Both the position numbers and the translations under genes were made by a program. From Spirochaetia bacterium (GTDB lineage: Bacteria; Spirochaetota; Spirochaetia; CADAEX01): a stretch of DNA of 45,151 nucleotides. The stretch covers positions 1 to 45,151 of the forward strand of contig JAKSTW010000012.1 of assembly GCA_024402405.1 (NCBI GenBank), written 5' to 3'. The notes below the pieces were generated by a model. The model did not search any database. It saw only the letters and a list, made by a program, of their open reading frames with translations, and was not told where the DNA came from. Shown here piece by piece: positions 1 through 45,151 of this stretch; position 1 is the first letter of the stretch; each line of letters begins with the position of its first letter.

Positions 1-1
1 G

Positions 2-73
2 CCACGCTCAGGGAAAGCACATCCTCTGCTCCACACAACATACGATAAGGTTAAGACATACAAGACATTCTGA
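2..73 (+). CDS. possible C-terminal tail of a gene entering from the left
   Basis: Frame 2 is open from the window edge to a TGA at 71-73 and would encode the last 23 residues of a protein, ending in a basic, aromatic stretch (KVKTYKTF). The stop lies about 25 bases before a strong terminator, which is where a gene end would be expected. I do not recognise the sequence. It could instead be part of a structured RNA ending at the same terminator. The call is tentative because only a fragment is visible. Confidence 0.3.
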   Translation, partial: PRSGKAHPLLHTTYDKVKTYKTF

Positions 74-97
74 TCTTTGCGAAGTTGCTGAATATGA

Positions 98-127
98 GCC
101 TGCCCCTGCCCGGGGCGGGCTTTTTTT
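98..127 (+). terminator. Rho-independent terminator
   Basis: A GC-rich 9-bp stem (gcctgcccc pairing with ggggcgggc, one G-T pair) has a 5-base loop and is followed directly by seven T residues. It ends whatever transcription unit enters from the left edge. Confidence 0.85.
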
Positions 128-128
128 A

Positions 129-157
129 TTGAATGAACTGTTTATTAGTGATATGTT
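129..157 (+). promoter_or_regulatory. candidate sigma70-type promoter for the secreted protein at 176
   Basis: TTGAAT at 129-134 and TATGTT at 152-157 are separated by 17 bases. The predicted start lies only about a dozen bases before the ATG at 176, leaving a short leader that just holds the AGGAG ribosome binding site. The match to consensus is moderate. Confidence 0.4.
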
Positions 158-175
158 CAATATATAGGAGTGTTT

Positions 176-634
176 ATGAAAAAATTTATTGCAATTTTGT
201 TTTTGACTTTGGTTTGTATTGTTGGTGTGAGTGCAGGGACAGCGGATAAATACCCTTATGCAAAGCTGGAGAAAGCTCCTGAACTGGATGTGAAGGGTGC
301 TGTTATTTTTGATATCCGTGATTTGCAGAAGAAAATCGAAGATAATGTTGCCATTATCAATCTTACAAAAATGGATTCATTCATGTGTGATATCTATTAT
401 GTCGACGGTGTCACAGGAGAATGGTCTAAAAATAAATTTTCTGCGGCTCTGAAAGGATATGGCGATAGGGATATAACTGAGTTTCCTAAAGGCGTTAAAA
501 TTAAATATATGCCTTATATTGCGATCAGAATAGATCATACCGGTAATTTTGATTTCAATGTTTATGCATCACATAACGATGTTTATATAGAAGTTTCATC
601 TCAGGATGAGTCATTTGAAAAAATTACCGATTGA
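176..634 (+). CDS. secreted protein of an unrecognised paralogous family (single domain)
   Basis: This 152-residue protein begins with a clear signal peptide (MKKF, a hydrophobic stretch, then VSAG around residue 20) and should be exported to the periplasm or cell surface. The ATG at 176 is preferred over an in-frame GTG at 170 because AGGAG at 166-170 is well placed for the ATG. The mature part contains LKGYGDRDI near residue 100 and ends in a pattern of the form NFDFNVY..HNDVYIEV. Both features recur in the two genes facing it at 704-1132 and 1144-1908, so the three are paralogues. I do not recognise the family; the alternating hydrophobic pattern suggests a small beta-rich domain. No enzyme motif or lipobox is visible. 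Confidence 0.85.
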   Translation: MKKFIAILFLTLVCIVGVSAGTADKYPYAKLEKAPELDVKGAVIFDIRDLQKKIEDNVAIINLTKMDSFMCDIYYVDGVTGEWSKNKFSAALKGYGDRDITEFPKGVKIKYMPYIAIRIDHTGNFDFNVYASHNDVYIEVSSQDESFEKITD

Positions 635-652
635 GATGACTGATTGAATAAT

Positions 653-685
653 AAAAAAGGTCAGCTTTGCGCTGACCTTTTTTTG
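653..685. terminator. bidirectional terminator between convergent genes
   Basis: An 11-bp perfect stem (aaaaggtcagc and gctgacctttt) with a 5-base loop has A residues on the left and T residues on the right. It can therefore end both the gene at 176-634 and the minus-strand operon ending at 704. Confidence 0.85.
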
Positions 686-703
686 TTTTAGCAGTCCCTG
701 TCC

Positions 704-1132
704 TCAGTCGAGGATTTCCACATACAGATCGTGGTGTTTTATATATACATTGAAGTTGTAATTTCCTTTTGGATTTACAGTGAATGCCACGCATCTGATT
801 TTCTTCAGTTCCATACCGTCATTGTCTACGATATCTCTGTCACCGTATCCTTTGAGAATACCCTTATTTATTCCCTTGACCCACTGTTCTGTCTTGTCCA
901 CCAGGTAATATGGCTGGAGAATGAAACCGTCATTGCTGGATAGATTTTTAAAAGCGATATTATCTCTCAGTGCCCAGCCATCATCAGGTATAGCCTGATT
1001 CAGATCGATGTAGTAGGCTCCGCTCACATCAGCAGAGATCTCATAATCTCTTGAGACGAAATTCTCATCTGCGAATGTGTAGGATACTGCCAGCAGGGCA
1101 AGAATAAAAATGAATGCCAATGTTTTTTTCAT
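704..1132 (-). CDS. secreted protein, second single-domain paralogue
   Basis: The 142-residue product starts with a signal peptide (MKKTLAFIFILALLAVSYTFA). The mature part shares LKGYGDRDI and a C-terminal NYNFNVYIKHHDLYVEI pattern with the gene at 176-634. It lies 11 bases behind the double-domain paralogue at 1144-1908, so the two are probably cotranscribed. AAGGA sits upstream of the start codon. The function is unknown, but the conservation of the motif between the two single-domain copies makes it a real protein. The reading frames on the opposite strand look like shadows. Confidence 0.85.
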   Translation of the reverse strand: MKKTLAFIFILALLAVSYTFADENFVSRDYEISADVSGAYYIDLNQAIPDDGWALRDNIAFKNLSSNDGFILQPYYLVDKTEQWVKGINKGILKGYGDRDIVDNDGMELKKIRCVAFTVNPKGNYNFNVYIKHHDLYVEILD

Positions 1133-1143
1133 AGAAGATATCC

Positions 1144-1908
1144 TTATTTGCTTATAATTGTGATGACAAGATTGTCACCTTTGTTTGCCAGTTCAAAATC
1201 AAAACCGGTTGAATGATTCATTATTAGAGCCAGGTAGTCGATGTCATCCAGCTCAAATTTCTTGCTGACCTTGAACTTGAATTTGTCATCGTTTGTTCCG
1301 GCTGCTCCGAGATATGCTTTTACCGGTGATTTTATCCACTTATAATCAACTGGGTCAAAATAATATGTTTCAATGGTCAGTTTTGTTCTTTCAGATCTGT
1401 TGATGAATATGATTTCGTGGTCGACATCATAAGGATCGATGTTGAAGCTGTAGCCGTTCTCCAGATTGAAAAGTGGTTTCAGATCATCATTGAAGCTTGC
1501 ATTCTTGTTTATGACTGTGATTTCAAGCTCTCCGTCATCAACTTTTGCTCTGTAATTGTAATCGGTAGCCTGAAGTGGGACTACTGCAAAATACCTGAAG
1601 TCAGAACAGTTCACAGCTGTTTTTTTCAGTTCCTTAGAATCAGAGAAACCCTTCAGGTCCAGCTGTCCCAGCTCGACCCATGCAAAAGTCTTTGGATCAT
1701 TTCCGAAGATCAGAAATGCATTGTTCTTATCTGCCTTATATTCGATCTCAAATTCACGGATGGCAGTATAGTTGAAATCTGCTGCATCCACAAAAAAAGC
1801 ATTGTCGAATTTGAATTCAGGCATGTCATAGTTCAGTCCGTTGTTACCTGCAAATGCGGTTATGGTCAGACAGACTGCCATAATAAGCGCTGATAGTGTT
1901 TTTTTCAT
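1144..1908 (-). CDS. secreted protein, double-domain paralogue
   Basis: The 254-residue product has a signal peptide (MKKTLSALIMAVCLTITAFA), then two copies of the domain seen once in each neighbour: roughly residues 22-130 (containing LKGFSDSKEL and ending in ELEITVI) and 135-254 (containing YLGAAGTND and ending in NLVITII). The second copy has largely lost the GYGDRDI motif but keeps the spacing and the strand-rich ending. GGGAGG just upstream is a strong ribosome binding site, and a good promoter lies further upstream at 1954-1982. It is the first gene of a two-gene operon. I do not recognise the family. The arrangement suggests duplication and internal fusion of one small secreted domain. 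Confidence 0.85.
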   Translation of the reverse strand: MKKTLSALIMAVCLTITAFAGNNGLNYDMPEFKFDNAFFVDAADFNYTAIREFEIEYKADKNNAFLIFGNDPKTFAWVELGQLDLKGFSDSKELKKTAVNCSDFRYFAVVPLQATDYNYRAKVDDGELEITVINKNASFNDDLKPLFNLENGYSFNIDPYDVDHEIIFINRSERTKLTIETYYFDPVDYKWIKSPVKAYLGAAGTNDDKFKFKVSKKFELDDIDYLALIMNHSTGFDFELANKGDNLVITIISK

Positions 1909-1953
1909 TTAATCCTCCCAAATAAGATATACACAGATATGCGAATTATTATT

Positions 1954-1982
1954 AATATAATGTATATTTCACGCTCTATCAA
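1954..1982 (-). promoter_or_regulatory. promoter for the minus-strand secreted-protein operon
   Basis: Read on the minus strand, TTGATA (1977-1982) and TATATT (1954-1959) are 17 bases apart, close to the sigma70 consensus. It drives the 1908 to 704 gene pair. Confidence 0.6.
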
Positions 1983-1996
1983 GCAATTTTATTTGC

Positions 1997-2025
1997 TTGC
2001 TAAGTGCATGCAGTTTTAATATAAT
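1997..2025 (+). promoter_or_regulatory. promoter for rpiA
   Basis: TTGCTA at 1997-2002 and a perfect TATAAT at 2020-2025 are 17 bases apart. Transcription should start near 2032, only about 12 bases before the ATG, leaving a very short leader. It is divergent from the promoter at 1954-1982. Confidence 0.65.
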
Positions 2026-2043
2026 GGAAGAACGGAGAATATT

Positions 2044-2754
2044 ATGGCTGACGAAGAACTTAAAAAAAATATTGGATTTGCTGCTGCCGATGCACTGGTA
2101 AAAAGCAATATGAAACTGGGGTTGGGAACAGGCTCTACTGCCAAGTGGGCTATCCGCAGGATCGGACAGCTGCTGAAAGAGGGGAAACTCTCCAACATAA
2201 TCGCTGTTGTGACCAGCTCCCAGAGTGAGATTGAATGTCAGAATGCAGGCATTCCTATGACAACACTCAATGACCCTAAGATTGACGGACATCTGGATCT
2301 GACTATCGATGGTGCTGATGAGATAGATAAGGATTATAATCTGGTGAAGGGTGGCGGCGGTGCATTGCTGCAGGAGAAAATAGCCGGATATGCATCAGAT
2401 CATTATGCTGTTCTGGCTGCCGCTGATAAGCTGGTTTCTGGAATAGGGCCAGGCTTCAAGGTTCCTGTGGAGGTCGTGCGTGAGGCCAGAATCACTGCGT
2501 CCAAGGCTATGATGGCACTGGGTGCTCAGCCTGAGGTGCGCATGGCTGTAAAGAAGATGGGACCTGTGATCACTGACAATGGCAACATCCTGCTGGATCT
2601 CCATTTTGACAGTGTGATCGATCCTCCGGAGATGGAAAAAAAGATAAACATGATCCCTGGAGTAGTGGAGACCGGTCTTTTCACAGGATTGAAAAAGCTG
2701 GATGCTTTCATAGGCTATGAGGACGGAACTGTAAAGCATATTGCAGTACGGTAA
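2044..2754 (+). CDS. rpiA: ribose-5-phosphate isomerase A
   Basis: This enzyme interconverts ribose 5-phosphate and ribulose 5-phosphate in the non-oxidative pentose phosphate pathway, in the cytoplasm. The 236-residue length is normal for RpiA. Recognisable motifs are the phosphate-binding GLGTGSTA near residue 21, the DLTIDGADEID block near residue 85 and the KGGGGALLQEK block near residue 100, which together hold the catalytic acidic and lysine residues of the family. GGAG lies 6 bases before the ATG. The gene is transcribed alone from its own promoter and ends at a terminator shared with the convergent thioesterase gene. Confidence 0.95.
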   Translation: MADEELKKNIGFAAADALVKSNMKLGLGTGSTAKWAIRRIGQLLKEGKLSNIIAVVTSSQSEIECQNAGIPMTTLNDPKIDGHLDLTIDGADEIDKDYNLVKGGGGALLQEKIAGYASDHYAVLAAADKLVSGIGPGFKVPVEVVREARITASKAMMALGAQPEVRMAVKKMGPVITDNGNILLDLHFDSVIDPPEMEKKINMIPGVVETGLFTGLKKLDAFIGYEDGTVKHIAVR

Positions 2755-2766
2755 CATTGATATATA

Positions 2767-2803
2767 TGCCATCTGATAAATAAATCAGGTGGCAATTATT
2801 TTT
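2767..2803 (+). terminator. terminator after rpiA
   Basis: A 10-bp stem (gccatctgat with atcaggtggc, one G-T pair) and a 6-base loop are followed by a T-rich run. Its tail overlaps the last codons of the convergent thioesterase gene. Confidence 0.65.
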
Positions 2804-3218
2804 CCAGCTGGCCTTCCAGTCTGGCATAAAGTGCAGGATTCACTTTCTTCAGATTGATTATATGAAGATTTCTGTCAGCACAGCCCAGGGTGGTGGAACC
2901 TTCTGCCAGAAGATGCCCGTCGGCTTCGCGTCTGACTTCATATGTTATTTCAAGCTTTACATAGGAGAGACTTTTCAGTTTTGCACTGACCAGAACCGTG
3001 TCCCCGTATCTGGCACCCTCTCTGAATGTGCATTCCAGTTTTACCAGTGGAGTGATGATGCCTTCTTCCTCCATCCTGGAGTATGGATATCCTAACTGTT
3101 CCATATAATCTGTCCTGCAAGCCTCAAACCATATGGCATACACCGAATGGTGCACTATTCCCATCTGATCTGTCTCTGCATATCTCACTTTTATAGGTGT
3201 AGCTTTAATTTCTTGCAT
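2796..3218 (-). CDS. acyl-CoA thioesterase of the YbgC/FcbC (4HBT hotdog) family
   Basis: The product is about 140 residues, a single hotdog domain. Near the start it carries VRYAETDQMGIVHHSVY, the family signature with the catalytic aspartate (D in the ETDQMG segment) and adjacent histidines. Members hydrolyse short or medium acyl-CoA thioesters. I place the start at 3218 (MQEIK) rather than the upstream ATG at 3233, because the purine-rich GAGAGGGG overlaps the codons in between and is well spaced for the inner ATG. The acyltransferase gene diverges from it, and the two together hint at a role in lipid acyl turnover. The exact substrate cannot be told from sequence. Confidence 0.88.
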   Translation of the reverse strand: MQEIKATPIKVRYAETDQMGIVHHSVYAIWFEACRTDYMEQLGYPYSRMEEEGIITPLVKLECTFREGARYGDTVLVSAKLKSLSYVKLEITYEVRREADGHLLAEGSTTLGCADRNLHIINLKKVNPALYARLEGQLEK

Positions 3219-3271
3219 TTTGCCCCTCTCCATAGTTGCTTTTTTTCATATTAACATTTATTTTCTTTGTT

Positions 3272-4075
3272 ATGAATAACTTTATGAGATATCTTAGAAT
3301 AATAATAAAATTTCCGCTGGCAATACTTACTTTCATTGTCTTTATACTTTGGGGAGCACTGTTTTATATACTTCCTGCCAAAAATGAGGCACAGAAACGC
3401 AGACAGCTGATGATCGTGGCAACATGGGGATGCAGCACACTGCTGAAGATCCTTCGCATAAAAGTGGAAATAAAGAACTGGGATGTGTTCAAATCACAGA
3501 AAAACTGGTACATCATGGGAAACCACATGTCATACACGGACATTCTCATGGTGCTGGCAAAGTTCCATACTCTTTTCATCACTTCCAATGAGATGAAGGC
3601 AAAACCTATTCTCGGACAGATATGCTTTTTCGGAGGTTCTTTCTTTGTTGAGAGACGCAAGATAACCACATTGAAAGATGAGATTCCGAAAATTGCCGAT
3701 ACACTGAAAGCGGGACTCAACATCACTCTGTTCCCTGAGGGAAAATGTTCCGATGGCCGCGGACTTCTGCCGTTCAAGTCTGCGCTTATTGAATCTGCTG
3801 TATGTTCCGGAGTCAATGTTCTGCCGCTGTGCATAATGTACACAGATATCAGCGGGCGTCCTGTCAAGGCTGACGATTTCCTGACCATCGGATATTTCAA
3901 TGGAATGCCGTTTCCAAGACAGTTCAAGCGCCTTATGATGGAAAAGGAGCTGAAGGCAGTGATCGAGATCCTTCCTCCTGTTATGACTGAGGGTAAAGAC
4001 AGGAAGATGATAAAGGCTGAAATTGAGGAAAAAATGAACAGCCGCTACAATCAGTACCTGGTCGGTAGACTTTAA
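3272..4075 (+). CDS. plsC: 1-acyl-sn-glycerol-3-phosphate acyltransferase (PlsC family)
   Basis: A membrane-associated acyltransferase that would transfer an acyl chain to lysophosphatidic acid or a similar lysolipid. It has a hydrophobic N-terminus (around residues 10-35), the catalytic NHMSYTD block (H-x4-D) and the FPEGKCSDGRGLLPFKSA block, both diagnostic of the PlsC superfamily. The start is uncertain: ATG at 3272 or 3284 gives a normal N-terminus, neither has a good ribosome binding site, and a TTG at 3236 is possible. At 267 residues the length is typical. Other lysolipid acyltransferases share these motifs, so the substrate is inferred. No terminator is seen after it before the nifJ promoter. 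Confidence 0.85.
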   Translation: MNNFMRYLRIIIKFPLAILTFIVFILWGALFYILPAKNEAQKRRQLMIVATWGCSTLLKILRIKVEIKNWDVFKSQKNWYIMGNHMSYTDILMVLAKFHTLFITSNEMKAKPILGQICFFGGSFFVERRKITTLKDEIPKIADTLKAGLNITLFPEGKCSDGRGLLPFKSALIESAVCSGVNVLPLCIMYTDISGRPVKADDFLTIGYFNGMPFPRQFKRLMMEKELKAVIEILPPVMTEGKDRKMIKAEIEEKMNSRYNQYLVGRL

Positions 4076-4114
4076 TTTATTTATTAACTTTTTTTAATTT
4101 TTAAAATATTATTC

Positions 4115-4144
4115 TTGATTATCTCAATGCTTTTTTGATATAAT
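4115..4144 (+). promoter_or_regulatory. promoter for nifJ
   Basis: TTGATT at 4115-4120 and a perfect TATAAT at 4139-4144 with an 18-base spacer sit in a very AT-rich upstream region, consistent with strong expression. The downstream leader is about 40 bases and contains AGGGAG 12 bases before the ATG. Confidence 0.6.
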
Positions 4145-4188
4145 AAATGCTAAAAAAATAACATAATCAGAGGGAGACATATAAATAT

Positions 4189-7100
4189 ATGGCTAAGAAA
4201 ATGATTACTGTAGACGGAAATTATGCTGCAGCTCATATTGCGTATATGTTCAGTGAGGTTGCTGCTATTTATCCTATAACTCCATCTTCTCCTATGGCGG
4301 AGTATGTGGATGAATGGTCTGCCAACGGCAGAAAAAACCTTTTCGGTGAACAGGTGAAAGTTGTTGAAATGCAGTCTGAGGGAGGAGCTTCAGGTGCTGT
4401 TCATGGATCTTTGCAGGCGGGTGCACTTACAACGACGTTTACAGCTTCTCAGGGTCTTTTGCTGATGATCCCGAATATGTATAAAATAGCAGGTGAGCTT
4501 CTTCCTGGAGTTTTCCATGTAACTGCCAGAGCACTTGCTGCCCAGGCACTCTCAATTTTCGGTGACCAGTCAGATGTCATGGCAACACGTCAGACAGGTT
4601 TCTCCATATTGGCGACAAGTTCAGTCCAGGAGATCATGGATCTGGCTCCGGTGGCACATCTTGCCGCAATCAAGGGAAGCGTTCCTTTCCTTCATTTCTT
4701 TGATGGTTTCAGAACTTCCCATGAGATCCAGAAAGTTGAGGAGACTCAGATGGAAGATCTCAGACCGCTGGTGGACTGGGATGCGCTGAAGAAATTCCGC
4801 GAGAAGGCACTCAATCCTGAGCATCCTGTAACAAGAGGAACTGCTCAGAACCCTGATATCTATTTCCAGACAAGAGAGGCACAGAACAAGTTCTACGATG
4901 CCATTCCTGATATTGTAGCTGATTATATGAAGAAGATCAGTGAGATCACAGGACGTCAGTACGCTCCGTTCACATATTACGGTGCAGCTGATGCGGAGAA
5001 TATCATTATTTCCATGGGTTCCATCAACGATGTCGTCAAATCAGTTGTTGACAAGCTGAATGGAGAGGGCAAGAAGACAGGATGCATCAATGTTCATCTG
5101 TACAGACCTTTCTCTGTGAAATATCTGAAGCAGGCATGTCCTGAGACGGTGAAGAGAATCTGCGTGCTTGACAGAACAAAGGAACCAGGTTCCATCGGTG
5201 AGCCTCTTTACCTTGATATCGTTGAGGCATTCAAAGACTGTCCTTCCAGACCTATGATCATCGGAGGAAGATACGGACTGTCATCAAAGGACACAACTCC
5301 GTCACACATTCTTTCTGTGTTCAACAACCTTATGTCTGCTGAGCCGAAGGATCACTTTACTGTTGGTATTGTAGATGATGTGACATTCCATTCTCTGCCT
5401 ATTCTGCCTGAAGTTTCATTCCTTCCTAAAGGAACATTCGAGGCCAAATTCTACGGTCTGGGTGCTGATGGAACAGTAGGCGCAAACAAGAACTCCATCA
5501 AGATCATCGGCGAGAACACAGAGAAATACTGTCAGGCTTATTTTGACTACGACAGTAAGAAATCTGGCGGTTACACATGTTCACATCTGAGATTCGGAGA
5601 CCTGCCTATTGCGGCTCCATATCTTGTAGGAACTCCTGATTTCGTTGCCGTGCATGTACCTTCATATCTGAGAAAATATGACTGTCTCAGAGGTCTTAAG
5701 AAGGACGGCACATTCCTTTATAATTCAGTATGGAGCGCAGAGGAGACAAAGAATCAGCTTCCTGACAATGTGAAGAAATATCTGGCAGAAAATGACATCA
5801 ATATGTATATCATCGATGCCACAAAGATCGCCCAGAAGATCGGTCTGGGAAACAGAACAAATACGATTCTCCAGTCAGCATTCTTCAAGATCTCACAGGT
5901 CATTCCTTATGAGCTTGCAGTAGAACAGATGAAGAAATTCATTCTCAAGTCTTATGGCAAGAAAGGTGATAATGTTGTCAGAATGAACTATGCTGCTGTT
6001 GATGCAGGTTCTGCTGTTGAAAAGGTAGATATTCCTGCTGAATGGAAGAATATTGAGCTTAAGACAGAACCTGACACCAGGGATATTCCTGATTTCATTA
6101 CAAATATTGTGGAGCCGATGATTGCACAGAAGGGTAATGACCTTCCTGTAAGCACATTCAAAGGCTATGAAGACGGCACATTCCCTCCTGGAACAACTGC
6201 CTATGAGAAGAGAGGAATCGCTTCTTTCGTTCCTGAGTGGGATCCGACCAAATGTGTTCAGTGTAACAGCTGTTCTCTGGTATGTCCTCATGCGGCTATC
6301 CGTCCTGTGGTCATGACAGTGGATGAACAGGCTGGTGCACCGGCAGCTATGGTGACAGCTCCTATAAGAGTTCCAAAGTCTATGGTAGGTCTTAACTTCA
6401 GAATGCAGGTTTCACCGCTGGATTGTACCGGATGCGGTAACTGTATTGATGCATGTCCTCTGGAGAAGAAGGCCATTGTGATGAAACCTCTGGATACTCA
6501 GATGGAGCAGGCTGAATGCTGGAATTATGGTCAGAAAGAGGTTATGCCTAAGGATTTCCTGGTGGACAAGTTCTCCAGCATCAAGAACAGCCAGTTCGCA
6601 CAGCCGCTGTTTGAGTTCTCCGGTGCCTGTGCCGGATGCGGTGAGACACCTTATATCAAGACTATCACACAGCTTTTCGGTGAGGAGATGATGATCGCCA
6701 ATGCCACAGGATGTTCTTCCATTTATGGAGGTTCAGCTCCTGCCACACCATACTGCAAGAACTGCAAGTCCGGTTTTGGTCCGGCATGGTCAAACTCACT
6801 TTTCGAGGACAATGCCGAGTATGGTCTTGGTATGGCTACAGCAACCAGAAAGATGAGGGACAGACTGGAGCTTATCATGAGAGAGGCTATTGCAGACTGC
6901 AATGTATGTTCTCCAAAAGCAAAGGAACTGTTCCAGTCTTGGATCGATAACCGTGAGAATACAGCTGAGAGCAGAAGGATCGGAAATGAGATCATTGCCA
7001 TGGTCCAGAACTGTGATGGTCCTTATGCCAAGAGAATAATGGATCTCAAGAATTACCTGGCCAAAAAGTCACAGTGGATCTTCGGCGGTGACGGATGGGC

Positions 7101-7728
7101 TTATGATATTGGATTCGGTGGTCTCGACCATGTGCTGGCATCCGGTGAGAATGTGAATGTTCTGGTTCTTGACACTGAGGTTTATTCCAATACAGGCGGA
7201 CAGTCATCCAAGGCCACACCGGCAGGTGCGGTTGCCAAGTTTGCGACTTCCGGAAAGAAGATCAGAAAGAAAGATCTGGGTATGATTGCCAAATCCTATG
7301 GATATGTTTATGTTGCACAGGTTGCACTGGGAGCAAATCCTGCACATTACTTCAATGTAATAAAAGAGGCTGAGGCATATAATGGTCCTTCTCTCATCAT
7401 CTGCTATGCCCCATGTATCAACCATGGTCTGAAAGTTGGAATGTCTCATTCTGTACTGGAGGAGGAGAAAGCTGTTGAATGCGGATTCTGGCACCTGTGG
7501 AGATATAATCCAGCCCTTGAGGAGCAGGGTAAGAACGGCTTCTCACTGGACAGCAAGGAGCCTGACTGGAGCAAATTCCAGGACTTCCTGAAGGGGGAGG
7601 TCAGATATGCCTCACTGATGGGTTCTTTCCCTAAGGAGGCTGAGGTGCTCTTTAAGAAGACCCAGGAGAATGCCCAGTGGCGTTATACGCAGTATAAGAA
7701 AATGAGTATAGATATCAGCTTTGCCTGA
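4189..7728 (+). CDS. nifJ: pyruvate:ferredoxin (flavodoxin) oxidoreductase, single-chain
   Basis: This enzyme oxidises pyruvate with CoA to acetyl-CoA and CO2 and passes electrons to ferredoxin or flavodoxin, central to anaerobic energy metabolism. The 1179-residue single-chain form has its domains in the usual order. The N-terminal pyrimidine-binding domain contains YPITPSSPMAEYVDEW. A ferredoxin-like domain holds two 4Fe-4S sites at C689, C692, C695, C699 and at C746, C749, C752, C756. The C-terminal domain has a third cluster site (CAGC at 814-817, GCSS downstream) and the thiamine diphosphate motif GDGWAYDIG starting near residue 967. All key residues are present. The long gene has its own promoter and a strong terminator, so it is monocistronic. 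Confidence 0.97.
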   Translation: MAKKMITVDGNYAAAHIAYMFSEVAAIYPITPSSPMAEYVDEWSANGRKNLFGEQVKVVEMQSEGGASGAVHGSLQAGALTTTFTASQGLLLMIPNMYKIAGELLPGVFHVTARALAAQALSIFGDQSDVMATRQTGFSILATSSVQEIMDLAPVAHLAAIKGSVPFLHFFDGFRTSHEIQKVEETQMEDLRPLVDWDALKKFREKALNPEHPVTRGTAQNPDIYFQTREAQNKFYDAIPDIVADYMKKISEITGRQYAPFTYYGAADAENIIISMGSINDVVKSVVDKLNGEGKKTGCINVHLYRPFSVKYLKQACPETVKRICVLDRTKEPGSIGEPLYLDIVEAFKDCPSRPMIIGGRYGLSSKDTTPSHILSVFNNLMSAEPKDHFTVGIVDDVTFHSLPILPEVSFLPKGTFEAKFYGLGADGTVGANKNSIKIIGENTEKYCQAYFDYDSKKSGGYTCSHLRFGDLPIAAPYLVGTPDFVAVHVPSYLRKYDCLRGLKKDGTFLYNSVWSAEETKNQLPDNVKKYLAENDINMYIIDATKIAQKIGLGNRTNTILQSAFFKISQVIPYELAVEQMKKFILKSYGKKGDNVVRMNYAAVDAGSAVEKVDIPAEWKNIELKTEPDTRDIPDFITNIVEPMIAQKGNDLPVSTFKGYEDGTFPPGTTAYEKRGIASFVPEWDPTKCVQCNSCSLVCPHAAIRPVVMTVDEQAGAPAAMVTAPIRVPKSMVGLNFRMQVSPLDCTGCGNCIDACPLEKKAIVMKPLDTQMEQAECWNYGQKEVMPKDFLVDKFSSIKNSQFAQPLFEFSGACAGCGETPYIKTITQLFGEEMMIANATGCSSIYGGSAPATPYCKNCKSGFGPAWSNSLFEDNAEYGLGMATATRKMRDRLELIMREAIADCNVCSPKAKELFQSWIDNRENTAESRRIGNEIIAMVQNCDGPYAKRIMDLKNYLAKKSQWIFGGDGWAYDIGFGGLDHVLASGENVNVLVLDTEVYSNTGGQSSKATPAGAVAKFATSGKKIRKKDLGMIAKSYGYVYVAQVALGANPAHYFNVIKEAEAYNGPSLIICYAPCINHGLKVGMSHSVLEEEKAVECGFWHLWRYNPALEEQGKNGFSLDSKEPDWSKFQDFLKGEVRYASLMGSFPKEAEVLFKKTQENAQWRYTQYKKMSIDISFA

Positions 7729-7739
7729 TTGAATATCGG

Positions 7740-7770
7740 ACGGCATATCAATTGATATGCCGTTTTTTTT
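7740..7770 (+). terminator. terminator after nifJ
   Basis: A perfect 24-base palindrome (7740-7763) forms a stem with essentially no loop in its paired form and is followed by a run of T to 7770. It starts 11 bases after the nifJ stop codon. Confidence 0.85.
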
Positions 7771-7826
7771 ATTTTATATTGAAATTAAAAATTCTTTGAT
7801 TTAGTATAAGTAAAGGTAAAATAGGT

Positions 7827-9272
7827 ATGAGTAGTATAGAAATTAAAGAAGGTTTGAGTTTTGATGATATTTTGTTAGTTCCTGGCTATACAGACATGGC
7901 TCCAGGTGATGCATGTGTGAAGTCCAGGCTTATAGGTGATATTTATCTGAATGTTCCGATCATGTCAGCTGCAATGGATACTGTAACTGATGCCAAAATG
8001 GCCATTGCATTGGCTCTTGAAGGTGGTGTCGGCGTTATTCACCGTAATTTCAAGCCACAGCAGCAGGCTGAGGAAGTTGAGAAGGTTAAGAGATATCTGA
8101 ACTGGGTAATCAAGGATCCTGCAGTTGTGGATCAGAATGCCACAGTGGCAGACTTGAAGAAGATGATGAAGGCAAATAATGCAACTGGTATTCCTGTAGT
8201 GAACAGAAATAAGAGACTTTGCGGTATCATCACTTCCAGAGACCTCCGTTTCTGTACTGATGATTCCATCCTTATCAAGGAACTTATGACCAAACGGGTT
8301 ATTTATGAGAAGGGAATTCCGACTGTAGAATCAGCTGAGGCAAAGTTTGATAAGTATAAGATCGAGAAACTGCCTGTTATTGATGATAATCATCATGTTA
8401 TAGGACTTCTTACTTACAGAGATATGGATAAGAAGAGACTTCATCCTAATGCGGCAACAGACAAGTCCGGAAGACTTCTTGTGGGTGCTGCCATCTCTCC
8501 GAAAGATTATGATCAGAGAATACCTCTGCTGATGAAGAATAATGTGGATTTCGGCATTATGGATACTGCTACAGGAGACACAAAGGAGTCTGCTGCTGCC
8601 ATCAGAGATATAAAGAAAAAATATGGTATCCTTGTTATGGGCGGAAACACTGTTACTGCTGCTGCCACACGCCGTCTTATTGAGGCAGGTGCTGATGCAG
8701 TGAAGATCGGTGTAGGTCCTGGTTCCATCTGTACAACCAGAATCATATCAGGATGCGGTATGCCTCAGTTCTCAGCTGTTCTTGACTGTGCAGAGGAGGC
8801 AGCAAAATATAATATTCCTGTTATTGCAGATGGCGGAATCAAGTATTCAGGCGATATCGTGAAGGCTCTTGCAGCAGGTGCCAATGCCGTTATGATCGGT
8901 AACCTTTTTGCCGGTCTGAAAGAAGCTCCTGGCCGTGAGATCATCTATGAGGGAAGAATCTTCAAGGAATACAGAGGAATGGGTTCTCTCAGTGCTATCG
9001 GTGCAGGTTCTGGAGACAGATACTGTATGAAACCGGGTGAGGATCCTGTTCCTGAGGGAATTGAGGGAAGAGTGGCATTCAAGGGAGATCTGAAGCCTTA
9101 TCTCCACCAGCTGGTTACAGGTGTCAAAAAGGGAATGGCATATTGTGGATGTCACACAATTGATGATCTTAAGGAATACAGACAGTTTGTGAAAATTACA
9201 GGTGCCGGATTGAAGGAGAGCCATGTACATGATGTATCCATTACACATGAGGCTCCTAACTACAGCAAATAA
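7827..9272 (+). CDS. guaB: IMP dehydrogenase
   Basis: It oxidises IMP to XMP with NAD+, the committed step of GMP synthesis. The 481-residue protein has the (beta/alpha)8 catalytic domain interrupted by a two-CBS regulatory module at about residues 95-200, the active-site loop GPGSICTTR with catalytic Cys302, and the flap motif EYRGMGS near residue 385. One oddity is that the segment usually resembling DTAHGHS reads DTATGDTK near residue 246, so the usual histidines are replaced. AAAGG lies about 10 bases before the ATG. The terminator is unusual in lying inside the 3' end of the convergent acetyltransferase gene. Confidence 0.96.
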
Positions 9273-9295
9273 GACTTGAAATTTTGAAATAGTTT

Positions 9296-9811
9296 TCAGA
9301 AATAAAATCTGTAAATATCCTGTTGTATACCATACAGCAGGATATTTTCTTTTTCAGACCTGATATATGGCATTTTCTGCAGCAGGCGGTATGATGCTGT
9401 GTTTGTTGCCTGACAGGTTAGTATTATCTCTGATAGTCCCATTTTCCTGGCTTTTTCCAGTCCAAGCATAGCCATAGTGCAGCCGTATCCACGGTGCTGC
9501 TGGCTCAGCCTTATGAAATAGCCGAAAGTGCCACCGTAATTACGCAAGGCAGGGGAGAGCTGCTTTCTTATATTAAGTACTCCGAGAAGCGTGTCGCTGT
9601 CTGTCAGCCAGTATGTTGATGAAGGAACAAAACCGCACGGAACCTCTGTCCCCGTTTCCGCATTTTTATAATCTGTGAAAATAGTTTTACGCCATTCATT
9701 ATATCTGGCAGGGTCATGAAGTATATAATTATCGTGAATTTTTCCCCAGCATTCTCTGCATGTCTCAAGATATTGCTGAAGGTATGCCGCACTTGGTGTC
9801 ACTAATTCCAT
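9296..9811 (-). CDS. GNAT family N-acetyltransferase
   Basis: A 171-residue cytoplasmic protein with the acetyl-CoA pyrophosphate loop motif QHRGYG at residues 105-110, followed by the helix CTMAMLGLEKARKMGL and the C-terminal N-T-A-S-Y-R-L motif typical of GNAT enzymes. It should transfer an acetyl group from acetyl-CoA to an amine of unknown identity. The N-terminal 60 residues are less typical. Codons for residues 54-57 (GTEV) contain a copy of the GGGGACAGAGG repeat in the sense direction. It is a single gene on the minus strand, convergent with guaB, whose terminator hairpin overlaps its last codons. Confidence 0.85.
   Translation of the reverse strand: MELVTPSAAYLQQYLETCRECWGKIHDNYILHDPARYNEWRKTIFTDYKNAETGTEVPCGFVPSSTYWLTDSDTLLGVLNIRKQLSPALRNYGGTFGYFIRLSQQHRGYGCTMAMLGLEKARKMGLSEIILTCQATNTASYRLLQKMPYIRSEKENILLYGIQQDIYRFYF
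9313..9353 (+). terminator. guaB terminator embedded in the end of the acetyltransferase gene
   Basis: A stem of 14 bp or slightly more (9315-9328 with 9332-9345, one G-T pair) has a 3-base loop and is followed by TTTTCTTTTT on the plus strand. It begins about 40 bases after the guaB stop and encodes the C-terminal residues of the minus-strand acetyltransferase. Confidence 0.65.
9643..9653 (-). repeat. GGGGACAGAGG motif copy (in acetyltransferase gene)
   Basis: An exact copy on the minus strand, extended by TT. It lies in the coding sense of the GNAT gene, where the phase gives G-T-E-V. Confidence 0.8.
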
Positions 9812-9832
9812 ATCTTTAATTTAATTTTAATG

Positions 9833-9861
9833 TTGACCTTATTCAATGGAGTTGATAAAAT
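9833..9861 (+). promoter_or_regulatory. promoter for the symporter gene
   Basis: TTGACC at 9833-9838 and TAAAAT at 9856-9861 are exactly 17 bases apart. The promoter overlaps an upstream in-frame ATG at 9846, which argues that translation starts at 9894 instead. Confidence 0.65.
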
Positions 9862-9893
9862 TTTATAGATATTTTTATATTGGGGTAAACAAA

Positions 9894-11420
9894 ATGATTA
9901 ATAATTCTATGGCTGTCATTTTGCTGGCATTTATTCTATACCTTGCCGGTATGGTCGTTGTGGGCTTCTCTTCCATAAGAAAAAACGGCAGTACAGCTGA
10001 ATTCTTTTTAGGTGGACGTTCAATAGGACCATGGATCACGGCTTTGAGTGCCGAAGCTTCTGATTCCTCAGCATGGCTGCTGATGGGATTGCCTGGTCTC
10101 TGTTATCTGGGAGGTGTCAAAGAGACATTCTGGACAGCTTTGGGACTTATTGCAGGAACATATGCTGCATGGCTCTTCATTGCTAAACCGCTCCGCAAAT
10201 GTACGATAGCATTCGGTGACTCCATCACCATTCCTGAGTTCTTCACTAATAGATTCAGAGATAAATCTCATCTTGTGAGTATTCTTTCTGTTGTTCTGAT
10301 TATTTTCTTTTTCACAATATATACAGCTTCTGGTTTTGTCGCATGTGCCAAGCTGTTCAATTCTGTTTTTGGTCTTGATTACCATATCGGTCTGATCATC
10401 GGAATGATCGTAATTCTTTCCTATACGATCACTGGAGGATACAGGGCAGTGTGTACAACTGACTTTATCCAGGGAACACTGATATTCGTTGCATTTGTTA
10501 TATCTTCTATTCTGATCATTATAGCCCTCGGTGGTCCTGGTGATGCAATTGCCTGGGCTTCTGATTTCAGCCGCAGAGCTATGAGTGGTGAGTTCGGAGA
10601 GGAGATGAAGACAAAATTCCTCAGTAACCAGTCATTCGGATTTATGTCCATTGTTTCTGCCATGGCATGGGGATTGGGATATTTCGGAATGCCGCATATT
10701 ATTGTACGTTTTATGGGTATCAGATCCAACAAGGATATTACAAAAGCAAGAAGGATCGGTATATCATGGATGATAATCTCATATATCGGAACTTTCATAA
10801 TCGGTACACTTGGAACTGTATATCTTTTGCCTATGCTGCTCCACGGAGGTTCTGCTGAGACCGTTTTCAGTGAGTGTATGCTGAGGATGTATCCTGCTTT
10901 TATTGCCGGAATTTTCCTCTGTGCGATTCTGGCTGCATCAATGAGTACTGCGGATTCACAGTTGCTGAGTGCTGCATCAGCATTTGGACGTGATATCTAT
11001 AAGGATATTTTAGAGAAGGATGCAGATGAGAAGGCTGTACTTTTTATCAGCCGTATTACTGTGCTGGCTATTGCCGGTGTTGCTTTCGTCCTGTCACTGG
11101 ATCCTAACAGTTGTATTTTCGGTCTGGTAAGTTATGCCTGGGCAGGTTTCGGCGCTACATTCGGACCGATCATTCTGCTGGCTCTGAACTGGAGAGGAAT
11201 GACAAGAAATGGTGCTTTTGCCGGACTGTTGGCTGGTGGTATCGTAGTAGTGCTGTGGCATAACCTGTCACCTGCAATTCATCCTATATTTGCTCTTTAT
11301 GAGATCGTACCTGGCTTCATAGCATGTATGCTTTTCTCTGTGGTTTTCAGTAAGCTGACCCTTAATAAAGATCCTGAGATGCTGGCACAGTTTGATAAAT
11401 ATAAAAAGATGGAAGACTGA
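9894..11420 (+). CDS. putP: sodium/solute symporter, probably Na+/proline (PutP-like)
   Basis: A 508-residue inner-membrane protein of the sodium:solute symporter family with about a dozen hydrophobic segments. It contains the family pattern EFFLGGRSIGPWITALSAEASDSSAWLL near residues 35-60, which includes sodium-site and substrate-site residues and closely resembles PutP, then ITGGYRAVCTTDFIQG near residue 180. Start 9894 is chosen because it follows GGGGT by 8 bases and because the upstream in-frame ATG lies inside the promoter. Proline is the likely substrate, inferred from family resemblance. A terminator follows directly, so the gene is monocistronic. Confidence 0.9.
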   Translation: MINNSMAVILLAFILYLAGMVVVGFSSIRKNGSTAEFFLGGRSIGPWITALSAEASDSSAWLLMGLPGLCYLGGVKETFWTALGLIAGTYAAWLFIAKPLRKCTIAFGDSITIPEFFTNRFRDKSHLVSILSVVLIIFFFTIYTASGFVACAKLFNSVFGLDYHIGLIIGMIVILSYTITGGYRAVCTTDFIQGTLIFVAFVISSILIIIALGGPGDAIAWASDFSRRAMSGEFGEEMKTKFLSNQSFGFMSIVSAMAWGLGYFGMPHIIVRFMGIRSNKDITKARRIGISWMIISYIGTFIIGTLGTVYLLPMLLHGGSAETVFSECMLRMYPAFIAGIFLCAILAASMSTADSQLLSAASAFGRDIYKDILEKDADEKAVLFISRITVLAIAGVAFVLSLDPNSCIFGLVSYAWAGFGATFGPIILLALNWRGMTRNGAFAGLLAGGIVVVLWHNLSPAIHPIFALYEIVPGFIACMLFSVVFSKLTLNKDPEMLAQFDKYKKMED

Positions 11421-11439
11421 TCCATAGCTTGAATTTATC

Positions 11440-11468
11440 AAGGGCGTCCTTAATTGGACGCCTTTTTT
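11440..11468 (+). terminator. terminator after the symporter gene
   Basis: A 7-bp GC-rich core stem (ggcgtcc with ggacgcc), extended by weaker pairs, has a 6-base loop and is followed by six T residues. Confidence 0.85.
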
Positions 11469-11485
11469 GTCTGCTGTGCCTTCTG

Positions 11486-11533
11486 CAACCTCTGTCCCCA
11501 TAAAAAAACAAAATAATTGGGGGACAGAGGTTG
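11486..11533. repeat. perfect inverted repeat of the GGGGACAGAGG motif upstream of the transposase
   Basis: The 14-base arms caacctctgtcccc (11486-11499) and ggggacagaggttg (11520-11533) are exact reverse complements around a 20-base AT-rich loop. It resembles a REP-type hairpin. It is not followed by a T run, and a proper terminator already exists at 11440-11468, so it is better seen as part of the RAYT element than as a terminator. Confidence 0.85.
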
Positions 11534-11601
11534 GAATTTGAATCAGAATTGATATTCTGCGCGTTATAACATCAGAGATTTAAAGATATGGAGGATGTTG
11601 T

Positions 11602-12072
11602 ATGAGCAGAAGATGCAGAGTAACTGTGGACGGCGGAATGTATCACATAATCAACAGGGTTGTTGCAGGAGATATGCTGCTGGGGACAGAGGAAAGCAAG
11701 AGAATGTTCATGGAGGTGATGAGGGAAGCCCGATTTGTTAAGAAGTTCAGGTTCAGAGTGAAGAACATAACGGTGATGGACAACCATGTTCATATTATGG
11801 TGAAGATGGAGGAGGGGGAAAGCCTGTCGAAGGTGATGCAGTGGATATTCTCAGTATTTGCGCTCAGGTATAACAGGAAGTACGGTCGGTACGGACATCT
11901 GTGGGCAGACAGGTTCAGAAGCATAGTGATAGCAGGGATCATGGCATTCGAGAGAACATTTGAGTATATAGGCAACAATCCGGTCAAGGCGGGCATGGTG
12001 GCCAGGGCGGAAGACTATGGATATGGGATATCGCGGATAATGACCAGGTGGAAAGGGCTTATTGATCTGTGA
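11602..12072 (+). CDS. REP-associated tyrosine transposase (Y1, IS200-like, RAYT)
   Basis: A 156-residue single-domain Y1 transposase. The HUH metal-binding motif is H62-V-H64 in the segment DNHVHIMV. The catalytic tyrosine is Y122 in EYIGNNPVKAG, the characteristic pattern of REP-associated transposases. Such proteins cut single-stranded DNA at REP hairpins and are usually single-copy, domesticated or slow-moving. GGAGG lies 7 bases before the ATG. The gene appears intact. It contains a copy of the local motif within its own coding sequence (11682-11692, residues 28-30, GTE), and copies also lie before and after it. Codon use looks richer in AGG, GGG and ATA than in neighbouring housekeeping genes, which fits acquisition. 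Confidence 0.9.
   Translation: MSRRCRVTVDGGMYHIINRVVAGDMLLGTEESKRMFMEVMREARFVKKFRFRVKNITVMDNHVHIMVKMEEGESLSKVMQWIFSVFALRYNRKYGRYGHLWADRFRSIVIAGIMAFERTFEYIGNNPVKAGMVARAEDYGYGISRIMTRWKGLIDL
11682..11692 (+). repeat. GGGGACAGAGG motif copy (inside transposase gene)
   Basis: An exact copy in the coding sense within the RAYT gene, in the phase giving G-T-E. Confidence 0.8.
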
Positions 12073-12073
12073 T

Positions 12074-12084
12074 CCTCTGTCCCC
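12074..12084 (-). repeat. GGGGACAGAGG motif copy (after transposase stop)
   Basis: An exact copy on the minus strand, 2 bases downstream of the RAYT stop codon and 13 bases before the end of the convergent permease gene. Confidence 0.8.
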
Positions 12085-12097
12085 AGCTTCAGTGCTG

Positions 12098-13375
12098 TTA
12101 TATAAAAATTGCTACAAATGCTGCTGTAAGAATTGATCCTAATGCCAGTATAGCACATGGTTTCAGTAGGAATATCGTATTCTTGAGAAGGCTTGTATTG
12201 AAATATTTATGTGTCACAATATTACATACATGGACAGGTGACAGCATCTGTCCTATATGACCGAATCCGTATCCAAGTATAAGCATTATATAAACATTTT
12301 TCATTGCAGGATTTGGTCCAAGTAGAGAAAATATAATTGGAAAACTTGTTCCGACGAAACCAAGCTGAATACCGGTTGCCAAGCCGCTGATAAGTGGTAA
12401 TATTGCAAAAAGCAGAACACTTGGGATTCCAATACCGTTCAGTTCTGAACGCATGATATCCATTATATATATATTATTTTCAAGAGGGGTTTTGAGAAAA
12501 CTTCCATATATAGTTATGGCAATGATGACCAGCAGCATCTGCCATGAATTTTTCAATAATAATATCTTTTTCCATGAATTTTTTCCAATTGGCTTCCATA
12601 GCTGGCATATTATTATGGCTAACAGAATACTCAGAACCAGTGATGTGTATTTTGAGAACCTCTGTCCCCATGGAAAGATAATATTCAGAACCGAAGTTCC
12701 TGCTACAATGGTTATTATTGGTGTCATGTATCGCAGCACAGGTAGCTTCTTGGGACTGGATAAATGTTTCGATTTGATAGGAAGTCCTTTCAATATAAAG
12801 ATATAGCCTCCTAGGATCATAAAAATTGTCATAGAAAAGTTGGCACAGAATATCTGTTTTATATTCAGTCCTGTTATCTGCATTGTCATAAGTATGCCAG
12901 CATATAATGGAAACCAAAGTTCCCATATATGCCTGAACCAGAAATTTATCCTGCTTTTTGAATCCTGATCCAATATATGATCTGTATCGCATGCATCCAC
13001 CAGAGGGGCAGAGAATAGAGCACCACCCGGCATTGGAATCAGACCTACCAGTGCGGGGACAGAGGATAACAGCAGTTTACCGCTGATTCTTGTCTGAAGT
13101 CCCATAGTCAGATTCTCCATTATTCTGTTGGTTTTGATCTGATTACTCATAGCCAGCATAGCATAGATCAGAACCAGCAGCATTGCTGTATCTGTATTGA
13201 ATATGCTGTGATATGTGAGACTGATGATTGCCTTAAGGCTTCTTCCGCTGAATACTGCCAGAAATAATGCACCTGCCATAACAGAGAGTGCCAGATTCTT
13301 TATCAGCCTGTCAGCCAGCAGTATTATTCCCAGTGAGATAAATATGATTATTATGACTGGAATTCCCCAAAGCAT
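12098..13375 (-). CDS. DUF401 family integral membrane permease
   Basis: A 425-residue protein made mostly of hydrophobic segments (10 or more likely membrane helices). The loop GLIPMPGGALFSAPL near residue 110 is typical of the DUF401 membrane proteins, which are related to anion or dicarboxylate permeases; the substrate is unknown. Two copies of the local repeat lie in it: one in the coding sense (12659-12669, giving G-Q-R near residue 236) and one antisense (13055-13065, giving S-S-V-P near residue 104). The frame is intact. It is divergent from htrA. The ribosome binding site is poorly placed (AAGG directly before the ATG), so the exact start is less sure. Confidence 0.8.
   Translation of the reverse strand: MLWGIPVIIIIFISLGIILLADRLIKNLALSVMAGALFLAVFSGRSLKAIISLTYHSIFNTDTAMLLVLIYAMLAMSNQIKTNRIMENLTMGLQTRISGKLLLSSVPALVGLIPMPGGALFSAPLVDACDTDHILDQDSKSRINFWFRHIWELWFPLYAGILMTMQITGLNIKQIFCANFSMTIFMILGGYIFILKGLPIKSKHLSSPKKLPVLRYMTPIITIVAGTSVLNIIFPWGQRFSKYTSLVLSILLAIIICQLWKPIGKNSWKKILLLKNSWQMLLVIIAITIYGSFLKTPLENNIYIMDIMRSELNGIGIPSVLLFAILPLISGLATGIQLGFVGTSFPIIFSLLGPNPAMKNVYIMLILGYGFGHIGQMLSPVHVCNIVTHKYFNTSLLKNTIFLLKPCAILALGSILTAAFVAIFI
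12659..12669 (-). repeat. GGGGACAGAGG motif copy (in DUF401 permease gene)
   Basis: An exact copy extended by TT on the minus strand, in the coding sense. The phase gives W-G-Q-R, different from the GTE phase elsewhere. Confidence 0.8.
13055..13065 (+). repeat. GGGGACAGAGG motif copy (antisense in DUF401 permease gene)
   Basis: An exact copy on the plus strand inside the minus-strand permease gene, where the complement encodes S-S-V-P. Confidence 0.8.
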
Positions 13376-13449
13376 ACCTTATTTTAATTCCTCTTTCTCT
13401 GACTGGCAATATGAGATTATTTTATTTTTTTTTATAACCTTTATGGGCT

Positions 13450-13477
13450 TTGCTTGTTTGATATTTGTAAGTATAAT
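13450..13477 (+). promoter_or_regulatory. promoter for htrA
   Basis: TTGCTT at 13450-13455 and a perfect TATAAT at 13472-13477 are 16 bases apart, about 40 bases before the htrA start codon. Confidence 0.55.
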
Positions 13478-13516
13478 TTAATTATACAAACTTATTACAG
13501 AATTTTAGGAGCAATT

Positions 13517-15016
13517 ATGAAAAAGTTTCTTATTATTGGTCTTGTCCTTATTCTGATCACTGGTTCTCTGATGGCTATGGGCATTCAGGATAAAAATCAG
13601 AATAATGTTACTAATACGGAGCCTGTGGCAGTTGAGAGGGTCATTCCTCAGAATGCCGGACAGGTTATGTTCTCTTTCAGTGGCATCACAAAGAAGGTTC
13701 TTCCTGTTGTTGTTGAAATAGACACTGTTGAAGTTGTCAAGCAGAAGATTAATAATTTCTTCACATTCAACCCTTTTGACTTTTTCTTCGGCGGTAATCC
13801 GGGGACAGAGGGTGGAAAGGGCAATCAGCCTAAGGAGCGCCAGTTCGAGCGTCCTGGCCTTGGTTCAGGTATCATTATAAATCAGACTGATGATACAGTG
13901 TATGTACTCACTAACTGTCATGTGGCTGGTAAGGCTGACCAGATCACTGTCAAACTTTATGATGGCAAGGAATTCGAGGCTGCAAAAATAGGAGAGGATA
14001 GCCGCATGGATCTGGCTCTTATTTCCTTCAAGTGTGCTGAGAAGGTTCCAGTTGCCTCATTCGGTGATTCTGATGCTCTTGAGGTCGGTGACATAGTTCT
14101 GGCTGTAGGTACTCCTTATGGTTTTGAATCTACTGTTACTGCCGGTATTGTAAGCGGTCTGGGCAGAAAGTCAAATCCTGCTTCAGGTGGTAATATTTCC
14201 ACTTTCACAGATTATATTCAGACAGATGCTTCCATCAACCCTGGCAACTCTGGCGGTGCTTTGGTAAATATGTTGGGTGAGGTTGTTGGCATCAACACAT
14301 GGATTGCCACACAGTCTGGAGGAAGTGTCGGTCTTGGTTTTGCAATTCCTTCCAATACTGCGAAAAGGATCGCCACAGATTTCATGACAAAGGGTAAGGT
14401 TGAATATGGCTGGCTTGGTGTTTCCATTGACAGTATAGATGATTCCAGATATCCGGGCATGGCTCAGAATCTTGGTATCGAGGGCAAGTCCGGTGCGATG
14501 GTTTTCAATGTTTTCAAGAATTCTCCTGCCGACAAGGCTGGAATTCTTCCTGGTGACTATGTGATCAAAGTGAACGGGACAGATATAACTGACTCAAATC
14601 ATCTTACAAAGACCATTGCAACCATTCCTCCTAAGGAGCGGGTCTCTTTCTCTGTCATCAGAGATAAGAAGGAAAAAGTCCTTTCTGTTGTACTTGAGAC
14701 AAGAGAAGATGAAGATAAGGTTCAGTCAAACCGTGATATATGGCCAGGATTCATTGTTCTGGATCTGAATGAGAAACTCTGCCAGCAGTTTGACATAGAC
14801 GCCAAGACAAAGGGTGTTGTGATCGCCGGTGTGTCTGACGGAACTGCCGCATCAAAGGCTAATTTCCAGGTAGGTGATATTATCCAGGAGATCAATGACA
14901 GAGCTATCACCAATGTCGGGGAGTTCTATACAGCCCTTAATGATAACAGAACTTCAAAAAAGATGTTCCAGATTTCCAGAGGCGGTCAGTCGATTCTTGT
15001 AGGTCTGATAAAATAA
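13517..15016 (+). CDS. htrA: HtrA/Deg family periplasmic serine protease
   Basis: A 499-residue envelope protease/chaperone for misfolded proteins. It starts with a membrane anchor or signal segment (residues 1-21). The trypsin-like domain carries the triad His135 (TNCH), Asp165 (SRMD) and Ser245 (GNSGG). Two PDZ domains follow, at roughly 300-385 and 400-497. Start 13517 has AGGAG 5 bases upstream. Before the catalytic domain there is a glycine-rich linker (about residues 85-115), and the local GGGGACAGAGG repeat lies exactly in this flexible region (residues 96-98, GTE), where an insertion would be tolerated. It may be the first gene of a run ending with argH. Confidence 0.95.
   Translation: MKKFLIIGLVLILITGSLMAMGIQDKNQNNVTNTEPVAVERVIPQNAGQVMFSFSGITKKVLPVVVEIDTVEVVKQKINNFFTFNPFDFFFGGNPGTEGGKGNQPKERQFERPGLGSGIIINQTDDTVYVLTNCHVAGKADQITVKLYDGKEFEAAKIGEDSRMDLALISFKCAEKVPVASFGDSDALEVGDIVLAVGTPYGFESTVTAGIVSGLGRKSNPASGGNISTFTDYIQTDASINPGNSGGALVNMLGEVVGINTWIATQSGGSVGLGFAIPSNTAKRIATDFMTKGKVEYGWLGVSIDSIDDSRYPGMAQNLGIEGKSGAMVFNVFKNSPADKAGILPGDYVIKVNGTDITDSNHLTKTIATIPPKERVSFSVIRDKKEKVLSVVLETREDEDKVQSNRDIWPGFIVLDLNEKLCQQFDIDAKTKGVVIAGVSDGTAASKANFQVGDIIQEINDRAITNVGEFYTALNDNRTSKKMFQISRGGQSILVGLIK
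13801..13811 (+). repeat. GGGGACAGAGG motif copy (in htrA linker)
   Basis: An exact copy in the coding sense of htrA, phase P-G-T-E-G, inside the glycine-rich linker before the protease domain. Confidence 0.8.
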
Positions 15017-15053
15017 CTTGAATATTGTCAGTGTTTAGTGCAAACTGTTCAGT

Positions 15054-15941
15054 ATGAAGAAATTCACACTGAACCCTGCACTGAGCATTGCCATGTGTGC
15101 TGTACTGTGGAGCACCGGAGGACTTTTTATAAAGCTGGTGGATTGGAATCCATTCGCCATTGCCGGTATAAGAAGTCTTCTTGCTGGTTGTACCATAATG
15201 CTGGTGCTCCGCCGTCTGCCGCATATCTTTGTTTATACCCGTGATGATCATATAGATTACCGCGATATGCAGAATAAAATCCTGGCTGCGCTGTTCAACA
15301 GTCTTGCCATGATTTTTTTTGTTCTTGCCACCAAGCTTACCACAGCTGCAAATGCCATCATTCTTCAATATACTGAACCTATTTATCTTATTATTTTTAC
15401 CAGATTTTTTCTTGATGAAAAAATATATCTTATTGATTATGTGACTGTTGCAGGTGTGCTTTTCGGTCTTCTGCTGTTCTTTTTTGACGAGCTTTCTGCC
15501 GGTAAATTGCTTGGAAATATAATGGGACTTCTTTCCGGTGTCTGCTTTGCTTTTTACTGTATTTTCCTGCGGAGGCAGAAAGACAGCGATCCGATAGATT
15601 CCATGATCATATCAAATCTTTTTACTGCTCTGCTTACTGTACCATTCTGGCTTGCTGCCGGTATTCCGTCTGTTTCAGGATGTATATCTCTGCTGATCCT
15701 CGGAGTCTTTCAGATCGGATGTGCCGATATACTGTTTTGCCATGGAATAAAAGGCGTTTCAGCTCTTTCTGCTGGGCTTATCTGTTTTCTTGAAGGAATT
15801 ATGAATCCTGTCTGGGTGGTGATTTTCTACGGCGAGATTCCGTCTGTGTGCACGATTGCAGGAGGTCTGATAATAATGGGGATGATCATACTCAGGACTG
15901 TCATAAAAAACAGGAGATATACTTGTGACAAGAATATTTAA
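15054..15941 (+). CDS. EamA/DMT family transporter
   Basis: A 295-residue inner-membrane protein with about ten hydrophobic segments in two EamA repeats. The first begins with CAVLWSTGGLFIKL and contains ITLRYTEP-like QYTEPIYLIIF; the second ends with a typical GGLIIMGMII segment. Family members export or import metabolites such as amino acids or nucleotide-related compounds; the substrate here is unknown. No clear ribosome binding site precedes the ATG at 15054. The end overlaps the next gene by 17 bases, suggesting coupled translation. Confidence 0.88.
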   Translation: MKKFTLNPALSIAMCAVLWSTGGLFIKLVDWNPFAIAGIRSLLAGCTIMLVLRRLPHIFVYTRDDHIDYRDMQNKILAALFNSLAMIFFVLATKLTTAANAIILQYTEPIYLIIFTRFFLDEKIYLIDYVTVAGVLFGLLLFFFDELSAGKLLGNIMGLLSGVCFAFYCIFLRRQKDSDPIDSMIISNLFTALLTVPFWLAAGIPSVSGCISLLILGVFQIGCADILFCHGIKGVSALSAGLICFLEGIMNPVWVVIFYGEIPSVCTIAGGLIIMGMIILRTVIKNRRYTCDKNI

Positions 15942-16764
15942 ATTTTTTATCTTTTGCCTTCTTTTCCTGTCTGTTTCTGCATTTGCTCAGGAGAGGATTT
16001 ATCTATGGACTGATATTCCTGGAATGACACATGAGAAAAGCTGGATCTGCCATTATGCTCCAGAGGGAAAGAATATTACTGATGCTGCTGTTATTATCTG
16101 CCCTGGCGGAAGCTATCATCATCTGGGGATCGAACATGAAGGGCATGAAGTGGCCAGGTGGTTTGCTGACCATGGAATCAGTGCTTTTGTGCTTAAATAC
16201 CGTGTTGCCATGAACGGATATCATCATCCTGCCATGATCGAGGATATACAGCGTGCGTTTCATTATGTCAGGAGCAATGCTGCCATATACGGAATATCTC
16301 CGGACAGAGTAGGTGCCATAGGATTTTCTGCGGGTGGTCATCTTGTGACTATGGCTGCATTTACTCAGAAAGATTTTCTTGCTCCTCTTGGAATTGTCTC
16401 CCGTGTTCCTTTGACTCCGGATTTCGTGATTCCCGTCTATCCGGTAGTTTCCATGTGTGATGACCTTTATCACCGGTGGTCACGGATCAGTCTGATCGGA
16501 AGAGATCCTTCTGATGAACAGAAGGCTGAATTCTCCATGGAGAAGCATGTTCCTGAAAAATGTCCTCCATTTCTGATTGTCACTGCCCGTGATGACAGAA
16601 AAGTGGATTATCGGAACAGCGAGGTACTTGATCTGGCATTGTCTGCTTCCTCTGTCCCTCACAGATTTATTCTTCTGGAACATGGCGGACATGGGTTCGG
16701 AATGGATAATGGCTGGGATAAAGAGTTGGAAAATTGGCTTGCAACAATCAATATTTTAAACTAA
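15925..16764 (+). CDS. secreted alpha/beta hydrolase, acetyl-esterase-like
   Basis: A 279-residue protein with a signal peptide (cut near SAFA-Q22) and an alpha/beta-hydrolase fold of the BD-FAE/acetyl-xylan-esterase type. The oxyanion motif CPGGSYHH is at residues 59-66, the nucleophile elbow GFSAGG has Ser135, the probable acid is Asp224 and the catalytic His is H256 in HGGHGFG. It likely removes acetyl or similar ester groups from carbohydrates outside the cytoplasm. Translation starts at GTG, supported by AGGAG 8 bases upstream. A 10-base near copy of the local repeat (cctctgtccc, 16649-16658) encodes S-S-V-P near residue 243. The actual ester substrate is inferred only. Confidence 0.85.
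   Translation: MTRIFKFFIFCLLFLSVSAFAQERIYLWTDIPGMTHEKSWICHYAPEGKNITDAAVIICPGGSYHHLGIEHEGHEVARWFADHGISAFVLKYRVAMNGYHHPAMIEDIQRAFHYVRSNAAIYGISPDRVGAIGFSAGGHLVTMAAFTQKDFLAPLGIVSRVPLTPDFVIPVYPVVSMCDDLYHRWSRISLIGRDPSDEQKAEFSMEKHVPEKCPPFLIVTARDDRKVDYRNSEVLDLALSASSVPHRFILLEHGGHGFGMDNGWDKELENWLATINILN
16649..16658 (-). repeat. near copy of the GGGGACAGAGG motif
   Basis: Ten of eleven bases match (GGGACAGAGG on the minus strand, with the first G replaced by A). It lies in the esterase gene and encodes S-S-V-P, the same peptide as the copy at 13055. Confidence 0.45.
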
Positions 16765-16776
16765 CATATAATCCAA

Positions 16777-17970
16777 ATGGAACTTTTATCTCCTGCAGGA
16801 AATATTGAAAAATTATATTATGCCTATGAATATGGTGCAGATGCCGCTTATATCGGAATAAAGAATTTCTCACTTCGGGCCAAGGCTGATAATTTCTCTT
16901 CAGATGAGTATGAGGCCATAAGGAAAGTTAAGGGAAATAAGAAATTATATACTGCCCTTAACATCTATTTTCATGATTCTGATATTGCCACATTGGAAAA
17001 AGAGTCTGACTACATAAAGAATTATCCTCTGGATGGTTTCATTGTCAGTGATATTGGTATCTTGGGATATCTTCAGAGAACTTTTCCAGGGCGAGAACTG
17101 CATCTCAGTACCCAGGCTAACTGTATAAATACTGAGGCTGCAAAGATTTATCGTGATATGGGAATAAAACGAATAGTTCTTGGCCGTGAACTTTCACTTA
17201 AAGAGATAGAGAAGATCAAGAACAATGTGCCTGAGATCGAGATAGAGGTCTTTGCTCATGGTGCCATGTGTCTGGCATATTCAGGGCGGTGCTTCTTAAG
17301 CAAGTATCTCAGCGGAAGGTCTGCCAACCAGGGAGACTGTGCCCATTCATGCAGATGGCAGTATCGCGTTCTGGAGGAATCTGAGCGTCCCGGAGAATAT
17401 TTCCCTGTTGTGCAGGGTGAGAATTTCACTTCGATTCTCTCTTCCAAGGATCTGTGTATGATCGACCATCTGCGGGAACTGAGGGATGCCGGTGTGGATT
17501 CCATAAAAATAGAGGGACGCATGAAATCCATCTATTATACAGCTGTCATCACCAGAGCCTACAGAAAACAGCTGGATTTCATCCAGGGTACATCGGCTGA
17601 AGATCCTCAGCCTTATGTTGATGAGATCTATAATGTCAGTCACCGTGAATTTTCCACTGGTTTCTATTATGGACGTGATGAGATAGAGATGCCCACATTC
17701 AGATCCTATATGTCTGATGCACAGTTCCTTGGCAGCATAGAGGAGGTTATTTCTTCCGGACTGTATAAACTGGATGTGAAGAACCAGATAAAAGATTCTG
17801 ACAATATTGAATATATCGGACCTGATCTGCTTTATATGGGGGACAGAGGTTTCCAGATTCTTGATGAGAATATGGATCCGGTTGAGAAGACTGACCATGG
17901 AAAAATTGCATATTTAAGAAGTGATAAAATTCTGAAAAAAGGTTATATTATCAGAAAGAGGGATAAATGA
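16777..17970 (+). CDS. U32 family protein (peptidase U32-like, probable RNA hydroxylation factor)
   Basis: A 397-residue cytoplasmic protein beginning MELLSPAGN, the standard start of the U32 family. It carries the signature around FAHGAMCLAYSGRC with four conserved cysteines C165, C172, C188 and C192, which bind an iron-sulfur cluster in characterised relatives. Although named peptidases, bacterial U32 proteins such as TrhP and RlhA are needed for hydroxylation of tRNA U34 or of 23S rRNA. Which one this is cannot be told here; the TrhP group is the likeliest. An exact copy of the local repeat encodes G-D-R-G near residue 355. The stop overlaps the next start in an ATGA. Confidence 0.88.
   Translation: MELLSPAGNIEKLYYAYEYGADAAYIGIKNFSLRAKADNFSSDEYEAIRKVKGNKKLYTALNIYFHDSDIATLEKESDYIKNYPLDGFIVSDIGILGYLQRTFPGRELHLSTQANCINTEAAKIYRDMGIKRIVLGRELSLKEIEKIKNNVPEIEIEVFAHGAMCLAYSGRCFLSKYLSGRSANQGDCAHSCRWQYRVLEESERPGEYFPVVQGENFTSILSSKDLCMIDHLRELRDAGVDSIKIEGRMKSIYYTAVITRAYRKQLDFIQGTSAEDPQPYVDEIYNVSHREFSTGFYYGRDEIEMPTFRSYMSDAQFLGSIEEVISSGLYKLDVKNQIKDSDNIEYIGPDLLYMGDRGFQILDENMDPVEKTDHGKIAYLRSDKILKKGYIIRKRDK
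17839..17849 (+). repeat. GGGGACAGAGG motif copy (in U32 gene)
   Basis: An exact copy extended by TT in the coding sense. The phase gives G-D-R-G, a third reading phase. It is the most distant exact copy found to the right. Confidence 0.75.
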
Positions 17971-18815
17971 AATTTAAGAGACTTCTGATGATCCTGTTTT
18001 TTATGATTTCCGCATGTTCTTCACTGTGGGCTCTTCCTGTAGTTTTCAAAGAGCCGATAGTTACAGCAGATAGTTTTAAGATCACAGGTTATACTTATGA
18101 CACTGTGGAGATCATATATAAACTGAGAATTGAGAATCCTAATTCTGTACCTGTTACCATGGAAGTCTCAGACTGGGTATTGACAGCAGACAAGATCCGT
18201 GCCGCTTCCGGTTCATTTGAGAAGACAAAGATTGCCGGTGATTCCATAAAATATATAGAACTTCCTGTTGTCATCAGTTTCCCTGAACTTTACGAGCAGG
18301 AGAGTGCTTTTCTGCAGAAAGAGCAGTGTATATCAACAATGAGGGCCGCACTGGAGTTCAAGCTTCCTATTTTTGGCAAGAAAAATTACGAGATCAGTTT
18401 CGTCACTCCTGTTGATCTTCTGAAAAAACCTTCTTTTGATCTGAACAGCATTGAGCTTATTTCTATGGATCCTGAGGAAATATGCTTCACTCTTAATATT
18501 GATTTTCAGAATATGAATGATTTTGGTATTGATATATTGAATTTCAAATACAGTTTGGATATCAATGGCACAAATTGGACAAGAGGTCTTACCAGCCGTA
18601 AGCTTCATCTGGAACCAGGCCAGAAACAGAATGTTCCATTAAGTATTTCTATAAGAACAGGCAGTATGGTCTCAGATATATATAATGTTATTATCAGCAG
18701 TGATGATATCAGTTATGAATGTGCAGGAACTTTTGTTGCTGAGTCTTCATATCCTGATCTGGAATCTGCTGAAATTCCTTTCAGTATTGCGGGAAATACA
18801 AAAATCAGATTATAA
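17967..18815 (+). CDS. exported LEA/WHy-like protein, possible lipoprotein
   Basis: A 282-residue exported protein. The N-terminus has a short hydrophobic stretch ending ISAC at residues 14-17, which fits the relaxed spirochaete lipobox, so it may be a lipoprotein; cleavage after SSLWA is the alternative. The body shows two LEA type 2/WHy-like repeats, each with the N-P-N-S-V-P-V or similar loop (first near residues 50-60, second around 170-190) and alternating beta strands. The function of such proteins is not established. It overlaps the U32 gene by 4 bases, and GAGGG precedes the start. Confidence 0.7.
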   Translation: MKFKRLLMILFFMISACSSLWALPVVFKEPIVTADSFKITGYTYDTVEIIYKLRIENPNSVPVTMEVSDWVLTADKIRAASGSFEKTKIAGDSIKYIELPVVISFPELYEQESAFLQKEQCISTMRAALEFKLPIFGKKNYEISFVTPVDLLKKPSFDLNSIELISMDPEEICFTLNIDFQNMNDFGIDILNFKYSLDINGTNWTRGLTSRKLHLEPGQKQNVPLSISIRTGSMVSDIYNVIISSDDISYECAGTFVAESSYPDLESAEIPFSIAGNTKIRL

Positions 18816-18834
18816 TAAATAAAGAGGATTTGTT

Positions 18835-20196
18835 ATGGAAAAACTTTGGCATAAAAATTATGAATTAAACAAGCTTATCGAGGAATTTACCGTAGGCAAT
18901 GATTATATTCTTGACAGAGAGATTTTGATTTCTGACTGTCTTTGCAGCATAGCTCATATAAAGATGCTTTCTTCCATAGGTATCATCACAGATGCAGAGT
19001 TCAAGCAGCTTCAGGAGAAGCTGGTAAAGATAATAAAACTGGATCTTGAGGGTAAGTTTGCGATAGACCCTTCCGATGAAGATTGCCATACAGCTATTGA
19101 AGGATATCTTGCATCTAAATTGGGAATTACGGGAAAGAAAGTTCATACAGGGCGTTCAAGAAATGATCAGGTTCTCACAGCGACACGTCTGTACTCCCGT
19201 TACAGACTTATTCTTATTATGGACAGTCTGTCACAGACGATCGATGCACTTCTGAATATGGCGGAAAAATACAAAGAAGTTCCTATGCCTGGCAGAACTC
19301 ATATGCAGGTTGCCATGCCATCTTCTGTAGGTCTCTGGGCTGCTGCTTTTGCTGAAGAGCTTCTGGACTGTGCGAAATTTCTGAAGACAGCCTATGAGCT
19401 GAATAACAGATGTCCGCTGGGTGCTGCAGCCAGCTATGGTGTTCCTGTGCCTCTGAACAGAGAGATGACAGCATCGCTGCTTGGATTTGACGGAATTCAG
19501 AACAATGTTCTTTGCGCCAATAATTCAAGGGGAAAGATAGAGTCTATGATCGTTGATGCACTGGAGCAGATGACCATAACATACAGCAAACTTGCGCAGG
19601 ATCTGATTATTTTCTCCATGCCTGAATTCGGATATTTCTCTCTTCCTGATTCTCTGTGCTCAGGTTCCAGCATAATGCCTCAGAAAAAGAATCCTGACGG
19701 ATTGGAACTGCTCCGTGGTAAGGCTGGATCAATGGCAGGTTATTCCGCTGGAATAAAGAATATCATCAGATCTTTGCCTACAGGATATAACAGAGATTTC
19801 CAGGAAACCAAGGAACTGCTTTTCAAGGCTTTTGACACAGCATATAACTGTACCAGAATTGTAAAGCTTACTATAGATGAACTTCAGGTGAATGAGAAAA
19901 ATCTCAGAAAGGGCTTTACCCCGGATATTTTTGCTACAGATGAAGTTCTGAGACTGGTTGCAGGTGGCATGAGTTTCCGTGATGCATACAAGCAGGTGGG
20001 AATGAATCTGGATAAACTCAAGAATGAGGATCCGGTGGCTGCACTGAAAAAACGTGTTTCTACAGGAGCTCCTGGTAACCTTAACCTGGATTATGGAACC
20101 GGACTGCTGAATGAATTTAAGAACTTTATATATGAACAGAAGAACAATCAGTATATTGTTGTTAAAGTTCTTACTGGTATGGAGCTCAACTTATAA
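18835..20196 (+). CDS. argH: argininosuccinate lyase
   Basis: It splits argininosuccinate into arginine and fumarate, the last step of arginine synthesis. The 453-residue length is normal. The fumarase/aspartase superfamily signature GSSIMPQKKNPD lies near residue 280 and HTGRSRNDQV near residue 103. AGAGG precedes the ATG by 7 bases. It is the last gene of a close-packed plus-strand series that otherwise has no arginine genes; no argG is in the window. Its stop overlaps the convergent recG gene by 11 bases. Confidence 0.96.
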   Translation: MEKLWHKNYELNKLIEEFTVGNDYILDREILISDCLCSIAHIKMLSSIGIITDAEFKQLQEKLVKIIKLDLEGKFAIDPSDEDCHTAIEGYLASKLGITGKKVHTGRSRNDQVLTATRLYSRYRLILIMDSLSQTIDALLNMAEKYKEVPMPGRTHMQVAMPSSVGLWAAAFAEELLDCAKFLKTAYELNNRCPLGAAASYGVPVPLNREMTASLLGFDGIQNNVLCANNSRGKIESMIVDALEQMTITYSKLAQDLIIFSMPEFGYFSLPDSLCSGSSIMPQKKNPDGLELLRGKAGSMAGYSAGIKNIIRSLPTGYNRDFQETKELLFKAFDTAYNCTRIVKLTIDELQVNEKNLRKGFTPDIFATDEVLRLVAGGMSFRDAYKQVGMNLDKLKNEDPVAALKKRVSTGAPGNLNLDYGTGLLNEFKNFIYEQKNNQYIVVKVLTGMELNL

Positions 20197-22150
20197 ATTC
20201 AATATCTCGGCGTATCTGGCTGATAAGTTCAGTATCTCTGAATATGTCAGCCAGATGAAAATTCATGAATCCTGACTGTTCCACGCCTGAAATATCGCCT
20301 GGTCCTCTGAGACTGAGATCTTTTTCTGCGATGAGGAACCCATCATTTGTTTCTTTCATTATTTTCAGTCTCTCCTTGCCATTTTCTGAAAGCTCCTGAC
20401 TGAATACCAGAAATGTGTATGACTGGAGTTCTGATCTTCCTACGCGTCCCCGTAGCTGATGCAGTGACGAGAGACCGAATCTGTCTGCATGTTGTATCAC
20501 CATGCATGTTGCTGTCTTGACATCCACACCGACTTCAACCACACTGGTGGCTACCAGTATCTGTATTTCTCCCTTTGCAAAGCTGTTCATTATGGATGCC
20601 TTATCATCTTCTTTCATTCTGGAATGGATCAGTGCCACTTTATATTCAGTAAAAACTCTGTTTTGCAGATATTCAGCCATTTCTGTGGCATTTTTAAGAT
20701 TCAGTCTGTCAGAATCTTCAATCAGGGGATAGACAAAATATGCCTGATGACCAATGCTCAGTTCTTTTTTTACCCAGTCATATATTCTGTTCTCATGTCC
20801 TTCCATTACAGTGTAGGTGATTACCGGTTTGCGTCCAGGGGGCATGGTTCTGACAGTCGATATTTTCAGCTCTCCGAAAAGTGTCATCTCCAGAGATCTT
20901 GGAATAGGTGTGGCTGACATCATTATATAATCAGTGGCATTCCCTTTTTCCAGCAGTGCATTTCTCTGGAGGACACCGAAACGCTGCTGTTCATCTATGA
21001 TGGCAAAAGCCAGATTTTTGAATCTGACATTCTGGGAGATGATGGCATGTGTACCTATAAGCATGTCGATTTCTCCGGCTTCCAGAGCTTCCAGCAGCAG
21101 TTCTTTTTTCTTCTGCGGCAGCTTGCCAGACAGAAAAGCCAGCCGTATACCTGTATTCTGAAAAATTTTGGCTGCATTCTTAAGGTGCTGCTCCGCAAGA
21201 AGTTCAGTAGGTGCTATGAATGCAGTCTGCATACCGGCCTCAATGTAGGGGAGTGCAGAAAGAAAACCGATGAGTGTCTTACCGCAGCCCACATCTCCCT
21301 GGACGATCCTTGAGATGGCAGTATTTTCCAATGATTCTGTATATATTGTGTCAATGGTTGATATCTGATCGGGTGTCAGTGTGAAAGGCAGAGAAGCTAC
21401 CACTTTCCGCTGCAATGTCCTTGGCATTGGCTTTCCACGTTTTTTTATGACTCTGTTTTTTTCAACAGATTCCCTGATCTTTTTCTGAAATATGAACAGC
21501 TCCTCGTATTTCAGTGTTCTGGCTGCTTTGTCCAGTGATGCCTTATCCTTTGGAAAGTGTATATTTTTTATGGCCTCTTTTCTGCTCATCAGCGAATTCA
21601 TTTCGATCAGTTTTTCAGGAATTATATCCTGGAGAAATTTTCCTTGTATTTCAAAAGCCTCAGCTATGACTTTACGGAGGAATTTATTTGTCAGTTTCCC
21701 TGACAGAGGATAAATTGGAATGATATGCCCGAAAGACTGTGGCTTTTCAGAGTAAATTTCATAGTCAAAGCTGGAACTCTGCAGCTCTCCGAACCTGATG
21801 GAAAATGTGCCTGCCAGATAAATTTTTGTTCCCACTGGCAGAGAATTAGCTAGAAAATTTCTGCCGAAGCATATCAGAGCGGCATTTCCTGTACCGTCAC
21901 TGACTGTTATTTTCAGAGTCTGCTTTGCTCCGAATCCGAAAAACTGATGATTTATGACAGTACATACAGTATTTATTTTTGTCTGCTGCACGCCAAACTG
22001 AAAAGCGCTGCTGAAAGGAATCTGCCTGTCTCTGAATTCATAAGTCCTGGGGTAATATTCCAGAAGTTCCTGAATAGTTGTGATGCCTGCGCTTTTAAGC
22101 TCCTTTAAAAGAGTCTTGCCGACACCATTAAGCGATCCCAGATCTGCCAT
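20186..22150 (-). CDS. recG: ATP-dependent DNA helicase RecG
   Basis: A branch-migrating helicase that rescues stalled replication forks and processes Holliday junctions. The 654-residue protein has the N-terminal wedge/OB-fold region (about 1-160), then the helicase core with Walker A GDVGCGKT, a DEQQ box followed by RFGVLQRN (the usual form is DEQH), motif III SATPIPRS and the TRG/motif VI region with HQLRGRVGR. The protein is slightly shorter than typical RecG at the N-terminus. Its start overlaps the yggT stop by one base (TAATG), and it is the last gene of the dnaE-yggT-recG operon. Confidence 0.95.
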   Translation of the reverse strand: MADLGSLNGVGKTLLKELKSAGITTIQELLEYYPRTYEFRDRQIPFSSAFQFGVQQTKINTVCTVINHQFFGFGAKQTLKITVSDGTGNAALICFGRNFLANSLPVGTKIYLAGTFSIRFGELQSSSFDYEIYSEKPQSFGHIIPIYPLSGKLTNKFLRKVIAEAFEIQGKFLQDIIPEKLIEMNSLMSRKEAIKNIHFPKDKASLDKAARTLKYEELFIFQKKIRESVEKNRVIKKRGKPMPRTLQRKVVASLPFTLTPDQISTIDTIYTESLENTAISRIVQGDVGCGKTLIGFLSALPYIEAGMQTAFIAPTELLAEQHLKNAAKIFQNTGIRLAFLSGKLPQKKKELLLEALEAGEIDMLIGTHAIISQNVRFKNLAFAIIDEQQRFGVLQRNALLEKGNATDYIMMSATPIPRSLEMTLFGELKISTVRTMPPGRKPVITYTVMEGHENRIYDWVKKELSIGHQAYFVYPLIEDSDRLNLKNATEMAEYLQNRVFTEYKVALIHSRMKEDDKASIMNSFAKGEIQILVATSVVEVGVDVKTATCMVIQHADRFGLSSLHQLRGRVGRSELQSYTFLVFSQELSENGKERLKIMKETNDGFLIAEKDLSLRGPGDISGVEQSGFMNFHLADIFRDTELISQIRRDIEFIS

Positions 22151-22731
22151 TATAATGCCATCAGAAGTCCTGTCAGATATTTCATGGCAAAGTTGCCTGC
22201 CACCAGAACTACAGTTATGAATATGATGAATATTATGAGATTCATCTGATAACTTGATGCAGACTTCTTTAAGAAAAGTGATGCGAATTTGCTGGAGAGT
22301 GGAACAAAGAAAGCGTCACATCCGCCTGTGAATGCATTCATCTTGTTGGAAAGGAACATCAGCATCAGATATCTGATCGCTGCAATGATGAGCACGATGA
22401 AGAAAAATGACTGAATTACATTCCAGACTGACGATATTATGATGGATGATGCGATACCGAATGTCAGATCATGCTCTGCGCAGATCCTGCCAAGAACCTG
22501 GTTTATGATCGTCAGCACTATGACTGCCAGCAGTGGAGCTATGTCAACTGCTCCAAGTCTTGAGATCTTGAACTTTCTGAAAAAGTTGATATACGGATCA
22601 CACATTTTCACCAGCAGGCTGTTCCTGTCGTTCTCCTTGCCTGGAGTTATGAATACCAGGGCTATTCTGACCAGCAGAAGCATTGTGTATAATGAGAATA
22701 CAAATCCTAATATTTCCAATAATTTCATCAT
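22150..22731 (-). CDS. YggT family membrane protein
   Basis: A 193-residue integral membrane protein of the YggT family, with four or more hydrophobic segments and the typical CDPYINFFRKFKI-R-GAVDIAPLLA pattern near residues 45-70. Bacterial YggT proteins are linked to envelope or osmotic functions, but the exact role is unsettled. A second YggT-like half (FFVPLSSKFASLF) suggests two repeats. AAGGAG lies 6 bases before the ATG. It sits 11 bases after dnaE and overlaps recG by one base, so the three are one transcription unit. Confidence 0.85.
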   Translation of the reverse strand: MMKLLEILGFVFSLYTMLLLVRIALVFITPGKENDRNSLLVKMCDPYINFFRKFKISRLGAVDIAPLLAVIVLTIINQVLGRICAEHDLTFGIASSIIISSVWNVIQSFFFIVLIIAAIRYLMLMFLSNKMNAFTGGCDAFFVPLSSKFASLFLKKSASSYQMNLIIFIIFITVVLVAGNFAMKYLTGLLMAL

Positions 22732-22742
22732 TTCAGGCTCCT

Positions 22743-25700
22743 TTATTCTTTCCAGCAGTCTGCGACTATTGTATCGAATTCAATATTTTCAGTTAAATCT
22801 ATTTCAGCAGATGTTCTGAGCTGAGGATTGGCCATGACCACAACCTCGCTGTTATTGTTATTTATATGAAAAAATACTGTACAATTGCCATTATGGTCAA
22901 GTAAGTATTCTCTCAATATGCAGAGGTTATGCTCATCGAATTTATCTTTCAGCCTTATGTGCACCTGTGTGTGGCCATGTGCAGAAAGCTCATCAGTTTC
23001 CTGCACAGTCTCGCAGATGAACTGAGGATTTCCTCTGGAGTTGTCAACTTTACCGGTGAAAGCCAGAATTTTTTCCTCAGATACCTTGCTCTGGCATTCT
23101 TTCCAGACTTTAGGGAATATCACCATATTCAGGTCAGCTGCAAAAGTTCCCAATGTTATTGCAGCCATTGTCTCATTTCTTTTTGTATTCAGGATCTTGA
23201 TGGCTTTAATATTACCCAATACAGTATATTTTCTGTCAGATACTGCATGTTCCAGATCATAGAGGTTCAGATTCACATATTTCTTATAGATATCCTTGTA
23301 TTTGTCCAGCGGATGGCCTGAGACATAGAATCCCAGTATCTCTTTCTCAAAGTCAAGTTTTTCTTTAAGCGGCCAGTCAGGGACATCCTCCATTGCTTCA
23401 GGCTGCATGGCAGTTTCTTCCATCCCGAAAAGTGAGATCTGACCCAGTTTTCTTTTTTCCTGTTCTGCCGAATAATAATCTGCCAGTTTTTCTGCATTAT
23501 GGAAAAGCTTGGCCCGGTTTTTCTCAAGAGAATCAAATACCCCGGCTTTTATCAGCGCTTCCAGGACTTTTTTGTTTATGACACGCAGATCCAGCCTGTC
23601 CAGGAAATCATTGAAATTCTTGAACTTGCCGCCTTCTGTCCTTTTCCTGATGATCTCTTCCACCACAGCATTACCTGTATCCTTGATTCCCTGGATACCA
23701 TATACGATTTTATTTCTGGAGACTGTGAAGAATTTATCTGAAATATTGATGTCAGGAGGCAGGATCTGGATTCCCATAGCCTGAGCTTCATTCAGATAGT
23801 TTGCATAGGCAGATGGGTTGCCTATCTCATTGGTCAGGTTTGCCGCCATGAATTCAGAAGGGTAGTGCCGCTTCATGTATGCTGTCTTATATGCCAGCAC
23901 CGCATAGGCTGCCGCATGGCTCTTGTTGAATCCATATCCTGAGAACGGGATCAGCAGCTCAAAGATATCATTGGCCAGCTTCTCAGTATATCCCTTGGCC
24001 TTGGCACCCTCTATGAACTCTGCTCTCATTTCCTTCAGTTTGTCGACTTTTTTCTTGGACATGTAACGGCGCAGGATATCGGCTTTGCCCAGTGTGAATC
24101 CTCCGATCACCTGGGCGACTTTCATTACCTGTTCCTGATAGACGATTACACCATAAGTGTTTTTCAGCACAGGCTCCAGATCCGGATGAGGATACTGTAT
24201 CTCTTTTTTTCCGTTCTTGCAGTCACAGAACTGAGGTATGTTGTCCATAGGACCTGGTCTGTAGAGGGCGTTCAGGGCTATCAGGTCCTCTATGCAGTTC
24301 GGCTGGGCATCTTTAAGGATCTTCTGCATCCCCGGAGACTCAAACTGGAATACAGCCACGCTTTTTCCGTTGCTGAGCATATCATAAGTCTCTTTGTCGT
24401 CTATTGGTATTTCAGCAGAGTCAAAATGAATGCCGCGCTTTCTGATAAGCTGCTCACAGTGTTTTATAAGATCCAGGGTCTTGAGTCCCAGAAAGTCCAT
24501 TTTCACCAGACCGCACTGTTCCAGCTTGTCCATGGTATACTGTGTGGCTGTACTGTTGGCCTTGTCTTCTTTTGTTCCCTTGAAAAGTGGAACATAATCG
24601 GAAAGCTCAGTCTGACCTATTACGATACCTGCCGCATGGAGCGAGTTATGCCTGTTCATATTTTCCAGATATTCTGATTCTCTGAACAGTCTTTCGTATA
24701 TGCCGCCCCTGTTTTTTATTTCTATGAGCTCTGGAATACCTGTCAGCTCAGGAATGTCCTTGAATGCCGGATCGTTTTTGAATTTGTCCACCTCACCCAG
24801 CATGGATTTCAGTGTGGCTTTCTTATGCGGCATATCAGGTATGAGTTTGGTTATGATATTGGATTCTGCGAAAGATATATCCAGCGCTCTGGCTACATCC
24901 TTCAGGACAGCCTTTGGCTTAAGTGTTCCGAATGTTATGATCTGTCCGACTTTCTCAGCACCGTATCTTTTTGTGACATAATCTATTACCTGCTGTCTGC
25001 CCTCATTGCAGAAGTCAACATCAAAATCAGGAAGTGTGACACGCTCTGTGTTGAGAAATCTTTCAAAGAGCAGATCGTACTTCAGCGGATCTATATCTGT
25101 GATTCTTATGCAGTAAGCTACGATGGAACCGGCTCCTGAACCACGTCCCGGACCTACCGGAATGTCATGCTCTTTGGCGTAGTTGATGAAATCCCAGACT
25201 ATGAGGAAATAACCTACAAATCCAAGTGTTATGATGGTGTTCAGCTCATATTCAACTCTTTCCTTTATCTGCGGAGTTATTTCTTTATATCGCTTTTTCA
25301 TACCCTCATAGGTCAGATGTCTGAGGTAATCTGTCTGTGTCGGAAACTCTGGAGGAATCTCGAATATAGGAAGTTTTGGTCCAGGAAATTCGATTTTGAG
25401 ATTGCACATCTCGTCTATGAGCATTGTATTGGAAATAGCCTCCGGCACATCAGGAAAGAGCGCAGCCATCTCATCCTGCGATTTCAGATAGAACTCATCG
25501 TTGTAGAAAGACATTCTGCCAGGTGAATTTATTGTCTTCTGAGTTCCTATGCATATAAGAAGTTCTTGGGCTGAGGCATGTTCTCTGTTCAGATAATGGA
25601 TGTCATTTGTGGCAATTACAGGAATTCCTGTTCTTTTTGAAATTTCCAGAAGACCTCTGTTGGATATTGCTTCTTCCGGAATCCAGTGATTCTGCAGTTC

Positions 25701-26222
25701 CAGAAAATAATTGCCTTTGCCGAAGATGTCATTGAATTCAGCGGCTTTCTGCATGGCATCATCCAGCTTGTTGTTTATGATGAGCTGTGGTACGACACCT
25801 GCAATGCAGGCGCTGGAACAGACCAGCCCCTCATGGTATTGGGCCAGCACTTCCATATCGATTCTCGGCTTATAATAAAATCCGTCTATATATGCTGTTG
25901 AGCACAGTTTCATCAGATTTCTGTAGCCGGTGTAATCCTTTGCCAGCAGAATAAGGTGATAATATTTGTTTCCGAACTCAGTGCCGGATTTTATTTTTCT
26001 TGAACCTTCGGCCTCATAGAATTCACATCCGACTATCGGCTTGATTCCAGCTGCATTGCATTTCTCATAAAAATTTATGGCACCGAACATATTTCCATGG
26101 TCTGTGATGGCAATGGACTTCATTCCGAAAGAAAGGGCCTTTGCCACCATATCATCAATTCGGAGCGCACCGTCGAGAAGTGAATAATCTGTATGATTGT
26201 GAAGATGAATGAACTCTGGCAT
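22743..26222 (-). CDS. dnaE: DNA polymerase III alpha subunit
   Basis: The replicative polymerase catalytic subunit, 1159 residues, DnaE1-like in length. It opens with the PHP domain (HNHTDYS, H8 and H10). The polymerase domain has GPGRGSGAGSIVAY and the catalytic PDFDVDF around residue 400, with the third acidic residue in VKMDFLGLKTLDLI near residue 580. Helix-hairpin-helix and OB-fold regions fill the C-terminal third. Everything expected is present. It is the first gene of the dnaE-yggT-recG operon. The gap to the divergent manA gene is only 34 bases, so their promoters must overlap each other or coding sequence. Confidence 0.97.
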   Translation of the reverse strand: MPEFIHLHNHTDYSLLDGALRIDDMVAKALSFGMKSIAITDHGNMFGAINFYEKCNAAGIKPIVGCEFYEAEGSRKIKSGTEFGNKYYHLILLAKDYTGYRNLMKLCSTAYIDGFYYKPRIDMEVLAQYHEGLVCSSACIAGVVPQLIINNKLDDAMQKAAEFNDIFGKGNYFLELQNHWIPEEAISNRGLLEISKRTGIPVIATNDIHYLNREHASAQELLICIGTQKTINSPGRMSFYNDEFYLKSQDEMAALFPDVPEAISNTMLIDEMCNLKIEFPGPKLPIFEIPPEFPTQTDYLRHLTYEGMKKRYKEITPQIKERVEYELNTIITLGFVGYFLIVWDFINYAKEHDIPVGPGRGSGAGSIVAYCIRITDIDPLKYDLLFERFLNTERVTLPDFDVDFCNEGRQQVIDYVTKRYGAEKVGQIITFGTLKPKAVLKDVARALDISFAESNIITKLIPDMPHKKATLKSMLGEVDKFKNDPAFKDIPELTGIPELIEIKNRGGIYERLFRESEYLENMNRHNSLHAAGIVIGQTELSDYVPLFKGTKEDKANSTATQYTMDKLEQCGLVKMDFLGLKTLDLIKHCEQLIRKRGIHFDSAEIPIDDKETYDMLSNGKSVAVFQFESPGMQKILKDAQPNCIEDLIALNALYRPGPMDNIPQFCDCKNGKKEIQYPHPDLEPVLKNTYGVIVYQEQVMKVAQVIGGFTLGKADILRRYMSKKKVDKLKEMRAEFIEGAKAKGYTEKLANDIFELLIPFSGYGFNKSHAAAYAVLAYKTAYMKRHYPSEFMAANLTNEIGNPSAYANYLNEAQAMGIQILPPDINISDKFFTVSRNKIVYGIQGIKDTGNAVVEEIIRKRTEGGKFKNFNDFLDRLDLRVINKKVLEALIKAGVFDSLEKNRAKLFHNAEKLADYYSAEQEKRKLGQISLFGMEETAMQPEAMEDVPDWPLKEKLDFEKEILGFYVSGHPLDKYKDIYKKYVNLNLYDLEHAVSDRKYTVLGNIKAIKILNTKRNETMAAITLGTFAADLNMVIFPKVWKECQSKVSEEKILAFTGKVDNSRGNPQFICETVQETDELSAHGHTQVHIRLKDKFDEHNLCILREYLLDHNGNCTVFFHINNNNSEVVVMANPQLRTSAEIDLTENIEFDTIVADCWKE

Positions 26223-26256
26223 AAGTTCAGTATATCTTTGTTATTTAGGATTGTAA

Positions 26257-27429
26257 ATGGCAGGAAAAAATTATATTATTCATAAAATGGAAAATTTCAG
26301 TTCGTTCTATAAGCTTGTTCCTGCTGAAAAATATTACAGCTGGGGTTCTCATACTGAAATTCAGAAAATACTCGGGAAAAAATCAGACGGAAGGCCATTG
26401 GCTGAGATCTGGATGGGCAGTCATCCTGCCGGAATGACCGGAGTTGTTCTGGAAAATGGCAGTGTGATTCCAATGGATCAGTTTATCAGACTGAATGCCG
26501 GACAGATACTTGGAAACAGATGCTGTGATAAATTCCATGGGATATTTCCATTCTTATTCAAGTTGCTGGCTGCTGAAAAACCTCTGTCATTCCAGGTGCA
26601 TCCTGATGCGGCACATGCTGCTGAGGGTTTTGAAAGGGAAGAACGCAATGGGATCCTGAGTGATGATTGCAGGCGGTGTTATAAAGATCAGGTTGGAAAA
26701 AGAGAGATAGTTATTGCCATCACTCCTTTTCTGATGATGAGCGGATTCCAACCGGTGGAAAACATAAAAAGAAATTTTTGTGAATTACTTGGAAAACAGT
26801 GTAAGTCTATTTTTGATTTTGAATATTCATCCGACAATGAATTTTACAAAATGTTTTTTGATAATTTTTTAAAATTTCAGCCTGAATCTTTTCAGCTTGA
26901 TGGAATTCTGCCTGAACCTGCAGACAGAATATTCAGAAAACTTGTCAGTTTCTATCCTGGTGATAAATTTGTTCTGGCACCTCTTTTTCTCAACTGCTAT
27001 GAACTGCTGCCGGGCCAGAGCATGTCCACGATGGAGGGGCATATCCACTCTTATGTTCATGGCACATGCTTTGAGGTCATGACCCCATCTGACAATACAT
27101 TGAGATGTGGTCTTACAGATAAGTTTGTCAATATTCCTGAGGTGCAGAAGATACTGGATTATGATAACTGTGCTGAGGCTGGTGATATTGGATATGATTT
27201 CAGAATGATCCATGGCAGTGATGCATTTTTTTCCGATGATGAAAGGACCGGTGCAGAGATACTTTTTGTATATTCTGGCAATGGTCGCATATCAAACAGC
27301 CTGCATATGATGGAGCTGAGAAAAGGTGATGCGATTCTTGTTCCTGCTGCCGCAGGTTCATATACCCTTGCAGGAGGTGCTGATTTTATGGTGGCCAGGG
27401 TCGGTGTTAAGGGAGATATACTGACATGA
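26257..27429 (+). CDS. manA: mannose-6-phosphate isomerase, type I
   Basis: A zinc enzyme interconverting mannose 6-phosphate and fructose 6-phosphate, feeding GDP-mannose synthesis or mannose use. The 390-residue product shows the type I PMI pattern: YSWGSHTEIQ near the N-terminus, SFQVHPDAAHA (zinc ligands) near residue 112, KREIVIAITPF and the MEGHIHSYVHGTCFEVM region with further ligands and GLTDKFV. AGGA lies 7 bases before the ATG at 26257; a start ten codons later (26287) is possible. The end overlaps the YaiI-family gene by 4 bases, so it heads the operon that contains the TRAP transporter. Confidence 0.93.
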   Translation: MAGKNYIIHKMENFSSFYKLVPAEKYYSWGSHTEIQKILGKKSDGRPLAEIWMGSHPAGMTGVVLENGSVIPMDQFIRLNAGQILGNRCCDKFHGIFPFLFKLLAAEKPLSFQVHPDAAHAAEGFEREERNGILSDDCRRCYKDQVGKREIVIAITPFLMMSGFQPVENIKRNFCELLGKQCKSIFDFEYSSDNEFYKMFFDNFLKFQPESFQLDGILPEPADRIFRKLVSFYPGDKFVLAPLFLNCYELLPGQSMSTMEGHIHSYVHGTCFEVMTPSDNTLRCGLTDKFVNIPEVQKILDYDNCAEAGDIGYDFRMIHGSDAFFSDDERTGAEILFVYSGNGRISNSLHMMELRKGDAILVPAAAGSYTLAGGADFMVARVGVKGDILT

Positions 27430-27881
27430 GATTTTTTATTGACAGCGATTCATGTCCTCCTGATATCCGTGAGATTGTTGCCAGGGCAGGGCTGCGTACA
27501 AAGCATGATGTGGTTTTTGTTGCCAACAGGAAGATACCGCACAGCAGAAATCCATATGTTTCTGATGTTATCGTAGAGTCTGGAAAGGACAGGGCAGATG
27601 ACTATATAGTTGAAAATTCTGATCCGTCTGATATTGTGATCACCAGGGATATACTTCTGGCAGAAAGACTTGTGAACAGGAATGTGGCAGTTGTAAATGA
27701 CCGAGGAACTCTGTATACTTCTGAGAATATAAGAGAGCGGGTATCTCTCCGCAACTATATGCAGGAATTGTCTGACTGCGGACTCAAACCAGTATCCACA
27801 GCGAAATTCTCCAAGCGGGAGATTTTTGAATTTGCCAATGCTTTTGACAGATTGCTGACATCTAAATTAAGGGAAAAATAA
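27426..27881 (+). CDS. YaiI/YqxD family protein (UPF0178, PIN-like)
   Basis: A 151-residue protein typical of the UPF0178 family. It has the opening FFIDSDSCPPDIREI with conserved acidic residues and cysteine, the middle DRADDYIVE and ITRDILLAERL motifs, and the closing FANAFDRLL. The family resembles PIN-type nucleases, with four conserved acidic positions, but its function is not established. It overlaps manA by 4 bases (ATGA) and is followed 2 bases later by the TatT gene, so it is translated within the same operon. Confidence 0.92.
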   Translation: MRFFIDSDSCPPDIREIVARAGLRTKHDVVFVANRKIPHSRNPYVSDVIVESGKDRADDYIVENSDPSDIVITRDILLAERLVNRNVAVVNDRGTLYTSENIRERVSLRNYMQELSDCGLKPVSTAKFSKREIFEFANAFDRLLTSKLREK

Positions 27882-27883
27882 AT

Positions 27884-28834
27884 ATGAAATTTAATAAAAG
27901 TTATAAAATACTGCTTTTTATAAGTATGATTTTAATAATACTTGAATTATCTTCTTGTTCAGTGAAAAAGATGGCTGTTGATGCAATTGCTAAAAATATG
28001 ACTGGAAATGATACTGCGGAGGTTTTCCTTTCAGATAATGATCCTCAGCTTGTGGGAGATTCTCTTCCTCTGGTGCTGAAAATGATGGATATGCTGGTTT
28101 CCATGGATCCTGAGAATCCTAATATTCTTTCCAATGCCGGCAGTCTTTTTGTGATGTATGGAAATTTCTACATCCAGCTGCCTGCTGATATGCTTCCTTA
28201 TGATCAGTGGCAGGAGCAGAAGGATATGTATGCCAGAGCAAAAAAACATTATAACAGGGGTTATGATTATATAATGAGGGCTCTGAATATGAGGCATAAG
28301 AATTTTTCAGAAGAAATGAGTGCCGGAAATTTTGATCAGGCTTTTGCAGATATGAAAAAATCAGATGCTGCAGATCTTTACTGGTGCAGTGCCGCTGTCC
28401 TGGCCGGCTGTTCTGTGGATGTGCTGGATCCTGTGTTTGCAGCAAGACGCGGTGATGCTGTCAGGATGCTTTTCAAAGCGTATGAGCTGGATCCTGATTT
28501 TGGCAGCGGCATGATAGATGAGCTTATGATGCTGTATTATGCTTCCATGCCTGCCGGTATGGGCGGTGATATGGAAAAGGCTGTATGGCATTTCAGAAGG
28601 GGAATAGAGATATCGGATGATACGTTGCTTTCTCTTTATGTTTCTTATGCCACATCGATATGCACGAAAAACCAGACTAGGGAAGGCTATGATGAGTTTG
28701 CTGACATGCTTGAGAAGGTTCTTGAGCGGGATGTGGAAGCATCTTCAGCCAACCGGCTTACCAATATTGTGTCTCAGAAAAAGGCGGCATGGCTGCTGGA
28801 GAACATAGATAATTATTTTTTGATCGGATTTTAA
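27884..28834 (+). CDS. tatT: TatT-like TRAP-associated lipoprotein with TPR fold
   Basis: A 316-residue lipoprotein with the lipobox LSSC (acylated Cys25). The body is helical with TPR-like repeats (DPENPNILSNAGSLFVMYG, AKKHYNRGYDYIMRAL, LFKAYELDPDF). In Treponema pallidum the protein at the same position, directly before TatP and DctQM, is TatT (Tp0956). It forms a TPR-type trimer that is thought to pass ligand to the solute-binding protein. Gene order and the fold indicate the same role. AAGGGA in the end of the previous gene is its ribosome binding site. The next gene starts 9 bases later. Confidence 0.88.
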   Translation: MKFNKSYKILLFISMILIILELSSCSVKKMAVDAIAKNMTGNDTAEVFLSDNDPQLVGDSLPLVLKMMDMLVSMDPENPNILSNAGSLFVMYGNFYIQLPADMLPYDQWQEQKDMYARAKKHYNRGYDYIMRALNMRHKNFSEEMSAGNFDQAFADMKKSDAADLYWCSAAVLAGCSVDVLDPVFAARRGDAVRMLFKAYELDPDFGSGMIDELMMLYYASMPAGMGGDMEKAVWHFRRGIEISDDTLLSLYVSYATSICTKNQTREGYDEFADMLEKVLERDVEASSANRLTNIVSQKKAAWLLENIDNYFLIGF

Positions 28835-28843
28835 GGTAATATT

Positions 28844-29830
28844 ATGAAAAAAATTGTTTGCGTGATATTTTTATTATTCTTCTGTTTTGGGTGTGCTTTT
28901 GCCGGTACTGTCATAAAGCTTGGATCTGTGGCTCCTGTGGGTTCTCTCTGGGATATAAAATGCAAGGAGATCGCATCAGAGTGGAAACGGATCTCCAATG
29001 GTGAAGTGGAGCTAAAGCTTTATATGGGCGGGACTGTCGGCGATGAGGATAATATGATCCGTGCCATGAAGATGGGGGGACTTAATGCCGGTGCTATGAC
29101 TGCTCAGGGTATAAAGGGCATTTCTGCGGATTCATTTGCTCTGTGTCTGCCATTTGTAGTGAAGGATGATGATGAGTTCAGCTATGTATTTGATAAAATG
29201 AAGGGGACATTTGAGAAAAAGATGGAGGAGCAGGGATTTATCACTTTGGGCTGGGCAATGACTGGCTGGGTGAAGTTTTTCTCCAGAGATCCTATTGTGT
29301 CACCTGATGATCTGAAAAAGCAGAAAATTGCCATAGATACTGATGGTCGTGTCAGCAAGATATGGACAGATCTTGGATTTCATGCAATTCCTCTGGCTTT
29401 CAATGATATTCTGGCCGGCCTTTACAGTGGAATGGCCGATGTCACATATGTCACACCTCTGGCTGCCTCATCCATGGGGCTGACAGCCATGGCTCCTAAT
29501 ATGTGTGATATATCCATTGCCCCTGTTTACTGTGCTTTTGTCATAGAGAAAAGGGCTTGGAACCGTGTTCCTGAAAAATACAGGAATGAACTGAAGAAAC
29601 GGACTTCTGAGATCGCAGCAGGACTTTATGATATAATCAAGGTCGATGAGAGCAGGGCTGTGGAGATAATGAAAAAAGATGCACTGATCATAAATGATGT
29701 GCCTGCTGATGTCCAGGCTGAATGGATGCAGATAGGTACTGCAGGAAGTGATGTTTTCTCCAGAGAACTGATTTCAAAAGAAGTTTATGACGAGATGATA
29801 AGTTACGTAAATGAGTACAGAAAAAAGTAA
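28844..29830 (+). CDS. dctP: TRAP transporter solute-binding protein (DctP/TatP-like)
   Basis: A 328-residue periplasmic or membrane-tethered substrate-binding protein. It has a signal segment (MKKIVCVIFLLFFCFGCAFA), with FGC possibly serving as a lipobox. The DctP fold shows the SVAPVGSLWDIKCKEIASEW opening, GGTVGDEDNMIRAMKMGGLNAG, a SRDPIVSPDDLKKQKIA hinge and a DTDG-R ligand-contact region. The substrate cannot be read from the sequence; carboxylates are usual, and a more hydrophobic ligand has been suggested for the Treponema homologue. The end overlaps the transporter gene by 20 bases. Confidence 0.93.
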   Translation: MKKIVCVIFLLFFCFGCAFAGTVIKLGSVAPVGSLWDIKCKEIASEWKRISNGEVELKLYMGGTVGDEDNMIRAMKMGGLNAGAMTAQGIKGISADSFALCLPFVVKDDDEFSYVFDKMKGTFEKKMEEQGFITLGWAMTGWVKFFSRDPIVSPDDLKKQKIAIDTDGRVSKIWTDLGFHAIPLAFNDILAGLYSGMADVTYVTPLAASSMGLTAMAPNMCDISIAPVYCAFVIEKRAWNRVPEKYRNELKKRTSEIAAGLYDIIKVDESRAVEIMKKDALIINDVPADVQAEWMQIGTAGSDVFSRELISKEVYDEMISYVNEYRKK

Positions 29831-31670
29831 GAACTTTTTTGAAATTTATATCTCTGCTTTTCTTCTGGTATTGCTGGCCGGGATTCCTGCCGCTGAGATC
29901 ATTGTCAGAAAGTTCATGCATGTAGGAATAAAAGGGGGGTATGATTATACCAGACATATTGTCCTGTGGCTCACACTGTTGGGTGCTGCCCTGAATTCTC
30001 ACTTTGACGGACATCTGAAGATCGAGTTCGGAACAAAGTTTTTGTCTGAGAAATATCAGAGTATGGCCAGAAGTTTCTCACTCATGACTGTACTGTGGGT
30101 ATGCACATGTTTCATGATCATCTCATCCTCATTTGTGGTCATGGGATTTTCTGCCGCAGATAAAATAGGTGTCATCAGCACAAGGGTGGCTGTCGGCATT
30201 CTGCCAGTCGGTTTTCTGCTGGTCATTTACAGAGAGCTGGATTCCTCTGCCGGGAAATGTGTGCTGCCATGGATTTTTGCACCTTTGGGAATCATACTTG
30301 GACTGGCTGTATCTGTTTCTCCACTGGTGAACCTTGTATCCTGTTATTGCAGCAATATACCTGAATTTTACTGGAATCTGGCTGACCGATCCATAGCCAT
30401 AATATCTGCTCTTAAGCTGCCTGGTCTTATATTTCTTATTCTTGCAGGAATTATGGGCACTCCTATTTTTGCTGTCATCGGTGGCATAGCATTCATTCTG
30501 ATCTCTGCTTCCGGATGTTATGCAGAGACAGCTGCCAATGAATTTTATACCATGCTGATAAGCAACACAGTGCCGGCTATTCCGCTGTTCACACTTACAG
30601 GATTTGTCCTGTCTGAGAGCAAGGCAGGTGACAGGCTGATAAGGACATTCAATGCATTTTTCGGATGGCTGCCAGGAGGAATCATTCTGGCATCAGTTCT
30701 TATATCTGCATTTTTCACCGTATTCACCGGGGCATCGGGTGTGACGATCCTGGCTCTGGGCGGTATCCTTACTGTGGTATTGGAAAAATCCGGCATTGAT
30801 GAGAGGTACAGGACTGGCCTGCTGTGTTCTGCAGGAAGCATAGGACTTCTGTTTCCTCCAAGCCTGCCGATCATTCTTTATGGCATCATTGCACAGCTTG
30901 ATATAAGGCAACTTTTTATAGGTGGTATCATCCCTGGTATCCTGCTGGTACTTTCTCTGGCTGTCACTGGTTTTATCTATGTTTCCAGACATGATGTGAA
31001 GGCTGTCAGATCCAGCTGTAAGGAATGTGCAGCCAGTTTCATTGAGTGTATATGGGAGATACTTCTTCCGTTCATAATTATAATCTCATATTTTTCAGGC
31101 CTCACTACACTGGTGGAGACCGGAGCTGTGGCTGTACTGTATACTATGTTTGTAGACTTCATTATAAAGCGTGAGCTTCATCTGAAGGATCTTTTCATAA
31201 TTGCCAGAAAAAGTGTTCCTATCATTGCCGGGATACTTATGATTTTGGGAATGGCAAAAGTGCTTTCATATTACATGATCGACCAGCAGATACCTCAGCG
31301 GTTCAGTGAATGGATCGCCATGCACATACATTCCAGGATCGTATTTCTTCTGCTGCTGAATGTGGCGCTGCTTGTTGTGGGGTGCTTCATGGATATTTTC
31401 TCAGCCATTATGGTGGTTGTGCCGCTGATCCTTCCTCTGGGTGAGCTGTTCGGCGTGAATCCTGTGCATCTTGGAATTATTTTCCTGGCAAACCTTGAGT
31501 TGGGATATATAACACCTCCTGTCGGTCTGAACCTGTTTCTGGCCAGTTACAGATTCGATCAGAAACTGGAGAATATTTATCGTGCGGTCGTTCCATTTTT
31601 CCTCATAATGCTGCTGACTGTGTTCATAATCACTTATGTGCCGCAGTTCACACTTTGCCTGATACGGTGA
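29811..31670 (+). CDS. TRAP transporter fused small and large membrane subunits (DctQM)
   Basis: A 619-residue membrane protein. The N-terminal ~170 residues form the four-helix DctQ part (with GGYDYTRHIVLWLTLLGA and the acidic HLKIEF segment). A linker follows, then the 12-helix DctM part from about residue 200 (PAIPLFTLTGFVLSES, GASGVTILALGGIL, GLLFPPSLPIILYG, and ELGYITPPVGLNLF near the end). It should drive sodium-coupled uptake of the ligand bound by the preceding protein. The fused QM form matches the Treponema arrangement. Its stop codon abuts the stop of the convergent FAD-subunit gene. Confidence 0.93.
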   Translation: MSTEKSKNFFEIYISAFLLVLLAGIPAAEIIVRKFMHVGIKGGYDYTRHIVLWLTLLGAALNSHFDGHLKIEFGTKFLSEKYQSMARSFSLMTVLWVCTCFMIISSSFVVMGFSAADKIGVISTRVAVGILPVGFLLVIYRELDSSAGKCVLPWIFAPLGIILGLAVSVSPLVNLVSCYCSNIPEFYWNLADRSIAIISALKLPGLIFLILAGIMGTPIFAVIGGIAFILISASGCYAETAANEFYTMLISNTVPAIPLFTLTGFVLSESKAGDRLIRTFNAFFGWLPGGIILASVLISAFFTVFTGASGVTILALGGILTVVLEKSGIDERYRTGLLCSAGSIGLLFPPSLPIILYGIIAQLDIRQLFIGGIIPGILLVLSLAVTGFIYVSRHDVKAVRSSCKECAASFIECIWEILLPFIIIISYFSGLTTLVETGAVAVLYTMFVDFIIKRELHLKDLFIIARKSVPIIAGILMILGMAKVLSYYMIDQQIPQRFSEWIAMHIHSRIVFLLLLNVALLVVGCFMDIFSAIMVVVPLILPLGELFGVNPVHLGIIFLANLELGYITPPVGLNLFLASYRFDQKLENIYRAVVPFFLIMLLTVFIITYVPQFTLCLIR

Positions 31671-32501
31671 TTACAGCTGAGAGATGAAATCCTCAAATAT
31701 ATTTCTCAGGGTTTTCTGCAGGTAAGGGGAGAATGAGGTGTATTTGCGGTTGAAGATCTCACCGAACTGTTGGCTCCAAGCTTCAATGTCTTTCTGTGGT
31801 ACAGGAATTTTCTGTTCCATGAATGCTGTCTCGAACTCCTGTTCTCTTATTATGCTGTCTCCCCAGTTTCCTATGACAAATCTGCACATGGTTATATTTT
31901 TCCTGAAAGTCGAGGCAATTCCCATGAAGCAGATATTGTGGTTTGTATCCTGGATCTCTTTGTAATAATCAACGTCGTATGTGGTGTATGGAATCTTGAA
32001 ATTCAGTACCATCTCACCATTCTGTAACTGCAGTCTGCCATTCTGGTAAAGTTTGCTGACCAGCATTGTCTTCTTACTTCCGGCAGTCATGGATGATGAT
32101 ACTTCTATCTTTGCATTCAGCAGAGCCAGCGCGCTGTAGATCTTGTTCCTGATTTTGGGATCGCAGACCATTCCCCCTATGGTATATATATTCCTGGAGT
32201 TTGGAAGACCTGTGTTTGCCAGTGCATTGATAAAGATATGAGGAAGTATGTTCTGACCGTTTTTCAGCAGCTCATTCACTTTTATCTCTGAACCTATATC
32301 AAAGTATTTTTCATTCCTTTTGATGGTGTTCAGTTCTGCGATAAGTCCCGGGTAAATGCCTGTAGGCGGCACATGCTCCTGTCCTGGCAGTGTGGATACT
32401 GACCGTATATAGTTGATATCATCAAAATACAGATTGTAGTTTACGCTGCTTTTCATGTTTTTATATAATTCAGACAATGTTGTAGGTATGAGAAATTCCA
32501 T
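31671..32501 (-). CDS. FAD-binding subunit of a molybdenum hydroxylase (xanthine dehydrogenase-like)
   Basis: A 276-residue protein matching the FAD-binding (CoxM/XdhB) subunit. It has a first segment with PTTLSELYKNM, an FAD pyrophosphate region (YPGLIAELNTI), the ALANTGLPNSRNIYTIGGMVCDP block (equivalent to the N-x-G-T-x-G-G region) and a CO-dehydrogenase flavoprotein C-terminal domain. It should pass electrons from the 2Fe-2S subunit to an acceptor. The motifs are weaker than in typical xanthine dehydrogenases. It is the last gene of the NusG-led operon, 1 base after the 2Fe-2S gene, with GAGG upstream. Confidence 0.8.
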   Translation of the reverse strand: MEFLIPTTLSELYKNMKSSVNYNLYFDDINYIRSVSTLPGQEHVPPTGIYPGLIAELNTIKRNEKYFDIGSEIKVNELLKNGQNILPHIFINALANTGLPNSRNIYTIGGMVCDPKIRNKIYSALALLNAKIEVSSSMTAGSKKTMLVSKLYQNGRLQLQNGEMVLNFKIPYTTYDVDYYKEIQDTNHNICFMGIASTFRKNITMCRFVIGNWGDSIIREQEFETAFMEQKIPVPQKDIEAWSQQFGEIFNRKYTSFSPYLQKTLRNIFEDFISQL

Positions 32502-32502
32502 A

Positions 32503-32973
32503 TTATCTGCCTCGTTTCAGTGCGTTGAATGCCAGACGTATGCCAATGGTCATGGTCTTGAGATCTGTGCAGTTGCATATGTTTCCGGATAGAGCCCTGT
32601 ATATATCATCATTGTTCAGCTTATCCGAATTTTTCAGCAGTGAGTATATTGTTATGATCCTGCCGGTAGAGCAGTAATCACAGAATATGCAGTTATATGT
32701 TTTCAGCGTCTTGTCGATTATGCTGTATTCTCTGGTGGTCTTTATATGTTCAAATGTAAGGATATTGGCATTTCTGACTGTGAACATATGTATCATGCAG
32801 GATGGTACAGGAAGGTTGTTTTTCAGCACAGTACAGCCGCCGCATCTTCCTGTATTACAGCATTCATTCACGCTGTCTATGCTGAATTTTGTCCTGAGGA
32901 TCTCAGAGAGACTGTCCATAGGATCGGCATCAACAGCCACCTGCTTTTTGTTCAGAATGAATTTTATCAGCAT
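32503..32973 (-). CDS. 2Fe-2S subunit of the molybdenum hydroxylase
   Basis: A 156-residue protein with all eight cluster cysteines in the exact family spacing. The plant-type cluster uses C39, C44, C47 and C59 (C-x4-C-x2-C-x11-C). The second cluster uses C98, C101, C133 and C135 (C-x2-C-x31-C-x-C). The protein carries electrons from the molybdenum site to FAD. The flanking sequence differs from the consensus (CNTGRCGGC rather than the usual G-C-x-x-G-x-C-G-A-C). The start overlaps the large-subunit stop by 7 bases, with GGAGGG upstream. Confidence 0.88.
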   Translation of the reverse strand: MLIKFILNKKQVAVDADPMDSLSEILRTKFSIDSVNECCNTGRCGGCTVLKNNLPVPSCMIHMFTVRNANILTFEHIKTTREYSIIDKTLKTYNCIFCDYCSTGRIITIYSLLKNSDKLNNDDIYRALSGNICNCTDLKTMTIGIRLAFNALKRGR

Positions 32974-34940
32974 GTTCCCTCCACCAGTCTGTATATTTTC
33001 TCATGCGTTATAGGATAACTGAAGATATTTTTACCGATAGCCTGGGAGACTGCACTGGAATATGCTGCCGATATGAGTGCATTTGCCATGTCACCGCAGG
33101 AACATGGATTCTGGATCTTGGAATTTTTTATCAGATTTATGTTTATAGGCAGATCTGCGAATTTCCATGAAGTGGCGTAACCTGTATTAAGGGGTTCTGT
33201 CAGCCAGAGCAGAGTACTGGTGATCTTCTGTTTTATGTCTTTTTTCAGCAATTCCTCACTCAATACCTTGCCTCGGTCCATGGATATCCAGATCCCTCGT
33301 ATTGCGGGCTTATATGTTGTTGTATCCACAGATACCTCAACGACAGCTGAACCCCAGACATTCTCATCCGGAATTTCACTGTTTTCTGAACTGCATGTGA
33401 CTGTCACTGGGAATACACCTTCTGCTGCCTTTTTCATAAGTGTCCTGCAGCAGTTGGATATTGTGCCGGCAACAGGAAGAAATGTATTGTTGAAAATATC
33501 AGGGCATGATGGACAGTTCCTGTCAGTGTCATGGGAAGATATGAATATCTTTTCGACAGGTACTGATGTCTCTGCATTTATTATCTCTTTCCAGAAAGTA
33601 TATTCATCATAGTACTGAGGCACAGTAGCAGTGCTCAGAGTGATGTTTCTGTCTGAATCCATGGTGAGTGAGCATGTCACTGAATTATCCAGCGGAAACT
33701 TGCTCAGGGACTTGTTCCTGCAGTACGCCATTGCCATTCCTATTCCTCTGGTATAAAATTTATCCAGCTGGTCATCGCTTTTTCTTTTTTTCAGCAGCTC
33801 ATAGAAAGAATATTTTTTAAGATAATCAGACTCTGCAAGTACATTGTCAATTATTTCCTCAGAAAAAGATGATCTGATGTTGTTCTTCCTCCAGTCCATA
33901 GGACTGGCATCAAGTCTGGAGATGATTACATTTATGTGGTTCTCCAGTGCGGTCAGTATCTGTGAGAAATTGATTCCTGTGATGAATGACATGGATGGAG
34001 TGCTGGTTTTTATCAGTCTCTCATGGATCTTTATCTTTGGAATTTTATACTGTCCGAAAGCATCGGTCAGCAGGATCTTTATAAGCTCATTGCTGAAAAG
34101 AGGATATGCTCCGGTTGCTATCTCTATCTGGACATCACATTCCAGAAGCCTGTCTGTGTTCTTTTCAAGTGTGGATGTATGTCTGATCCTGAAAGGATAC
34201 TGGGAAGGTATGAACTGTCTGACTTCATCCGGAGAATAAAGCAGTTTTACAGGTCGTCCTGTCTTGTATGCCGCAAAAGCTGCCAGAGCGCCCAGGTATG
34301 ATGAGTACCAGAGCCGTCCCTCCATAGGTGCTGTCATTTCAGTGACTCTGACTATCACATCATCAGGAGCCATATCCAGCATACCGGCTACTGTCTGGCG
34401 GACATGGAAAGGCCACTGGGTAGGGGCATAGACTGTAAGGGTCTTCCCGTTATATTCTGCAGCCACACCCACGGTGTCGTTATATTCGGGACAGAAATAA
34501 TCACCTGATGTCTCTGTCTCGATCGTATATGTATTTTCCTTCTGAAATTTTATATCCTCGTATGTGAACTCAAATTCTTTTGGACAGAAGATCTGTTCCG
34601 GTCTGTAATCCATGTCAAAATAATATGGTGTGCTTGGCCTGAACTCTATGTTTATGCTGTCAGAAATATTTTTCAGATCCTGTCTGTTCTCTGCAGCTAT
34701 CAGGAATATAGGCTCGCCCTGGTAATTTACCCAGTTGCCGCACAGAAGAGGAATTTTATATCCCAGTATATCTATTTCTTTCTGCGGAAGGTCTTCAAGG
34801 GAGAAAATATGTGCATTCTCAGGCAGTCTGTCTGGAAGTGAATATCTCATTATCTCGCCATTGATGATCGTTGCCCTGAAGAATCCTAGAGTCAGAGGTC
34901 TGTTCAGTTTCAGGTCATTTATAAAAAATTTGTTTGCCAT
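32967..34940 (-). CDS. divergent molybdopterin-binding subunit (xanthine dehydrogenase family)
   Basis: A 657-residue protein, shorter than the roughly 750-residue norm. Family order is recognisable: an N-terminal hammerhead domain, the LTVYAPTQWPFHVRQTVAGML segment at 168-188, GRPVKLLYSPDEV at 228-240, a helix equivalent to the E-x-x-x-D-x-x-A segment near 333-355, and the end GDMANALISAAYSS from residue 616. Key cofactor motifs are altered. The GGGFGGK loop is replaced by TAPMEGRLW (203-211), the second R-G-x-G loop is lost (313-327), and the position of the catalytic glutamate near the C-terminus holds Asp617. It begins 2 bases after the NusG paralogue. Confidence 0.8.
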   Translation of the reverse strand: MANKFFINDLKLNRPLTLGFFRATIINGEIMRYSLPDRLPENAHIFSLEDLPQKEIDILGYKIPLLCGNWVNYQGEPIFLIAAENRQDLKNISDSINIEFRPSTPYYFDMDYRPEQIFCPKEFEFTYEDIKFQKENTYTIETETSGDYFCPEYNDTVGVAAEYNGKTLTVYAPTQWPFHVRQTVAGMLDMAPDDVIVRVTEMTAPMEGRLWYSSYLGALAAFAAYKTGRPVKLLYSPDEVRQFIPSQYPFRIRHTSTLEKNTDRLLECDVQIEIATGAYPLFSNELIKILLTDAFGQYKIPKIKIHERLIKTSTPSMSFITGINFSQILTALENHINVIISRLDASPMDWRKNNIRSSFSEEIIDNVLAESDYLKKYSFYELLKKRKSDDQLDKFYTRGIGMAMAYCRNKSLSKFPLDNSVTCSLTMDSDRNITLSTATVPQYYDEYTFWKEIINAETSVPVEKIFISSHDTDRNCPSCPDIFNNTFLPVAGTISNCCRTLMKKAAEGVFPVTVTCSSENSEIPDENVWGSAVVEVSVDTTTYKPAIRGIWISMDRGKVLSEELLKKDIKQKITSTLLWLTEPLNTGYATSWKFADLPININLIKNSKIQNPCSCGDMANALISAAYSSAVSQAIGKNIFSYPITHEKIYRLVEGTC

Positions 34941-34942
34941 AA

Positions 34943-35455
34943 TTACAGCCTGTCCAGAAAATCAAATCCAAAATCCACCAGGAAAGAGTTCTCATACAGT
35001 CTGAGTCTGACTTTTGCCCTTTTTTTTCTCCTGTCAACTTTGACAATAAGTCCCTCCAGACCTTTCAGAGGTCCATCCTGTACCTGTATCTTATCATTTT
35101 CATCAAAAACTACAAAGGATTTTTTTATGGTTCTTCCATATTTTGTCAGCTGGAATATGATCCGTTTCTCATCTTCAGGAAGAGGTGTGATATTCAGATT
35201 GTCTTTCAGAAATTTTCCGAAGTGGGGAAGCAGCCTTATTTCTGCAAAAAGTTCACTGCTGATGGATTCTGCCTCTGCAAATACATATCCCGGGAAGACA
35301 GGAACTGTGGTTCTGACAAGCTTTCTGTTTTTTCGCACCATAAGTTCACGTTTTGGAAAATAAAATGAGATCTGGTCTGAAAAATCTGTTTTTTCAGCAA
35401 ATCTGAGAAATTTATTTTCATCACCTGTGTAGACCTGTACGACAAAAATGTTCAT
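34943..35455 (-). CDS. NusG-family transcription factor (specialised paralogue, LoaP/RfaH-like position)
   Basis: A 170-residue protein with an NGN domain (VVQVYTGDENKF start, then VPVFPGYVFAEAE at 51-63) and a C-terminal KOW domain (IQVQDGPLKGLEGLIVKV at 123-140). It is not next to secE or ribosomal protein genes, as the housekeeping NusG is. Instead it leads the molybdenum hydroxylase operon, 2 bases before the large subunit, as RfaH- and LoaP-type antiterminators do for their target operons. That role is inferred. The start is uncertain: an in-frame ATG at 35473 is possible, and neither has a clear ribosome binding site. Confidence 0.85.
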   Translation of the reverse strand: MNIFVVQVYTGDENKFLRFAEKTDFSDQISFYFPKRELMVRKNRKLVRTTVPVFPGYVFAEAESISSELFAEIRLLPHFGKFLKDNLNITPLPEDEKRIIFQLTKYGRTIKKSFVVFDENDKIQVQDGPLKGLEGLIVKVDRRKKRAKVRLRLYENSFLVDFGFDFLDRL

Positions 35456-35515
35456 TTCAAAAAGAAATACCATATTTTTTGAATCAAAACAACATTTTTT
35501 TCAGTTTCATTATGC

Positions 35516-36793
35516 ATGAGAAGAAACTTATTCATTTTTATCACTTTTTTTTTGATGGCAGGCAGCCTGTTCGGTACCCAGGATATAAAGATCAGCAGCA
35601 AAGTGACCAGTGACTGGTCGGTGAGATCAAAGGCAGATTATAGAAATAAGAATTTTGAGGCAACTGCCATAAACATAGAGTCCGATGAGAAGAATTATAC
35701 CATGTGTTCTGTGGAATGTGATTACTTTGGTTTTGGCAAACTGAAGCTCCGTGGACTTTTCTCCGAGATCCAGAATCCATGCGGTTACAATCCTGGCTCT
35801 GAAGTCTTTTTCACCAGAACTTATCTGACTATTGATAAATCAGTCTCTGATTCCGGCAGGACCGGGATCTATGTTGAACCTTTTCCATGGCTGTGCTTTT
35901 TTTCACTGTGGGACAGCAATGATGCCAATGTGAATGGAATTTCACTTGGATTCTCTTCTGCCAACATTGAGTTCAGCTGTATGTTTCAGGATTCCCACGT
36001 GTCTGATGTCAAAAACGGATCCAGCTGGTATCTTACCAGAAGTGAGCAGTATGAGGGATGTGAGCTTATGAATGTGATTTCCAGCCTGAATTTCATAACT
36101 GACTGGTTTTCTCTCATGCTGTGCGGAGGAACCTGTTTCGGTGATTATGTCAATGCAGGCTTTTATAACCGAGATATGCTTTCAGTATACTGTTTCTCAT
36201 GGCTGGAACTGAATATACTGTTCTCCGGTACGACTGAGCACTATCTGGCACCCACCGGTAAAATACCTTTATCACAGTACAAATATGGAGCTGAGATCAT
36301 TCTGTGGCCATTCAGGGATCTGAAGCTTAGCTGCATGTATTACAATGATTATCAGCGTCCTGACATGAAAGATGAGTCGTACAATGATTTTACCAGAAAT
36401 CTGAATACCTCAGCAGTATTTTCTCCGGGAGATTTCCGTTTCAGCCTGGCTTATGTCTGGAATGATAAATTTGCCAATGACGGAACTGTTTCAGATAAAG
36501 CAAGGATTGAGGCCGGTGCATCATATTCTGGAGATCTGTTCTATATCGGTGTTAAGAATACTTATTACTTGGAAGAAAAAGATGGTGTGAGAAATTATAC
36601 GACAGTCACCGGTAAGATGAAAGGTGATTTTCTGCGTGGAGAGGTGACATACCGGCATGATGTGACAGATGAGCTGGCAGATTCGTTTCTGGAGAAGATC
36701 GTGTTTGATTTCAGACATCTGGAAATCGTCCTTTCCCATGAGAAGCCTGCTCATAAGAAATCAATATTTTCTATTGAATTTTCACTGGAATAG
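35516..36793 (+). CDS. putative outer-membrane beta-barrel protein
   Basis: A 425-residue protein with a signal peptide (MRRNLFIFITFFLMAGSLFG), then long runs of alternating polar and hydrophobic residues rich in Tyr, Phe, Ser and Asn. It ends in an aromatic-hydrophobic strand (SIFSIEFSLE), a profile typical of outer-membrane beta barrels. I do not recognise the family. No ribosome binding site is obvious before the ATG at 35516. The gene diverges from the NusG-hydroxylase operon and is followed 34 bases later by pyrBI, so it may share transcription with it. Confidence 0.65.
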   Translation: MRRNLFIFITFFLMAGSLFGTQDIKISSKVTSDWSVRSKADYRNKNFEATAINIESDEKNYTMCSVECDYFGFGKLKLRGLFSEIQNPCGYNPGSEVFFTRTYLTIDKSVSDSGRTGIYVEPFPWLCFFSLWDSNDANVNGISLGFSSANIEFSCMFQDSHVSDVKNGSSWYLTRSEQYEGCELMNVISSLNFITDWFSLMLCGGTCFGDYVNAGFYNRDMLSVYCFSWLELNILFSGTTEHYLAPTGKIPLSQYKYGAEIILWPFRDLKLSCMYYNDYQRPDMKDESYNDFTRNLNTSAVFSPGDFRFSLAYVWNDKFANDGTVSDKARIEAGASYSGDLFYIGVKNTYYLEEKDGVRNYTTVTGKMKGDFLRGEVTYRHDVTDELADSFLEKIVFDFRHLEIVLSHEKPAHKKSIFSIEFSLE

Positions 36794-36827
36794 AGATACC
36801 ATAAAATCGAGGTTATATCGGAGTTAT

Positions 36828-38417
36828 ATGAGCAGAAATACATTCAAAGGACGGAGTCTCACCGTCATAAACGATTTTTCTTATGATGAGAAAATGTACC
36901 TTTTCCAGAAGGCAAGAGAGCTTAAGCAGTATCTTAAAGAAGAAAACCACGAAAAGATCGATGAATTCAGAATAAATGATCCTGATTTCGGAATCTATGA
37001 GGTTTTTATAGAGGACAGCACCAGGACAAAGGAATCTTTCAAGAATGCCGCAGAATTCCACAGGGTCAAACTTTCAAACCTTGACACCACACATTCCTCA
37101 ATAAACAAGCAGGAAAGTTTTGCAGATACATTCAACACTCTGACTGGATATGACAACTCCATATTCATTGTCAGAAGCCGTCAGGAAGGTCTGTGCCGCT
37201 GGCTGGAGGAAAACGGCAGGAACTATGCCATGAGAAATGAGCTGAAGAATCCTCCTGCTTTCATAAATGCAGGTGACGGCAAGCATGAGCATCCTACCCA
37301 GGAGCTGCTGGATGACTTCACATTTCTGGAACACAACGACTGGAATGCCGATTCCATACATATTGCACTGGCCGGAGACCTGTTCCACGGGCGTACGGTG
37401 CATTCCAAAGCTGACGGCTTGAAGATCTTCAAAAAAGTGAAGGTGGATCTGATTGCACCTCAGGAACTGGCAATGCCTGATTATTATCTGGATAAGATGA
37501 AGAAGAATGGATTTGAAGTGAATACATTCAGTTCAATACAGGAATATATTGACAATGGCAATATGGCTAAAATATGGTATTTCACCAGACCTCAGCTGGA
37601 GAGAATGGGTGATGCTGTCCTGAAGAAACAGGATATTCTCAGGGACAAGATCACTTTCAAGAAAGAATTCATAGATAAGATTCCGGAAGGGACGATTTTC
37701 TATCATCCGCTGCCACGCCACAAGGTTTTTCCTTCGATTCCGACATTCTTGGATTCCACTCCGCTGAACGGCTGGGAACGGCAGTCCATAAACGGCAAGA
37801 TAATAAGGATCATACTGCTGGGACTTATTGCCGGCAAGATCGGTGATGATTTCACAGGCGAGGTAAAGGTAAGGCAGCATACAGAGGATGATGTCAGTTT
37901 CATCCAGGAACTTCCTGTGCACAATAACACACCTATCAAGGATTGCTCAGAAGGAGTCAAACCTATTGATAACGGTCTTGTCATTGATCATATCTTCAGG
38001 GGCAGGACAGAATTTGAGATCCGTGAGCAGATGGCAAGGATCATAAAGACTCTGAAACTGTATGGCAAGGGAGGCGAGTGGGTCACTTCCTCCAGGGCTG
38101 AACCTGGTATGATGAAAGGAATAATTTTCAGACCTAACCATGGTGAGCTGGGAACAAAGAATATGAAGCGTCTGGCTTCACTGGCACCTGGCTGCACAGT
38201 CAATATAATAGAGAACAAGCATGTGGAGAAGAAATACAGACTCTCCATGCCTCAGAAGATATATAATTTCAGTGATATTGAATGCAGCAATACTGACTGT
38301 ATCAGCAACCATGAGCAGGGTGAAAACATTCCTTCTGAATTTTATAAGATCTCTGAGAATAAATTCATCTGTAAATACTGTGAGAAAGTCCATACTTTCA
38401 TGGAGATATGGAAATAA
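36828..38417 (+). CDS. pyrBI: fused aspartate carbamoyltransferase, catalytic plus regulatory chain
   Basis: The first committed enzyme of pyrimidine synthesis (carbamoyl phosphate plus aspartate). The N-terminal ~330 residues form the catalytic chain, with the carbamoyl phosphate loop STRTK at 64-68 (usually STRTR), HPTQ at 155-158 and HPLPRHK near 290. The C-terminal ~190 residues match the PyrI regulatory chain, with zinc ligands C486, C491, C515 and C518. The start is at 36828 (MSRNTFKG) because CGGAG lies 4 bases upstream; a longer open frame exists but overlaps the previous gene. Fusion of the two chains is known from Treponema and a few other bacteria. RarA follows 9 bases later. Confidence 0.94.
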   Translation: MSRNTFKGRSLTVINDFSYDEKMYLFQKARELKQYLKEENHEKIDEFRINDPDFGIYEVFIEDSTRTKESFKNAAEFHRVKLSNLDTTHSSINKQESFADTFNTLTGYDNSIFIVRSRQEGLCRWLEENGRNYAMRNELKNPPAFINAGDGKHEHPTQELLDDFTFLEHNDWNADSIHIALAGDLFHGRTVHSKADGLKIFKKVKVDLIAPQELAMPDYYLDKMKKNGFEVNTFSSIQEYIDNGNMAKIWYFTRPQLERMGDAVLKKQDILRDKITFKKEFIDKIPEGTIFYHPLPRHKVFPSIPTFLDSTPLNGWERQSINGKIIRIILLGLIAGKIGDDFTGEVKVRQHTEDDVSFIQELPVHNNTPIKDCSEGVKPIDNGLVIDHIFRGRTEFEIREQMARIIKTLKLYGKGGEWVTSSRAEPGMMKGIIFRPNHGELGTKNMKRLASLAPGCTVNIIENKHVEKKYRLSMPQKIYNFSDIECSNTDCISNHEQGENIPSEFYKISENKFICKYCEKVHTFMEIWK

Positions 38418-38426
38418 CTTTTGAGC

Positions 38427-40634
38427 ATGGATCTTTTTGAGGCTGGTTCCGACAGAAATATTTCTCCTCTGGCTGATGCCATGCGCCCTGAGTCCCTGGA
38501 TGAATTTGTAGGACAGGAGCATATTGTAGGCAAGGGGAGACTGCTCCGGCGTGCCATTCAGGCCGACCAGCTTTCATCTGTGATTTTTTATGGTCCTCCA
38601 GGAACTGGCAAGACAACACTTGCCAGAATAATAGCCAAGCCCACAAAAAGTTCATTCATCACCATAAATGCTGTGCTGGCAGGTGTCAAAGAGATACGGG
38701 ATGCTATTGAGCAGGCCAAGAAGAAACGGGAGTTTTATGGCACCAGAACTATACTGTTCGTAGATGAGGTACACCGTTGGAACAAAGCCCAGCAGGATGC
38801 ACTCCTGCCTTGGGTGGAGAATGGAACATTCATATTCATAGGTGCAACTACTGAGAATCCATATTTCGAGGTGAATTCAGCACTGGTCAGCCGAAGCCGT
38901 GTATTCCAGCTGCTGCCCCTGTCCAATGCCGACCTGATGAAGGCTGCTGAGTATGCTGTTCATAATGTCGAGAAAGGATATGGACGGTACAGAATTGAAT
39001 TTGAGGAAGGTGCACTTGAACACATTGTGGCTATAGCCAACGGTGATGCCAGAAGTATGCTGAATGCACTGCAGCTGGCGGTGGAGACTACTCCCGATGT
39101 TTTTCCTCCGCCGGATGGCACAGTCATAAGGATCACTCTTGAGATCGCAGAGGAGAGTATACAGAAAAAAGCTGTTCTGTATGACAAGGAGGGTGATTAC
39201 CATTATGACACTATCAGTGCGTTCATAAAATCTCTCAGAGGAAGTGATCCGGATGCGGCTCTGTACTGGATGGCCCGCATGGTGGAAGGCGGTGAAGATC
39301 CTAAGTTTATTTTCAGGCGTATGATGATACTGGCCTCTGAGGATGTGGGACTGGCAGATCCGTATGCGCTGGGTGTTGTGGTATCTGCAGCCCAGGCTTT
39401 TGACCGGGTCGGAATGCCTGAGGGACAGTTCTTCATGTCTCATGCCGCTCTGTATCTGGCTTCTGCCAAAAAGTCTAATTCATCCTTGGCATATTTTGAT
39501 GCGCTGGAAGCTGTAAAAAAAGAAAAACAGGCAGAAGTTCCTTCACATCTGAAGGATGCATCCAGAGATAAGGAGAGTTTCGGTCACGGGGAAGGATATA
39601 AATATCCTCATGCGTTCCGTGATCACTGGGTGGCTCAGCAGTATCTTCCTGATAATCTAAGAGGCAAGGTTTTCTATATTCCAGGACATATAGGATATGA
39701 GGCAGAGTCTGCAAAGCTTCTTTCACAGAGGCGTGAGGCACAGATAGAGGCACAGTTTGACACCGCAGAATCTTTTGGTGAGGTTTATTCTTTCTCCAAG
39801 ACCGACAGAGCCAAGGATGCATGGCTCAGACGCACTATCAGTCAGAAGAATGTGGTACTTTCTGAAATACGTGATATGGTTTTTGCCGATCTGAACATTC
39901 AGAGACATCATAAGGTGCTTATACCTGGCAATGACAGAGGACTGCTGACCTGGGAGGCTGTTAGAAAGACTCCAGAGGGCGGTGTTTTTGTGCTGGTGGA
40001 CAGTGTGCAGGATGAATATTTTTTCAAGGACTATCCCTCACTTCTGTCCGATATTGAGAAACCATCACCTATGAATATCTCTCTGACTGCATATTCTGAA
40101 AGCAGGGATCATCTCCAGTTCGATATCATTGCCGGCCGTAATTTCATGACAAGGGATGACAAACAGGCAGGTTTCAGGGCTTTATATGAGCTGCTGGAGG
40201 AAGATGGGTGCTGTTCTGTGGCTCAGATAATTCCTGTGCTGTCTTCCAGACTTTCAGATTTCATACTGAAATATCTGGATGCTGATGACAGAAACAGATT
40301 CCTTGAGTGTGAGAAAAAACTTTTCAATGATTCAGACAACCAGCTTTTCAACTGGAACCATGAGACTCTTGCGGAGAATGCCAGAATGACAGGATTTGAA
40401 GTTCATTGTATAATGAAAGAGTTCATGGAAAACAGGCTTGTCATGGATAAGGATCTTCAGAACTGGTTCAACAGTGACAATCCATATTCCTATGGTGCTG
40501 TTCTGACCGCTGAATCAGAGCAGCTGAAGAACAGAGTCAGAAATGTCGCTGCAAATGTCATGGAGAATCAGACGATCACCTGGAAGTCTGTTTATGCATT
40601 CCTGCGGCTTCGTAGATCTCATCAGATTTCCTGA
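38427..40634 (+). CDS. rarA: RarA (MgsA) AAA ATPase with a long extra C-terminal domain
   Basis: A 735-residue protein. Residues 1 to about 445 are a complete RarA, which acts at stalled replication forks. Walker A is GPPGTGKT (56-63), Walker B is LFVDEVHRWNKAQQD, sensor GATTENP follows, and the MgsA-type C-terminal block YKYPHAFRDHWVAQQYLPDNLRGK closes it. About 290 residues follow that normal RarA lacks. Their start (KVLIPGNDRGLLTWEA) resembles the Rossmann-fold beginning of a methyltransferase-like domain, but no complete SAM motif is clear. The start is ATG 38427 or TTG 38421. The 3' end overlaps the convergent TPR gene by 59 bases. Confidence 0.88.
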   Translation: MDLFEAGSDRNISPLADAMRPESLDEFVGQEHIVGKGRLLRRAIQADQLSSVIFYGPPGTGKTTLARIIAKPTKSSFITINAVLAGVKEIRDAIEQAKKKREFYGTRTILFVDEVHRWNKAQQDALLPWVENGTFIFIGATTENPYFEVNSALVSRSRVFQLLPLSNADLMKAAEYAVHNVEKGYGRYRIEFEEGALEHIVAIANGDARSMLNALQLAVETTPDVFPPPDGTVIRITLEIAEESIQKKAVLYDKEGDYHYDTISAFIKSLRGSDPDAALYWMARMVEGGEDPKFIFRRMMILASEDVGLADPYALGVVVSAAQAFDRVGMPEGQFFMSHAALYLASAKKSNSSLAYFDALEAVKKEKQAEVPSHLKDASRDKESFGHGEGYKYPHAFRDHWVAQQYLPDNLRGKVFYIPGHIGYEAESAKLLSQRREAQIEAQFDTAESFGEVYSFSKTDRAKDAWLRRTISQKNVVLSEIRDMVFADLNIQRHHKVLIPGNDRGLLTWEAVRKTPEGGVFVLVDSVQDEYFFKDYPSLLSDIEKPSPMNISLTAYSESRDHLQFDIIAGRNFMTRDDKQAGFRALYELLEEDGCCSVAQIIPVLSSRLSDFILKYLDADDRNRFLECEKKLFNDSDNQLFNWNHETLAENARMTGFEVHCIMKEFMENRLVMDKDLQNWFNSDNPYSYGAVLTAESEQLKNRVRNVAANVMENQTITWKSVYAFLRLRRSHQIS

Positions 40635-41406
40635 GCAGCTTTGTCTCCAGTTCCTTATTTCCTTTTTTGCCTTCAATGGCAGAATACAGCCTGTAGTCTT
40701 TGGCGATATCAGCTGTGTTCTCATATTTTTTATCAAGTTCCAGTGCCAGCTGTATCTGCTCTTCGCCATTATCTGTATCATCTGTATGCATATATATTGA
40801 TGCCATAAGATAATGTATATCGGCCATGTTCGCCTCATCTTTCAGCTTCTGGTTTATTTCTGCAGAACTTATGGCATATTCCATTGCCTGGGGGTATTTC
40901 TGTTCCTGATGATACAGAAGTCCGAAATTATAATAGATATGGCTTTTTGTTCTGTCTGACTCTGCAATTTCAAGAGCTCTGCAGAACATGGTCTCTGCCT
41001 GCACTGTATCGTTCTGCAGCAGATGACAGAGTCCCAGATTGCTGAGCGAGACAGCCATGGCCTCATTGTCATCGATCTCATCCGCAGTATCATATGCCGT
41101 CTGGAAATAATTGAAGGCATCATCATATTCCTCAACAGCGATAGAGCAGTGTCCCAGAGAGTTCAGATTGTTTATTATTCCTGGAATATTATCTGCCAGT
41201 ATGTTCTGTGTCAGAGACCGCTTGTAATATTGTACCGCATGGGAAAATTCACCATTTTTATATAAACCGTCAGCTGTAATAGCATAACTCTCAGCTTTAT
41301 TCTTCACCTTGTTGGAACCTGCATTCTTAGGCATTGATGAACAGGAAGCAAGGAAAAGAGATGTCATGCATAAAATTGTGATGAGACAAAAAGCAGATTT
41401 TTTCAT
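40576..41406 (-). CDS. TPR-repeat lipoprotein linked to the MCE operon
   Basis: A 276-residue lipoprotein with the lipobox LASC (acylated Cys22). It is followed by several tetratricopeptide repeats (HAVQYYKRSLTQN, AFNYFQTAYDTADEI, AVSLSNLGLCHLLQND, EMFCRALEIAESD, and others) making a helical scaffold for protein contacts in the periplasm. It starts 1 base after mlaD with GGAGG upstream, so it is the last gene of the Mla/MCE operon and may serve as an envelope partner of that lipid transporter; that role is inferred. The 3' 59 bases overlap the end of rarA. Confidence 0.85.
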   Translation of the reverse strand: MKKSAFCLITILCMTSLFLASCSSMPKNAGSNKVKNKAESYAITADGLYKNGEFSHAVQYYKRSLTQNILADNIPGIINNLNSLGHCSIAVEEYDDAFNYFQTAYDTADEIDDNEAMAVSLSNLGLCHLLQNDTVQAETMFCRALEIAESDRTKSHIYYNFGLLYHQEQKYPQAMEYAISSAEINQKLKDEANMADIHYLMASIYMHTDDTDNGEEQIQLALELDKKYENTADIAKDYRLYSAIEGKKGNKELETKLLRKSDEIYEAAGMHKQTSR

Positions 41407-41407
41407 A

Positions 41408-42295
41408 TTATTCCTCCGGTCTTATATATGTTGTGGTCGACAGATTTTTATTCTTTGATATTCCGTTTCGTATGAGCGGATTGTTGGAGACACCTTCCAT
41501 CACTTTACCTGTCTCCATTATGGTTGATTCACATTCAGTCAGCAGGCTGTCCAGCTGAGGGATGAGACCATTGATTTTCTGAGTTATTTCCAGCAGCTGC
41601 TTTGAGGAATCATTAAGGGTTTCTATCATATCTTCAGTGGCAGCACTGGATATGGTGGAATTCAGCCATTCGGATATTGAGTTCAGATCTGATATTATGG
41701 CACCCAGATCCTCATCACCCTGACCGCGCAGACTGTTATAAAGATAATCGACAGTCAGTGTCAGAATTTCCACCAGTCCGTCGATTTTCTGCATGAGAGG
41801 CTCCACCTCATTTATCAGATTGGTTATGGTGTCTGCCCCAGGAGGAACTGCAACCTGTCCCTGGGCAACTATTGCCTTGGCTTCCAGCATCGTGTATGAA
41901 GGAATGAAGCTTCCTTCCGGCAGATGCGGCTCATTGTTCAGTCCCGGATAAAAAACTATCTCATTTCCCAGACCTATGGGGCTGGTGACATATCGTATCA
42001 CTGAATTAGGCTTGATTTTATCTATATACTGTTCATAGATCGAAAATTCAACTTTTGTCTTGTTTGCCTCTGTAAGACTGATGGATTCGATCTGTCCGAT
42101 TTTGAATCCGCTCAAGTTTATTGCTGTTCCGGCCTTAAGTCCGCTGCCTGTGTCAAACTCTGTGGTGAAGCTGTAATTATGGTCAAGCCATCCCTGGCTT
42201 TTTGCCATGAGACATACGATGAATATAATGGATGCCAATGCCAGCAGAATGAACAGACTGACGATCTGATGGGCATACTTTATCCTGAATTTCAT
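41408..42295 (-). CDS. mlaD: MCE (MlaD-like) lipid-transport protein
   Basis: A 295-residue protein with one N-terminal membrane helix (residues 12-32) and a single MCE domain (about 38-118, with TEFDTGSGLKAGTAINLSGFKIGQIESISL). A long, mostly helical tail with coiled-coil character follows (150-280). MCE proteins form hexameric rings that carry lipids between the inner and outer membranes. It overlaps the ATPase gene by 4 bases and belongs to the mlaE-mlaF-mlaD-TPR operon. Confidence 0.9.
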   Translation of the reverse strand: MKFRIKYAHQIVSLFILLALASIIFIVCLMAKSQGWLDHNYSFTTEFDTGSGLKAGTAINLSGFKIGQIESISLTEANKTKVEFSIYEQYIDKIKPNSVIRYVTSPIGLGNEIVFYPGLNNEPHLPEGSFIPSYTMLEAKAIVAQGQVAVPPGADTITNLINEVEPLMQKIDGLVEILTLTVDYLYNSLRGQGDEDLGAIISDLNSISEWLNSTISSAATEDMIETLNDSSKQLLEITQKINGLIPQLDSLLTECESTIMETGKVMEGVSNNPLIRNGISKNKNLSTTTYIRPEE

Positions 42296-42930
42296 ATTTT
42301 ACCATCCTTCAAAGTGAATACCACATCTCCGAAAGCAGAGGTAAATTCTGGCATCGAAGTTGTTATCACCAGTGTAGATTTTTTATTTTTGATTTCTCCT
42401 ATCAGTTTGATGACCCTGTTGATGGTCTCAAAATCCAGAGATTTCAGCGGATTTTCCATGAAAATAATATCAGGTCTGTGTATGAGAGCCCGCATGAATG
42501 AGATAGTCTTCTGCTGTCCCTCTGAAAAATCAGCCGGACGCAGCTTCAGATCCGGATGGAAGTCCATTATTTCGCAGACCTCATCGATTCTCTCCAGGAT
42601 CTCATTCCTGTTCATTTTAGGAAAGTATACCTGCAGCGGCAGTGATATATTGTCATAAATGGATGAGTTGGACCACAGAGCGCTGTCAGAAAACACAAAA
42701 CCACTCTTTTTCCTGAAATTTTTTCTGATTTCAGGGCTGTAGCAGACATTTCCGCTGTCCGGAATCAATATTGATGCCATTATCTTCAGCAGTGAGCTTT
42801 TTCCGGAACCTGCTCTGCCGGTTATCACAGTGGTCGTTCCTTCGGACACTGACATTGATACATCATTGATTATCTGGTGTCCGTTGCTTGTATAATTTAT
42901 ATGTTCCAGTCTGATGATCTCTTTTTCCAT
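42292..42930 (-). CDS. mlaF: Mla-type ABC ATPase with degenerate motifs
   Basis: A 212-residue ABC ATPase, the usual partner of MlaE. Walker A is intact (GRAGSGKS, 38-45) and the signature reads FSEGQ (135-139). Several other positions differ from the canonical family. The Q-loop glutamine is Ser81 (FVFSDSALW). The Walker B aspartate is Met158, although the following catalytic Glu159 remains. The H-loop histidine is Ser192 (ITTSMPE). The D-loop SLD (164-166) is kept. The protein is also short, lacking the C-terminal extension of many MlaF proteins. It may bind ATP with slow or altered hydrolysis; that is inference. It overlaps mlaD by 4 bases. Confidence 0.85.
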   Translation of the reverse strand: MEKEIIRLEHINYTSNGHQIINDVSMSVSEGTTTVITGRAGSGKSSLLKIMASILIPDSGNVCYSPEIRKNFRKKSGFVFSDSALWSNSSIYDNISLPLQVYFPKMNRNEILERIDEVCEIMDFHPDLKLRPADFSEGQQKTISFMRALIHRPDIIFMENPLKSLDFETINRVIKLIGEIKNKKSTLVITTSMPEFTSAFGDVVFTLKDGKI

Positions 42931-42939
42931 GTGACCTGC

Positions 42940-43686
42940 TTAAAAATATGAATAAAAAGTCATCATAAGATTCACTACTATGCACAGCATGAAACTGACA
43001 GAAACAGCTTTGATGGCCACCTGCGGGATCTCCGTCAGTGCATTTTCGACTCTCAGCCCGTTATAAGTTGATACCAGAGATATTATGATCCCGAACACCA
43101 GGCTTTTGACAGCTGAAAGGATAAGATCTGATGCCTTGAGGACACTGGTGACATTGGTGAAGTAATCATGGAATGTGATATCTGTAAAAAGATATGATAC
43201 AAAGAATGAGCCTATGAGACCTGCAAAATTGAAATATATATTCAGCAGGAACAGTGAGAATGTGACTCCCAGAAAGCGCGGTGCCACCAGATATGTCATA
43301 GGATCGATGCCTGTGGCTATATATGCTTCTATCTCATGGTGAGCCACCATGGTTCCAAGCTCCGTGGCAATGGCTGTTCCTGATCTGGCTATGATTATGA
43401 AGGCTGTCAGAATGGGCCCCAGTTCTCTGGTGATTATGACTATCAGGATCTTGTACATCAGCTGGTCAGCTCCAAGCTGCGACAGCAATCCCAGAAAATA
43501 AATGATTATGATGGAGCCTATGGCCAGACCTGAGAAAAGAATTATGCTCAGAGCCTCAAACCCGGTGAAAAGGATCTGCATTGAAAGAACTTTTTTTGAG
43601 ATATGCCAGTTGGTCATCACTTTCCATACTGATCTGAAAGTGTTGCATACAAATGCAGATGCATATAACGGATTGCTCGATGTCAT
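42940..43686 (-). CDS. mlaE: MlaE-like ABC permease
   Basis: A 248-residue inner-membrane permease with five or six membrane helices and the family blocks IITRELGPILTAFIIIARSGTAIATELGTMVAHHEIEA and TGIDPMTYLVAPRFLG, which are highly characteristic of MlaE. It forms the membrane part of the retrograde or anterograde phospholipid transporter with MlaF and the MCE protein. It is the first gene of the operon, 9 bases before mlaF. No strong ribosome binding site lies next to the ATG at 43686, so the precise start is less certain. Confidence 0.94.
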   Translation of the reverse strand: MTSSNPLYASAFVCNTFRSVWKVMTNWHISKKVLSMQILFTGFEALSIILFSGLAIGSIIIIYFLGLLSQLGADQLMYKILIVIITRELGPILTAFIIIARSGTAIATELGTMVAHHEIEAYIATGIDPMTYLVAPRFLGVTFSLFLLNIYFNFAGLIGSFFVSYLFTDITFHDYFTNVTSVLKASDLILSAVKSLVFGIIISLVSTYNGLRVENALTEIPQVAIKAVSVSFMLCIVVNLMMTFYSYF

Positions 43687-43738
43687 ACGAGCATTATATA
43701 TCCTTTACTTGATAAAGTTAATATGTTAAAAAAATAAT

Positions 43739-44101
43739 ATGAAAAGCTTCTGCATATTTTTGATGATTCTTGTCCTGGACTTTTCACTTGGCGGATGTGC
43801 CAGAGAAAAGCAGGAGAATGAACTTACCGATATAAAACTTCCGTCATCTCCTGTACTGATCAGCAGCTGTACTTTCGGTGTCTGTACTGCCACATATATC
43901 AGGATCAGGGAAAATCCCAGCCAGGTGTCATCAGTCATGGACACGATATACCAGAACTATATCTTTGAGATCGTCACAGGAACTGCTGACGATACATGGT
44001 ATATGATCAAGTGCGGTGATATTCAGGGATGGGTGTCCGGAACAGATATAGAACTGTTTGCAAATAAAGAAAGTGCAGAAAATTTTATAAATAAAAAATA
44101 A
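43739..44101 (+). CDS. small lipoprotein with SH3-like domain
   Basis: A 120-residue lipoprotein with the lipobox LGGC (Cys20). The mature part fits a bacterial SH3 domain (about residues 45-108): YIRIRENPS, then YIFEIVTGTADDTWYMIKCGDIQGWVSGTDIELF, with the typical W-Y/GWV pattern. Such domains often bind peptidoglycan or cell-wall peptides, and the gene lies just before murG. No ribosome binding site is evident. It is divergent from mlaE with about 50 bases between them. Confidence 0.8.
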   Translation: MKSFCIFLMILVLDFSLGGCAREKQENELTDIKLPSSPVLISSCTFGVCTATYIRIRENPSQVSSVMDTIYQNYIFEIVTGTADDTWYMIKCGDIQGWVSGTDIELFANKESAENFINKK

Positions 44102-44136
44102 TTGCCAATATATCTTAAATTGTGTAAAATTGACAC

Positions 44137-45151
44137 ATGAAAAGAAAAAAAATATGTTTTACCGGCGGTGGGACAGCAGGTCATGTCTTCCCCGGAATAT
44201 CAGTTATAAATGAGTTATGTGAAGATGATGGGATCGATTCCGGTGATTTTCTCTGGATAGGTTCGAACTCTGGCATGGAAAAGCGTCTGGTGGAGGCCCG
44301 CGGAATCCGTTTCAAGGGCATTGCATCAGGTAAGCTCAGAAGGTATTTTTCTCTCCGGAATCTCACTGATGTCTTTAAGATAACAGCCGGTTTTTTCCAG
44401 GCATTTTTTCTTCTGCTGAAGGAAAAGCCAGGCATTATTTTCTCAAAGGGTGGGTATGTAAGTGTTCCGCCTGTAATTGCAGGACATATTCTGGGAATTC
44501 CTGTCATCACCCATGAGTCTGATTATACACCGGGGCTGGCAACCAAGATAAATTCTATGTTTGCAGACAGGATCCTCCTTTCCGTTGATGAGACGCTGAA
44601 ATATATAAAGCCAAAATACAGAGATAAGGCTGTTGTCACAGGAAATCCGATAAGAAAAGAATTTTTCCATGGTGACAGGGCTAAAGGGCTGGCATTTCTG
44701 GGTCTGGATGAAAAAAAGCCGGTGATACTGATCATCGGCGGAAGTCAGGGAAGCGGAGAACTGAACTCCCTGATTTATGAACTGCGCCATAAGCTGACAG
44801 AAAAATACTATGTTGTCCATCAGACAGGAGCCGGAAGTGCTGGTATTGACGGCGATCCTATCGGCAAATCAGATGTGGCCGGATATATTCAGCTGCCATT
44901 CATCAAAGAGGAAATATATCATGTGATCGCGGCTGCATCACTGGTCATCACCAGAGCCGGTGCCGGTTCACTCTGGGAGCTTTCAGCCGAGAAAAAAGCT
45001 GCATTGCTTATTCCGCTGAGAGGCAGCGGTACCAGAGGAGATCAGGTGCTTAACGCAAATTATTTCAGAGCCCAGGATGCTGCGTCAGTCCTGGACGACA
45101 AGATTATAACTGCCGATCAGCTGTATGAAGCTATTGAAGATATATTCACTT
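44137..45151 (+). CDS. murG: UDP-GlcNAc:lipid I glycosyltransferase MurG (3' end beyond window)
   Basis: It adds N-acetylglucosamine to lipid I to make lipid II for peptidoglycan, on the cytoplasmic membrane face. About 338 residues are visible and the frame remains open at the window edge; full MurG is about 360, so little is missing. Visible motifs are TGGGTAGHVFPG near the start, KGGYVSVPPVIA, THESDYTPGLATK (usually HEQN; here HESD), GGSQGS and the donor-binding RAGAGSLWELSA. The change in the HEQN-like motif is worth noting but may be lineage-typical. It starts with ATG at 44137, 35 bases after the lipoprotein gene. Confidence 0.95.
   Translation, partial: MKRKKICFTGGGTAGHVFPGISVINELCEDDGIDSGDFLWIGSNSGMEKRLVEARGIRFKGIASGKLRRYFSLRNLTDVFKITAGFFQAFFLLLKEKPGIIFSKGGYVSVPPVIAGHILGIPVITHESDYTPGLATKINSMFADRILLSVDETLKYIKPKYRDKAVVTGNPIRKEFFHGDRAKGLAFLGLDEKKPVILIIGGSQGSGELNSLIYELRHKLTEKYYVVHQTGAGSAGIDGDPIGKSDVAGYIQLPFIKEEIYHVIAAASLVITRAGAGSLWELSAEKKAALLIPLRGSGTRGDQVLNANYFRAQDAASVLDDKIITADQLYEAIEDIFT

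Follow-up and report, generated by a model that had tools for sequence, protein, structure and literature searches.

The closest described relatives of the complex reported here are the molybdenum hydroxylases of the XDH family (XdhA/XdhB/XdhC), e.g., bovine xanthine oxidase (XO, 1fiq) and the XDH of R. capsulatus (1jro). A loss of the molybdenum cofactor is on record for the other large Mo superfamily, MopB, in which ActB appears among the proteins without Mo/W-bisPGD and Nqo3 has no ligand cysteine (PMC10100899). Nqo3/NuoG in complex I and ActB in alternative complex III are descendants of Mo enzymes that have no Mo cofactor and are kept in electron-transfer complexes. For the XDH family, our literature search found no branch free of the molybdenum cofactor (Moco), and we know of none in which the protein has been retained. 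A further point of comparison is the ascarylose pair E1/E3, which consists of a PMP/[2Fe-2S] dehydrase and an FAD/[2Fe-2S] reductase; E1 lacks the PLP lysine.

Here, we describe an XDH-like complex that is very probably Moco-free and that occurs in most sampled genomes of the Spirochaetia. Its genes are located on contig JAKSTW010000012.1 of a Spirochaetia bacterium, of which a stretch of 45,151 nucleotides was analysed, called the window in the following. The relevant features of the window are:

34943-35473, minus strand: loaP, which opens the operon; antiterminator and NusG paralogue (145.7 bits with LoaP of NCBIfam; cut-off 125)
32967-34940, minus strand: large subunit, 657 aa, with XDH fold but lacking Moco motifs (ATG start, TGA stop)
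34308-34334, minus strand: TAPMEGRLW, residues 203-211, replacing the cofactor loop GGGFGGK (profile alignment)
33966-34010, minus strand: KTSTPSMSFITGINF, residues 311-325, in place of TNxxPxxAFRGFG (profile alignment)
33603-33623, minus strand: VPQYYDE, residues 440-446, replacing the MGQG loop (profile alignment)
33087-33104, minus strand: CSCGDM, residues 613-618, with Asp617 in the catalytic Glu column (alignment)
32503-32973, minus strand: [2Fe-2S] subunit, XdhC-like, 156 aa, overlapping the 3' end of the large-subunit gene
32797-32859, minus strand: Fe/S II, four ferredoxin-type cluster cysteines, intact
32569-32682, minus strand: Fe/S I, four helical-domain cluster cysteines, intact; the preceding Gln is changed to Phe
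31671-32501, minus strand: FAD subunit, XdhB-like, 276 aa; TIGG loop kept, AGGT changed to FDDIN

The initial annotation had taken the ORF 32967-34940 as a relative of molybdenum hydroxylases, and both its domains and its predicted fold agree with this. Pfam reports MoCoBD_1 (1.4e-26) and MoCoBD_2 (8e-12), with the hammerhead domain staying below the cut-off; NCBIfam also places the protein in the XDH family, at scores far under the equivalog cut-offs. An AlphaFold2 model, computed with 50 orthologues in the input, is confident (pLDDT 87, pTM 0.87). When searched with Foldseek it matches Mo hydroxylases, with a TM-score of 0.88 to bovine XO (1fiq_C). The two-domain MoCoBD fold is thus present by Pfam, AlphaFold2 and Foldseek. 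The window complex shares the fold of the XDH family (TM-score 0.85-0.88 to 1fiq and 1jro), the three-subunit make-up and the FeS and FAD domains. It differs in that all Moco loops and the Gln before the Fe/S I cysteine are lost, and in that the genome encodes no detectable MoaA or MoeA.

For the loops, a profile made from 50 orthologues was aligned to the sequence of bovine xanthine oxidase, for which a structure is solved. The bovine cofactor loop MGGGFGGKETR aligns without gaps to ssssLDGKiwf of the profile, FRGFGG to ffsgfgd and MGQGL to vpqsesl. These gapless alignments argue, at the sequence level, against a relocation of the cofactor loops elsewhere in the protein. The replacement of GGGFGGK by TAPMEGRLW, claimed at the outset, is placed at residues 203-211, and the glycine/arginine loop, expected near 313-327, is indeed lost, with RGFG missing from residues 311-325. 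Not a single Gly-Gly dipeptide occurs in the 657 aa of the large subunit. Asp617 had been listed among the notable changes as well. The residue is Asp and does stand in the catalytic Glu column; as a distinctive feature it was dropped, because this column is variable among orthologues (of 71, 30 have E, 19 have D and 22 another residue).

One MoCoBD gene is found in each of the 11 genomes of the window's order, and the profile matches at 1e-20 in 255 out of 297 genomes of the class. As canonical XDHs also match the profile at this threshold, 71 loci were inspected one by one. GGxFG[GA] and RGFG are present in none of these 71 orthologues and in all of 36 canonical XDHs, 30 of which had been picked by the GGxFG[GA] motif, so that for those only the RGFG count is independent. 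Since the loss is common to all 71 verified orthologues, chance or sequencing error is excluded. In a tree of all sampled orthologues, a single branch (SH-aLRT 99) has the Moco-free sequences on one of its sides; the inner order of this clade is unsure owing to some long branches. Between close relatives in two genera, dN/dS of the large subunit is 0.05-0.10; this strong purifying selection means that it is not decaying. Values for the FeS and FAD subunits, again between close relatives, are 0.04-0.18.

The canonical relatives that score best with the profile are XDHs of 711-719 aa with intact motifs, some of them from genomes outside the class. Those of the Spirochaetota (L150-L155, L157, L158) have the same order of large, FeS and FAD genes as the window complex; they differ in their intact GGxFGGK and RGFG motifs, and loaP or sugar genes were not detected alongside. 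In one genome (G221), a canonical large subunit extends across three ORFs (L125:7300-9292), which may reflect a disrupted gene or a misassembly.

A genome search for molybdopterin synthesis genes, proposed in the initial annotation, gave a result in line with a missing cofactor. With Pfam, neither MoaA nor MoeA was found in the 11 genomes of the window's order, including the window genome, while controls were positive in 11 of 14 cases. Seed searches in 70% of the window genome found no MoaC, MogA, MoeA, MobA or ModA, and MoaA seeds gave one weak match of about 24 bits. The MoaA, MoaC, MogA and MoeA seeds recover relatives in control loci; MobA and ModA seeds recover only themselves there and are thus weaker tests. 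Across the class, 49 of the 72 genomes with a verified orthologue lack both MoaA and MoeA, and 23 encode at least one. Absence by Pfam alone is no proof, as some relatives with canonical XDH genes are negative, too: genomes G018, G043, other f9 genomes, G033 and G277 carry such genes (L122, L123, L127, L128) and have no match to MoaA C-terminal or MoeA_N. They may have divergent cofactor genes or rely on salvage. The same caution applies to L165, where a molybdopterin-binding protein of 348 aa has no MoeA_N (L165:12095-13138); its gene neighbours are MoaC, a MobA-like gene and a transporter of Mod-like type.

That the 2Fe-2S partner (32503-32973) keeps all eight cluster cysteines had been noted before and holds for the window, as well as for 61 of 74 clade loci. 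The residue preceding the fifth of them (QCGFC) is Gln in 11 out of 11 canonical FeS subunits vs. 1 out of 74 in the clade; we take this Gln to be a pterin contact in XDH structures. Its loss supports the loss of the cofactor independently of the large subunit. Conservation in the small subunit is highest at the cluster cysteines, and 42 of 74 loci retain all eight together with both FAD loops. The first FAD loop is lost in all members of the window family that were examined. Cluster II ligands are lost in L082 (from genome G083) and L159, Fe/S II in L112 with the ORF still open, and both clusters in L140 and L146. The open-frame FeS subunits without cluster cysteines in L112, L140, L146 and L159 belong to unrelated genera, i.e., the loss was repeated. 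Several lineages thus lack Fe-S or FAD motifs although their genes are intact, and a complete electron chain cannot be what is required of the complex everywhere, even if most members retain its motifs. This is also a difference to Nqo3/NuoG and ActB, whose fold and superfamily are unrelated to those of the clade: here, Fe-S centres were lost as well in some lineages.

The common operon order is loaP, a UDP-sugar 4,6-dehydratase-like gene, an aminotransferase-like gene, and the large, FeS and FAD subunits. Among the 71 loci, 56 have the aminotransferase, 56 the dehydratase and 40 loaP as neighbours; two further aminotransferases overlap the large ORF. In L147, an ORF of 1078 aa looked like an aminotransferase fused to the large subunit; this was rejected, as the aminotransferase is encoded in a different frame that overlaps the ORF, whose N-terminal portion matches nothing. 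The sugar genes are named "-like" only, since the aminotransferases score 316-346 with PseC (equivalog cut-off 423.5) and the dehydratases 173-186 with PseB (cut-off 407.8). LoaP genes are known from Spirochaetota, near biosynthetic operons (PMC12691694). In genomes of the window genus, the large-subunit gene comes immediately after loaP, without the two sugar genes that separate them elsewhere. A strong DegT aminotransferase occurs in one of seven genomes of this genus, elsewhere in that genome, and the remaining six gave no strong DegT match. Redox-motif loss does not follow sugar-gene loss across the loci.

Synteny, the one line of evidence for it, possibly ties the complex to a sugar pathway. 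A DegT-family sugar enzyme adjoining a flavin/Fe-S reductase resembles ascarylose E1/E3. Unlike E1, the operon aminotransferase retains the PLP lysine (SFYATK), which is nearly invariant in 40 aligned sequences. The analogy, with the aminotransferase as a PMP-dependent dehydrase fed by the complex, was given up for this reason. Flagellin glycosylation as the destination of an amino-sugar was dropped as well, as the literature found gives no link to the operon. Elsewhere in the window, a TRAP transporter operon (TAtT, DctP, fused DctQM; 27884-31670) is convergent with the XDH-like genes. By eye, an ORF of 582 aa (36669-38417) appears to fuse the catalytic and regulatory chains of aspartate carbamoyltransferase, and one of 737 aa (38421-40634) combines a RarA-like AAA+ N-terminal part with a long unidentified C-terminal extension.

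Our preferred reading, to which we give an even chance as a whole, is that the genes 31671-34940 encode an XDH-derived, Moco-free trimer that would serve as electron carrier for a LoaP-controlled amino-sugar pathway, with the large subunit as scaffold; its biochemical function is what we infer. Moco would have been lost once, in an ancestor that was an XDH-type molybdenum hydroxylase. The complex would then have been retained as a flavin/Fe-S electron carrier for the LoaP-controlled pathway, delivering electrons in most members, and the former Moco subunit may act in all of them as a scaffold to which a substrate or partner binds. Later on, the redox centres would have become optional, because the ones lost differ from lineage to lineage, whereas the large subunit is always retained. 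The window genus has lost both sugar genes, and what is left are loaP and the three subunits. Contradicting the electron-carrier step are the cluster-loss lineages L082, L159, L140 and L146, and in the window family the loss of the first FAD loop weakens it. Against the sugar-pathway step stands the window genus, which keeps the complex without an adjoining aminotransferase. A conversion to electron transfer had been among the options of the initial annotation; it fits most members but is not universal, given the lineages that lost Fe-S or FAD motifs in intact genes.

An explanation that needs no electron transfer at all is a non-redox scaffold or regulatory pseudoenzyme complex, in which the redox centres are needless in all subunits and the trimer only binds a ligand or partner proteins. 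It would account for the strong purifying selection on the complex and for the pattern of losses, in which no redox site has survived in every lineage although the ORFs remain open (Moco is missing throughout, Fe/S II from L082, L112 and L159, both clusters from L140 and L146, and FAD loop 1 from all of the window family). We consider it rather unlikely nevertheless, as the high conservation of the cluster cysteines and the 42 of 74 loci with all eight of them and both FAD loops are unexpected for a complex in which redox chemistry has no use anywhere. If the genes were the relic of an XDH operon in decay, this would fit the motif loss and the repeated loss of cluster cysteines; such a relic is extremely improbable in view of open frames throughout the class, dN/dS of 0.05-0.10 in two genera, a placement on one side of one branch and a conserved operon order.

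Could the protein still be a genuine hydroxylase with Mo or another metal-pterin, its cofactor held by unusual residues and perhaps scavenged? The XDH fold is unchanged, the Gln of the TQ motif is retained in 44 of 71 orthologues, Glu stands at the catalytic column in 30 of 71, and MoaA or MoeA is encoded in 23 of the 72 genomes with the protein. However, three cofactor loops of the large subunit and the Gln of the small subunit were lost together, the window genome yielded no cofactor genes (MoaA and MoeA by Pfam, the others in 70%), and to our knowledge no import of Moco is known in bacteria. An altered use of Moco, as first suggested for the protein, is very unlikely on the same grounds, and so is this explanation. 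A new role in binding, or a new substrate, is possible. The protein might also be an oxidoreductase of a new kind, whose active site differs and occupies the former Moco cavity, with a nucleotide-amino-sugar as substrate; this we regard as quite unlikely. Clade-specific conserved positions, a [DE]GK[LI]W-like motif that occupies the old cofactor loop in many members, and the synteny with dehydratase and aminotransferase genes are in its favour, but only four columns are invariant in the orthologue profile (A1), none of them suggesting an obvious new catalytic cluster, and the complex persists where the adjoining sugar genes are gone. Also unlikely is the wider proposal that the class-wide Moco-free XDH branch is a NuoG-like case and now a pathway complex of the Spirochaetia (probably including T. 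pallidum), making or modifying a nucleotide amino-sugar via an active site newly formed in the cavity that once held Moco.

The clade probably includes T. pallidum: the orthologue of G083 lies at 87-89 kb of a single contig of 1,139,633 bp, which matches the position of TP0080. TP0080 is, presumably, annotated as quinoline 2-oxidoreductase. This annotation implies Mo catalysis, and the motif loss in the G083 orthologue argues against it; the FeS subunit at this TP0080-like locus additionally lacks cluster II. A literature search on TP0077-TP0081, T. pallidum quinoline 2-oxidoreductase or orphan spirochaete XDHs returned nothing relevant.

The XDH family would thus be able to lose its molybdenum cofactor and yet stay under selection, as NuoG/Nqo3 did in the other large Mo superfamily. 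A likely misannotation is corrected for a gene present in most sampled Spirochaetia, probably in T. pallidum too. The product of the operon of loaP, dehydratase, aminotransferase and XDH-like genes becomes a testable question.
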